From the NCBI GenBank assembly GCA_913777295.1, contig CAJYRU010000283.1:1-42912 (forward strand): a DNA stretch of 42,912 nt, in the 5' to 3' direction. The stretch is from an uncultured Sphingomonas sp. (GTDB lineage Bacteria > Pseudomonadota > Alphaproteobacteria > Sphingomonadales > Sphingomonadaceae). Shown here in pieces: positions 1 through 42,912 of the stretch. Under the pieces are notes generated by a model. That model saw only the letters and a list, made by a program, of their open reading frames with translations. It did no database searches and was not told where the DNA came from. The position numbers and the translations under genes are program-made. Position 1 is the stretch's first letter. Each line of letters opens with the position of its first letter.

Positions 1-32
1 CTGTGGCGCGCGGGACAATAGGGGGACGGGAC

Positions 33-197
33 ATGGCAATCGAAAAGGGAAGCGCCTTTCTGCTCAAGATCGGTGACGGGGCCGAGCCGCCCGCCTTCGC
101 CACGATGGCGGGGCTGCGCACCACGCAGCTGTCGATCAATGGCGAGACGGTGGTGGTGACCAGCAAGGATTCGGGCGGCTGGCGCGAATTGCTGTAG
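33..197 (+). pseudogene. GTA/prophage major tail protein (TP901-1 family, GTA gp9-like), N-terminal fragment truncated by prophage left end
   Basis: MAIEKGSAFLLKIGDG...AGLRTTQLSINGETVVVTSKDSGGWRELL matches the N-terminus of TP901-1/GTA major tail proteins; the reading frame stops at a TAG formed by the prophage terminus TGTAG. Confidence 0.8.
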
Positions 198-300
198 GGG
201 GGCATGAACTGTAACACCGTGGGACGGCGGGATTGGCCGGGCCATTCTGGGCTATTCTGGGATGGGAATGGCTGAAAACGGGGCTTTTCGAGGCTGATCG

Positions 301-393
301 CCGGAAGTGTAACGCGTGTTACGGTTAGAGGGCCAAAATTGGCGTTGAAGCGCCCTTTCAACCCTATCGCCGGCCGTGATGTTACACTTCCGG
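301..393. repeat. Left-end 13-bp perfect inverted repeat CCGGAAGTGTAAC / GTTACACTTCCGG
   Basis: Arms 301-313 and 381-393; additional GTAAC-type boxes at 210-215 and 318-322. Confidence 0.7.
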
Positions 394-398
394 TTTCC

Positions 399-2003
399 TC
401 AATATGGTACGATCGTCCCCGTCTGTTTCTGCCCGGTATAGGGCGAGGCGACCGTGTTGGGCACGCCATCGGGAGCGTTGACGTTGCGATAGTAGATCAC
501 GCCGCCAGGCCCGCCGCCCTGGGTGTTATTATAGGCCCCCAAGACATAATTCATCGGCCCCACGACGGTCAGACCGTCGACCCAGACCTTGGTCGTCTGC
601 GGCCCCGTCTCGTCGTAATAGCCCGCCGCCACCGCGACCGCCGATAGCTTGGCACTATCCTTGAGCGGTGCCACCAAGCCGCTGGACTCCTGCGTCGCAC
701 GGGTCGAGGGACCGACCGTCATCCCCAGTCGCCAGGATCGGGCATCGCCGATGTCATGGACGATCCGGTTCGTGTTGTAGCGATAGACCGTATTGACGCT
801 GACCCCGACCGAGTGGCGGTGCTGGGTCGAACCGTTGGCCGAGCCATCGTTTACCGTCTGCGTGAACCCGCCCCATTCGGCGATCGTGTCCAGCTCGTAC
901 CATGTGAAATAGCCGTTCTCGGTGCCCTCCGTGCCCGTGCCAAAGGCGTCGATTGCATAGTCCGACACGACCGCGCGTTCCCAGACCACCGACCCGGAGG
1001 TGGTGAACAAGCTCGCGCCATTGGTCACATAGCCCTGATAGGTGTCGACCATCGAAATCGCCCAGCCGGACCGATTGGGCCAGCCGTTGAGCTGGAAATA
1101 CCCGCCCCACTGGTCCACCCCCCGCATGTAGAGCGAGAAATTTAGGTCCGGCCCGATCGCGAGGTAAAGCTGCCGCCCCGTCGCGCTGATATGCAGGTCG
1201 GCATCCGGCGCGCGGTTGTCGGACAGGCGGACCCAGATGCGCTTGGCCGACGTGTCGAGGAAGAACGCACCCTTCCCGAAAGTGTCCGCCGCGCGGTTGA
1301 TTTCCGCGATCGGATTGGCCGCATTCGCCACGCCATCCACCGGCACCGTGAGCAGGCCAAGGGGCCGCCCGAAGCGGTTGGAATAGCGCTCGTCCCACAT
1401 TTGCCGGTCGACCGGCTGCGTCGTGTACGTCGCCACATAGACACGCGGGTCGGCGGTCGCGGTGAAGGTCGGCAGCGCCGCCTCGTGCGACGAGATGACC
1501 TGCGCCGCGCGGGTGAAGCGCCCGTCCGTCACGGGCAGCGGATTGCCCGAGGCATCGCACGGCTCGACGACGAGATTGCGCGCCCCCAGCCAGGCCCCAA
1601 AATCGTCGGGAATGCCCGACCCGTCGACATTGGTCGCACGGTAGATGCCCGCCTGGGCCAGTACGCGCACCACCTGGGCGGTGGACTGCGCGCCCGCGCG
1701 CACCATCGCTTGCCGCAAGGAGCGGCAGCGGTTGGCCCAGGACAGGCAGTCCTTGGAATTGTCGCCGCCCGGCCCGACGAAGATCGTGACGGTCGGCGTC
1801 GGTCGCCGGGTCGTCACGTCGAAGGTGTGGCGATAGGTCCCGTCCGCCCCCCGAATGACGGTGAACGGCGGGACATGGCCGAAGCCGTCCGGCGGCGGCA
1901 AGGCGGCGGTGCCGACCGGCTGTCCGCCGATCAGCGGCACGGTCTGGGCGGCGGCGGGGGCGGCGACCAGCGCCGCCAGCATCAGGAGAAAGGCGCGCAT
2001 CAC
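399..2003 (-). CDS. Exported protein, probable right-handed beta-helix fold
   Basis: 534 aa; signal peptide MMRAFLLMLAALVAAPAAAQ; VTIFVGPGGDNSKDCLSWANRCRSLRQAM resembles entry to a parallel beta-helix domain. Confidence 0.6.
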   Translation of the reverse strand: MMRAFLLMLAALVAAPAAAQTVPLIGGQPVGTAALPPPDGFGHVPPFTVIRGADGTYRHTFDVTTRRPTPTVTIFVGPGGDNSKDCLSWANRCRSLRQAMVRAGAQSTAQVVRVLAQAGIYRATNVDGSGIPDDFGAWLGARNLVVEPCDASGNPLPVTDGRFTRAAQVISSHEAALPTFTATADPRVYVATYTTQPVDRQMWDERYSNRFGRPLGLLTVPVDGVANAANPIAEINRAADTFGKGAFFLDTSAKRIWVRLSDNRAPDADLHISATGRQLYLAIGPDLNFSLYMRGVDQWGGYFQLNGWPNRSGWAISMVDTYQGYVTNGASLFTTSGSVVWERAVVSDYAIDAFGTGTEGTENGYFTWYELDTIAEWGGFTQTVNDGSANGSTQHRHSVGVSVNTVYRYNTNRIVHDIGDARSWRLGMTVGPSTRATQESSGLVAPLKDSAKLSAVAVAAGYYDETGPQTTKVWVDGLTVVGPMNYVLGAYNNTQGGGPGGVIYYRNVNAPDGVPNTVASPYTGQKQTGTIVPY

Positions 2004-2455
2004 GGAATCCGGGCAAGAGTGACATTGCAGCCGGTCGTCCCGGCCAGGGTGACATCCACGATCGCGCTTGCGCCGACCGTCACCATGGTCCCGCCGCCGC
2101 TATCGGCCGCGTTGCGGGTCAGCATCGTGACCATGGTGACGCCATCCGGGCCGAGATAGCGCAGGGTCACGGTGCCGTAGGTCGAGCAGCCTTGGGTGAA
2201 GACGTAATTGCCGCCGAAGAGCGTCGCGGCGGACGACGGCACATTGGCCGTGGCCAGCCGGAACGCCTCGGCCCGCCCCGCGACGGGCAGCGGCGTCGCC
2301 GGGGTCACGCTGGTCGCGGGCGAGCCCGGCGCGCCGAAGGCGAGCGAGGATTGGGGAACGAAGCCGCCCGGCGCGGCGACCGGCTTCGTCTGGGCGGCGG
2401 CAACCCCAGGCGGGCCGAGCAGCGCCAGGGCGAGATAGAGCAATCGACGAGACAC
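2000..2455 (-). CDS. Exported hypothetical protein
   Basis: GTG start with GGAGG upstream; signal peptide VSRRLLYLALALLGPPGVAAAQ; overlaps the next CDS by 4 nt. Confidence 0.55.
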   Translation of the reverse strand: MSRRLLYLALALLGPPGVAAAQTKPVAAPGGFVPQSSLAFGAPGSPATSVTPATPLPVAGRAEAFRLATANVPSSAATLFGGNYVFTQGCSTYGTVTLRYLGPDGVTMVTMLTRNAADSGGGTMVTVGASAIVDVTLAGTTGCNVTLARIP

Positions 2456-2637
2456 ACAGACCTCCGAAGTGAGGCCGAGACGATGACGCCGATTTGCCCA
2501 CTTGTCGGGATGCGCTGACGCACCTAAATAGGTGATGTGCGCCGCGCGTGACACGGTGAATCTGCCAGCCGTAGGACCGGAGCAATCCGGGATCGCGTTG
2601 CGAGGGACGGCAGTCCTCGCCGCCCGGCGCACATCTC

Positions 2638-4437
2638 CTACCATGACGAGAGGCTTTCCAGCAGTGCCGCGAGTTCTTCGGCCTGCAAGACGCGCAGCGC
2701 GATAATTCCCAAGAGGCTGGGGCGCTTCGTTAGCCGAAGCATCGTCGCGCGTTCATCCGTGACATGGATCAGCACCGGATCGTCGCCATCGCGCAGAACG
2801 TGCGTAGGTCGTTCGACGAAATCGCCCAATCGGACATTCGCAAGGTCCACATCGGCGACCGTTTCACGCATGACGCTGGCGATGGGGCGCGCTGCCCGGA
2901 TCATGCGCCGCACTTCATCCGCAAGGGCGAGTGCAGGCGCTTCGCCCAGATGCTCGACCACTGCCGCAAAGCGGTCCGACGCGATGAAATCGTCCAGTGC
3001 GCGTTGCGTCGCGATCGGATCGGCCCGCGCCGCCTGCATCAAAGCTTCGGTTGCAAGCCGCCCCTTCTTTACGGTCGTCGTGCCATCCAGACCCTCCAGC
3101 GCGCCGATGGCGGTCGTGACCGGGCCGGGCGCAATGTCCGGCAATGCGGGGACCGGAGCCTGTCCACCGACCCGCTTGCCCGCTGCGATGTCGCGCAGCA
3201 ATTCACGCTCGCGCCCATAGCGGAAGCTTTGAAGGTACACTCTGTCGCGCGTGCCCGTCACCTTGATGACAGCGCATAGATAGCCATCGTCCTGCTTGTA
3301 GAGCACGAGGTGGTTGTCCCGATCTCGAATGATATGGTCCGGCTTGGCCCCCAATCCGGGCAGCTTTCGATAGTCGGCGACGGTCAATTCGCCGTGGCCA
3401 GCACTCCGTTCGGTCTTACCGAGCTGCTTGGCGAAGCTGTCGCTCGACAGCACCACGACGTGATTTTCTGCGCCCAGGAGGGAGCGCACCTCATCGGACA
3501 TGACCATCACCGGAAAGACGCCATTCGGCTCGGCCAGCGTCTCCAGAAAGGCGTCCGACTTGACCAGATCGGTCAGCACCGCGCGCGCCGCCTTGGGGTC
3601 GATCGGGGCCATGGCCTCCAGCGAGCGGGTCGCCTTTTCGGCGACCGCCTGCATCCCGAACGCCCCCGGATTATACGCGAAGCCAGGCCCGATCCCGACC
3701 GGCACCGCCTCGGGCTTGTCCGCGCCCTTGCGCCAGAAGGTGCGCAGCCGCCCGCCGACCTGCCCGTCTTCGGTCATCCACCCGATGCGGACCAGCTCGG
3801 CCTCGGTCGTGACGCGGTAGCCCAGCCGGTCGAGGTCGGCCTGGGAAAGCTGGCGCACCGAACAGCGGCACCCCCAGTCATTGGGCGGATAGAAGATCGC
3901 CCAGGCCGGATGGTCGACGGGCAGGATGATGCGGAACGGGAAAGCCGGGTCATTGCCGCCCCAGCGCCGATGCAGCGGCCGGGTCCGGTCGTCGCCGATC
4001 GACACGTACATCAGGTACGGCCGGACATCCTTCATCTCCTGAATGCGCTTCCACCGCCCGGCCGCGCGGCTGATGCGCAAATTGGTGTCGTAGATGGTCC
4101 GCAGGCGTCGGCCGCTGACGAAGACGGGGCCGGCGGTGCCGGTCAGCGCCTCATTCTCGACCATGCCCCACCACCCGGCCTTCTTCAGCTCGGGGACGAG
4201 GCCCGCCTTCCATTGCTCCAGCGTCCCGCCGTCGCGCATGACCTTGTCCAGCGACTGGCGGATGGTCGCCAGCAGGTCGAGATTGGCGACCTTGGCGACG
4301 GTAAAGGCGCGGGCGTGGTCGGCCTGCCACATCTCGGTCCAGTGGACGGTCGGGCGGAGCTTGTCCCGCGCCTCGAACGCCGCCACGGTGTCGGTGGCGG
4401 GGAGGTTGATGGTTGCGCGGAGCGAGGGGTCAGGCAT
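2638..4437 (-). CDS. Phage head morphogenesis protein (Mu gpF family) with C-terminal PBECR-like nuclease-fold domains
   Basis: 599 aa; MuF signature RPLHRRWGG...PPNDWGCRCSVRQLS; C-terminal GHGELTVADYRKLPGL..PDHIIRDRDNHLVLYKQDDGYLCAVIKV typical of PBECR-type domains. Confidence 0.8.
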   Translation of the reverse strand: MPDPSLRATINLPATDTVAAFEARDKLRPTVHWTEMWQADHARAFTVAKVANLDLLATIRQSLDKVMRDGGTLEQWKAGLVPELKKAGWWGMVENEALTGTAGPVFVSGRRLRTIYDTNLRISRAAGRWKRIQEMKDVRPYLMYVSIGDDRTRPLHRRWGGNDPAFPFRIILPVDHPAWAIFYPPNDWGCRCSVRQLSQADLDRLGYRVTTEAELVRIGWMTEDGQVGGRLRTFWRKGADKPEAVPVGIGPGFAYNPGAFGMQAVAEKATRSLEAMAPIDPKAARAVLTDLVKSDAFLETLAEPNGVFPVMVMSDEVRSLLGAENHVVVLSSDSFAKQLGKTERSAGHGELTVADYRKLPGLGAKPDHIIRDRDNHLVLYKQDDGYLCAVIKVTGTRDRVYLQSFRYGRERELLRDIAAGKRVGGQAPVPALPDIAPGPVTTAIGALEGLDGTTTVKKGRLATEALMQAARADPIATQRALDDFIASDRFAAVVEHLGEAPALALADEVRRMIRAARPIASVMRETVADVDLANVRLGDFVERPTHVLRDGDDPVLIHVTDERATMLRLTKRPSLLGIIALRVLQAEELAALLESLSSW

Positions 4438-5170
4438 TGGCCGCCCGCTTCACGGCATAGAATTGGGCGATGCGATTGCAGGCGATCTCGAAATATTCCG
4501 GGTTGACCTCGCACCCGATGAATTTCCGTCCTGTTTGCAGTGCGGCCAGTCCGGTCGAGCCGGAGCCCATGAACGGGTCGGCGATCACCTCGCCACAAAT
4601 CTCTAGCATGTCGGCGAGCAGGGCAACCGGCTTGCCCGCGACGTGATGCTTGCGTTCCGAATTGACGGCGCGGCGGAATACGCCCGGCACGCACGGCCCG
4701 GCGTCGGCCATCGGCCCATTGCTTCCCCAGACCAGATACTCGGCCTGGTTGCGGTAGCGCCCGCGTTGGGGACGCGCGCCCTCCGTCTTGTCCCACACGG
4801 CCAGTCCGCGCCAGACCCAGCCGCCCGCCTGGATCGCGTCGGCCGTCGTCGGAAGCTGCCGCCAATCGGTGAAAGCGCCCAGGATCGCGCCTGGGCGGGC
4901 GATTTCCCGCGCAAGGCCCGTCCAGATCGCCGACCAATAGGCATAGCCGCGCTGGTCGCGATTATCGCCGCTGAAATCCGGGTACAGATGCCGCGACTCC
5001 GATCCCTGATACTTGACCGTCGTGCGGGCGGCGCGGTCCCCTCGGTACAGTCCGCCCGAGCTATAGGGCGGATCGGTGAGAACTGCGTCGATGACCGGGA
5101 GCTGCGGCAGCACAGACAGGCAATCGCCCAGATACAGGGTCGCATCGCCGATGGTTTCGACACGAATCAA
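4430..5170 (-). CDS. Site-specific DNA methyltransferase (N6-adenine/N4-cytosine type)
   Basis: DPPY motif followed by C-terminal DPFMGSGSTGLAAL (DPPY first, FxGxG last). Confidence 0.85.
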   Translation of the reverse strand: MIRVETIGDATLYLGDCLSVLPQLPVIDAVLTDPPYSSGGLYRGDRAARTTVKYQGSESRHLYPDFSGDNRDQRGYAYWSAIWTGLAREIARPGAILGAFTDWRQLPTTADAIQAGGWVWRGLAVWDKTEGARPQRGRYRNQAEYLVWGSNGPMADAGPCVPGVFRRAVNSERKHHVAGKPVALLADMLEICGEVIADPFMGSGSTGLAALQTGRKFIGCEVNPEYFEIACNRIAQFYAVKRAANA

Positions 5171-5346
5171 GAAAGCACCTCGTAAAACTCGATGTCATGG
5201 GGCCGCCCTGTCAGCGACCAGCGGCATCCGGTGCGGCCATCGGCAGGCCAGCCGCCGGGGACGCCGAAACGGTCGCCGTTCCGCAGCGTGCCGGTGACGC
5301 GCTTGGCCGTGGCCTCACGCGGACAATGTCCGGGGTTGCGCCTCAC
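5167..5346 (-). CDS. Small hypothetical phage protein
   Basis: 59 aa, GTG start, overlaps neighbours by a few nt as in a translationally coupled operon. Confidence 0.4.
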   Translation of the reverse strand: MRRNPGHCPREATAKRVTGTLRNGDRFGVPGGWPADGRTGCRWSLTGRPHDIEFYEVLS

Positions 5347-5801
5347 AGCAGCCCCTCGGCCTGCGCGTCGCGATACTCGTCGCGCGCGTCGGCCATGCGG
5401 GCCTGGAACCAGGTCCAGGCATAGTCGGGGCCGCGTTCGCCGGTCGCAAGGACGTGGAAATGCAGGGCGATCGCGCTGGAGCGCGTCAGCTTGCCCGGCT
5501 CGGAATGGCGGTCGAGGAAGCGGCGCGCCTTGTCGAGCTGCGCCTCCATCTGCGCGGCCTGGTCGTCCCAGCGCTGACGGACCGCAGCGCGCAGGTCCCA
5601 GCCGGTCAGCCAGTGCCGAACGAGGTGGCGCGGGCATTCGGGCGGCGGCCGATCGCGACTGGGCGCGACCCAGCCCAAGGGCCGCCGGGCCTCGGACGGA
5701 TAGCTGTCGTCCAGGTCATTGATGCCCCGCCGGATCCAAGCGGCGGCGATTTCGCCGTCGTCCGGCTGGCGCTGGCGACGCGGCGGCGGGCGGCGCTTCA
5801 C
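5343..5801 (-). CDS. Hypothetical phage protein
   Basis: 152 aa from GTG at 5801; overlaps both adjacent CDSs by 4 nt. Confidence 0.55.
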   Translation of the reverse strand: MKRRPPPRRQRQPDDGEIAAAWIRRGINDLDDSYPSEARRPLGWVAPSRDRPPPECPRHLVRHWLTGWDLRAAVRQRWDDQAAQMEAQLDKARRFLDRHSEPGKLTRSSAIALHFHVLATGERGPDYAWTWFQARMADARDEYRDAQAEGLL

Positions 5802-6145
5802 GGCTTCACCGTGTCGAGCATGTCGCGGCCCGCCTGGGACAGGCGCAGGAAGGGCATGGATTCGCTGTTGAGCGACCATGTCTTCAGCCCGAAATGCTCG
5901 ATCAGCGCGGGTCGGTCGCGGGCGCGTTGCAGCAGCGTTGCAAGGGTCCGCCAGCGCACCCCGGTCCGCAGCACGTCCGGGACGTGGCGCGGCGAGGTCG
6001 GATGCACCGCCAGCATGGCGCGACGCTGGGCGGGCGACAGCGCGGCCCAGCGAGCGTGGCGCTTGGCGTCGCAGGCCTCGCACGGGCAGCGGTCCTTGGG
6101 CGGAATGTGCGGGAGCGTGTCCCGGTCCCAGCGTGGCGCGGCCAT
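5798..6145 (-). CDS. Hypothetical phage protein
   Basis: 115 aa from ATG at 6145; contains a CPCEAC cysteine cluster; coupled with neighbours. Confidence 0.55.
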   Translation of the reverse strand: MAAPRWDRDTLPHIPPKDRCPCEACDAKRHARWAALSPAQRRAMLAVHPTSPRHVPDVLRTGVRWRTLATLLQRARDRPALIEHFGLKTWSLNSESMPFLRLSQAGRDMLDTVKP

Positions 6146-6147
6146 GG

Positions 6148-6321
6148 TCAGCGCCGGTCCCGGCACGGCGCGCAGCGGCCGCCGATCAGGCGCGGCGAGG
6201 CCCAGCCGCATTCCCGGCATTCCCCGGCGACGCCCTTCGCCACCGGCTGGCGCGCGGCGGCGATCAGGCGCGACAGCGCGCGATCGGCGACGGCATTGGC
6301 CAGATCGACATCGTCGGCCAT
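6148..6321 (-). CDS. Small zinc-ribbon-like protein
   Basis: 57 aa MADDVDLANAVADRALSRLIAAARQPVAKGVAGECRECGWASPRLIGGRCAPCRDRR; two CxxC knuckles; ATG overlaps the portal stop codon; below the 60-aa ORF-track cutoff. Confidence 0.6.
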   Translation of the reverse strand: MADDVDLANAVADRALSRLIAAARQPVAKGVAGECRECGWASPRLIGGRCAPCRDRR

Positions 6322-7889
6322 CAGCGCGCCTCCGCGCCGGTCAGCGCCTGGACCTGGGCGGCGAAGGTCGCGCGCGCCAGCCGCTCGGCCAGGCGCTCGG
6401 CCGCGTCATCGGCGGCGGCGGCCTCCAGCGTGGCGATCGCGTCCTCGACCGATCCGGCCGCGCGGAGCTTGTCGACCAGCGGCGCGATCATCGCGGCGGC
6501 CGAGGCGGTCCAGCCGTCGTCCGCCATCGCCGCATCCACCGCATCGTCGATGTCGTCGCGGTTCGGACTGGCGGCGGGCTCGGCCAGCGCGATCGCCGGG
6601 TCGGCGGGCGCATCCTCGACCGGCGGCACGTCGTCATTGGCGGGCGGCGGCGCAGGTCGGGACGCCTGGGGATCGACCGGCGGCGGCGTCGCCGCGCGGA
6701 CATAGCCGTCGCCGTAGCGGTCCTTGAAGCTTTCCTCGGTCCGCACCCAGCCCAGCTCGGCCAGCGCCTTGTCCGTCTCGGCCGCCGTCTTGAGGTCGTC
6801 TTCCTTCTCGACGATCCGCACGACCGTCGGACTGGCGACATCCGCGCCGAAATTCAGGTCGGTCCACCAGCGCGCGGGGCCGGAATTGAAGGTGTCGGCG
6901 AGCAGATCGGCGTCGGCCTTCACCACCTCCAGCTTTACGTCGGCATGGACCTGCCCCTGCGCCTTGGACGACCCGTTGTCGGTGGTCATCGTCTGGGACA
7001 GGATGATCTTGGCGATGCAGCCGTCCATGTACCGGCACACGGCGGCGAAATCGGCCCCCGACTGGGCGAGCGTCAGCAACTCGACATCCATGCCCGCCGG
7101 GATGGCAAAGCCGGAGTCATTGGCGATCGCCTGGATCGCCATCAGCAGCTTGTCGATCTCCTTCGCGGACGAGCCGCGCGGATAGGTGCCCTTGGCGGTC
7201 GGCACCGAGAATTTGTCGAGGAAGATATTCCAGAAGCGGACGCCGTTCCGCTTGAACTGGACCGGCCAGTAAAGCCACTCGGCCAGGCCTTCGCCGTACA
7301 CCTGGTCGTCGTCGGTGCCCCCGGCGCGCACCACCCAGAATTTGCGGTCCGGCAGCACCTCGCCCTGCGGCGCGGCGCGGGTGAGCAGGCGCAGCCGGTC
7401 GTCCTTGTCGAAGCGGAAACGGCGCGCATGGCGGACATGGATCGGGCGGCACTTCGCGCCCGGCACCCAGTCCAGCAGGCCGTCGAGCGAACCCCAGTTC
7501 AGCTCGCCGACCGAGATGCCATAGAAGCTGGCCCACAGCATCTTTTCGGTGACGAGGTCCCAGCCGATCCGCTCCAGCGTCTCGGTCAGCGCCTCGGCCG
7601 CCTGGACCGAGCGAGGGTCGTCCTCGTCGCCGGGCAGCACGTCCCATTCGCGGCTGACCACCGCGCGGATGCGCTGTTCCATGCAGGACTTGACCTGATC
7701 GTCCTTGCGGATGCGCTCGTACACGCCCCAGTCGACCACGCCCCACAGGCGGCGATCGAGCGGCTGTTGCAGCTCCTGGACGAAGGGGCGCGTGATGTCG
7801 CGGCCATCGCCGGTCGAGGCGATTTCGTTCGTCAGGTCGGCCGGAAGGGCGGCGACTTTGCCGCCGCCCCGCTTGTTCTTTTTCGCCAT
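6321..7889 (-). CDS. Phage portal protein (DUF935, Mu gp29-like)
   Basis: 522 aa; DUF935-like KDDQVKSCMEQRIRAVVSREWDV..., position next to terminase. Confidence 0.85.
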   Translation of the reverse strand: MAKKNKRGGGKVAALPADLTNEIASTGDGRDITRPFVQELQQPLDRRLWGVVDWGVYERIRKDDQVKSCMEQRIRAVVSREWDVLPGDEDDPRSVQAAEALTETLERIGWDLVTEKMLWASFYGISVGELNWGSLDGLLDWVPGAKCRPIHVRHARRFRFDKDDRLRLLTRAAPQGEVLPDRKFWVVRAGGTDDDQVYGEGLAEWLYWPVQFKRNGVRFWNIFLDKFSVPTAKGTYPRGSSAKEIDKLLMAIQAIANDSGFAIPAGMDVELLTLAQSGADFAAVCRYMDGCIAKIILSQTMTTDNGSSKAQGQVHADVKLEVVKADADLLADTFNSGPARWWTDLNFGADVASPTVVRIVEKEDDLKTAAETDKALAELGWVRTEESFKDRYGDGYVRAATPPPVDPQASRPAPPPANDDVPPVEDAPADPAIALAEPAASPNRDDIDDAVDAAMADDGWTASAAAMIAPLVDKLRAAGSVEDAIATLEAAAADDAAERLAERLARATFAAQVQALTGAEAR

Positions 7890-9484
7890 TACCAATCCCC
7901 CGCGCGGCCGAAGTCGGCGCGCCGCCGGACGGTGCCGAAGCCCGTGTCCGTATTTTCGTACTCGCCGCCCATCGATCGCGGCTGGTCGGCGGCGTGGGTC
8001 TCGACCGGCTGGACGTCCTCGTCCGCCGCGCCGACCAGATTCATCAGCGCGATCGAATAGTCGCCGTGGCGCTTGCCCTTTTCGCCGTCCGCCTTGGTCG
8101 CGACGCGATCGACGACCTTGGGCACGCCGCGCACCATCTTGACCTGCCGCAGGTCGTCCTTGACGCCCTCGTCACGCGGAATGAGCATCGTCCGGTCCTC
8201 GAACCGGGCCTTCATGCGGGGCATCCGGGCGAGGTATGTCGCCTCGGTCGCCATCACCGACTCGATGCGGTCCGCCCCGTATTTTTCCTGCATGTCCTCG
8301 GCGAGCTGCTGGCCGTTGCCGCGACCATCCATCTTGCCCGCCGCCCAGAGCGGCAGCGTGTCACATAGCCAGCACAGGATTTTGAATTGCGCCCAGAAGG
8401 GCACGTTGCGCATTTCCAGGCCGAGCCGGTTGTGCAGGACACAGGCCGCGTCCTCCTGTCCGGCCGCGATCACCGAAAGGTCGTTGCTGCGCGCAAAGTC
8501 CTGACCGAAGAAGGACGGGCGGTGCGGGTCGAACAGCGCGACGACCGGTAACAGCTCGCGCTCGATCCAGTCGTCCAGCCACTTCTCACGCCAGACCCGC
8601 ACCGCCTCGCGCAGCGCGTCGCCGATCGGCGTCGCCACGCTGTCGGCCGCGACCAGCAAGCCGCCCGCCCTGTCCCATTCCTTGCCCAGCGTCAGGCGCA
8701 CGACATGATGATCGGGCGACATGCAGGCGTCGATCGTGGCGGCGGGCAGGTAGATGCCAGACCCCTTGGCAGGGATCACGTCCAGCTCTTCGTCCGCGCC
8801 GTCGGCGTAGAATTTGCGCAGATCGGCTTCCCAGGCGGCCTCGGCCTCGGGCGTCCACGCCACTCCGGTCCGAAGGCAGATGCGCTTGTAAAGCCCTTCC
8901 TCCAGCGCGCGGGCGAGCGTCACCTTCTGGATGATGCCGCCCCGCTTGCCGCTGCGGATATTCTCGATCAGCTCGGCAAAGGGATTGTCGGCACCATCAT
9001 GGGTGGAGATGACGACGACGCGCCCGCCCCACATGGTCAGCGCCATGGCGGCCTTGATGACGCCGTCCAGATCGTCATGAAAGGCGGCTTCATCAATGAT
9101 GACGCTGCCCTGCATACCGCGCAGGCTGCGCGGCTTGGACGACAGCGCCACGATCGATTTGCCGGAGGGGAAGTCGATGCGCAGCGACAGGATGCCGCGC
9201 TCCGACCCGTCGTCGAACAGGAACTCGTCGGACGCGCTCGCGGCCTGATTGAACGCCTTCGCGAAATCGGCGCAATAGCCGATAAATTCGCGCGTCATGT
9301 CCTTGTTGTAGGCCAGGTAAAAGACGTTCTGGGGCCGCTCGGCCGGGGACGCGACCATCACCGCATCCGACGCAAAGCCATAGGTCAGGCCGGTGCGACG
9401 CGACTTTTCCGACACGAACAGCTTGGTGGTGCGGCTAAGCTCGATCGCCTCAATCTGATAGGGCAGCAGGACGGCGGTCGTCAC
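7889..9484 (-). CDS. Phage terminase large subunit (Mu gp28-like)
   Basis: SEKSRRTGLTYGFASDAV ATPase region, SVIIDEAAFHDD Walker B, downstream nuclease region. Confidence 0.88.
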   Translation of the reverse strand: MTTAVLLPYQIEAIELSRTTKLFVSEKSRRTGLTYGFASDAVMVASPAERPQNVFYLAYNKDMTREFIGYCADFAKAFNQAASASDEFLFDDGSERGILSLRIDFPSGKSIVALSSKPRSLRGMQGSVIIDEAAFHDDLDGVIKAAMALTMWGGRVVVISTHDGADNPFAELIENIRSGKRGGIIQKVTLARALEEGLYKRICLRTGVAWTPEAEAAWEADLRKFYADGADEELDVIPAKGSGIYLPAATIDACMSPDHHVVRLTLGKEWDRAGGLLVAADSVATPIGDALREAVRVWREKWLDDWIERELLPVVALFDPHRPSFFGQDFARSNDLSVIAAGQEDAACVLHNRLGLEMRNVPFWAQFKILCWLCDTLPLWAAGKMDGRGNGQQLAEDMQEKYGADRIESVMATEATYLARMPRMKARFEDRTMLIPRDEGVKDDLRQVKMVRGVPKVVDRVATKADGEKGKRHGDYSIALMNLVGAADEDVQPVETHAADQPRSMGGEYENTDTGFGTVRRRADFGRAGDW

Positions 9485-10053
9485 GCCGCGAACCCAAGGA
9501 TGCGGGTGCGGATCGCCGACAGCGTGGCCTCGCTGGCGCCCGCCGCGCGGCCCGCCTCGGTCGCCTCGGCCGCCGCGCGTTCGCGGGTGCGGCGCGCTTC
9601 TTCCTCGCGAATTTTGGCCTCGCGCTCGATGTCGATCTTGGACGAGCTGGTCACGTCCTTGACCGCCTTCGCCAAGCGCGACAGCGCCAGCGTGTCGAGC
9701 CCGCCGCCTTCCTCGTCGTCGCCACCGGACGCGTCGTCCTCGGCGCTGGCGATGGGGATGATCGCGCGCGTCATGACCGAGGTCATGAGCTGGTTCATCA
9801 TGCGGACCTGATTGTCGCCGGACTGGCCGAACTCGTTGCCGAACGCCGCCGCAATGCCCTGGATACGCCGCTGTTGCGTCGCCAGCTCGGCAAAGCCCTT
9901 GGCGTAGCGGCCCACGGCCGAGCGCGACCGCTCGGTGCCCAGATCGCGCAGCAGCGCGCAGATGTCGTCCAGCGTCTCGCCGCGCCCGATCGCGTCATGG
10001 ACGGCGTCCAGGACCTGGGGCGGCAGGCTTTTCAGAGAGGATCGCCCGGCCAT
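9481..10053 (-). CDS. DUF3486 family protein (Mu gp27-like, small terminase candidate)
   Basis: 190 aa; RSSLKSLPPQVLDAVHDAI...SRSAVGRYAKGF HTH region; upstream of terminase. Confidence 0.82.
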   Translation of the reverse strand: MAGRSSLKSLPPQVLDAVHDAIGRGETLDDICALLRDLGTERSRSAVGRYAKGFAELATQQRRIQGIAAAFGNEFGQSGDNQVRMMNQLMTSVMTRAIIPIASAEDDASGGDDEEGGGLDTLALSRLAKAVKDVTSSSKIDIEREAKIREEEARRTRERAAAEATEAGRAAGASEATLSAIRTRILGFAA

Positions 10054-10361
10054 CAGCGCGCCGTGCCGACCTTGCGCCGCACCGCATGGCGGTGGACGCC
10101 GTCATAGAAGAAATGACCGTTCGCCACGTCCTCGCCATCGGGGAGGATTTGGGCGAGCAGGAACGGCTCGACTTCTTCGACCGCAATCAGCCCGGCATCG
10201 GCCAGCCAGCGCATTTGCTCGACGACCGTCCGGCGCGCGACAGGGTGGCCGCGCTGTTTCAGCAGCAGGGTCAGCGTGTCGTCGGATTGCTCGCCGCCGA
10301 TCTCATTCATGAAGTCCAGGATGGCGCGGCGGATGACCGCGTTCAGCGCGTCGACGCTCAC
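10053..10361 (-). CDS. Mu gp26-like protein (VpaChn25_0724 family)
   Basis: 102 aa; synteny gp25-gp26-gp27; winged-helix-like sequence. Confidence 0.65.
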   Translation of the reverse strand: MSVDALNAVIRRAILDFMNEIGGEQSDDTLTLLLKQRGHPVARRTVVEQMRWLADAGLIAVEEVEPFLLAQILPDGEDVANGHFFYDGVHRHAVRRKVGTAR

Positions 10362-10723
10362 CGCTTGACCCCTTCGGTCAGCAGGGCGCGAAGATACTCG
10401 TTCTGGGTGCCGAGCTGATCGACGACGCCTTCGACGCCGCGTTCGACCTTGCCCAGCCGCTCGGATACCTGGGCCAGCCGGTCATTGAGGGCGTTGCGCG
10501 TGGGCGGTGCGGCGCATTCCTTTTCCAGGATCAGGATGCGGGTTTCATGGCCCGCCAATTCCTTGTCCTGGACCGCGTTCTGCCGGGCGACTTCGGTCGC
10601 CAGCGCGGCCAGCTCAGTTTTCAAAGCGAATTGATTGCGGAGCCAGAAAAGCCCGGTCGCAATCAGCAAAGGCGTCAGTGTCGACGCGATGGGCCAGATG
10701 ACCCGAACATATTCCATCCACAT
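10358..10723 (-). CDS. DUF2730 family protein (Mu gp25-like)
   Basis: 121 aa; N-terminal TM followed by coiled coil; synteny. Confidence 0.7.
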   Translation of the reverse strand: MWMEYVRVIWPIASTLTPLLIATGLFWLRNQFALKTELAALATEVARQNAVQDKELAGHETRILILEKECAAPPTRNALNDRLAQVSERLGKVERGVEGVVDQLGTQNEYLRALLTEGVKR

Positions 10724-10774
10724 TGCGTGTCGGGTCCCCGTTGAAGCGGGAACGGGGTGACACGGACGCGGGAT

Positions 10775-11281
10775 TTATTCGGGATGCACTGGCGCAGGCG
10801 GGTCCGAAGGCTCGGGAAACATTTCCAATTGTCGGGTGTCGACCGGCCGCTTCGGTACGAAGATCGGTGCGTCATCGGCTTCATTGGTCTGATTTGCAAG
10901 ATGCGCAACGTAACGCCTGTTCGACCCGATCATCCGCGCCGCGTCGTTCTTGTTCAGCTTGCCCGCGCGGACGGCGGCGATGACCGGCGCGCGACGTGCC
11001 CGCGCCAGGGCTTCGCGGCCCGTGGGAATTTCCAGCTTTTCCCGGCCATAGACGCGCGCCAGCGTCGCCACCGTCTCGGGCGGCAGCACGTCGGTGAACG
11101 GCGACTTTTCCGGCGCGATCGGCACATACACATCCTGCCCGCCGAAACGGTCGACCAGCATTAAAACATGCTTGGGCCGGATATGCGCCGCCATCTCCAG
11201 CATGAAGGGCGACCAGCCCCGGCCGGGCTTCACGTCGTCCGGGATGGGCAGGTCCGCCAGGCGCGGCAGGTCGTCAGCCAT
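10775..11281 (-). CDS. Putative Mor-like transcriptional regulator
   Basis: 168 aa; VDRFGGQDVYVPIAP plus C-terminal HTH KLNKNDAARMIGSNRRYVAHLANQ; placed after gemA. Confidence 0.55.
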   Translation of the reverse strand: MADDLPRLADLPIPDDVKPGRGWSPFMLEMAAHIRPKHVLMLVDRFGGQDVYVPIAPEKSPFTDVLPPETVATLARVYGREKLEIPTGREALARARRAPVIAAVRAGKLNKNDAARMIGSNRRYVAHLANQTNEADDAPIFVPKRPVDTRQLEMFPEPSDPPAPVHPE

Positions 11282-11900
11282 GCCCGCCTCCCTCGCGCAG
11301 CATCCGCCCCAGGAAGCGGATCGCCTCGTCGGTCTGGTGGTCGGTCCAGCGCCGGGGCGGCAGGCGCAGCGCCTCGATCAGAAAGGCGTCGGCGGTGTGG
11401 CCGGTGACGCGATTGCCGACCAGCAGCTTGGCCCAGATCGCGTCGACCACGGCGCGGCGATCGGCCTGGGGACAGGGCGGCGTGCTCCATTCGACGCCTT
11501 CGCGCGCGGCCCAGGCTTTCATCGCCTCGATCACGGCGACGGCCGATTTGTGGTCGAGGAAGCGGACCGCATCCACGCCCGTCTGGCGCTTGACCCAGGC
11601 ATTGAGCGCGGCTTCCTCCGGCCGGTCGACGGCGCGCAGCCAGTAGAGCGACCACCAAAGCGCCCAGATTTTGCCGACATGCGCGCGGGTCGAGCCGACC
11701 GGCCGATCGCGCTTGGCCGTGCCGGTGCCCCGGATCGCGACCAGCACCTTGTCCATGTCGGCGATCGTCATGCCGGTCAGCGACGGCTTGCCGGTGACGC
11801 GCAGCTGCACCGCGCGGCGATCGTCCTCGTCCAGGCCAGCGTCGCGCGCGGCGGCGAAGATCGCCCGGCGGCGGGCGTTCAGCGGATTGGCGGCGGTCAT
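11274..11900 (-). CDS. gemA: Regulatory protein GemA (DUF1018 family)
   Basis: 208 aa; ATGKPSLTGM..DMDKVLVAIRG-type motif, central W-rich KIWALWWSLYWL. Confidence 0.82.
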   Translation of the reverse strand: MTAANPLNARRRAIFAAARDAGLDEDDRRAVQLRVTGKPSLTGMTIADMDKVLVAIRGTGTAKRDRPVGSTRAHVGKIWALWWSLYWLRAVDRPEEAALNAWVKRQTGVDAVRFLDHKSAVAVIEAMKAWAAREGVEWSTPPCPQADRRAVVDAIWAKLLVGNRVTGHTADAFLIEALRLPPRRWTDHQTDEAIRFLGRMLREGGGHG

Positions 11901-12328
11901 GGCCGCACCTCGGCCGCCTGGGGCGTCGCCAGATCGAGCGCGGTCCCGCACCCGCCGCACTGGGCGGAGCGCCGCCCGACCAGCCAGGCCGCGCCGAAAC
12001 AGGTCGGGCAGATCGTGCCGGGACCGCGATAGAGCATGACGCCGACGCGCGCCGATCGTACCGCGTCGTCCGACAGCACGATCGGCAGGACCAGCAGCGC
12101 GGCGCGGTCGCGGTGGCGGGTGGTGCCGCCCCAGAAGGCCTCGCCGGTCGCCATGCAATAGGCGTCGGGCCAGCGGCTGGTCAGGTAATGCGGTTCGGTC
12201 GGCGCGGGATTGGTCCAGGGAGCCTGGACCATCGCCCGGTACTCGGTCTTGAAGCCCAGCGTCCCGTCGAAGAGGAAAGGCCCAGGCGGGCAGTCGGCCA
12301 GCGTGACGCGGCCCAGCGGGTCAGTCAT
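11897..12328 (-). CDS. Hypothetical phage protein with zinc-finger-like C-terminus
   Basis: 143 aa; CPTCFGAAWLVGRRSAQCGGC. Confidence 0.5.
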   Translation of the reverse strand: MTDPLGRVTLADCPPGPFLFDGTLGFKTEYRAMVQAPWTNPAPTEPHYLTSRWPDAYCMATGEAFWGGTTRHRDRAALLVLPIVLSDDAVRSARVGVMLYRGPGTICPTCFGAAWLVGRRSAQCGGCGTALDLATPQAAEVRP

Positions 12329-12629
12329 CGGACGTGCCTCCAAAGGCGCGTAAGCGTTCGGTCAGCGCGCGGAAATCGGGGTGAAGCTCGCGCCGGGCTT
12401 CGGCCCTGCGCAGGGCGGTGTGGATGGCGGGATGGCCGCGCTGCATCACGCGGCCGATCGCGGGCAGCGAGGCATGGGTCGCCTCGCGCATCGCCAGGAT
12501 GGTCGCCTGCCGCGCGATGACCAGCGGCTTTTCCCGGCACTGGCGAAGCAACGCCTCGACCGGAACGCCGGTGGCGATCGCGGCGGCGGCGAGGATTTCG
12601 CCAAGCTGGCGGTCCAAGGCGGTGGTCAT
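12321..12629 (-). CDS. DnaA domain IV-like HTH protein
   Basis: 102 aa; ARQATILAMREATHASLPAIGRVMQRGHPAIHTALRRAE resembles the DnaA C-terminal DNA-binding domain. Confidence 0.55.
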   Translation of the reverse strand: MTTALDRQLGEILAAAAIATGVPVEALLRQCREKPLVIARQATILAMREATHASLPAIGRVMQRGHPAIHTALRRAEARRELHPDFRALTERLRAFGGTSDD

Positions 12630-12898
12630 TGCACCGTGCCCCAGGCTGCGCCGTCGCCCTTGCCGTTCATCGCATCGGCGACCATGCCCAGCAGGCGGTC
12701 CAGGCCCGCCACCGACAGCGAGGCGACCAGCATCGTCCCATCGCTATGCCGCAGCGACAGCGACACGACCGCGTCGTCGCCGACCCCGTCAAAACCGACG
12801 GCGATCGCGCCGACCTGCCCGGCATGGGGTGCGGCACGCTCTTGGGCGATGGCGGTGGTGAAGCCACGCATCGCCACCATGCGCAGGGCCTTATCCAT
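12626..12898 (-). CDS. Hypothetical phage protein
   Basis: 90 aa, coupled within leftward operon. Confidence 0.5.
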   Translation of the reverse strand: MDKALRMVAMRGFTTAIAQERAAPHAGQVGAIAVGFDGVGDDAVVSLSLRHSDGTMLVASLSVAGLDRLLGMVADAMNGKGDGAAWGTVQ

Positions 12899-13397
12899 GC
12901 GTCTGGCCTTCCATGACAGCGACAGCCGACGACCGGAGGCCGGGATAGGCCCGGTCGATCAGGTCATTTGCGATTTCGGAAAGACCCCATCCTGCATAGG
13001 CCGTGAGCTGGTCCGAATGCTGCATCCACGTCAGCGGCCCGAAAAGTGCTTCCCAGGCGGTCCGATACTCGTCGAGCTTGGCCTGCACGTCGTCCGCCTC
13101 GGCCTGGGCAGGCGTGTCGACGGAGCTGATCCAGGCGCTGCACCTATTTTCGATCGTGCGGACGTGTGCGAGCGCGGCGTTCTTTGCCTCGTCAATGGTG
13201 TGGAAAGTGTCGATCCACTCGTCGTCCACGGTCAGGGTATAGCTGGGGTAATCCTTCCACGACTTCCATGCGATCAGCGCGGTGCCGAGCGGCGTATCGC
13301 ACGCGCAATGGTCGTAAGGGCATTCCCCATTCGGCGGTGTGGCGTCGGTCCATGCCGGGACGGGATCGCCCGTCTTGCTTTCGAGCGTGTCAGCCAC
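12891..13397 (-). CDS. Hypothetical phage protein
   Basis: 168 aa from GTG at 13397; coupled with neighbours. Confidence 0.5.
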   Translation of the reverse strand: MADTLESKTGDPVPAWTDATPPNGECPYDHCACDTPLGTALIAWKSWKDYPSYTLTVDDEWIDTFHTIDEAKNAALAHVRTIENRCSAWISSVDTPAQAEADDVQAKLDEYRTAWEALFGPLTWMQHSDQLTAYAGWGLSEIANDLIDRAYPGLRSSAVAVMEGQTHG

Positions 13398-13608
13398 GGG
13401 CGGCACTCCCGGCTTTGAGCGCGGGTTCCGCGCGCAATTCGTGGAGCTGGCGCATGAGGTCGGACAGGGCGTAGCCGTCCTTGGCCGACAGGTGGACGAC
13501 GACGGTCGTCGCCTTTGTCTTGCCGGACAGGGTGCGAAAGCTGTCCACGCTGACATGCTCGCGGTCCCACATCACCGACCGGATGGGAGTATCGTCGAGA
13601 TAGCTCAC
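13390..13608 (-). CDS. Hypothetical phage protein
   Basis: 72 aa in leftward operon. Confidence 0.45.
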   Translation of the reverse strand: MSYLDDTPIRSVMWDREHVSVDSFRTLSGKTKATTVVVHLSAKDGYALSDLMRQLHELRAEPALKAGSAARG

Positions 13609-13880
13609 TGGACGACACTCCGATCCAGAGACTGCGCGTGGGCGAGCTGCGCGGCGTTCAGCTTGACGGCGAAGGCGGCGGCTTGGTCCTCATCCAGAGT
13701 GACCATCAAAGCCCCCTCGGGGCTGATGATCGTGATCGCGACGACCTTGCCGACAATGGCAATGTCCTCGGCCGATACGGCCACCCCTTGAGTCGGCTGG
13801 GCTTTTTGCGAGCGCGCGACCGGCGCGACGATGATCGAGCCGCCGACCGCATGGTGGATGGTGTGCTTGGTGTAGGTCAT
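13605..13880 (-). CDS. Hypothetical phage protein
   Basis: 91 aa from ATG at 13880; overlaps neighbours by 4 nt. Confidence 0.5.
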   Translation of the reverse strand: MTYTKHTIHHAVGGSIIVAPVARSQKAQPTQGVAVSAEDIAIVGKVVAITIISPEGALMVTLDEDQAAAFAVKLNAAQLAHAQSLDRSVVQ

Positions 13881-14161
13881 GCCTGCCCCTCCACCATGCG
13901 GGCGACTTCGCCGGTCAGGCGGTGGCGCTGGTGCGCGGCGAGCCGTCCCAGGTCGAGCGCCTGTTTCTCGATCCCGTCGAACAGGTCGCGCAGGACCAGC
14001 CCGGCGACGGTCTGGGACGTGTCGACCTGACGGGCGTCCTCGGCCATCGCGGTCAGATTGCGGCGCATGATTTCCAGGTCGGCGCGCGCCATGGGCTTGT
14101 TCGCGGCGATCGCGGCGGACACGTCCGACACGAGGTTTTGCAGATCGGTTGCAAGGGACAT
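13877..14161 (-). CDS. Hypothetical phage protein
   Basis: 94 aa in leftward operon. Confidence 0.5.
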   Translation of the reverse strand: MSLATDLQNLVSDVSAAIAANKPMARADLEIMRRNLTAMAEDARQVDTSQTVAGLVLRDLFDGIEKQALDLGRLAAHQRHRLTGEVARMVEGQA

Positions 14162-14545
14162 TCAATCCTCCTGTTCGTCGTGGGGGCGGTCGGTGTTGTT
14201 GGGGCAGGTCGGGCACGACTGGGCGAACTGGGCGTGGAGCCAGTTGACGACCTTCGGGCGGCGGCGATTGCGGATGCAGGTCTTGAGCGGCATCTGGCCG
14301 TAGAGCGGGCAGACGACCTCTTCCTCGGCCAGGGTGGCGCGGACGAGCTGTTCGGCCTCCGGGTAGGACCCGGCGTAGCTGCGGTTGATGATCCGACTGA
14401 CATAGCCGCCGGACTTGCCGAGCTGGTCCGCGACGGCCCGCTGGTTGGTCCGGTCGCAGGCTTCCGCCAGCACCATGACCCAGGCGGGCGGTTCGGGAGC
14501 CCAGGCGGTGGCCGCCTTCTCGCGATTGGAGTAGTTAACAAACAT
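14162..14545 (-). CDS. Putative HTH DNA-binding protein with cysteine-rich C-terminus
   Basis: 127 aa; RAVADQLGKSGGYVSRIINRSYAGS HTH-like; VVCPLYGQMPLKTC and CPTC. Confidence 0.55.
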   Translation of the reverse strand: MFVNYSNREKAATAWAPEPPAWVMVLAEACDRTNQRAVADQLGKSGGYVSRIINRSYAGSYPEAEQLVRATLAEEEVVCPLYGQMPLKTCIRNRRRPKVVNWLHAQFAQSCPTCPNNTDRPHDEQED

Positions 14546-14547
14546 GG

Positions 14548-15180
14548 TTAACTTACCCCCCCGTCCGCATTAACTTCCTGATCTTTTCTCCGAAGCGAGA
14601 CGACGCCGGGCGAAATGTCGACGCGACGACCGTTGTTGTTGTCGACCAGGATCATCTTGCCTTCGGGGCGGCTGGTCGACGGGCATTTCGGCCCGGTATT
14701 GCGCGCAAGCCGGTACACACTGACCCGGCCGGTCTGCCGGAAGCCGCGTTCGACCATCTGGACGTATCGGGCACGCTGGAGCTGATCGACATAGGTCGCG
14801 ACAGCTCGCTCCGACGCCCCCGCCGCGATCCGCAGGGTGGGCGCGTCGAACGTCTTGAGGACGCGCATCGCCGCCCAAATCCGTTGCCGGGCGCTACGTT
14901 CGCGGATGTTGGTCTTCGCCGTGTCGCTCCGGCCATCCGGCGGCAGGCTATCCGCCCCCTCGACCACGCGGAAACGCGACGGGTTGCCGGAGTGGCGCAC
15001 GACCGCACCGCGTTCCTGCCAGCGCTTCAAAGCGGTGTGGATCGTGTCATAGGTGCCGGGACATTCCTTGAGCAGGTCGGCGATGCTGCGGGGCGAGGAC
15101 GAAGCGCGAAGCGCCGCCCACAGCGGTCGTGCGACCGCCGCCTTGATGCGGGGCGTGCCCTTGGTGGTCAGCGCCATCAT
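14548..15180 (-). CDS. Putative winged-helix DNA-binding protein
   Basis: 210 aa; two winged-helix-like segments (SIADLLKECPGTYDTIHTALKRWQERGAVVRHSG; LRIAAGASERAVATYVDQLQRARYV). Confidence 0.5.
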   Translation of the reverse strand: MMALTTKGTPRIKAAVARPLWAALRASSSPRSIADLLKECPGTYDTIHTALKRWQERGAVVRHSGNPSRFRVVEGADSLPPDGRSDTAKTNIRERSARQRIWAAMRVLKTFDAPTLRIAAGASERAVATYVDQLQRARYVQMVERGFRQTGRVSVYRLARNTGPKCPSTSRPEGKMILVDNNNGRRVDISPGVVSLRRKDQEVNADGGVS

Positions 15181-15905
15181 GCGGCCCGCCGGATCGGAAT
15201 GTCGCCGGTCGAGAACGGGCGGGTTCCCCAGGCCGCGCGATCGATCGCGGTCAGGCCATTGGACATGGCCTGGGACTGCACCTCCTGGAGGTTCGTCACG
15301 ATCCGGCGCGTGATGCCCTTCGTCGCCCGGACGATCGCGTCGACCAGATCGTCCGCGACCGAGACGCGCGGACAGTAATAGTCGCGCAGCAGGCAGGCAT
15401 CGGTCAGGCTCGACGGCTGGGCGGGCGTGGCGACCAGAATGCGGTTGTCGAACCGTTCCCAGTCCTTGAGCTTGGCGGGAAGCGCCTCCTCCCCGATCAG
15501 CATGACGGGCACGCCGCCATGGTCGTGGATGTCGCGGATGATCTCGACGTTCTTGCGATGGACGACGTAATCCGTCTCGTCGACGATCACCGGCTGCGGC
15601 GCGACCTGGAGCTGTTCGATCACCTGGTCCAGCAGCTCGTCGGCGGTGCGGCCCATGCGCGTGATGCCCAGGTCCATGGCGATCGCGCGGAGCATGGACT
15701 TTTGCGTCCAGGTCGAGCGGGCCACGACATAGGCGGCGTTGAAGCGGGCCGCGATCGTCGCGGCGGCGACCGACTTGCCATAGCCGGACGGGCCATAGAG
15801 CAGGCCGATACGCGGGCTTCCCTGCGGCGCTTCCTGACAGCGCATCATGGTCGCCAGACCCAGGCGCATGTTGGTGAGCTGCGCGGGTTCATGGATATTG
15901 GTCAA
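15177..15905 (-). CDS. Mu B-like transposition ATPase (AAA)
   Basis: 242 aa; Walker A GPSGYGKS; Walker B VIVDETDYV; directly downstream of MuA. Confidence 0.9.
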   Translation of the reverse strand: MTNIHEPAQLTNMRLGLATMMRCQEAPQGSPRIGLLYGPSGYGKSVAAATIAARFNAAYVVARSTWTQKSMLRAIAMDLGITRMGRTADELLDQVIEQLQVAPQPVIVDETDYVVHRKNVEIIRDIHDHGGVPVMLIGEEALPAKLKDWERFDNRILVATPAQPSSLTDACLLRDYYCPRVSVADDLVDAIVRATKGITRRIVTNLQEVQSQAMSNGLTAIDRAAWGTRPFSTGDIPIRRAA

Positions 15906-17713
15906 AGCGAACTCTCCTTGAGGGACGGGGTGGCGGCGGGCGCGTTGCGCCGGGCCGTGAAATCGGCGGTCAGCAATTTGTGAGCGCGATATTCGGTGGA
16001 CTGGGTGAAGACGTGGGCACGCGACAGCGCGTCGGGATCGACCGGCAATCCGGCGGCATGGTCCGCCAGGACGCGGTCGGCCTCGGCCATGCGGTCCTCG
16101 AAACTTCGGGGTGCGCTGGCGACCGTGCGCGGATAGCGGGCCTCCGCCGCCTCGATCGCGCGGTCGCTGGGCAGCGTGGCGGGCACGTCGGCGATGCTGG
16201 CGATCGCGGGCGTCTGATGCGGGGCGGTGCGGACCGGCAGCGTGACCAGCTTGCCCGCTTCCTCGGCATCGCGGCGCAGGACGGCGTTGCGGGCATCCTC
16301 GAAAGAGAACCGCCGCTTCTTGTCACGCAGCTCGGCGCGCTGCGCGTTCATCAGCGCGGCTTGCTGGCGCCGGGCCTCGACCGCGAAGTCGCGGTCCGAC
16401 AGGCCGGAGCGCTCGGCATTGACCGCCGTTCCGATGTAACGCTGGTCCTCGTCGAAGACGAACAGCGCGCCCAGATCGTCCTCGTCGCGGCGCAAGATGA
16501 CCGTGCGGCCGACATAGGCGGCAAGCGGCGCGGTCCAGTAGCGGCCCTTTTTCCAGGTAATGCCGCGCTTCGTGACCTGCGCCTGTCCGACCAGCGCCGA
16601 CAGCAGCAGCTTGAGGGTGCCTTCGTCCGGCGCGCCCCGCGCGGCACGCGGCGAATTGGTCCAGCGCGACATGGGCGACGCGCCCAGGCTGGAATGGGCG
16701 CGGACGTGGTACACGCCGTCGAGCCAGTTGGTGACGATCGCCTGCAGCTCGTCGGCCGACAGTTCGGGCACGATGACGGGGCGCTTGGTTTCCTTGCGGG
16801 CGACGGCGCGCAGCCGCGACGCCTCGGCGACATTGTGACCGATATAGCCGCCCAGCAGCTCGGCCCGCTCGCGGGTGAAGGTGCCGAACATCCGCTCGAC
16901 GAACGGCTTCTTGTCGCCCGATGCGGGTGGCACCGGGTCATGCACGATGCCCAGCAGCTCGCAAGCGGTGCGCACCGTGGCGTTGATATAGCCCGAGCCC
17001 TGGTCGGTGCGCAGCACCTCGGGCATCACGCCCCAGGCGGTCATCGCGGCGACCAGCGTCCGGCGGACCGACTGGGCAGACTCGCTGTCGACGACCAGAT
17101 AGAAGGTCCGACGCGACCAGACATCGACGATGCCCAGGATGGACTTGCGCCCCTCCTTGGTCATCACGTCGGCCTTGGTGGTGTCGATCTCCCAAATCTG
17201 ATGCGCATAGGACACGCCCGCGTCGGCGCGGCCGAGGGCGACCCGGTATTTGCTCTTGAACAGGTCCGGGTCGCGGAAGCTGGCGAGCAGCGCGGGTTTG
17301 GATGCCTCCAGCTTGGCAATGAAGCGGCGGACCGTGTGGACGGACGGCAGCGGCGCGAAGCGGCTGTGCATCAGCTCCAGGATCGCGGTCGCGGACAGGT
17401 CGCGCTCGGCCAGCCACGCCTCGACGGCGTCGGCGGCGTCGGGATTGCGGGTGAAGAAGTCGGAGCCCTTCGGCCGACCGCGCTGTCCGCCGACCGGCTG
17501 GGCAGCGGTGCGGTCGGCATAATCCCGGCGCGCCGCCTCGGGCAGGTCTGCCACCGCGAAAAGTCGGCCGCCGCCCCGGCCTTGGCGGTCGATCCACCGC
17601 CATTCGCCGCGCTTGGCACGCATGGCGACGGCGTTGCGGTCGGTCGGCAGGCCTTCCAGCTCCAGCGACGCGATTTCCAATGCCGACAGGTATTCACGGC
17701 CGAGGAGGGTCAC
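15902..17713 (-). CDS. Mu A-like DDE transposase
   Basis: 603 aa; IWEIDTTKAD (D), VLRTDQGSGYIN (D), KPFVERMFGTFTRE (E); Mu-type C-terminal domain. Confidence 0.93.
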   Translation of the reverse strand: MTLLGREYLSALEIASLELEGLPTDRNAVAMRAKRGEWRWIDRQGRGGGRLFAVADLPEAARRDYADRTAAQPVGGQRGRPKGSDFFTRNPDAADAVEAWLAERDLSATAILELMHSRFAPLPSVHTVRRFIAKLEASKPALLASFRDPDLFKSKYRVALGRADAGVSYAHQIWEIDTTKADVMTKEGRKSILGIVDVWSRRTFYLVVDSESAQSVRRTLVAAMTAWGVMPEVLRTDQGSGYINATVRTACELLGIVHDPVPPASGDKKPFVERMFGTFTRERAELLGGYIGHNVAEASRLRAVARKETKRPVIVPELSADELQAIVTNWLDGVYHVRAHSSLGASPMSRWTNSPRAARGAPDEGTLKLLLSALVGQAQVTKRGITWKKGRYWTAPLAAYVGRTVILRRDEDDLGALFVFDEDQRYIGTAVNAERSGLSDRDFAVEARRQQAALMNAQRAELRDKKRRFSFEDARNAVLRRDAEEAGKLVTLPVRTAPHQTPAIASIADVPATLPSDRAIEAAEARYPRTVASAPRSFEDRMAEADRVLADHAAGLPVDPDALSRAHVFTQSTEYRAHKLLTADFTARRNAPAATPSLKESSL

Positions 17714-18012
17714 TGGCGGGTCTCCGGCTGGGACACGCTGGGTGGCTTGCGAAAGCGGGCCGTACTCCGGTAGTTATCGACAGGTTGGGGCCGCTTCCGC
17801 GTGCCGTCCTCATTGTAACGGGTAGGCCAAATGTCCTTCGGCTCTTTGTCCATTGCTGCCGCGATCGCCTCTTCGGCAGCGCGACGCGGCACGACTAGCG
17901 CCCGCGCCAAGGCCCGCTCCTTGATCCCCGCATCGCGAGCCACTGACGCCAGCGTTCGACCGCCACGGCGCACAGCAGCTTTGATGTCTTCAGGATGCCA
18001 ATCTTGCAGCAT
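17710..18012 (-). CDS. Ner-like winged helix/HTH regulator
   Basis: 100 aa; DWHPEDIKAAVRRGGRTLASVARDAGIKERALARALVVPRRAAEEAIAAAMDKEPKDIWPTRY is a Ner/Nlp signature. Confidence 0.85.
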   Translation of the reverse strand: MLQDWHPEDIKAAVRRGGRTLASVARDAGIKERALARALVVPRRAAEEAIAAAMDKEPKDIWPTRYNEDGTRKRPQPVDNYRSTARFRKPPSVSQPETRQ

Positions 18013-18103
18013 GTTTTAGGCGCAGACCTCAAATTTGGTGTAAACACACCATTAGACACTGCAAATCTGATGTCAACAGGCATCAGCGTTGATGTGATGC
18101 CTT
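18013..18103. promoter_or_regulatory. Divergent early control region with operator-like dyads
   Basis: GGTGT-AAAC-ACACC (18037-18050) and GGCATCA (18079-18085)/TGATGCC (18095-18101), also CTGATG (18067-18072)/CATCAG (18081-18086), between ner-like and S24 repressor genes. Confidence 0.6.
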
Positions 18104-18808
18104 ATGCCCTGGTCTAAGGAAGACGGCGCACGCCTCCAGGAGCTGCTGGCCGAGCATGGTCAGAGAGAATTAGCGACCGCCGCCGGTGTCTCGGTTGCAA
18201 CATGGCAGCGGACGATCGGTGGTGACCGTGCGCCGACGGTGGAAGAAATTGCTGGCCTTCGGGACCTCTTGCCGCCCGACGACATGTGGCGGCTGATCCT
18301 CGCTACATTCGAGGGGGTGATGAGGGAGCCGTGGACCGAGTTCGTGGCTCTAATGGAGGGGGCTATGGCATCGGAGCGGCCCGCGCCCGAGGTCGTCCAA
18401 GTGCCGGTGCATGATGTCCAGGTCGCGGCAGGCGCAGGGAAGATCGCCGACCGGCTACCGCCGCCGCTCTACCATTGGTCATTTTCGCGGGAATGGATGG
18501 AAGCCAACCTGCGCGGCGTTGGTCGTCTGGTCATGGTCGAGGTGTCTGGCTCCAGCCAGGAGCCCGAGTTGTCGAACGGTGATCTTGTCGCCGTCGACCT
18601 CGACCAGTCGCGGCTGCGTGAAGGACTGTTCGTCGTACGTCTGGATGACGTGCTGGTCATCAAGCACATCCAAATGGATGGTCGGACGGTGCGCCTGGTA
18701 AGCCGCAATCCACTGTACGATCCGGTCGAAATCGATTTGCACGAGCCCGGTATCGATGATCGTTTCGAGGTTGTTGGCCGTGCTGTCTGGGCGAGCAAGA
18801 TGCTATGA
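18104..18808 (+). CDS. S24/LexA-like prophage repressor (c-type)
   Basis: 234 aa; N-terminal HTH; VSGSSQEPELSNGDLVAVD (Ser) and VLVIKHIQ (Lys) of S24 peptidases. Confidence 0.85.
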   Translation: MPWSKEDGARLQELLAEHGQRELATAAGVSVATWQRTIGGDRAPTVEEIAGLRDLLPPDDMWRLILATFEGVMREPWTEFVALMEGAMASERPAPEVVQVPVHDVQVAAGAGKIADRLPPPLYHWSFSREWMEANLRGVGRLVMVEVSGSSQEPELSNGDLVAVDLDQSRLREGLFVVRLDDVLVIKHIQMDGRTVRLVSRNPLYDPVEIDLHEPGIDDRFEVVGRAVWASKML

Positions 18809-19311
18809 GATTGCTCCTGATCGTGGCGGTCCTGGTCGGGCTTGGCGGCGGTGCCTATGCTTGGGCGCGCGAACCGAGCGATGGGCCGGATCTTGCCGCC
18901 TGCGAATTGCACGTCCGTGCAAATCTGCCCTCGGGCGTGGTGTATCGTCGGATCGATGTCGCCCGCGAAGATACCCCGCCGCTTTCATTTGCCGCTTTCC
19001 GACAGCAGGCGGGGGCATCTGCATCCGTCCACGGCCTGGGCGAGGCAGAGGATTTGCAGAACCAGGTCGACGAGTATTGGGCAAAATCCGGTAAGCTCGC
19101 ACTCCGGACGATGGTCTTGACCTATCGGTTCGGCGGCGAGACCCAGCCCCGGAAGCAGGTCTGCGCATTCAGGCTGATCGAGGGCGAACTGGCGACGTCG
19201 CCAACCCTGATGAGCAATGCGACGACCGATACGCCCAAAGCTCTGGATGTCTTGGCGGACCTCCAGCACCGCCGCCGCCAGTCCCGGCCGAAGCATTCGT
19301 GCTGTCTCTGA
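18805..19311 (+). CDS. Hypothetical exported/membrane-anchored protein
   Basis: 168 aa; N-terminal hydrophobic segment MRLLLIVAVLVGLGGGAYAWA; overlaps repressor stop. Confidence 0.5.
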   Translation: MRLLLIVAVLVGLGGGAYAWAREPSDGPDLAACELHVRANLPSGVVYRRIDVAREDTPPLSFAAFRQQAGASASVHGLGEAEDLQNQVDEYWAKSGKLALRTMVLTYRFGGETQPRKQVCAFRLIEGELATSPTLMSNATTDTPKALDVLADLQHRRRQSRPKHSCCL

Positions 19312-19670
19312 TCGCCGCGATCGCCGCCCAGGCGCTGACCTGCACGCCGGTCGCCGTCGACGGCGACACGCTGCGCTGCGGCCGGGAACGGATACGCCTG
19401 CTGGCGATCGATGCGCCGGAGATGCCCGGCCATTGTCGTCGGGGGCGCAGGTGCGTCACGGGCGATCCCTTCGCCAGTCGCGACTCGCTGGCCGCTGCCC
19501 TGCGCCCGCCCTTTACGATCCGGCGTGTCGGCTTCGATCATTATGGCCGCACTTTGGCGGCGGTCGCCGGGGCGCGGGGCGATCTGTCATGCTGGCAATT
19601 GCAGGCCCGGCGTGCACGATATCGGGCCGACTGGGACAATGGCCATATGATCGGCGACCGATGTCGATAG
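19299..19670 (+). CDS. Thermonuclease (SNase-like) family protein, probably exported
   Basis: 123 aa; VAVDGDTLRC, RIRLLAIDAPE, FDHYGRTLA motifs; hydrophobic N-terminus. Confidence 0.75.
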   Translation: MLSLIAAIAAQALTCTPVAVDGDTLRCGRERIRLLAIDAPEMPGHCRRGRRCVTGDPFASRDSLAAALRPPFTIRRVGFDHYGRTLAAVAGARGDLSCWQLQARRARYRADWDNGHMIGDRCR

Positions 19671-20128
19671 AGGCCAATCGCATTCTGATCGCGATTGAAG
19701 CTGCGGTCTTCTCCAACATCATGGCGATCCATATCGTGCCGCCTGTCTGGGCTCGGGCATGCGGCCTGTTTGGTAGCTAGTTGACGCGTTCGCTCTGGTG
19801 GGGGCTAGGACGTGTTTCCAGGGCGTTTCGATGTCATCCCCGGCAGAACGAGCGCGTCACTATTCACCGGGCGTGTGCGGGGCGTACACGACCTGTTTGT
19901 TTTGGACTGTGTATGCCATCTGCACAACCTCGTGCGAAATGCCCGGCTAATTTGTGAGGGCGGAGCCATGTGGCGGGATTTGTCACGTGGGCAGCAGCGT
20001 AAGGTATTGTCCATGTACCGGAGCGATCGGAATAATAGCGCTCCCGTATAGCAAATATACACTGGCAAACTGCAACGCTACCCGGCAATATCCTGCAATA
20101 CCGGATGGCTTTGAAGCGAGAGGCCGCA

Positions 20129-21286
20129 ATGTCGGATGTCAACGAGATCGAAGATCGGTACGCACCCGATTCTATAATTCGAGAATTAAGCAATCCTAGC
20201 CGCCGCACCGAAGCCATGTACCATTTCACAAAAAATGAAATGGAGGACGTCCAATATCTTATAGATATGGTAAATAATGCACTGCATGAAATTATCGCAG
20301 CTCTTGGAATAAAGGCATCTATAAAGTTTGCATTTGTTGCTACGGTAAAATCTCCATTCAAGTCGTTAAAATACGATCAAAATGACTATATCATAATTGT
20401 TGGGTGGAAGTACCTATACTGGCTTCACGTTCTATGTGTGAGATTGCAGCACGCCCCGGTAATGCATGCCTATCTGGGCTTGGATCAGCACACCGAATTT
20501 CCAGATTATCGCGGGAAATATCTCATTGATATTTGCCGGGATATCATGAGTGATGAAGAACGTTTCACAGAGGCAACGTCAAAATTATGCTGTGGGTTAT
20601 CAATCCAGACCGCTATAGCTCTAATTATAAACCACGAAGTTGCACATATTGCCCATGGCCATGTTGATTTTATAAATTCAAGTGATTTTTCTCAATTTAA
20701 AGACTGCTCCGAATCGGAAAATCTCACGTTTAGAACGCTGGAGATGGATGCCGATTCATCATCTATTACTACTACATTTTCCATTATAGGAAGAAAAATA
20801 GGAAATGCCGTTGAGTCTGCGCCTTTGAGCAAAAAGGCATATCTTTCTGCTTACTACGCTAGAAGAATGATATTTGGAATATACGTATCTATAATATTTC
20901 AAGACTCAATAGCTAACTCTCATAATCCTATCAAGCATCCGCCGGGATATGCTAGGTTCCTTATTTTTTACTTATTGTTGAAGAATGATATTCAATCCCA
21001 AGAGGAATACTTTTGGGATTTGCCTGATAAGCTTCGGGAGAAAATGGCTGAAACATTCACAGAGCTTAGCGGAGAATTAGGCTGTCTGGGGTATCCTATG
21101 ATGAGCAATGCGCTTGCAAGTGGTGACAGTGATGAATTCACCCCGACTTATGATCCGTTCGTTGCTGACTTCATGTGGTCAATACACCTCGAACCCTTGA
21201 ACGGCAGATGGGCGCGCATCAGGCCCTTTTTGGTCCCACGTTTGAAAGGTGGCCTCTTAGCCCCGCCTTCTACGGACCCGTACTGA
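20129..21286 (+). CDS. Putative zinc metallopeptidase (HExxH) moron
   Basis: ATG at 20129 preceded by GAGAGG; NHEVAHIAHGH with downstream LEMDADSSS; markedly AT-rich relative to surroundings. Confidence 0.6.
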   Translation: MSDVNEIEDRYAPDSIIRELSNPSRRTEAMYHFTKNEMEDVQYLIDMVNNALHEIIAALGIKASIKFAFVATVKSPFKSLKYDQNDYIIIVGWKYLYWLHVLCVRLQHAPVMHAYLGLDQHTEFPDYRGKYLIDICRDIMSDEERFTEATSKLCCGLSIQTAIALIINHEVAHIAHGHVDFINSSDFSQFKDCSESENLTFRTLEMDADSSSITTTFSIIGRKIGNAVESAPLSKKAYLSAYYARRMIFGIYVSIIFQDSIANSHNPIKHPPGYARFLIFYLLLKNDIQSQEEYFWDLPDKLREKMAETFTELSGELGCLGYPMMSNALASGDSDEFTPTYDPFVADFMWSIHLEPLNGRWARIRPFLVPRLKGGLLAPPSTDPY

Positions 21287-21455
21287 AATCATGAGTCGAG
21301 CAACGCGCCACCGGAGATCGTAACGAACCCATTGCGGTTTCTCCTCTCGTCGGCCGGAAGAGAGGCTTGGCAAGGCGCACGCCGCGAATTCAGGCACATA
21401 CGTCCTCCCACTGGACAAGCTCCCCTAGCCTGATCCATGTTCACGTTCTGTTCTT

Positions 21456-21677
21456 ATGGGAGTCAGAACATTGAAGCAGGATTTCGGGTCGTGGCTGATC
21501 GCGCAGCATCAGCGTGACGATTGGGTGGGGCTCTTCGCATTTTACGTGCGCCGCGACGGGGCGTTCCCGCGCGGGGCCGATCCAGAGGGCGTCCGCGCGT
21601 ATCTGACCGCGACGGGCGCGGGGCCGGATGCGATCGACATGCTGGATACCGCCGCGCTGGAATGGGGGCGCGCGTGA
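21456..21677 (+). CDS. YozE SAM-like small protein
   Basis: 73 aa DFGSWLIAQHQRDDWVGLFAFYVRRDGAFP...VRAYL. Confidence 0.5.
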   Translation: MGVRTLKQDFGSWLIAQHQRDDWVGLFAFYVRRDGAFPRGADPEGVRAYLTATGAGPDAIDMLDTAALEWGRA

Positions 21678-21964
21678 TGCGCCGGGCGGCCTTGGGGGAG
21701 GCGGTCCAAGACCCACTGATCTATCCGACCGATGCCAATCCGCGCTGGCGGCTGCGGGTGTTTGACAAATGCTGGCCGTGGCGGGCGACCAGGAGCGAGG
21801 CGCTTCGAGACGCGCTTCTTAGCCGGAATGCCCGGCGATGCTCCGAGGACAACACGACGTATCTCGATGCGGCGGCGGCGATCCAGCGCGATCCGCCTCA
21901 TTACAGCGACCAATTGAGAATGAGGATGAGGCGGTCATGCAACGCGTCAAACGCAACGATCTGA
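21677..21964 (+). CDS. Hypothetical phage protein
   Basis: ATG/GTG overlapping preceding stop codon; 95-96 aa. Confidence 0.4.
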   Translation: MRRAALGEAVQDPLIYPTDANPRWRLRVFDKCWPWRATRSEALRDALLSRNARRCSEDNTTYLDAAAAIQRDPPHYSDQLRMRMRRSCNASNATI

Positions 21965-22236
21965 AATACCATGTGGCCAGCGCCATTCGGGCACGCGGCA
22001 AGATCAAGATCAAGGATTACACCGATGATCTGAAGTCGCCGATGGATCAGGTCGTGGATCATCTGGCCGAGGTCGCCCTGGAACAGGTCTTCGCCCATGA
22101 CGCCGTGGTCATTCGCCCGGATCATGGCGGGCCTGTTCCTGGAAGCACTGTCCGAAACTATCCCGGCAAATGGGACGAAAGCGAGCCTTGGCCCGAAGCC
22201 TTCGGTCCCAAGCCCACGCGCCCCGAAGACATCTAG
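21937..22236 (+). CDS. Hypothetical phage protein
   Basis: 99 aa from ATG 21937; NDLKYHVASAIRARGKIKIKDY... Confidence 0.45.
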   Translation: MQRVKRNDLKYHVASAIRARGKIKIKDYTDDLKSPMDQVVDHLAEVALEQVFAHDAVVIRPDHGGPVPGSTVRNYPGKWDESEPWPEAFGPKPTRPEDI

Positions 22237-22248
22237 CCCCTTGCGCCG

Positions 22249-22279
22249 CGCCGCCGCCTGCACCTATCAGGCGGCGGCG
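22249..22279. repeat. 12-bp perfect hairpin (CGCCGCCGCCTG cacctat CAGGCGGCGGCG)
   Basis: Arms 22249-22260 and 22268-22279, 7-nt loop, intergenic before the protease gene. Confidence 0.75.
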
Positions 22280-22302
22280 GGCCTGACGCCCACCATTGTC
22301 GG

Positions 22303-23292
22303 ATGCGCCAGCGCAGGCCGACTATGCTGCCGCCGCCGCCTAATCCGGCGGGCATGGCACCGCCCCCCATCAAAATCCTGCGCCCCGGCACCTTCACCGA
22401 TATTCACGGGACGAAGGTGACGTTCACGCAGTCCGACCTGGATCAGGTCATCGCGTCCTATGACCGGGAGAGCGACCCCGCGCCGATCGTCGTCGGCCAT
22501 CCCAAGATCGATGCGCCCGCTTTTGGCTGGATCGGCTCACTGGCGATGGAGAACGGCGTCCTGGTCGCACACCCGTCCGAGGTCGCACCCGCCTTCGCGG
22601 AGGCGGTCGAGGCGGGCCATTACCGCAAGATTTCCCCCCAGCTCTATCCGCCGTCGAGCCCCAATAATCCCAAGCCCGGTAGCTGGTATCTCCAGCATGT
22701 CGGCTTTCTGGGCGGGGCGGCTCCGGCGATCAAAGGGCTGGGAACGGTCGCCTTTTCCGATGCCGCGATCGGCGTCGTGACGCTTTCCATCGAAGAGGAC
22801 TCCATGAGCACCGAAGACACCAGCACCCCGGACGCGGTCGCGTTCGCGGAGCGCGAAGCCGCGCTTTCCGAGCGGGAAGCCGCCCTCCAGGCGCGCGAGG
22901 CGGACCAGGCGAAGCGCGACCAGGACGCCCGCCACGCCACCCATGTCGCCTTTGCCGAGGGGCTGATTGCCGATGCGAAGCTGGCCCCGGCGGGCAAGGA
23001 CAAGGTGGTCGGCCTGCTCGACCTGCTCGATGCCAGCCAGCCGGTCGCTTTCGGCGAAGGCGACGCCGCGCAGATGACGCCCGCCGCCGCCTTCCGGTCG
23101 CTGTTCGACGGCGCGCAGCCGGTCGTCGCCCTGGGCGAGGCCGCACCCGCCGACAAGAAGCCCGGCGACGCGCCCAAGCCGACCGACATCGCCCGCCGCG
23201 CCCAGGCCTATGCCGAGAAGATGCGGAAGGAAGGCAAGCCGATCACGACGCAGGCGGCGGTCCGCCACGTCACCGCCAATCCCGACGCCTGA
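22303..23292 (+). CDS. Phage protease/scaffold (Mu gpI-like)
   Basis: 329 aa (true start may be 22324 or 22354); FTDIHGTKVTFTQSDLDQVIASYD...PIVVGHPKIDAPAFGWIGSL typical of Mu I-like proteases; charged scaffold C-terminus. Confidence 0.82.
   Translation: MRQRRPTMLPPPPNPAGMAPPPIKILRPGTFTDIHGTKVTFTQSDLDQVIASYDRESDPAPIVVGHPKIDAPAFGWIGSLAMENGVLVAHPSEVAPAFAEAVEAGHYRKISPQLYPPSSPNNPKPGSWYLQHVGFLGGAAPAIKGLGTVAFSDAAIGVVTLSIEEDSMSTEDTSTPDAVAFAEREAALSEREAALQAREADQAKRDQDARHATHVAFAEGLIADAKLAPAGKDKVVGLLDLLDASQPVAFGEGDAAQMTPAAAFRSLFDGAQPVVALGEAAPADKKPGDAPKPTDIARRAQAYAEKMRKEGKPITTQAAVRHVTANPDA
22804..23292 (+). CDS. Nested scaffold protein from internal in-frame start
   Basis: In-frame ATG at 22804 preceded by AGAGGA (22794-22799); encodes the coiled-coil/scaffold part MSTEDTSTPDAVAFAEREAALSEREAALQAREADQ. 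Confidence 0.55.
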   Translation: MSTEDTSTPDAVAFAEREAALSEREAALQAREADQAKRDQDARHATHVAFAEGLIADAKLAPAGKDKVVGLLDLLDASQPVAFGEGDAAQMTPAAAFRSLFDGAQPVVALGEAAPADKKPGDAPKPTDIARRAQAYAEKMRKEGKPITTQAAVRHVTANPDA

Positions 23293-23337
23293 CCGGCGCC
23301 GGGCATCCCAGACACGACATCACAGGAGCTTTAGACC

Positions 23338-23718
23338 ATGGCTGGCCGGACGGACGGACTGACCAAGAATTTCCGCGCGGGGGCGCTGATCGCCCCCTAT
23401 CTGATCCTCAAATTCGGCGGCGACGACCAGACGCTGGTCCCGGCCGCCGGTCCCACGGACGACCTGATCGCGACCAATGTCGAGCTAGAAGCGAAGCAAG
23501 GCGAACGCTTCGACGCCGCCTTCGGTGGCCTGCCCGAGGTCCGCTACGGCGGCCCGATCGGCCGGGGCAAGCCGATCACGTCGGACGCCCAGGGCCGCGC
23601 TGTCGAGGCTGCCCCCGCCGCCGGGGTGCGCGTGCGCATCATCGGCTTTTCGATCGCCTCGGGCGTGCTGGGCGATGTCCTCGCCTACCGCCCCGCGCCG
23701 GGCTTCGTGACCGGCTGA
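23338..23718 (+). CDS. DUF2190-like capsid decoration protein
   Basis: 126 aa; placed between scaffold and capsid; KFGGDDQTLVPA..VRYGGPIGRGKPITSDAQGRAV. Confidence 0.65.
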   Translation: MAGRTDGLTKNFRAGALIAPYLILKFGGDDQTLVPAAGPTDDLIATNVELEAKQGERFDAAFGGLPEVRYGGPIGRGKPITSDAQGRAVEAAPAAGVRVRIIGFSIASGVLGDVLAYRPAPGFVTG

Positions 23719-23764
23719 TCCCGCCCCTTCACCGCCGTTTCAATTCTCTTTCAGGACGCATTCC

Positions 23765-24697
23765 ATGGCCCAGTCGCCTTATCCCATCGATCCCGATCTG
23801 ACCGCGATCGCCATCGCCTATAAGAATCAGGGCTATATCGCCGACCTCGTCATCCCGCGCATCACGGTCGGAAAACAGGCCTTCACGTTCATGCAATATG
23901 GCATGGACACGTTCTTCAACACTCCCGAGACGCTGATTGGTCGCCGGGGCCAGGCCAATCAAGTCACGATGGACGGCGTGGAAGTGCCCGACACGACCGA
24001 GGACCATGGCTTGGAGTCCCCGGTCCCCCAGGCCGATGTCGACAATGCCGACGAGCGGTACGACCCGCTCGGCAATGCGGCGGCGTTGACCTCCGAGCTG
24101 ATCGAAATCCGCCGGGAAATTCGTGCGGCCGGGATCATCTTCAATCCTGCCACCTATGACCCGGCGCTGCGCGTCACGCTGGCAACGACCGACGTGCTGG
24201 ACAACCCCAACACGGACACCGTCACCCTCATCACGGACGCGCTCGACAAGCCGCTGATGCGCCCGAACCAAATGGTGTTTGGTCAGCGCGGCTGGACGAA
24301 GTTCCGGCGCAACGCGGGCGTCATCAAGGCCATTCGCGGTCAGAATGGCGGCGGCCTGGTCACCAAGCAGGAGGTGGCCGAGCTTTTCGAAGTCAATGAA
24401 GTCGTCGTCGGTCAGGCCTTCGGCAACCAGGCGCGCAAAGGTCAGGCTGCGCAGATGTCGCGCCTGTGGGGCAATCACTTGGCGCTGACCTACAAGGCTC
24501 CGGTCCTGTCGCGTGAGACGCCGACCTTCGCGGGCACCTTTACCTGGGGCGAGCGTGTCGCGTCCCAGCGCGAGCTTAAGCCCGGCGAAATGGGCCTGCG
24601 CGGCGGCACCGCGGTCTTGGTCGGTGAGAGCGTGCGGGAACGCGTGATCGCATCCCAGGCGGGCTTCTTCTTCGAGAACGCCTTCTCGCAGGGCTGA
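23765..24697 (+). CDS. Major capsid protein
   Basis: 310 aa; YKNQGYIADLVIPRITVGKQAFTFMQYGMDTFF..; position after scaffold. Confidence 0.82.
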   Translation: MAQSPYPIDPDLTAIAIAYKNQGYIADLVIPRITVGKQAFTFMQYGMDTFFNTPETLIGRRGQANQVTMDGVEVPDTTEDHGLESPVPQADVDNADERYDPLGNAAALTSELIEIRREIRAAGIIFNPATYDPALRVTLATTDVLDNPNTDTVTLITDALDKPLMRPNQMVFGQRGWTKFRRNAGVIKAIRGQNGGGLVTKQEVAELFEVNEVVVGQAFGNQARKGQAAQMSRLWGNHLALTYKAPVLSRETPTFAGTFTWGERVASQRELKPGEMGLRGGTAVLVGESVRERVIASQAGFFFENAFSQG

Positions 24698-24763
24698 TCC
24701 CGCCCGAATGCGGGCGGCGATCCGGCCGCCCGCAATTATCCTCCAGACTGGAAAGCACCTGCT

Positions 24764-25255
24764 ATGAGTTACCCCTACAAGGTCCAGCGGACCGTCGTGT
24801 TCGGCGGCAAGGAATATGCGCCGGGCGCGCCGATCCGCTTCGATACCAGCGACCACGCCGAGGACGAGGCCCGCCGCGATTTGCTGGGTCGCGAGGCGAT
24901 CGCCGACGACGAGGACTTCGCTGACAATCTCATCCTTCGCGAGCAGGTCGCGGCGGCCCAGGCGGACGCCATGACGCTGACCGGCTCCACGATCCTGAAC
25001 GCCCGGATCGGCTCGGCCGAACAGCAGACGCCGACGCCCACGCCGCCGCCCAGCTCGGAGCCGGAAACGGCCAGCCAGTCGGATACCGGCACCGGCGACA
25101 GCCAGACCCCGCCGCCGACCGACAAGCCCGCGCTGACGGCGAAGAAAAAGCCCGAGCTGATCGCGATTGCGGGCCAGGAACAGGTCGAGCTGACCGGCGA
25201 CGAGACGGTTCAGGAGATCATCGCCGCCATCGAGGCGAAGCGTGCGGCGGCATGA
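24764..25255 (+). CDS. Hypothetical phage head protein with Pro/Thr-rich linker
   Basis: 163 aa; [13 protein letters not shown] linker and charged C-terminal helix-rich segment. Confidence 0.5.
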
Positions 25256-25980
25256 TCGCCACCATCATCAAGCAGCCGGGCGAGACACTTCGCCCGGCTG
25301 TCGCCTTTTCCGACTCCGCTTCGATCGCCGCGATTCAAGGCGTGACCGTCGCCGCACGGGGCCTCGTGCCCGGTGCGGCCGCGCTCGTCGCCACGGCGGC
25401 GCTGGCGGGCGGCGTGGTCACGCTGGCGCTGTCGGGCGGCAGCGACGGCGAGCGGTACGCGGTCACGGTCCGCGCCCAGGACGCACAGGCCCAGACGCTG
25501 GAAAGCGAGGTCGAGGTCGTCCTGATCGAGTCGCGCTGGGCAACGCCGGACGGGGGCGCGGGCTGGCTGTCGATCGCCGCCCTGGTCAAGCGCTTCACCC
25601 TGGACGAGGTCGTGCGCATGACCGATCTGGACGGCTCCGGCCGGATCGACCGCGACCTGTTGATCGGCGCGCTGGTCGACGCCCAGGCGATCGTCGAGGC
25701 GCATATCGCCAGCCGCTACGCCCTGCCGCTCGCGACCGTGCCGCGCATCCTGGAAATGGCGGTCGGCGATCTGGCGCGCGCCCGGCTCTATCCGCGCGGC
25801 GCGCCCGAGGGGATCGCCGACCAGGCCAAGGCGGCGATGGCGCTGCTCGTCCGCATCCAGAAGGGCGAGGCGACCCTGGGCCTGCCCGCCGTCGACGCTC
25901 CGGCCGAGGCGGTCAGCGACGCGCCCGTGGTCATAGCGCCCGGATGCCGCGCCTATCCCGACTGGCTGAAGGATTATTGA
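25252..25980 (+). CDS. DUF1320 family protein (Mu gp36-like) with N-terminal beta-rich extension
   Basis: C-terminal [41 protein letters not shown] is a DUF1320 signature. Confidence 0.75.
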
Positions 25981-26468
25981 TGGTCGACATCGCCATCACC
26001 ATCCGGGAGGACGTGACCGCCGCCATGAATCGCTTGGCGGCGGACGGCACGGACATGACCCCGGCCATGAAGGACATTGCCGGGCACCTCGCCGACACGA
26101 CGCGCGAGCGTTTCGAGACGGAGACGGACCCGACCGGCCGGAAATGGATCCCGTCCCGCCGCGTCGTCGAGCATGGCGGTAAGACCCTGACCCTGACCGG
26201 CGACCTGGGCAATTCGATCACCGAGGATTGGGGGCCGGACTTCGCCGCCGCCGGGCCGGAGCGGTCGGGGGGCGCTGGCGTCTATGCGCTGATCCACCAG
26301 ACCGGCGGCGAAATCCGCCCGCGCGAGAAAAAGGCGCTGTCCTTCGCCGGCCGGATCGTCGCCAGGGTCATCATCCCGGCGCGCCCCTATCTGGGCTTCA
26401 CCGGCGTGAACGCCGATTACGCGATCGGCGCGCTGGCGCGCCACCTGGGCTTTGGAGCCGCCGCCTGA
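25980..26468 (+). CDS. Phage virion morphogenesis protein (Mu gpG-like)
   Basis: 162 aa; MKDIAGHLADTTRERFETETDPTGRKWIPS...LTLTGDLGNSI...YALIHQTGG. Confidence 0.8.
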   Translation: MVDIAITIREDVTAAMNRLAADGTDMTPAMKDIAGHLADTTRERFETETDPTGRKWIPSRRVVEHGGKTLTLTGDLGNSITEDWGPDFAAAGPERSGGAGVYALIHQTGGEIRPREKKALSFAGRIVARVIIPARPYLGFTGVNADYAIGALARHLGFGAAA

Positions 26469-26878
26469 TGCTGACCCTGTCCCCCATCGTCGCGATCTTG
26501 CGCACCGGGTTCAAGTCGGTCGACGGCGTGCTGGAAGCGCCCGCCCAGTCGGACCTGCCCCGCGCGCTGCCCGCGCTATTCGTCGTCCCCGCCGCCGACA
26601 CCGCTGCGCCGAATACCCTGTCCGGCGCACGCGACCAGCGGGTGACGTTTGATTTCTCGGTCCTCGTCACCGTCGCCGCCCGGATCGGCCAGGGTCAGGT
26701 GTCCGACGAGCTGAAGGCGGCGGAGGACCGCGTAATCGAGCTGATCGTCGGCTGGACGCATCCCGACGCGTCCAGCCCGGTCGATTATGTTGGCGGCCGA
26801 CTGGCAAATGTCAGCGCCGGGAGCGTGACGTGGGAGGTCCGTTTGCGGTGCGCGTACAGATTACGCTCTCCCCGCTGA
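26468..26878 (+). CDS. Tail terminator-like protein (Mu gp37-like)
   Basis: 136 aa; position after gpG-like gene, ATGA overlap. Confidence 0.5.
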   Translation: MLTLSPIVAILRTGFKSVDGVLEAPAQSDLPRALPALFVVPAADTAAPNTLSGARDQRVTFDFSVLVTVAARIGQGQVSDELKAAEDRVIELIVGWTHPDASSPVDYVGGRLANVSAGSVTWEVRLRCAYRLRSPR

Positions 26879-26897
26879 GCGTTATTTGAGCGTTATT
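26876..26897. repeat. 11-bp perfect tandem direct repeat TGAGCGTTATT x2
   Basis: 26876-26886 and 26887-26897; spans the stop of the upstream gene and the stop of the antisense moron. Confidence 0.8.
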
Positions 26898-28029
26898 AGG
26901 TGTCGAATAGCTTGAGTATGTTTTGCGCGCGTTCTGTAAAAAACGATATACCTGCCGCACTTTTTCTTATCGCTGGACCGTAATTCTGGTCTTTCATAAG
27001 AGCATTGAAAACACGTTCAATTTCTGCGTCCGTCATGCCCGTATACATTCCACCCCAGCTCCCCTTGATGCTGTCGGCGGTCATGCCAGCTGCTCGCAAA
27101 AGCGCGTAATGGTAACATTGACTCCAAGCAAAATTTTCTCGAGACTCAACCAATGTTCCGATATGTGTGATCGCTTGCTTTTCGAGAAAGTAGGAAGAAG
27201 TTTCAAAATCGTAATAGTCTGACTCATACGTGTTGAGGTCGTTACCATGGGGTACGCCGGATATTGTATCTCGGTCGTACTTTGATAGTAAGAGATAGAG
27301 CGCTCGAGGAGCCTTCTGCGCGAAAAGCATGAGGACGGCGGCCTTGCCGGGGGCGACTTCGTCACGCTCCGGATAATGCGCAAGTTCTCGCAAGTTTACA
27401 AGTAATGCATCACGCGCTTGTTGCTTTTGATCGGCCGTTACCGGAGCACCAAAATAGTTGTTCTGTATAGCGGTGCCTGGGCCGCTGGTGACAGGCCCGT
27501 TTGGTGCATTGATTGTGGCTGGAGCGGTAGAATTAATCTGCTGCCCCGAGTTGTTGCCAGTATTGGAAATGGCTGGGGTGGACGCAGGCACCGCTGATGC
27601 CTGAACCTTCTTGAAAACGACCAACGGACGGCTCGGCTTAGGGATGAGGCGGCCGCTGGACGGGTCAGCCAATGGAAGCCGGTTTACCATAGCCGCGAAG
27701 ACCGTTTGCTGACAATTAGACCGGGCAGCCAGCGCTGCACCTACGTCGCGTTGCAAAGGTCCACTCCAGCGTGCGTAAGACCCTCCAGCGCCGAGCTTGC
27801 CGCCGAAAGCGACGAAACGGGATATGAGCTTGTCCGGCGTAAAACTGACCACCGCTGATCCGTTGGCATTCATGGTGTAACCCACGGTCTGGGGAGCGGT
27901 GCAGGTCTGCTTGGCAATTTCCGACACGGCTCGGAAATTTTCCAGTTGTGCTTTGCTATATCCGGCCTCTTTCGCTGTACCGGGTGACGCCAGCGCTATG
28001 GCTGCTAGAAACAGCGAATTGACCACCAT
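26896..28029 (-). CDS. Exported protein, antisense moron in the tail operon
   Basis: Start ATG 28029 with GGGGAA upstream; signal peptide MVVNSLFLAAIALASPGTAKEA; N/G-rich linker NTGNNSGQQINSTAPATINAPNGPVTSGPGTAIQNNYFG; opposite strand to neighbours. Confidence 0.65.
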   Translation of the reverse strand: MVVNSLFLAAIALASPGTAKEAGYSKAQLENFRAVSEIAKQTCTAPQTVGYTMNANGSAVVSFTPDKLISRFVAFGGKLGAGGSYARWSGPLQRDVGAALAARSNCQQTVFAAMVNRLPLADPSSGRLIPKPSRPLVVFKKVQASAVPASTPAISNTGNNSGQQINSTAPATINAPNGPVTSGPGTAIQNNYFGAPVTADQKQQARDALLVNLRELAHYPERDEVAPGKAAVLMLFAQKAPRALYLLLSKYDRDTISGVPHGNDLNTYESDYYDFETSSYFLEKQAITHIGTLVESRENFAWSQCYHYALLRAAGMTADSIKGSWGGMYTGMTDAEIERVFNALMKDQNYGPAIRKSAAGISFFTERAQNILKLFDT

Positions 28030-28252
28030 GTTTTCCCCTGTGATTTGCCCCAATGCCCGAAACATAGGTGGCTAATCGTTGAAACCAATGGTTGGCGCTT
28101 TATCAGCGCCAGGGGAGGCTTCGGGATCGCTCGACGGCGCGATTAGGAAAGATGGCTTAGAAATCCCCAAGGGGTGCACCAGTGCCCCCCGCGCGCGCGC
28201 GCGAAATCCGGTCTGACTGTCGGCACAATTCCCGCAAAAGGACCGCTGACCG

Positions 28253-28459
28253 ATGGCCGCCGCGCCCAAGACCACCCAGGCTGACCCGACGCAGCCCCGC
28301 CCGGTGAATGACACCGGGCGGACGCTTGACCAATGGGGCCTCCCTCTGTCCGGCCCCGCGCGCCTCGCCGCGCTAGGCGGCAAGCCCGACCCCGCGCTGG
28401 ACATGCCCGACGAGGCCCAGCCCGCGTCGCCCCCCGCCACCACCGCCGACAAGGACTGA
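28253..28459 (+). CDS. Small phage tail-region protein (DUF2635-like candidate)
   Basis: 68 aa, immediately upstream of tail tube gene. Confidence 0.45.
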   Translation: MAAAPKTTQADPTQPRPVNDTGRTLDQWGLPLSGPARLAALGGKPDPALDMPDEAQPASPPATTADKD

Positions 28460-28462
28460 CCC

Positions 28463-29401
28463 ATGGTCGACGCCGTCAAAGTCCTCTTTTTCAAGAAAGA
28501 GGCGACCTACGCCACTGACGCCGCGCCCACGGGTGCCGTCAACGCCGCGCTGACCCGCAATTTCACCACCAAGCCCGTGGTCGTCGATCGCATCCAGCGC
28601 AATCTGGATCGCCCGGTGCGCGGCAGTTCCAAGGACGCGCCGTCCAACGAGCGCCAAACCTATGGATACGAGTTGGAATTGGCAGGCTCGGGCGCGGCCG
28701 GGACCGCACCGCCGTGGATGGAGCATCTGGAGGCGTGCGGCATGGCCGCGCCCGTCCTGACCGCCAACACCAGCGCCGTGCAGCGCTTCGCCCCGATCGG
28801 CGCGGCCCTGTCGTCGGCGACCGCCTATCACTGGCACGGCAACCAGAAGCGCGTCGGCCTGGGCGGCCGTGGGACCTTCTCCTGGGATTTCACCGCCGGG
28901 GCGTATCCGTTCATCAAGATCGACATGACCGCGCTGCTCCCGGCGGCCGGGGCGATCACCGATGCCGCGCCGGGTGCGGTCGCGTTCGACCAGTGGAAGG
29001 ACCCGGTCGAGGTCAACACCGCCAACACCGACTTCCTCCTGGGCGGCTTCGCGGCCAATCTGCGCAGCTTCACGGGCGAGGCCAATGCCGAGATCACGCC
29101 GCGCAACCTGGTCGGCGCGAATTACATCAATCGCGGCAATCACGGCCTGACCTGCCGCGTGCTGGCCGAATGTCCTACCATCGGAGCCAAGGACTATTTC
29201 AGCACCCTGCGCAAGGGCGATGAAATCCCGGTGCAAATGGATCACGGCATCACGCCGGGCAACATCATCCAGTTCAAGTCGGACCATCTGCAAATCACCG
29301 ACATCGAGCTGTCCGACGAAAACAACGTCTTGATGATTTCGATCACCGGCAAGCTCAACGTCGGCACGACGCCCGACGACCTCATCATCACGGCGAAGTA
29401 A
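28463..29401 (+). CDS. Phage tail tube protein
   Basis: 312 aa; KVLFFKKEATYATDAAPTGAVNAALTRNF...; followed by TAC pair and tape measure. Confidence 0.75.
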   Translation: MVDAVKVLFFKKEATYATDAAPTGAVNAALTRNFTTKPVVVDRIQRNLDRPVRGSSKDAPSNERQTYGYELELAGSGAAGTAPPWMEHLEACGMAAPVLTANTSAVQRFAPIGAALSSATAYHWHGNQKRVGLGGRGTFSWDFTAGAYPFIKIDMTALLPAAGAITDAAPGAVAFDQWKDPVEVNTANTDFLLGGFAANLRSFTGEANAEITPRNLVGANYINRGNHGLTCRVLAECPTIGAKDYFSTLRKGDEIPVQMDHGITPGNIIQFKSDHLQITDIELSDENNVLMISITGKLNVGTTPDDLIITAK

Positions 29402-29402
29402 C

Positions 29403-29855
29403 ATGACCCAGCCCATTTACCGCATCGTCGCCCAGCCGCGCGCCTGGACGCCCGTGACCTTCCCGGTCGTGATGGAGGACGGCACCGTCGCGACCTTCAC
29501 GATCGAGATGCGCTTCCGCCTGCTCAAGGTGGACGCGGCGACCGCCTTCATCGCCGAGGTGGTCCGCGTCCAGGCGCTGGAAGACGAAGCCGGAGCCGAT
29601 CACGCCCAGCTCTATAGCGAGTTGGTGGCGCAAATCGCGACGGACTGGCGCGGCGTCCATGCCGAGAATGGCGACCCGCTGCGCTTCGACGTGCCCGAGA
29701 CGTGGCTGACCGATGTCGATGCGGAGGGCAATCGCAAGCCGCTGGTCGCACCGAACCTGCGCAGCCTCATGAACGAGGGCGGCATGTTCATCCATATCTT
29801 CGAGGCCTTCCGCGCCTGCCTCGCCGGTCAGCCGAAAACCCGCGCGGGAAACTGA
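29403..29855 (+). CDS. Tail assembly chaperone (upstream, G-like)
   Basis: 150 aa; between tail tube and tape measure; ends ...RAGN* at slippery site. Confidence 0.7.
   Translation: MTQPIYRIVAQPRAWTPVTFPVVMEDGTVATFTIEMRFRLLKVDAATAFIAEVVRVQALEDEAGADHAQLYSELVAQIATDWRGVHAENGDPLRFDVPETWLTDVDAEGNRKPLVAPNLRSLMNEGGMFIHIFEAFRACLAGQPKTRAGN
29846..29852 (+). promoter_or_regulatory. Programmed -1 ribosomal frameshift site G_GGA_AAC
   Basis: Heptamer in phase with the upstream ORF, immediately followed by its TGA; -1 frame opens into the downstream ORF ending 30193. Confidence 0.75.
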
Positions 29856-30193
29856 AAGCCGTCGCGAGCCTGTGGGCCAAGGGTCGCGGCGGCATCAAAG
29901 CGGCGGAGGACGCGGCGACCGACAGCGCCGCCGCCGCGATCGCCGCTATCCAGGCGCGGCGCGCGGCCGGACGGCGCGACGACACGGTGGAGATCGGCCC
30001 CGACGAGGTCGACGTGGTCACGCTGTTCATGGCGCTGACCAGCCAGTGGCGCTTCCACGCGATGGGCGGCCGGCTGGGCCTGGAATATGCCGCCGTCCGC
30101 CCGACCGCCGACATGCTGGCGATCGCCATGACCACCGACCTTTTCCTCGACCTGCAAATGATGGAGCGCGCGGCCCTGGTCGCGCTGGCATGA
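29852..30193 (+). CDS. Tail assembly chaperone frameshift extension (T-like, DUF1799-like)
   Basis: GK-LKAVASLWAKGRGGIKAAED...FMALTSQWRFHAMGGRLGLEYAAV; no credible independent start near its 5' end. Confidence 0.7.
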   Translation: MKAVASLWAKGRGGIKAAEDAATDSAAAAIAAIQARRAAGRRDDTVEIGPDEVDVVTLFMALTSQWRFHAMGGRLGLEYAAVRPTADMLAIAMTTDLFLDLQMMERAALVALA

Positions 30194-30194
30194 C

Positions 30195-33100
30195 ATGGCG
30201 CAAGACCTGATCGTTTCCGTCCGGCTGAAGGCCGATGGCTCCGGCCTAGTCGGCGCGGCGAAGGACAGCGCCGCCGCCATTGCCGGGATCGGCACCGCCG
30301 CCGAGGGGGCGACCGCGCAGGCCCGCACACTGGTCACGGCGATTGGCGAGGCTTCGCGCGCGGCGGGCATCACCACCACCGCGCGCGAAGCCTCGACCGC
30401 GCTGGAGGGCACGTCGCGCGCCGCGATCACGGCAGGCGGGTCGACGAAACAGGCCGCCGCCGCGCTGGGCCAGCTCACCGATCAGTCGCGCGGCGCGGCG
30501 GGCGGCGCGGACGAGCTGGTCGCCGCCGCCGGTCGCGTCGCCCGCGCCCACACCGCCACCACCGCCAGGGCGGCCGAGGCCGCGCGCGCCGCATCCGATC
30601 TGGCGAAGGCCGAGCGCGACGCCGCGCGCGAAGCGGTGACGGCGGCCGAGACGCGGCTGGCCCAGGCCCAGGGTCGCGTCGAGCTGACCCCCGACAATCC
30701 GACCATCACCCTGTCGCCCGGCGGCGGTGGCGCGCGGGCGGCCGGTGACGCCAAGGCGATCGCGGCGGCCAGCGCCGACCTTGCCCAGGCTCGTCAGCGG
30801 GCGGAGGCGGCGGAGGCGGCCTATGCCCAGTCCCTGCGCGACAGCACGACCGCGTCCACCGCCGCCAGCGCCGCCGTGACTACCCTCGCGACCCAGTCCC
30901 AGGCCAGCGCCGCCGGGACCGGCCAGCTGGCCGAGGCGCTGGAGCGCAGCGAAACCGGCGCGCGTTCGACCGCCCAGGCGGCGCAGGTGCTGGCCGATGC
31001 GTCCGGCACCGCGTCGGATGCCGCGCGTCAGCAGGCGACCGCGACCGATCAGGCGACCGAGTCGGCCGAGGGTTCGACCCGCGCCACGACCGCGCAGAGC
31101 CAGGCGCGCGGCGCGGCGGCGCGCGAGGCGGCCGATCTGGCGGCGGCGGAAGCGAGGCTGGCATCCGCGACGACCGAGACGGAGCGTGAGGAAGCCGCCG
31201 CCGCGATCGCCGCGATCAAGCTCGCCCAGGCCCAGCGCGAAGCGGCACGCCGCACGGCCGAGGCGGAGGCCGAAGCGCGCCGCAACGCCTTCGCCGTTCG
31301 CAACATGGGCCAGCAATTCGGCGACTTCGGGTTGCAGGCGATCACGACCGGCGACGTGGTCCGCTCCTTTACCCAGCAGATGGGACAGATGGGCTATGCC
31401 ATGTCGGAAATGTCCGGCACGGCGGGCAAGGTCGGCGCGTTCCTGACTGGCCCCTGGGGCATCGCCCTGACGGTCGGCGCGGCGGTCATCCTCCCCTTCA
31501 TCGAAAATCTCTTCAAGGCCGAGGAAGCGGCCGAGGCGGCGAAGCTGGGGGCGGACGGACTGTCCGAAGCGCAGAGCGTGCTGGGCACGATGTTCGACCT
31601 GACCAGCGGCAAGCTGAAGAAGCAGAATGAGCTTTTGGTGCTCAACGCCCGGCTGACCGCAATCAATATGCGCGCCAATGCCGCGAAGGACCGGGAAGAC
31701 TCGCGCGAGACCTTTTCATCGGCGGGGACTGTCTCGGTCGCCGACCGGCTGCGCGGCTTCTACGAAGGTGAAGGTCTTTTCTTTGGTAGTGCCGATCCGC
31801 TCGCTGGGATCAAGGGCGCGATCAATGGCTCTGAGCGTGGATCACAGAATGCACGCAATCTCACGACCATCGTCAAAGACCTTGAGGCCGGGCGGACGAA
31901 GGCGACCGACGTTATCCGGGCGATCGAAAAGATCGACTTCACCGGCCTGAAGATCACCAAAAAGGAATTTCTGGAGGCCATCGTCAAGCGGTCTGCCGCG
32001 CAGGTCCAGGAAATGACCGCCGACCAGATCGATCAGTCGGTAGACGAAGGCAAGCTGGCCCAGGGGCTGCGGCGCGACAGTGGCAGCAAGAAACCACCTA
32101 AGCCGAAAAGCACGGAAGCCCGCGACGAGTTCGGCCGCGACGCCGCCGCGCGGATCGCGGGCATTACCGACGCCTTCGACCGGACGCCGCCCGCCGTGCG
32201 CCAGGCCAATGCCGCCATCCGCCAGCTCGACGACATCATGGACGATCTGGCGCGCAAGAAGCCGCCGGAATTTCGCACCCTGATCGCCCAGGCGCAGGAG
32301 GCCAAAGGCGTGGTGCGCGACGGGCTGAACCGCCCGATCCAGGATTTCGTGGAAAGCCAGCGCGACGCCTTCGCGGTCGGGCAGGAGCTGCTGTACGGCC
32401 ACCGCGATCAGGCGGACGCCCTGCGCACGATCCAGCAGCTGGAGCGCCAGCGCGGCCCGCTGACCGAGGCGCAGAAAGAGGCGATCCTCGCGTCCAACCA
32501 GGCGTTGACCGCGCAGGAACGCCTGCTGGAGCGGATGACCCAGCGCCAGCGTGTCTATCTGGCGGGGCTGGCCGATATTCGCGGCCTCCTGACCGCGACC
32601 ATTTCCGGCGACAGCGGCATCGACAAGCTGCCCGAGCGGATCATGCAGAGCTTTTCGCGCGTGTCGGCGGAAAAGATCGTCGACTCTCTGTTCGGTGACG
32701 TGTTCCAGAAGCTGGAGGACCAAATCACCGGCACCAGCGTCGTCGAGGATGCGTCGGCGCGCATGGCGCAGGCGGTCGACATCGTCACCGCCCGCACCGG
32801 GCAGGCCAGTACCGCGCTGGACACGCTGGCTCGCGCCGCTAATGGCGCGGCCAATGCCGTGAAGGACGGTCCGACCGGCGGCACGCCCGGCGCGGCCCCG
32901 GCCGGGACCGATGCCCCGCCCGGCGGCGATGTCGTCGTCACCGCCCCGCGTCGCGGCGTGCGCAGTCCGCAGGAGCTTTTCTCGACCGCGATCGGCGGCA
33001 TCGCCGAAAAGACGCTGGGCCTGTTCACCAATCCCGAGACGGCGTCGAAGATCGGCCAGGGGTTCGGCAAATATGCGGGCAAGGGTCTGGCGGGCGCTTT

Positions 33101-34319
33101 CGAGGGGCAGGCCGCGTCGTCGATCGCCAATATGGTCGGCATCAAGACCAATCAGACCGGCAGCATGATCGGCGGCGCGATCGGCGGGCTGACCGGCATT
33201 CCCGGCGCGGGCGCTTTCCTGGGGCTGGCGGGCGGCATCGTCGGCAAGCTGTTCGAGCGGGTGAAATCGGGCAGCGCGACGATCACGTCCGTCGACGGCG
33301 CGGCGAAGACGCGGGGCGACACCCAGGTCACCGACGCGCTGTCGGGCACCGCGAAGTCGGTCCAGTCGGGCATCCAGAAGATCGCCGACGCGCTGGGCGC
33401 GGATGTCGGCAGCTTCGCCGTGTCGATCGGCAAGCGCGAGGATTATTACCGCGTCGACGGTTCGGGCAGCTCGCGCGTCGATGCCAAGCATCCGGGCGCG
33501 GGTCTGCTCTACAATGGCAAGGACGAGGCCGCCGCGATCGAGATCGCGATCCGCAACGCGATCGCGGACGGCGCGGTGAAAGCCGTTTCCCCCGCCGTTG
33601 CAAAGGCGCTGCAAAGCAACGGGTCGCTGGACAAGGCGGTCGCGGAGGCGGTGAAGGTCCAACAGCTCGAACGGTCGCTGGGCGGGCTGACCGGCCAGCT
33701 TCGGCAGGTGTTCGACACGTTCGACCGCACCGCCGCCGATCGCGTCCGGATCGCCAAGGCTTACGGCCTGGACCTGCTCCAGGTCGAAAAGCTCAATGCA
33801 ACCGAGCGCGCCAAGCTGTTGGAGGACACGCTGAAATCGCGGGTCGGCAGTCTGAAGGATTTGCTGACCAGCATGACTTCGGGCGACCTTTTCGAGGGCT
33901 CGGCGGTCGATCGGCGCCAGACCCTGCTGAAGGACATCGCCACCGCCCGCGCCGATGCCGCTGACGGCAAGGACGGCGCGGCCGACCGGGTAGCCGAGCT
34001 GTACCGGCAATTGCTGGCGACGACGAAGGAGGCCTTCGGCACGGGCGGCGACGAATATGCCGCCGATCGCAAGGCGGCGGCCGAGACGGCGCGTGCGCTG
34101 ATCGCCATGGAAACCGGCCGCGTCAATTCGGCGGCGGGCGTCCAGGCGGCGCAGACCAGCGCGATCCAGGCGGGCAACGCGCTGTCGGCCAAGATGCTGG
34201 AGGCGGCCGATGCGCAGACCGACCTGCTCAAGACGCTGGTCGACCAGGGCCGCCAGCAGCGGTCCGGCCTGACGGTCGTGCCCGACCGCACCCTGATCGA
34301 GCGGGACACCGTCCGATGA
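30195..34319 (+). CDS. Phage tail tape measure protein
   Basis: 1374 aa, Ala-rich helical N-terminus, hydrophobic middle segments, follows TAC pair. Confidence 0.88.
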   Translation: MAQDLIVSVRLKADGSGLVGAAKDSAAAIAGIGTAAEGATAQARTLVTAIGEASRAAGITTTAREASTALEGTSRAAITAGGSTKQAAAALGQLTDQSRGAAGGADELVAAAGRVARAHTATTARAAEAARAASDLAKAERDAAREAVTAAETRLAQAQGRVELTPDNPTITLSPGGGGARAAGDAKAIAAASADLAQARQRAEAAEAAYAQSLRDSTTASTAASAAVTTLATQSQASAAGTGQLAEALERSETGARSTAQAAQVLADASGTASDAARQQATATDQATESAEGSTRATTAQSQARGAAAREAADLAAAEARLASATTETEREEAAAAIAAIKLAQAQREAARRTAEAEAEARRNAFAVRNMGQQFGDFGLQAITTGDVVRSFTQQMGQMGYAMSEMSGTAGKVGAFLTGPWGIALTVGAAVILPFIENLFKAEEAAEAAKLGADGLSEAQSVLGTMFDLTSGKLKKQNELLVLNARLTAINMRANAAKDREDSRETFSSAGTVSVADRLRGFYEGEGLFFGSADPLAGIKGAINGSERGSQNARNLTTIVKDLEAGRTKATDVIRAIEKIDFTGLKITKKEFLEAIVKRSAAQVQEMTADQIDQSVDEGKLAQGLRRDSGSKKPPKPKSTEARDEFGRDAAARIAGITDAFDRTPPAVRQANAAIRQLDDIMDDLARKKPPEFRTLIAQAQEAKGVVRDGLNRPIQDFVESQRDAFAVGQELLYGHRDQADALRTIQQLERQRGPLTEAQKEAILASNQALTAQERLLERMTQRQRVYLAGLADIRGLLTATISGDSGIDKLPERIMQSFSRVSAEKIVDSLFGDVFQKLEDQITGTSVVEDASARMAQAVDIVTARTGQASTALDTLARAANGAANAVKDGPTGGTPGAAPAGTDAPPGGDVVVTAPRRGVRSPQELFSTAIGGIAEKTLGLFTNPETASKIGQGFGKYAGKGLAGAFEGQAASSIANMVGIKTNQTGSMIGGAIGGLTGIPGAGAFLGLAGGIVGKLFERVKSGSATITSVDGAAKTRGDTQVTDALSGTAKSVQSGIQKIADALGADVGSFAVSIGKREDYYRVDGSGSSRVDAKHPGAGLLYNGKDEAAAIEIAIRNAIADGAVKAVSPAVAKALQSNGSLDKAVAEAVKVQQLERSLGGLTGQLRQVFDTFDRTAADRVRIAKAYGLDLLQVEKLNATERAKLLEDTLKSRVGSLKDLLTSMTSGDLFEGSAVDRRQTLLKDIATARADAADGKDGAADRVAELYRQLLATTKEAFGTGGDEYAADRKAAAETARALIAMETGRVNSAAGVQAAQTSAIQAGNALSAKMLEAADAQTDLLKTLVDQGRQQRSGLTVVPDRTLIERDTVR

Positions 34320-37141
34320 AGACGGTCATCGTCGAGGCACGCCCCAGCGATGCGACCGGCCAGCCGGTGGACATCCGCCTCGCGGGTGGCGGGCGCGGGC
34401 ATTACCTGTTCAAGGACCAATCCGACTGGCGCGCGGGCGTCATCAGCCTGCCGCGCATCCAGTCCGCGCTCGGCTTCGGCAAGGACGGCTTCACCGGGGG
34501 CGCGGTGGCGCAGGCCAGCGCGATCGGCTTCTCGCCCGCCATGGCCTCGACCCGCGCGCTGGTCGCCGGGCTGGTCTGGAACGACGCGGCGATCACCGTG
34601 TCCGTCGCCGACGACGAGGCGGCCGACCCGTCCTTCGCGGTGCGGCTGGCGGGCACGGTCGCGGGCTATTCGGTCAGCGCCGGGCGCTTCGTCTTCACCC
34701 TGTCCGACATGGCGGGCCGCCTGGGCGAGCCGCTGGTCAAGGCCAGCTTCGCCGGGACCGGTGGCATCGAGGGCGACGCGGCGGCCAAGGGGCGGGTGAA
34801 GCGACGGAGCTGGGGCCGGTGCTGGAATGTCGAGGGCCGCGTCCTGCTCGCCGCCTGGAATATCTATGAGTTCGGCGACCCCTCGCGCCCGCTGTCGGGC
34901 TTCGATGCGGTCAAGGACAAGGGCCGCCCGGTCGCGATGACGCTCGTCGCCTGGGCGGGATCGGTGGCCGCGACGCTCGATGCGCTGAAGACCGCCGTCG
35001 CGCCGGACGGGGGATGCGTCGTCGCCCCCTCCATCGCGTGCGTGAAATTCTGGACGCAGCCGTCGACCCTGACCGCCGACCTGCGCGGCGAGCTGGGCGC
35101 GGGCTATGTCGAGCATGTGCCCGGCATCGCCGCCGCCATTTCGGCAGCGGCCGAGGGACCGGACCTCGACGGGCTGGCGGCGCTGGCCGCGCTTCGCCCC
35201 GATCCCGCCGGGCTGCACGCCGACGACGCCAGCGAGACGCCCGCCCAGATGCTGGACCGGCTGACCTTGCGCGCCTCGCTATCCTGGGGCGTGACCGCCG
35301 ACTGGCGTATCGCGTTGCGCCCGATCGCCTTTGCCCATCCGGTCGAGACGGTCGCTTTCGAGGATGTCGAGCGCCGCGCCGCCTATGCCCCGGTCGCGGG
35401 CGTGAAGATCGGCTGGCAGAAAAACCACCGCGTCCACACGGATGCGGAAATCTCCGCCGCCGTGCTGGCGGGCGAGGTCGTCTATCCCGACGGCAAGACG
35501 GTCGCCGACCTCCAGCCTGCCCAGAAGGGCGCGGACGTGACGGGGGAGAATACCGCCAAGGATACCAAGGCGGTCGGCGGTAGGCCGGTGCAGAAGGTCA
35601 TCGCCGACCTGGACGCAGTCAACAAAGACTTGTCCGATGCGCTGACCCGCTTCGACGGCTTCGCCGACGATCTGTCGGCCGCCACGACCGATCTGGAGGG
35701 CGTCTTCCAGTCGGTGGCATTGCTGTCGCCCGCTGTCTTCGACGTGGCGCAGATGCTGGCCACGTCCAATGCCTATCTGCGCGCCCGGACCACCATCGAC
35801 GGGATGCCGATCGGCAGCGTGGTCGTCGAGACGCGCGAGAAGACCGACACCATGGTCGAGGATATGCGCCTCCTGGGCACGCGGTCGCTCAATGGCGGCG
35901 CGTTCCAGCTCGACCTGTCCCGTGTCATGGTCGACGGCCGAACCTCGCTGTCGCAGAGGCTGCGGCAAATCGAGGCGAAGGGCGAAGGCGATCTGAACGC
36001 CCGCGCTGTCGAGCTGGTCACGACGATCGTCGAGAATGGCAAGGCAACCGCAGAGCGGTTCAGTACGCTGGAGGCGACCGCCAAGGGCGTCAGTGCCAAG
36101 ATGAGCAGCTTGGAAAAGGTGACGGCGGAAGAAGGCAAAGCGACCGCCGAGCGCCTGAACGCCATCGACCTCGCGCTAGACGCGCCTGACACAGGGCTGA
36201 AGGCCAGCATCAGGGATTTGATTAAAGCGACGCTGACCGACGACGGGGCGATCATCAAGCGCGTCGGCGTCATTGAATCGTCCCTCAACACCAAGGATAC
36301 CGGGGTCTGGGCGCGCATCGGCAAGGCCGAACAGACGATCATCGCGCAGGACAAGGCGGTGGCGGAAAGCCTGGAGACGATCAACGCCGCGATCTACGAC
36401 AAGGACGGCGGCCTGTCGGCGCAGATTGCCTTCCTCCGCACCGTGACGGTGGACAAGCAAAAGGGTGCCGAAGCCAAGGCCGTGCTGGCGCTGGACGTGA
36501 ACGGGCGCGTAGCGGGGTTGGTCGCCACCAATACCGGCAAGGTGTCAAAGGTCACGTTTACCTTCGATCAGTCGCAATGGGCGAAGCCTGACGGCACTTT
36601 GCTTTTCCGCATCGGATCGGTCGAGGCGGGCGAGGACCCCAATGCGGTCTACGCGCCAAGCCTCGTGGTCGACACGATCAAGGTCGGCTCGGTCGGGACC
36701 GACGCACTGGCGGTGAATGCGATCCGCAAGGTCTATGCGGTCGAGCTGGGCAGCAATCCCGCCTTGCCGGGCACGAGCGGCCAGCGGATCAATTACCTGA
36801 CGCTGTACGTGAAAAAGAGCCTTGCCGAGAGCGCGCTGCGCATCAGCTACAATATGCGTCCGCGCCCCGGCCGGGATTACGCCGCGCAATTCGTGCTGGG
36901 GCGGATGCCGGTGGGCGGCGACGAAAAGACCGACATGGACGTCCAGTGGTTTTGGGGCGCGTCGGCGGTCATCAACGGCTTCCGCTCGCTGCGCCAGCCC
37001 ATGAATCTGTCCCGCACCTTCGACGGCATTCCGGCGGGCGAGCACCTGATCATCGTCGATGTCATCGCCTACGGGGGTGGCAACGACCAGGGCTTCATGG
37101 AGGCGGGGAGCAATCTCTACGTCGAGGAGGTGAAGCGCTGA
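34316..37141 (+). CDS. Phage tail/host-specificity protein with coiled-coil fibre region
   Basis: 941 aa; heptad-rich repeats (VENGKATAERFSTLEATAKGVSAKMSSLEKVTAEEGKATAERLNAID...) in C-terminal half. Confidence 0.7.
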   Translation: MKTVIVEARPSDATGQPVDIRLAGGGRGHYLFKDQSDWRAGVISLPRIQSALGFGKDGFTGGAVAQASAIGFSPAMASTRALVAGLVWNDAAITVSVADDEAADPSFAVRLAGTVAGYSVSAGRFVFTLSDMAGRLGEPLVKASFAGTGGIEGDAAAKGRVKRRSWGRCWNVEGRVLLAAWNIYEFGDPSRPLSGFDAVKDKGRPVAMTLVAWAGSVAATLDALKTAVAPDGGCVVAPSIACVKFWTQPSTLTADLRGELGAGYVEHVPGIAAAISAAAEGPDLDGLAALAALRPDPAGLHADDASETPAQMLDRLTLRASLSWGVTADWRIALRPIAFAHPVETVAFEDVERRAAYAPVAGVKIGWQKNHRVHTDAEISAAVLAGEVVYPDGKTVADLQPAQKGADVTGENTAKDTKAVGGRPVQKVIADLDAVNKDLSDALTRFDGFADDLSAATTDLEGVFQSVALLSPAVFDVAQMLATSNAYLRARTTIDGMPIGSVVVETREKTDTMVEDMRLLGTRSLNGGAFQLDLSRVMVDGRTSLSQRLRQIEAKGEGDLNARAVELVTTIVENGKATAERFSTLEATAKGVSAKMSSLEKVTAEEGKATAERLNAIDLALDAPDTGLKASIRDLIKATLTDDGAIIKRVGVIESSLNTKDTGVWARIGKAEQTIIAQDKAVAESLETINAAIYDKDGGLSAQIAFLRTVTVDKQKGAEAKAVLALDVNGRVAGLVATNTGKVSKVTFTFDQSQWAKPDGTLLFRIGSVEAGEDPNAVYAPSLVVDTIKVGSVGTDALAVNAIRKVYAVELGSNPALPGTSGQRINYLTLYVKKSLAESALRISYNMRPRPGRDYAAQFVLGRMPVGGDEKTDMDVQWFWGASAVINGFRSLRQPMNLSRTFDGIPAGEHLIIVDVIAYGGGNDQGFMEAGSNLYVEEVKR

Positions 37142-37356
37142 TGCCGATTTACCGCGTCACCGATGCGGCGGGCGTCCTGTCCCGCAAGATCATGTGCCCG
37201 GCCGACGAGATCGACCGCCAGCTCGCCCCCGGCGAGACGGCGGCCGAGGTCGATCCGCTCGTCGATGGGCTGGGCATGACCACCGAAATGCTCGCCGCCG
37301 TCGACCAGCACGAGGCCGACCTGCGCACCACTTCCCCGGAGACTGACCATGAATGA
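37141..37356 (+). CDS. Small tail-associated hypothetical protein
   Basis: 71 aa; ATG overlaps the upstream TGA. Confidence 0.5.
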   Translation: MPIYRVTDAAGVLSRKIMCPADEIDRQLAPGETAAEVDPLVDGLGMTTEMLAAVDQHEADLRTTSPETDHE

Positions 37357-39001
37357 CTTCACCACCGCGATCGCCGCGCTGACCAATGCCACCTCCGTCC
37401 TGGTCAAGGCGATTTCGCAGATGCAGTCCGCCCGCAATGAGATGTTGGACTGGGCAGTGGGAACCGCGACCGGCGGCCCCAGGGGGGACGGGACCTATCC
37501 CTTCACCCAGGACAATGGCGCGGTCGTCTATGTCCCGTCGCCCGCCCGCATCTCGGCCGCCAATCCCAATCGCGTCCTCGTCCCGGCCATCGTCACGATC
37601 TGGGCGGGGCAGAGCAATGCCGTGGGATCGCCGACCGACCGCAGCACCGACTATGTCGCCGATCCGCTGACCATGGCCTATCACAAGGTCGACGGCTTGC
37701 GGCCGTACCTGCCCAACACCTTCGCGGGCTACAGCAAGGGCAATCCGACCGGCGAATGGGCGGCCGAGCTGCGCTATGCCCAGCGCTTCCGCGCCGCCTA
37801 TCCCCGCATCCCACATTTTATCGTCAAATATGCGATGGGCGGCACCATGATCTATCGCTCAGACGATGGTCAGGCGACGCTCGACTGGAACGTCCAAAGC
37901 CAGGATGAACTTTATTCACGCACGCGGACCCATGTCCGGGACGCGATGGCCGCTATTAAGGCCGCAGGATACGATCCGATCATCCGCATGGTCGGCTGGG
38001 TACAGGGCGAGAATGACACTTCGATCCCTCTTTGGGCGGATGCCTATGCGAACAATCTAACGATACTGCTGCGTGCGATCCGCGACTTGGACGACGGTTG
38101 GCGCGTCGGGCCAAGCGCACAAATCTATATTGCCCGACTTAGCCAGACCTTTGTCGACTACGCGATGGGTGCCCAATCCAATAATCGGGCGGCGACCGTG
38201 CGCGCGGCACAGGAGCAGGTTGTCGCGGCAAGCCCAGGTGGGCCGACGATCCTGGTCAACACGGACGGCCTGCCGATCGAGTCGGACAAGACGCATTACA
38301 GCAAGGCGGGTCTTTATCAGCTTGGCGATCGCGTCGCCGATCTAGACGGGCTGGGCAGTCCTGCGCAGGACATGCCGGGTGCGGTCACGGGCTTTGCCAT
38401 CGCCAGTACGACGTCGACCTCCGTTACGCTGGCATTCAATGCCGCCGCACGCGCGACCAGCTACCAGTATCGCCTGAATGGCGCGGGCTCCTGGGAGCCG
38501 CTGCCCAACGGCAAGACGATCGAGGGGCTGACCGCGCAGACCAATTATTCGATCCAGGTCCGCGCGCTGAACAGTGGTGGTAGTGGACCGGAAACGGCCC
38601 CGGTCGGCTTCACGACCGAGAATAGCGGCCCCGCGCCCATCCTGAAGAACGGGACTTTCAGCACTTCGGCCAATTGGCTGCTGCGCACCGGGTTTAGCAT
38701 CAGCGGGGGCAAGCTGCACCTGACCGACGTGCCGCAATGGACCTATTCCGAGCACAGCAATCTCAGCCTGATCGCCGGGCAGCGCTACAAGATCACCGCG
38801 ACCGTCAGCAATTTCGTGAAGGGCCAGATTGTCTTCGGCACCGAGGGCGGCGGACAGACGATCCAGGTCGGCTTCGACGCCAATGGCACGAAGTCGGCGA
38901 ACTGGGTCGCGGTCGACGGCGTGACGATGCTGACCGTCAAGGCAACCGCTGAAGGCGGCACGACGATGGACATCGACGACATCGTGATCGAGCTGGCCTG
39001 A
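37349..39001 (+). CDS. Tail fibre/spike with SGNH (sialate O-acetylesterase-like) domain, FnIII and carbohydrate-binding-like C-terminus
   Basis: TIWAGQSNAVGS (Ser block), GWVQGEND (block III/V), DKTHYSKAG (catalytic D/H); FnIII-like PGAVTGFAIASTTSTSVTLAFNAAARATSYQYRLNG... Confidence 0.75.
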   Translation: MNDFTTAIAALTNATSVLVKAISQMQSARNEMLDWAVGTATGGPRGDGTYPFTQDNGAVVYVPSPARISAANPNRVLVPAIVTIWAGQSNAVGSPTDRSTDYVADPLTMAYHKVDGLRPYLPNTFAGYSKGNPTGEWAAELRYAQRFRAAYPRIPHFIVKYAMGGTMIYRSDDGQATLDWNVQSQDELYSRTRTHVRDAMAAIKAAGYDPIIRMVGWVQGENDTSIPLWADAYANNLTILLRAIRDLDDGWRVGPSAQIYIARLSQTFVDYAMGAQSNNRAATVRAAQEQVVAASPGGPTILVNTDGLPIESDKTHYSKAGLYQLGDRVADLDGLGSPAQDMPGAVTGFAIASTTSTSVTLAFNAAARATSYQYRLNGAGSWEPLPNGKTIEGLTAQTNYSIQVRALNSGGSGPETAPVGFTTENSGPAPILKNGTFSTSANWLLRTGFSISGGKLHLTDVPQWTYSEHSNLSLIAGQRYKITATVSNFVKGQIVFGTEGGGQTIQVGFDANGTKSANWVAVDGVTMLTVKATAEGGTTMDIDDIVIELA

Positions 39002-39003
39002 CC

Positions 39004-39369
39004 ATGGCCGATACCAATGTCACCGCCGGATACGCCGCGCAGCTGAAGGCGGCCCAGCGCGAGCTGCCGGTCGCCACGGCGGCGGCGGCGCGCTTTCCGA
39101 AGGGGCGGACCATCACGTCCGCCTCGCCCTTCGCGACAGAGGCCGGGGCACAGGCCGAGGGCGCGCGGCTCGCCGCCTTCTACGCCTTCCCGCTGGTCGA
39201 GGACGTGGCGATCGTGGCGGGCGCGCGGGCCGACCTGCAAGGGCGCTGCATCGCCGCTGATTGCCGCCGCCTGGACTATCGCCCCGGCGACCTCGTCTTC
39301 GTGATCGGGGCGCAGGAGCTGGACAACGGCACGACCTCGCTGACCGTCCTGAAGCGCGTGGGGGCCTGA
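39004..39369 (+). CDS. Hypothetical tail-associated protein
   Basis: 121 aa in rightward operon. Confidence 0.5.
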   Translation: MADTNVTAGYAAQLKAAQRELPVATAAAARFPKGRTITSASPFATEAGAQAEGARLAAFYAFPLVEDVAIVAGARADLQGRCIAADCRRLDYRPGDLVFVIGAQELDNGTTSLTVLKRVGA

Positions 39370-40097
39370 TGCTGTCGATCGTCCATCCGCTGCCCTTCAC
39401 CCCGGACCAGGCGCGATCGTCGGCCGGGGCCGGGCTGGTCAATCTGGCGACGCCATCCCCGCGCGAGGCCTTCGCCGCCGCGACCGCCCAGGCGACGATC
39501 GTCCTCGATCTGGGCAGCGCCCAGCCGGTCGACCGCGTCGTCCTGGGCTTCACCACCGCCGCCGCGACCGACAGCTTTTCGGTCGTGCCGGGCCTGGACG
39601 GCGCGGCGGTGCCCGGCGTCTTCGCGCACAGCTATCGCCGCGCGCCAGTCCTGCGCCACGGGCTTTGCGTGCTGCCCGCGCCGGTCGTCACCCGCTATGT
39701 TCAGCTTCGCATCAACGCCGCCGCGCCGATCCGGGCGGGCGTCGCCGTCGTGGGACAGGCGATGCGCTCCGCCTTTGAATATGGCTCGGGGCGGCCGCTG
39801 GTCGATACCGGGCGGTCGGACCGGCTCTGGTCCGGCGGCTTCGGCGGCGAGGGCGGCGCTGTCGCGGGCGGCTATGGCTGGACGATGGTCGACCTGTCCG
39901 ATGCCTTGCGCGACCGGCTCTACGCCATGCAGCTCGACCTGGGCACGACCGGCGATTTCCTCGTCGTCGAGGACGAGGCGGCGACCGAGGGGTTGAACGA
40001 ACGCATTCATTGGGGGCGGGCTCCGAAGTTAGAGACGTTCGAGCGCCAGGCGGACGGCACGTCCAAGCTGGCCATGGCGATCGCCGACTGGGCCTGA
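39369..40097 (+). CDS. Hypothetical tail-associated protein
   Basis: 242 aa from ATG 39369 overlapping upstream stop. Confidence 0.5.
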   Translation: MLSIVHPLPFTPDQARSSAGAGLVNLATPSPREAFAAATAQATIVLDLGSAQPVDRVVLGFTTAAATDSFSVVPGLDGAAVPGVFAHSYRRAPVLRHGLCVLPAPVVTRYVQLRINAAAPIRAGVAVVGQAMRSAFEYGSGRPLVDTGRSDRLWSGGFGGEGGAVAGGYGWTMVDLSDALRDRLYAMQLDLGTTGDFLVVEDEAATEGLNERIHWGRAPKLETFERQADGTSKLAMAIADWA

Positions 40098-40146
40098 TGC
40101 ACCAGCGCCCCCCAAAGGCGCGCTGACCACCGGGCTATCGGGGGGC

Positions 40147-40728
40147 ATGGCTATCCTGTCCCCCTTCGAAGAGGCCGCCGCCCACACCCTCGGCATCGAG
40201 GGCGGGTTCAGCGACCACCCGTCCGACCGGGGCGGCGCGACCCAATGGGGCATCACCGAGGCGGTGGCGCGCGCCGATGGCTATACCGGCGCGATGGCCG
40301 ACCTGCCCAAGTCGCGGGCGCTGTCGATCTACCGCCGCCTCTACTGGGATCGGATCGGCCTGGACTGGATCGCCGCCGTCGATCGCGACATCGCGGCCGA
40401 GCTTTTCGATACCGGCGTCAACATGGGCGTGTCGGTCGCCGTCACCTTCCTCCAGCGCGTGCTGAATGTCCTGAACAGGCAGGGGCGCGACTATCCCGAC
40501 CTGAAGGTCGACGGCAGCGCCGGACCCGCCACCGCCACCGCCCTGCGCGCGCTGATCGCGCGGCGTGGGATCGTCGGCCGCAATGCCGTGCTGACCTATC
40601 TCAATGCCCTCCAGGGCGCGCGATACGTCGAACTGGCCGAGGGCCGCGCCGCCAACGAGGACTTCATGTTGGGCTGGGCGCAGCGTGTCGCCTTCACCTT
40701 TCCCCTCTCCATCAGGAAGGCCGCATGA
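40147..40728 (+). CDS. Endolysin, GH108 N-acetylmuramidase family
   Basis: 193 aa; IEGGFSDHPSDRGGATQWGIT...YWDRIGLD...AAELFDTGVNMG. Confidence 0.9.
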   Translation: MAILSPFEEAAAHTLGIEGGFSDHPSDRGGATQWGITEAVARADGYTGAMADLPKSRALSIYRRLYWDRIGLDWIAAVDRDIAAELFDTGVNMGVSVAVTFLQRVLNVLNRQGRDYPDLKVDGSAGPATATALRALIARRGIVGRNAVLTYLNALQGARYVELAEGRAANEDFMLGWAQRVAFTFPLSIRKAA

Positions 40729-41144
40729 CCCCGCCTTTGCGTGACAATGGAAGTCCCTCGCCATTCGAGGCGGGGACGCACGACCCGGCGGGCCTGCCGC
40801 CGCCGATCGCCTTCGACCCGGCCATGGCCGAGGGCCTGCGCCTGGGCGGCGACATGGGTAGTCTCGACACCCTCGACCTGGGGCCGGGCGCGCCCGCCTG
40901 GATGACCGCGCTGGCCCGGTCGATCCGGCCGCTGTGCGTCGGCGCGCTGATGGCGATCCCGACGCTGGGCGCGGCCTCCGTGGGTCTGGTCGCGATCGTC
41001 TCGCCCGGCGCGGCGACGGCCATGGTCCGCGCCTCGACCGGCTTTCTGGCGGGCATCCCGACCGACATCGTCGTCCTGATCGGCACGCTGGCCTCGGGCT
41101 ATGGGCTGGCGAAGTCGATCGAGCGCCTGCGGGGTGCGAAGTGA
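40725..41144 (+). CDS. Putative holin
   Basis: 139 aa from ATG 40725; two or more hydrophobic helices; ATGA overlap with endolysin. Confidence 0.6.
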   Translation: MTPPLRDNGSPSPFEAGTHDPAGLPPPIAFDPAMAEGLRLGGDMGSLDTLDLGPGAPAWMTALARSIRPLCVGALMAIPTLGAASVGLVAIVSPGAATAMVRASTGFLAGIPTDIVVLIGTLASGYGLAKSIERLRGAK

Positions 41145-41503
41145 CGCGCGCGGCCGAGGCCATCTACTGGCTCGTCATGCCCGTCGTGCTGGCGGTCATC
41201 GGCATCCTGATCCTGGTATCGGAGACGGGATGCACCCCCCGGCCCAAGCTGGGCCTTGCGGCCGAGCAGGCGGCGCTGTCGGTCGAGCTGGCCTATCAGG
41301 CCGCCGCGATCGGATCGCTGGCGGCGCTCCGCGTGGAGGGCGATCCGGTGAAGCGCCGCTGCATCGCCGGGCTGGACGAGAAGGCGTACCGCGCCGTCAA
41401 GGTCGCCCGCGCCGCCTATGACCGTCGCGAAGGCTCGACGGTCGAGGACGTGAAGGTCGCACGGCTGGCGGTCAGTGCTTTCCTCTACCAGACAGGATGC
41501 TGA
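41141..41503 (+). CDS. Putative spanin-like/membrane lysis protein
   Basis: 120 aa from GTG 41141; N-terminal TM IYWLVMPVVLAVIGILILVSETGC; follows holin. Confidence 0.45.
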   Translation: MTRAAEAIYWLVMPVVLAVIGILILVSETGCTPRPKLGLAAEQAALSVELAYQAAAIGSLAALRVEGDPVKRRCIAGLDEKAYRAVKVARAAYDRREGSTVEDVKVARLAVSAFLYQTGC

Positions 41504-41505
41504 CC

Positions 41506-41694
41506 ATGGACTTGGCGACGATCATCAAGGCGATTGAAATCGTGGGTGCTGCAACGCCCGCTGCAATGCGGTTGTACGACGGTTTCATGGCCCTTGTCGG
41601 CGGTGCCGATCAGGCAGAGCTGGCCGCGCTCTACGCCGCCGCGCGGGACCTGTCCGACCGCTTGCACAATGAGGTTCAGTCGGTGGCGCGGTGA
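41506..41694 (+). CDS. Small hypothetical protein at prophage right end
   Basis: 62 aa from ATG 41506; last gene before right terminus. Confidence 0.4.
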   Translation: MDLATIIKAIEIVGAATPAAMRLYDGFMALVGGADQAELAALYAAARDLSDRLHNEVQSVAR

Positions 41695-41735
41695 ATTATT
41701 GCTCGTTTGCCTGAATTTTTGCTCGGAATTTTTGC
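41693..41735. repeat. Right-end iterons, GAATTTTTGC-type (candidate transposase-binding sites)
   Basis: GAATTATTGC 41693-41702, GAATTTTTGC 41713-41722, GAATTTTTGC 41726-41735. Confidence 0.65.
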
Positions 41736-41744
41736 GCGGCTACA

Positions 41745-41897
41745 CTGATCTGGCATTGCCTGCGCGAGGTGCCCGAGGGGCTGAGCCGCGAGCAGCTGGG
41801 CGACGCGCTGGTCGATCTGGGACTGGCGGCGCTGGCGCCCGTGCTGCGCCAATTGCTGCGCCAGATACTGGGCGGCCAAGAATCGGGCGGCCGATGA
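41745..41897 (+). pseudogene. GTA gp10-like (GTA_TAC family) C-terminal remnant
   Basis: LIWHCLREVPEGLSREQLGDALVDLGLAALAPVLRQLLRQILGGQESGGR* begins in frame exactly at the prophage end. Confidence 0.7.
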
Positions 41898-42091
41898 CCT
41901 TTGCCGAGGCGGCGGCGCGGCTGGCGGGGATGGCGGGGGCGGTGCTGGGCTGGTCGCCCGACCGCTTCTGGCGCGCCACCCCGGCCGAGCTTCAGAGAAT
42001 CGTGACGGCGATGACGGGCGGAACGGAGGGCGGCGATCCCCCCTCGCCCGCCACCCTCGCGCGTTTGCGGGAGATGTATCCGGATGGATGA
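41894..42091 (+). CDS. rcc01693-like phage tail assembly chaperone (GTA cluster)
   Basis: 65 aa MTFAEAAARLAGMAGAVLGWSPDRFWRATPAELQRI; ATGA overlap with gp10-like gene. Confidence 0.8.
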   Translation: MTFAEAAARLAGMAGAVLGWSPDRFWRATPAELQRIVTAMTGGTEGGDPPSPATLARLREMYPDG

Positions 42092-42623
42092 GCAGGATTT
42101 CGCGCCCCGTATCGATATGCGGGGCTTCATGGCGGACATGGGGGCGATGCGCGTCGAACTGTCGCGCGGCCTGGGCGATGCGGCGGAGATCGGCGCCCAC
42201 TCGGTCGAGGGGGCGCTGCTGCGTGCCGCGCGGACCGGCAGGTTCGGCTTCGAGGAGTTGAAGGCGACGGCGCTGTCGGTGCTCGACCAGATCGCGCGTG
42301 CGGCCCTGCGCGAGCTTGCCGGGGGGAAGCGCGAGGGGGGAGGTATGGCGGACCTGCTGGGCGGGCTGCTGTCCGGTCTGCCAGGGCGGGCGACCGGCGG
42401 GCCTGTATCGCCCGATCGCCCCTATCTGGTCGGCGAGCGAGGGCCGGAGGTGTTCGTGCCGACCAGCAGCGGGCGGGTCGAGCCACTGCGCTCCGGCGGG
42501 GTCCCGCGTGACGTGCGGGTGGCGATCACGATCCATGCGGGGGCGGGCGAAGCGGCAGGCGTCCTGCAACGCTCCAGCCGCCAGGTGGCAAGGGCGGTGC
42601 GCGCGGCGCTGGCCGAGGATTGA
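42084..42623 (+). CDS. GTA-type short tail tape measure protein
   Basis: 179 aa; GLGDAAEIGAHSVEGALLRAARTGRFGFEELKATALSVLDQIARAAL; ATGGPVSPDRPYLVGERGPEVFVP. Confidence 0.78.
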   Translation: MDEQDFAPRIDMRGFMADMGAMRVELSRGLGDAAEIGAHSVEGALLRAARTGRFGFEELKATALSVLDQIARAALRELAGGKREGGGMADLLGGLLSGLPGRATGGPVSPDRPYLVGERGPEVFVPTSSGRVEPLRSGGVPRDVRVAITIHAGAGEAAGVLQRSSRQVARAVRAALAED

Positions 42624-42652
42624 GCCTTGGGGCCGGATTTGGGGGATGAACG

Positions 42653-42912
42653 ATGCAATGGTGTCTGCACGACCAGCGCCGCGACCAGCGGAGCGAGACG
42701 CTGACGCGCTTCGACCCGCGATACTGGACGGTCGATTTTCCACGCCCGATGATGGCGGCGGTGGTCGCGAGCGCGCCCGATGCGTTGCGGATCGATGCGG
42801 TATTCTATCGTGCCGACGATCTGGCGGGGCTGATCTGGGAATCGGTCGACCGGCACGACCATCCGCTGCTGCGCTACGACACGGTGCGCGACTATCGCGA
42901 TTGCCGGTTGCG
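42653..42912 (+). CDS. GTA-cluster tail protein, truncated by window end
   Basis: Open frame MQWCLHDQRRDQRSETLTRFDPRYWTVDFPRPMMAAVVASAPDALRIDAVFYRADDLAGLIWESVDRHDHPLLRYDTVRDYRDCRL; not in ORF track because it lacks a stop. Confidence 0.6.
   Translation, partial: MQWCLHDQRRDQRSETLTRFDPRYWTVDFPRPMMAAVVASAPDALRIDAVFYRADDLAGLIWESVDRHDHPLLRYDTVRDYRDCRL

Follow-up and report, generated by a model that had tools for sequence, protein, structure and literature searches.

An open reading frame carried by a Mu-like phage of an uncultured Sphingomonas sp. probably encodes a zinc peptidase related to the Lit and M48 peptidases, belonging to a family that the searched libraries do not name. The window, meaning the whole stretch of 42,912 nucleotides that was analysed, is one whole contig, and judged from its sequence the gene is clearly a moron of the Mu-like phage located there (Table 1). 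We put at about even the chance that the peptidase is made in the lysogen and acts against other phages, excluding them through cleavage of a host protein.

Table 1. Coordinates of the peptidase gene, its motifs and the neighbouring phage features in the window.
Feature	Position	Strand	Evidence
MuA	15902-17713	minus	
Ner-like protein, HTH_35	17710-18012	minus	
S24/CI-like phage repressor	18104-18808	plus	PF00717 E 3e-15; phrog_4 E 1.5e-30
SNase-like small protein, 123 aa; left border of cargo slot	19299-19670	plus	phrog_18798; tblastn matches in two sister prophages
Spacer of 458 bp between repressor operon and peptidase gene	19671-20128	plus	sequence
Terminator-like hairpin in spacer	19872-19890	plus	weak; site counts not clearly above shuffles
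Promoter-like site in spacer	20007-20036	plus	weak; site counts not clearly above shuffles
GAGAGG ribosome-binding site, 5 nt upstream of ATG 20129	20118-20123	plus	sequence
Lit/M48-like zinc peptidase gene, 385 aa	20129-21286	plus	ORF and translation; family HMM 100.5 bits; GC 0.42 versus 0.67
HExxH zinc-binding motif HEVAH, residues 169-173	20633-20647	plus	H, E and H invariant in ten family members; aligned with Lit H160/E161/H164
LEMDAD, residues 204-209	20738-20755	plus	T203, E205, D207, A208 and D209 invariant
HPPGYAR, residues 270-276	20936-20956	plus	P271 and R276 invariant; hhalign aligns Lit HPAAYER
Family-specific C-terminal tract WARIRPFLVP, residues 361-370	21209-21238	plus	W361 nearly invariant, L368 invariant; no counterpart in Lit alignment
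Head maturation protease; right border of cargo slot	22303-23292	plus	phrog_976 E 3.6e-86
Major head protein	23765-24697		

The frame is intact whether it is read from its first ATG (20105-21286) or from the ATG at 20129 (20129-21286, 385 codons). As the original prediction had it, the 385-codon form has a ribosome-binding site of its own; the in-frame ATG at 20105 lacks a site of the GAGAGG type. The description of the gene as AT-rich within a GC-rich phage also proves accurate. Specifically, its GC content is 0.419 and its GC3 is 0.415, compared with a mean GC content of 0.676 (standard deviation 0.036, minimum 0.535) for other 1158-bp segments of the contig and GC3 values of approximately 0.77-0.91 for the remaining called genes. 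Neither a strong transmembrane segment nor a signal peptide was found in the 385-aa protein.

The HEVAH, LEMDAD and HPPGYAR motifs, the last with HPP at residues 270-272, stand in the order of a gluzincin peptidase. A gluzincin-type layout had initially been read from HExxH and LEMDAD in this one protein, and its motifs are now seen to be invariant or nearly so across ten homologues. The family alignment, which comprises ten sequences including two that are C-terminal parts only, contains the invariant positions H169, E170, H173, G177, H178, T203, E205, D207, A208, D209, P271, R276 and L368; of these, E205 is predicted to be the third residue that binds the zinc. Chance occurrence of an HExxH motif is excluded by the existence of distant homologues with these invariant residues and by a family HMM that, although built without the window protein, gives it 100.5 bits. 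Assignment of the protein to the zinc peptidases as a biochemical class is well supported by these sequence comparisons.

The same comparisons bear on the notion that the gene is a degraded or non-functional passenger. The searches found no close homologue from which purifying selection could be gauged; moreover, a frameshifted homologue in Bradyrhizobium indicates that decay does occur in the family. Nevertheless, the window gene has a full-length open frame and keeps all invariant catalytic residues at approximately 20% identity to its relatives, and we regard this explanation as highly improbable.

Searching phages, plasmids, viral contigs and 401 genomes of the order with the window sequence alone recovered the source genome only. 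The first distant relative, the frameshifted gene of Bradyrhizobium sp. 149, came from a phylum-wide scan. Pattern searches based on alignments yielded L012 (two tandem copies), L013, L015, L019, L020, L021, L026 and L029, later searches yielded L038, L042 and L043, and subfamily scans of viral contigs gave no further new members. Approximately 13 distant homologues, mostly with 20-30% identity, share the gluzincin residues and a C-terminal W..hR..L.P tract. Weak matches such as L003-L010, which are short and mostly interrupted by internal stops, were not counted in the family, and its alignment omits L022 and L037.

Viral contigs and a phage genome account for most of the homologues, and a plasmid and bacterial genomes for the rest. 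Viral sequences were screened much more thoroughly than genomes, such that the phage share is inflated and gives no estimate of frequency. Five loci (L012, L019, L020, L026 and L029) lie within viral contigs, L013 follows a tail-fibre gene at the end of a viral contig, L038 adjoins a Peptidase_S74 tail-fibre gene, and the homologue of Microcystis phage Mwe-Yong1 (QXN67987.1) adjoins a phage integrase. The L021 member is found in an alphaproteobacterial genome and the L043 member on a Rhizobium plasmid; together with L015, these are bacterial replicons on which the gene stands outside any evident prophage. Given these three members, the role of the family need not be specific to phages. No partner gene conserved across the homologue loci is evident.

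None of the searched libraries names the peptidase family, and every match of the window protein is below threshold (Pfam M48, E 0.17; PADLOC Lit, E 0.0044; NCBIfam Lit, E 0.005), those in the PADLOC defence-gene library included. The gene had been put forward as undescribed, which holds at the level of the family in these libraries but not for every member, because the Mwe-Yong1 homologue already carries the annotation 'peptidase family M48'. The Mwe-Yong1 protein is a full-length member, although it is encoded by a different phage at a different position and is described by annotation only.

Three peptidase families had been named for profile comparison, and of these U49 (Lit) gives the strongest match, M48 a weaker one (39%) and ImmA/M78 a weak match to one of ten members. 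The Lit-family set comprised eight proteins, including E. coli Lit from e14, a protein encoded in a genome of the host family, and plasmid-encoded proteins with a Lit-family annotation. When the profiles of the two families are compared, hhalign returns a probability of 97.6%, an E value of 3.4e-12 and a score of 93.6, over an alignment that spans HExxH, E..AD and HPP..R. Shuffling all columns of the Lit alignment reduces the score to at most 19.1, whereas shuffling everything except the HExxH block gives a mean of 56.7 and at most 61.3. Since 93.6 exceeds even this latter maximum, the similarity to Lit extends beyond HExxH. The family HMM likewise scores seven of the eight Lit-type proteins at 38-14 bits, above all four E. 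coli M48 proteins (12-4 bits); the eighth, from Gluconobacter plasmid L048, falls among the M48 scores at 9.1 bits.

The likeness to Lit is limited to approximately 105 aligned columns. Compared with E. coli Lit alone, the window protein gives a BLASTP E value of 0.001 over 116 aa, and the PADLOC Lit match covers only 24 residues. The curated cut-offs for Lit are not reached (16.1 versus 274 bits for NCBIfam), and Pfam PF10463 gives no match. These results argue for real but remote homology to Lit in the catalytic core of a protein that is not a curated Lit, and they make it probable, but not certain, that the family is nearest to the Lit (U49) peptidases, above M48. Lit had been cited at the outset as a precedent for function and not as evidence of homology. 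The precedent stands, but the reservation about homology was too cautious for the catalytic core.

Lit (phage exclusion protein and cell death peptidase of the E. coli prophage e14; PF10463 Peptidase_U49, NF007238, PADLOC Lit) resembles the window protein in having an HExxH, E..AD, HP..xR core in the same order, and both are encoded by single prophage-borne genes of low GC content that have no evident partner. The two proteins differ in the spacing from HExxH to the glutamate, which is 36 residues in the window protein and 21 in Lit. In addition, the window protein is approximately 90 aa longer, and the C-terminal W..hR..L.P tract occurs only in its family and not in Lit.

M48 peptidases (HtpX, BepA, LoiP and YcaL) also have the motif order HExxH, E..AD, HP..R of the window protein, but they differ from it with regard to membrane association, as the window protein lacks their membrane anchor or signal peptide and the membrane helices of HtpX. 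The hhalign probability of 39% (score 38.5) was obtained with a thin profile of four diverse E. coli M48 sequences, and the alignment is confined to the surroundings of HExxH. Similarly, the match to Peptidase_M48 (PF01435) does not reach the Pfam gathering cut-off (12.2 versus 20.3 bits, E 0.17). ImmA/Peptidase_M78 was considered as a family assignment and ranked lower: only one of ten members matches, with an E value of 0.12, and the window contains no adjacent ImmR-like partner.

Two AlphaFold models built from ten-sequence alignments have mean pLDDT values of 53 and 64. The better of these (A13; residues 62-385, mean pLDDT 64, pTM 0.71) has a beta hairpin followed by two consecutive long helices, the first with HExxH and the second with the glutamate, a predicted layout compatible with a zincin. 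Foldseek searches with these models of low to moderate confidence gave no PDB match at E <= 0.001 and no significant viral match. Sequence and profile searches of the PDB with the window protein returned only chance-level matches (htpX, E 0.67), and no solved structure of a Lit-like protein is detectable by sequence search.

M48-type peptidases serve quality control, and the main rival to an anti-phage role builds on this function. The window protein could be a lysogenic-conversion protease that confers some other benefit on the host, in stress, proteostasis or regulation. The sub-threshold Pfam M48 match would fit such a protein, as would those homologues whose replicon is a plasmid or a genome showing no evident prophage. 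However, the family resembles the Lit profile more than the E. coli M48 proteins and lacks membrane helices of the HtpX type, and its distribution is patchy, with the source genome as the only carrier among 401 genomes of the order. We therefore consider a host-benefit protease possible but rather less than probable.

Profile searches of Pfam and PHROG establish the phage context. The contig carries a Mu-like transposable phage in which MuA, a Ner-like protein and the S24 repressor lie on one side of the peptidase gene and the head genes on the other. This agrees with the initial placement of the gene between the lysogeny genes and the structural arm, as represented by MuA/Ner/S24 repressor and by the head protease and major head protein, respectively. 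The repressor, a 168-aa ORF and the SNase-like ORF overlap end to end over 18104-19670, and the spacer separates them from the peptidase gene. A terminator 3′ of the peptidase gene was looked for and none was found. The foreign composition and the 458-bp spacer suggest that the gene forms a separate transcription unit.

The comparison set consisted of three related Mu-like prophages found in this host family (L066, L067 and L068; head-protease identities of 47-50%), and tblastn finds no match to the peptidase gene in any of them. The prophage of genome G224 (L067) has an SNase-like gene, approximately 1 kb of normal GC content and then the head protease. The order in G1167 (L068) is MuA, Ner, repressor, SNase-like gene, cargo and head protease, and G081 (L066) has other genes in the slot. 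The SNase-like genes of L067 and L068 match PF00565 SNase, marginally. Thus, with the gene absent or the slot differently filled in its sister prophages, the slot is an exchangeable cargo site, and the original designation of the gene as a moron is upheld. Accessory regions of Pseudomonas Mu-like phages agree with a cargo slot of this kind, and the same source provides the definition of a moron (PMC4378225).

In L068, the cargo gene (L068:11766-12689, GC 0.485) encodes a serine protease of the ClpP-like SDH type (PF01972, E 2.8e-21). Like the window gene, it is low-GC protease cargo flanked by the SNase-like and head protease genes, but the two enzymes are unrelated in family and catalytic type. 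The serine protease gene, which has no PADLOC match, is itself a candidate exclusion or conversion gene.

These arrangements also speak to the idea that the peptidase acts in the lytic cycle, in head maturation or host takeover. Although the gene is on the same strand as the downstream structural genes, the phage has a separate head maturation protease, the three related prophages lack the gene, and the probable separation of its transcription unit, given the composition and spacer, does not fit a lytic-cycle protease. A function of this type is very unlikely.

Proximity to the repressor raises another possibility, namely that the protein serves as the toxin in a toxin-antitoxin or ImmA/ImmR-like pair, or that it controls induction by acting as a protease on the phage repressor. 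One family member weakly matches Peptidase_M78, a small gene with the look of a helix-turn-helix protein overlaps the start of the first homologue in L012, and the L015 homologue lies between two HipBA pairs. However, no partner gene is kept across loci, the small gene of L012 has no Pfam match, and in the window neither an antitoxin-like gene abutting the peptidase gene nor an adjacent paired HTH gene is present. Furthermore, an S24 domain for self-cleavage is already part of the repressor, and ImmA proteins are much shorter than the window protein. On balance a toxin or repressor protease is unlikely.

Lit is one of the classic cases of a prophage-encoded protease whose action kills infected cells, and we hypothesize that phage exclusion by the window peptidase could follow a related course. 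The protein would be a soluble gluzincin-type zinc endopeptidase of a Lit/M48-related family, brought in as foreign cargo of the Mu-like phage, expressed in the lysogen from the gene's own promoter and kept latent. Upon infection by another phage, a product of that phage would switch the peptidase on. The active enzyme would then cleave a host protein, such that the infected cell no longer supports the invader, as occurs when Lit acts on EF-Tu. Specifically, Lit is a latent protease that cuts EF-Tu between Gly59 and Ile60 upon synthesis of the Gol region of the T4 head protein (PMC3014915; PMC9712102). The Mu-like phage Fc02 has exclusion genes in the region of its repressor (PMC9936078). Just as e14 lit adjoins intE, the homologues described above occupy cargo positions beside integrase or tail-fibre genes or on viral contigs. 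Against a defence role, no known defence gene was identified next to the peptidase gene within the window, the resemblance to Lit is limited in extent, and the models gave no significant fold match.

If the peptidase does exclude phages, a distinct family on phages of Alphaproteobacteria, a cyanobacterial phage isolate and Bacteroidota-like viral contigs would broaden protease-based phage exclusion, and several independent proteins would become available for mapping trigger and substrate. More speculatively, and with considerable doubt, the family might represent new phage-carried latent suicide peptidases whose trigger and substrate are unlike those of Lit, and the slot might be dedicated to exchanging protease-based exclusion genes, of metallo type here and of SDH type in the sister prophage.

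Several other loci have unusual arrangements. The two tandem peptidase copies of L012 (L012:7279-9779) are 53% identical and stand behind the small overlapping gene, on a viral contig with the appearance of a Bacteroidota phage. The two HipBA-like gene pairs that flank the peptidase gene in a Phenylobacterium MAG (L015:3832-10425) are near-identical, which suggests an insertion or duplication. On the Rhizobium plasmid (L043), a thermonuclease-family gene lies approximately 3.5 kb away from the peptidase homologue. In another alphaproteobacterium (L022:5-2514), a 510-aa HExxH protein that is a weak relative is paired with a TPR protein, possibly as a two-gene variant. Lit-family genes on Agrobacterium plasmids (L045 and L046) have in common a hypothetical gene that overlaps them upstream and a divergent DUF6088 gene, a hint of a partner. 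Finally, the window has a second low-GC stretch (0.52-0.58) around a 389-aa ORF at 26896-28065 (minus), which lies on the strand opposite the surrounding structural genes, has a signal-peptide-like start and looks like another moron.
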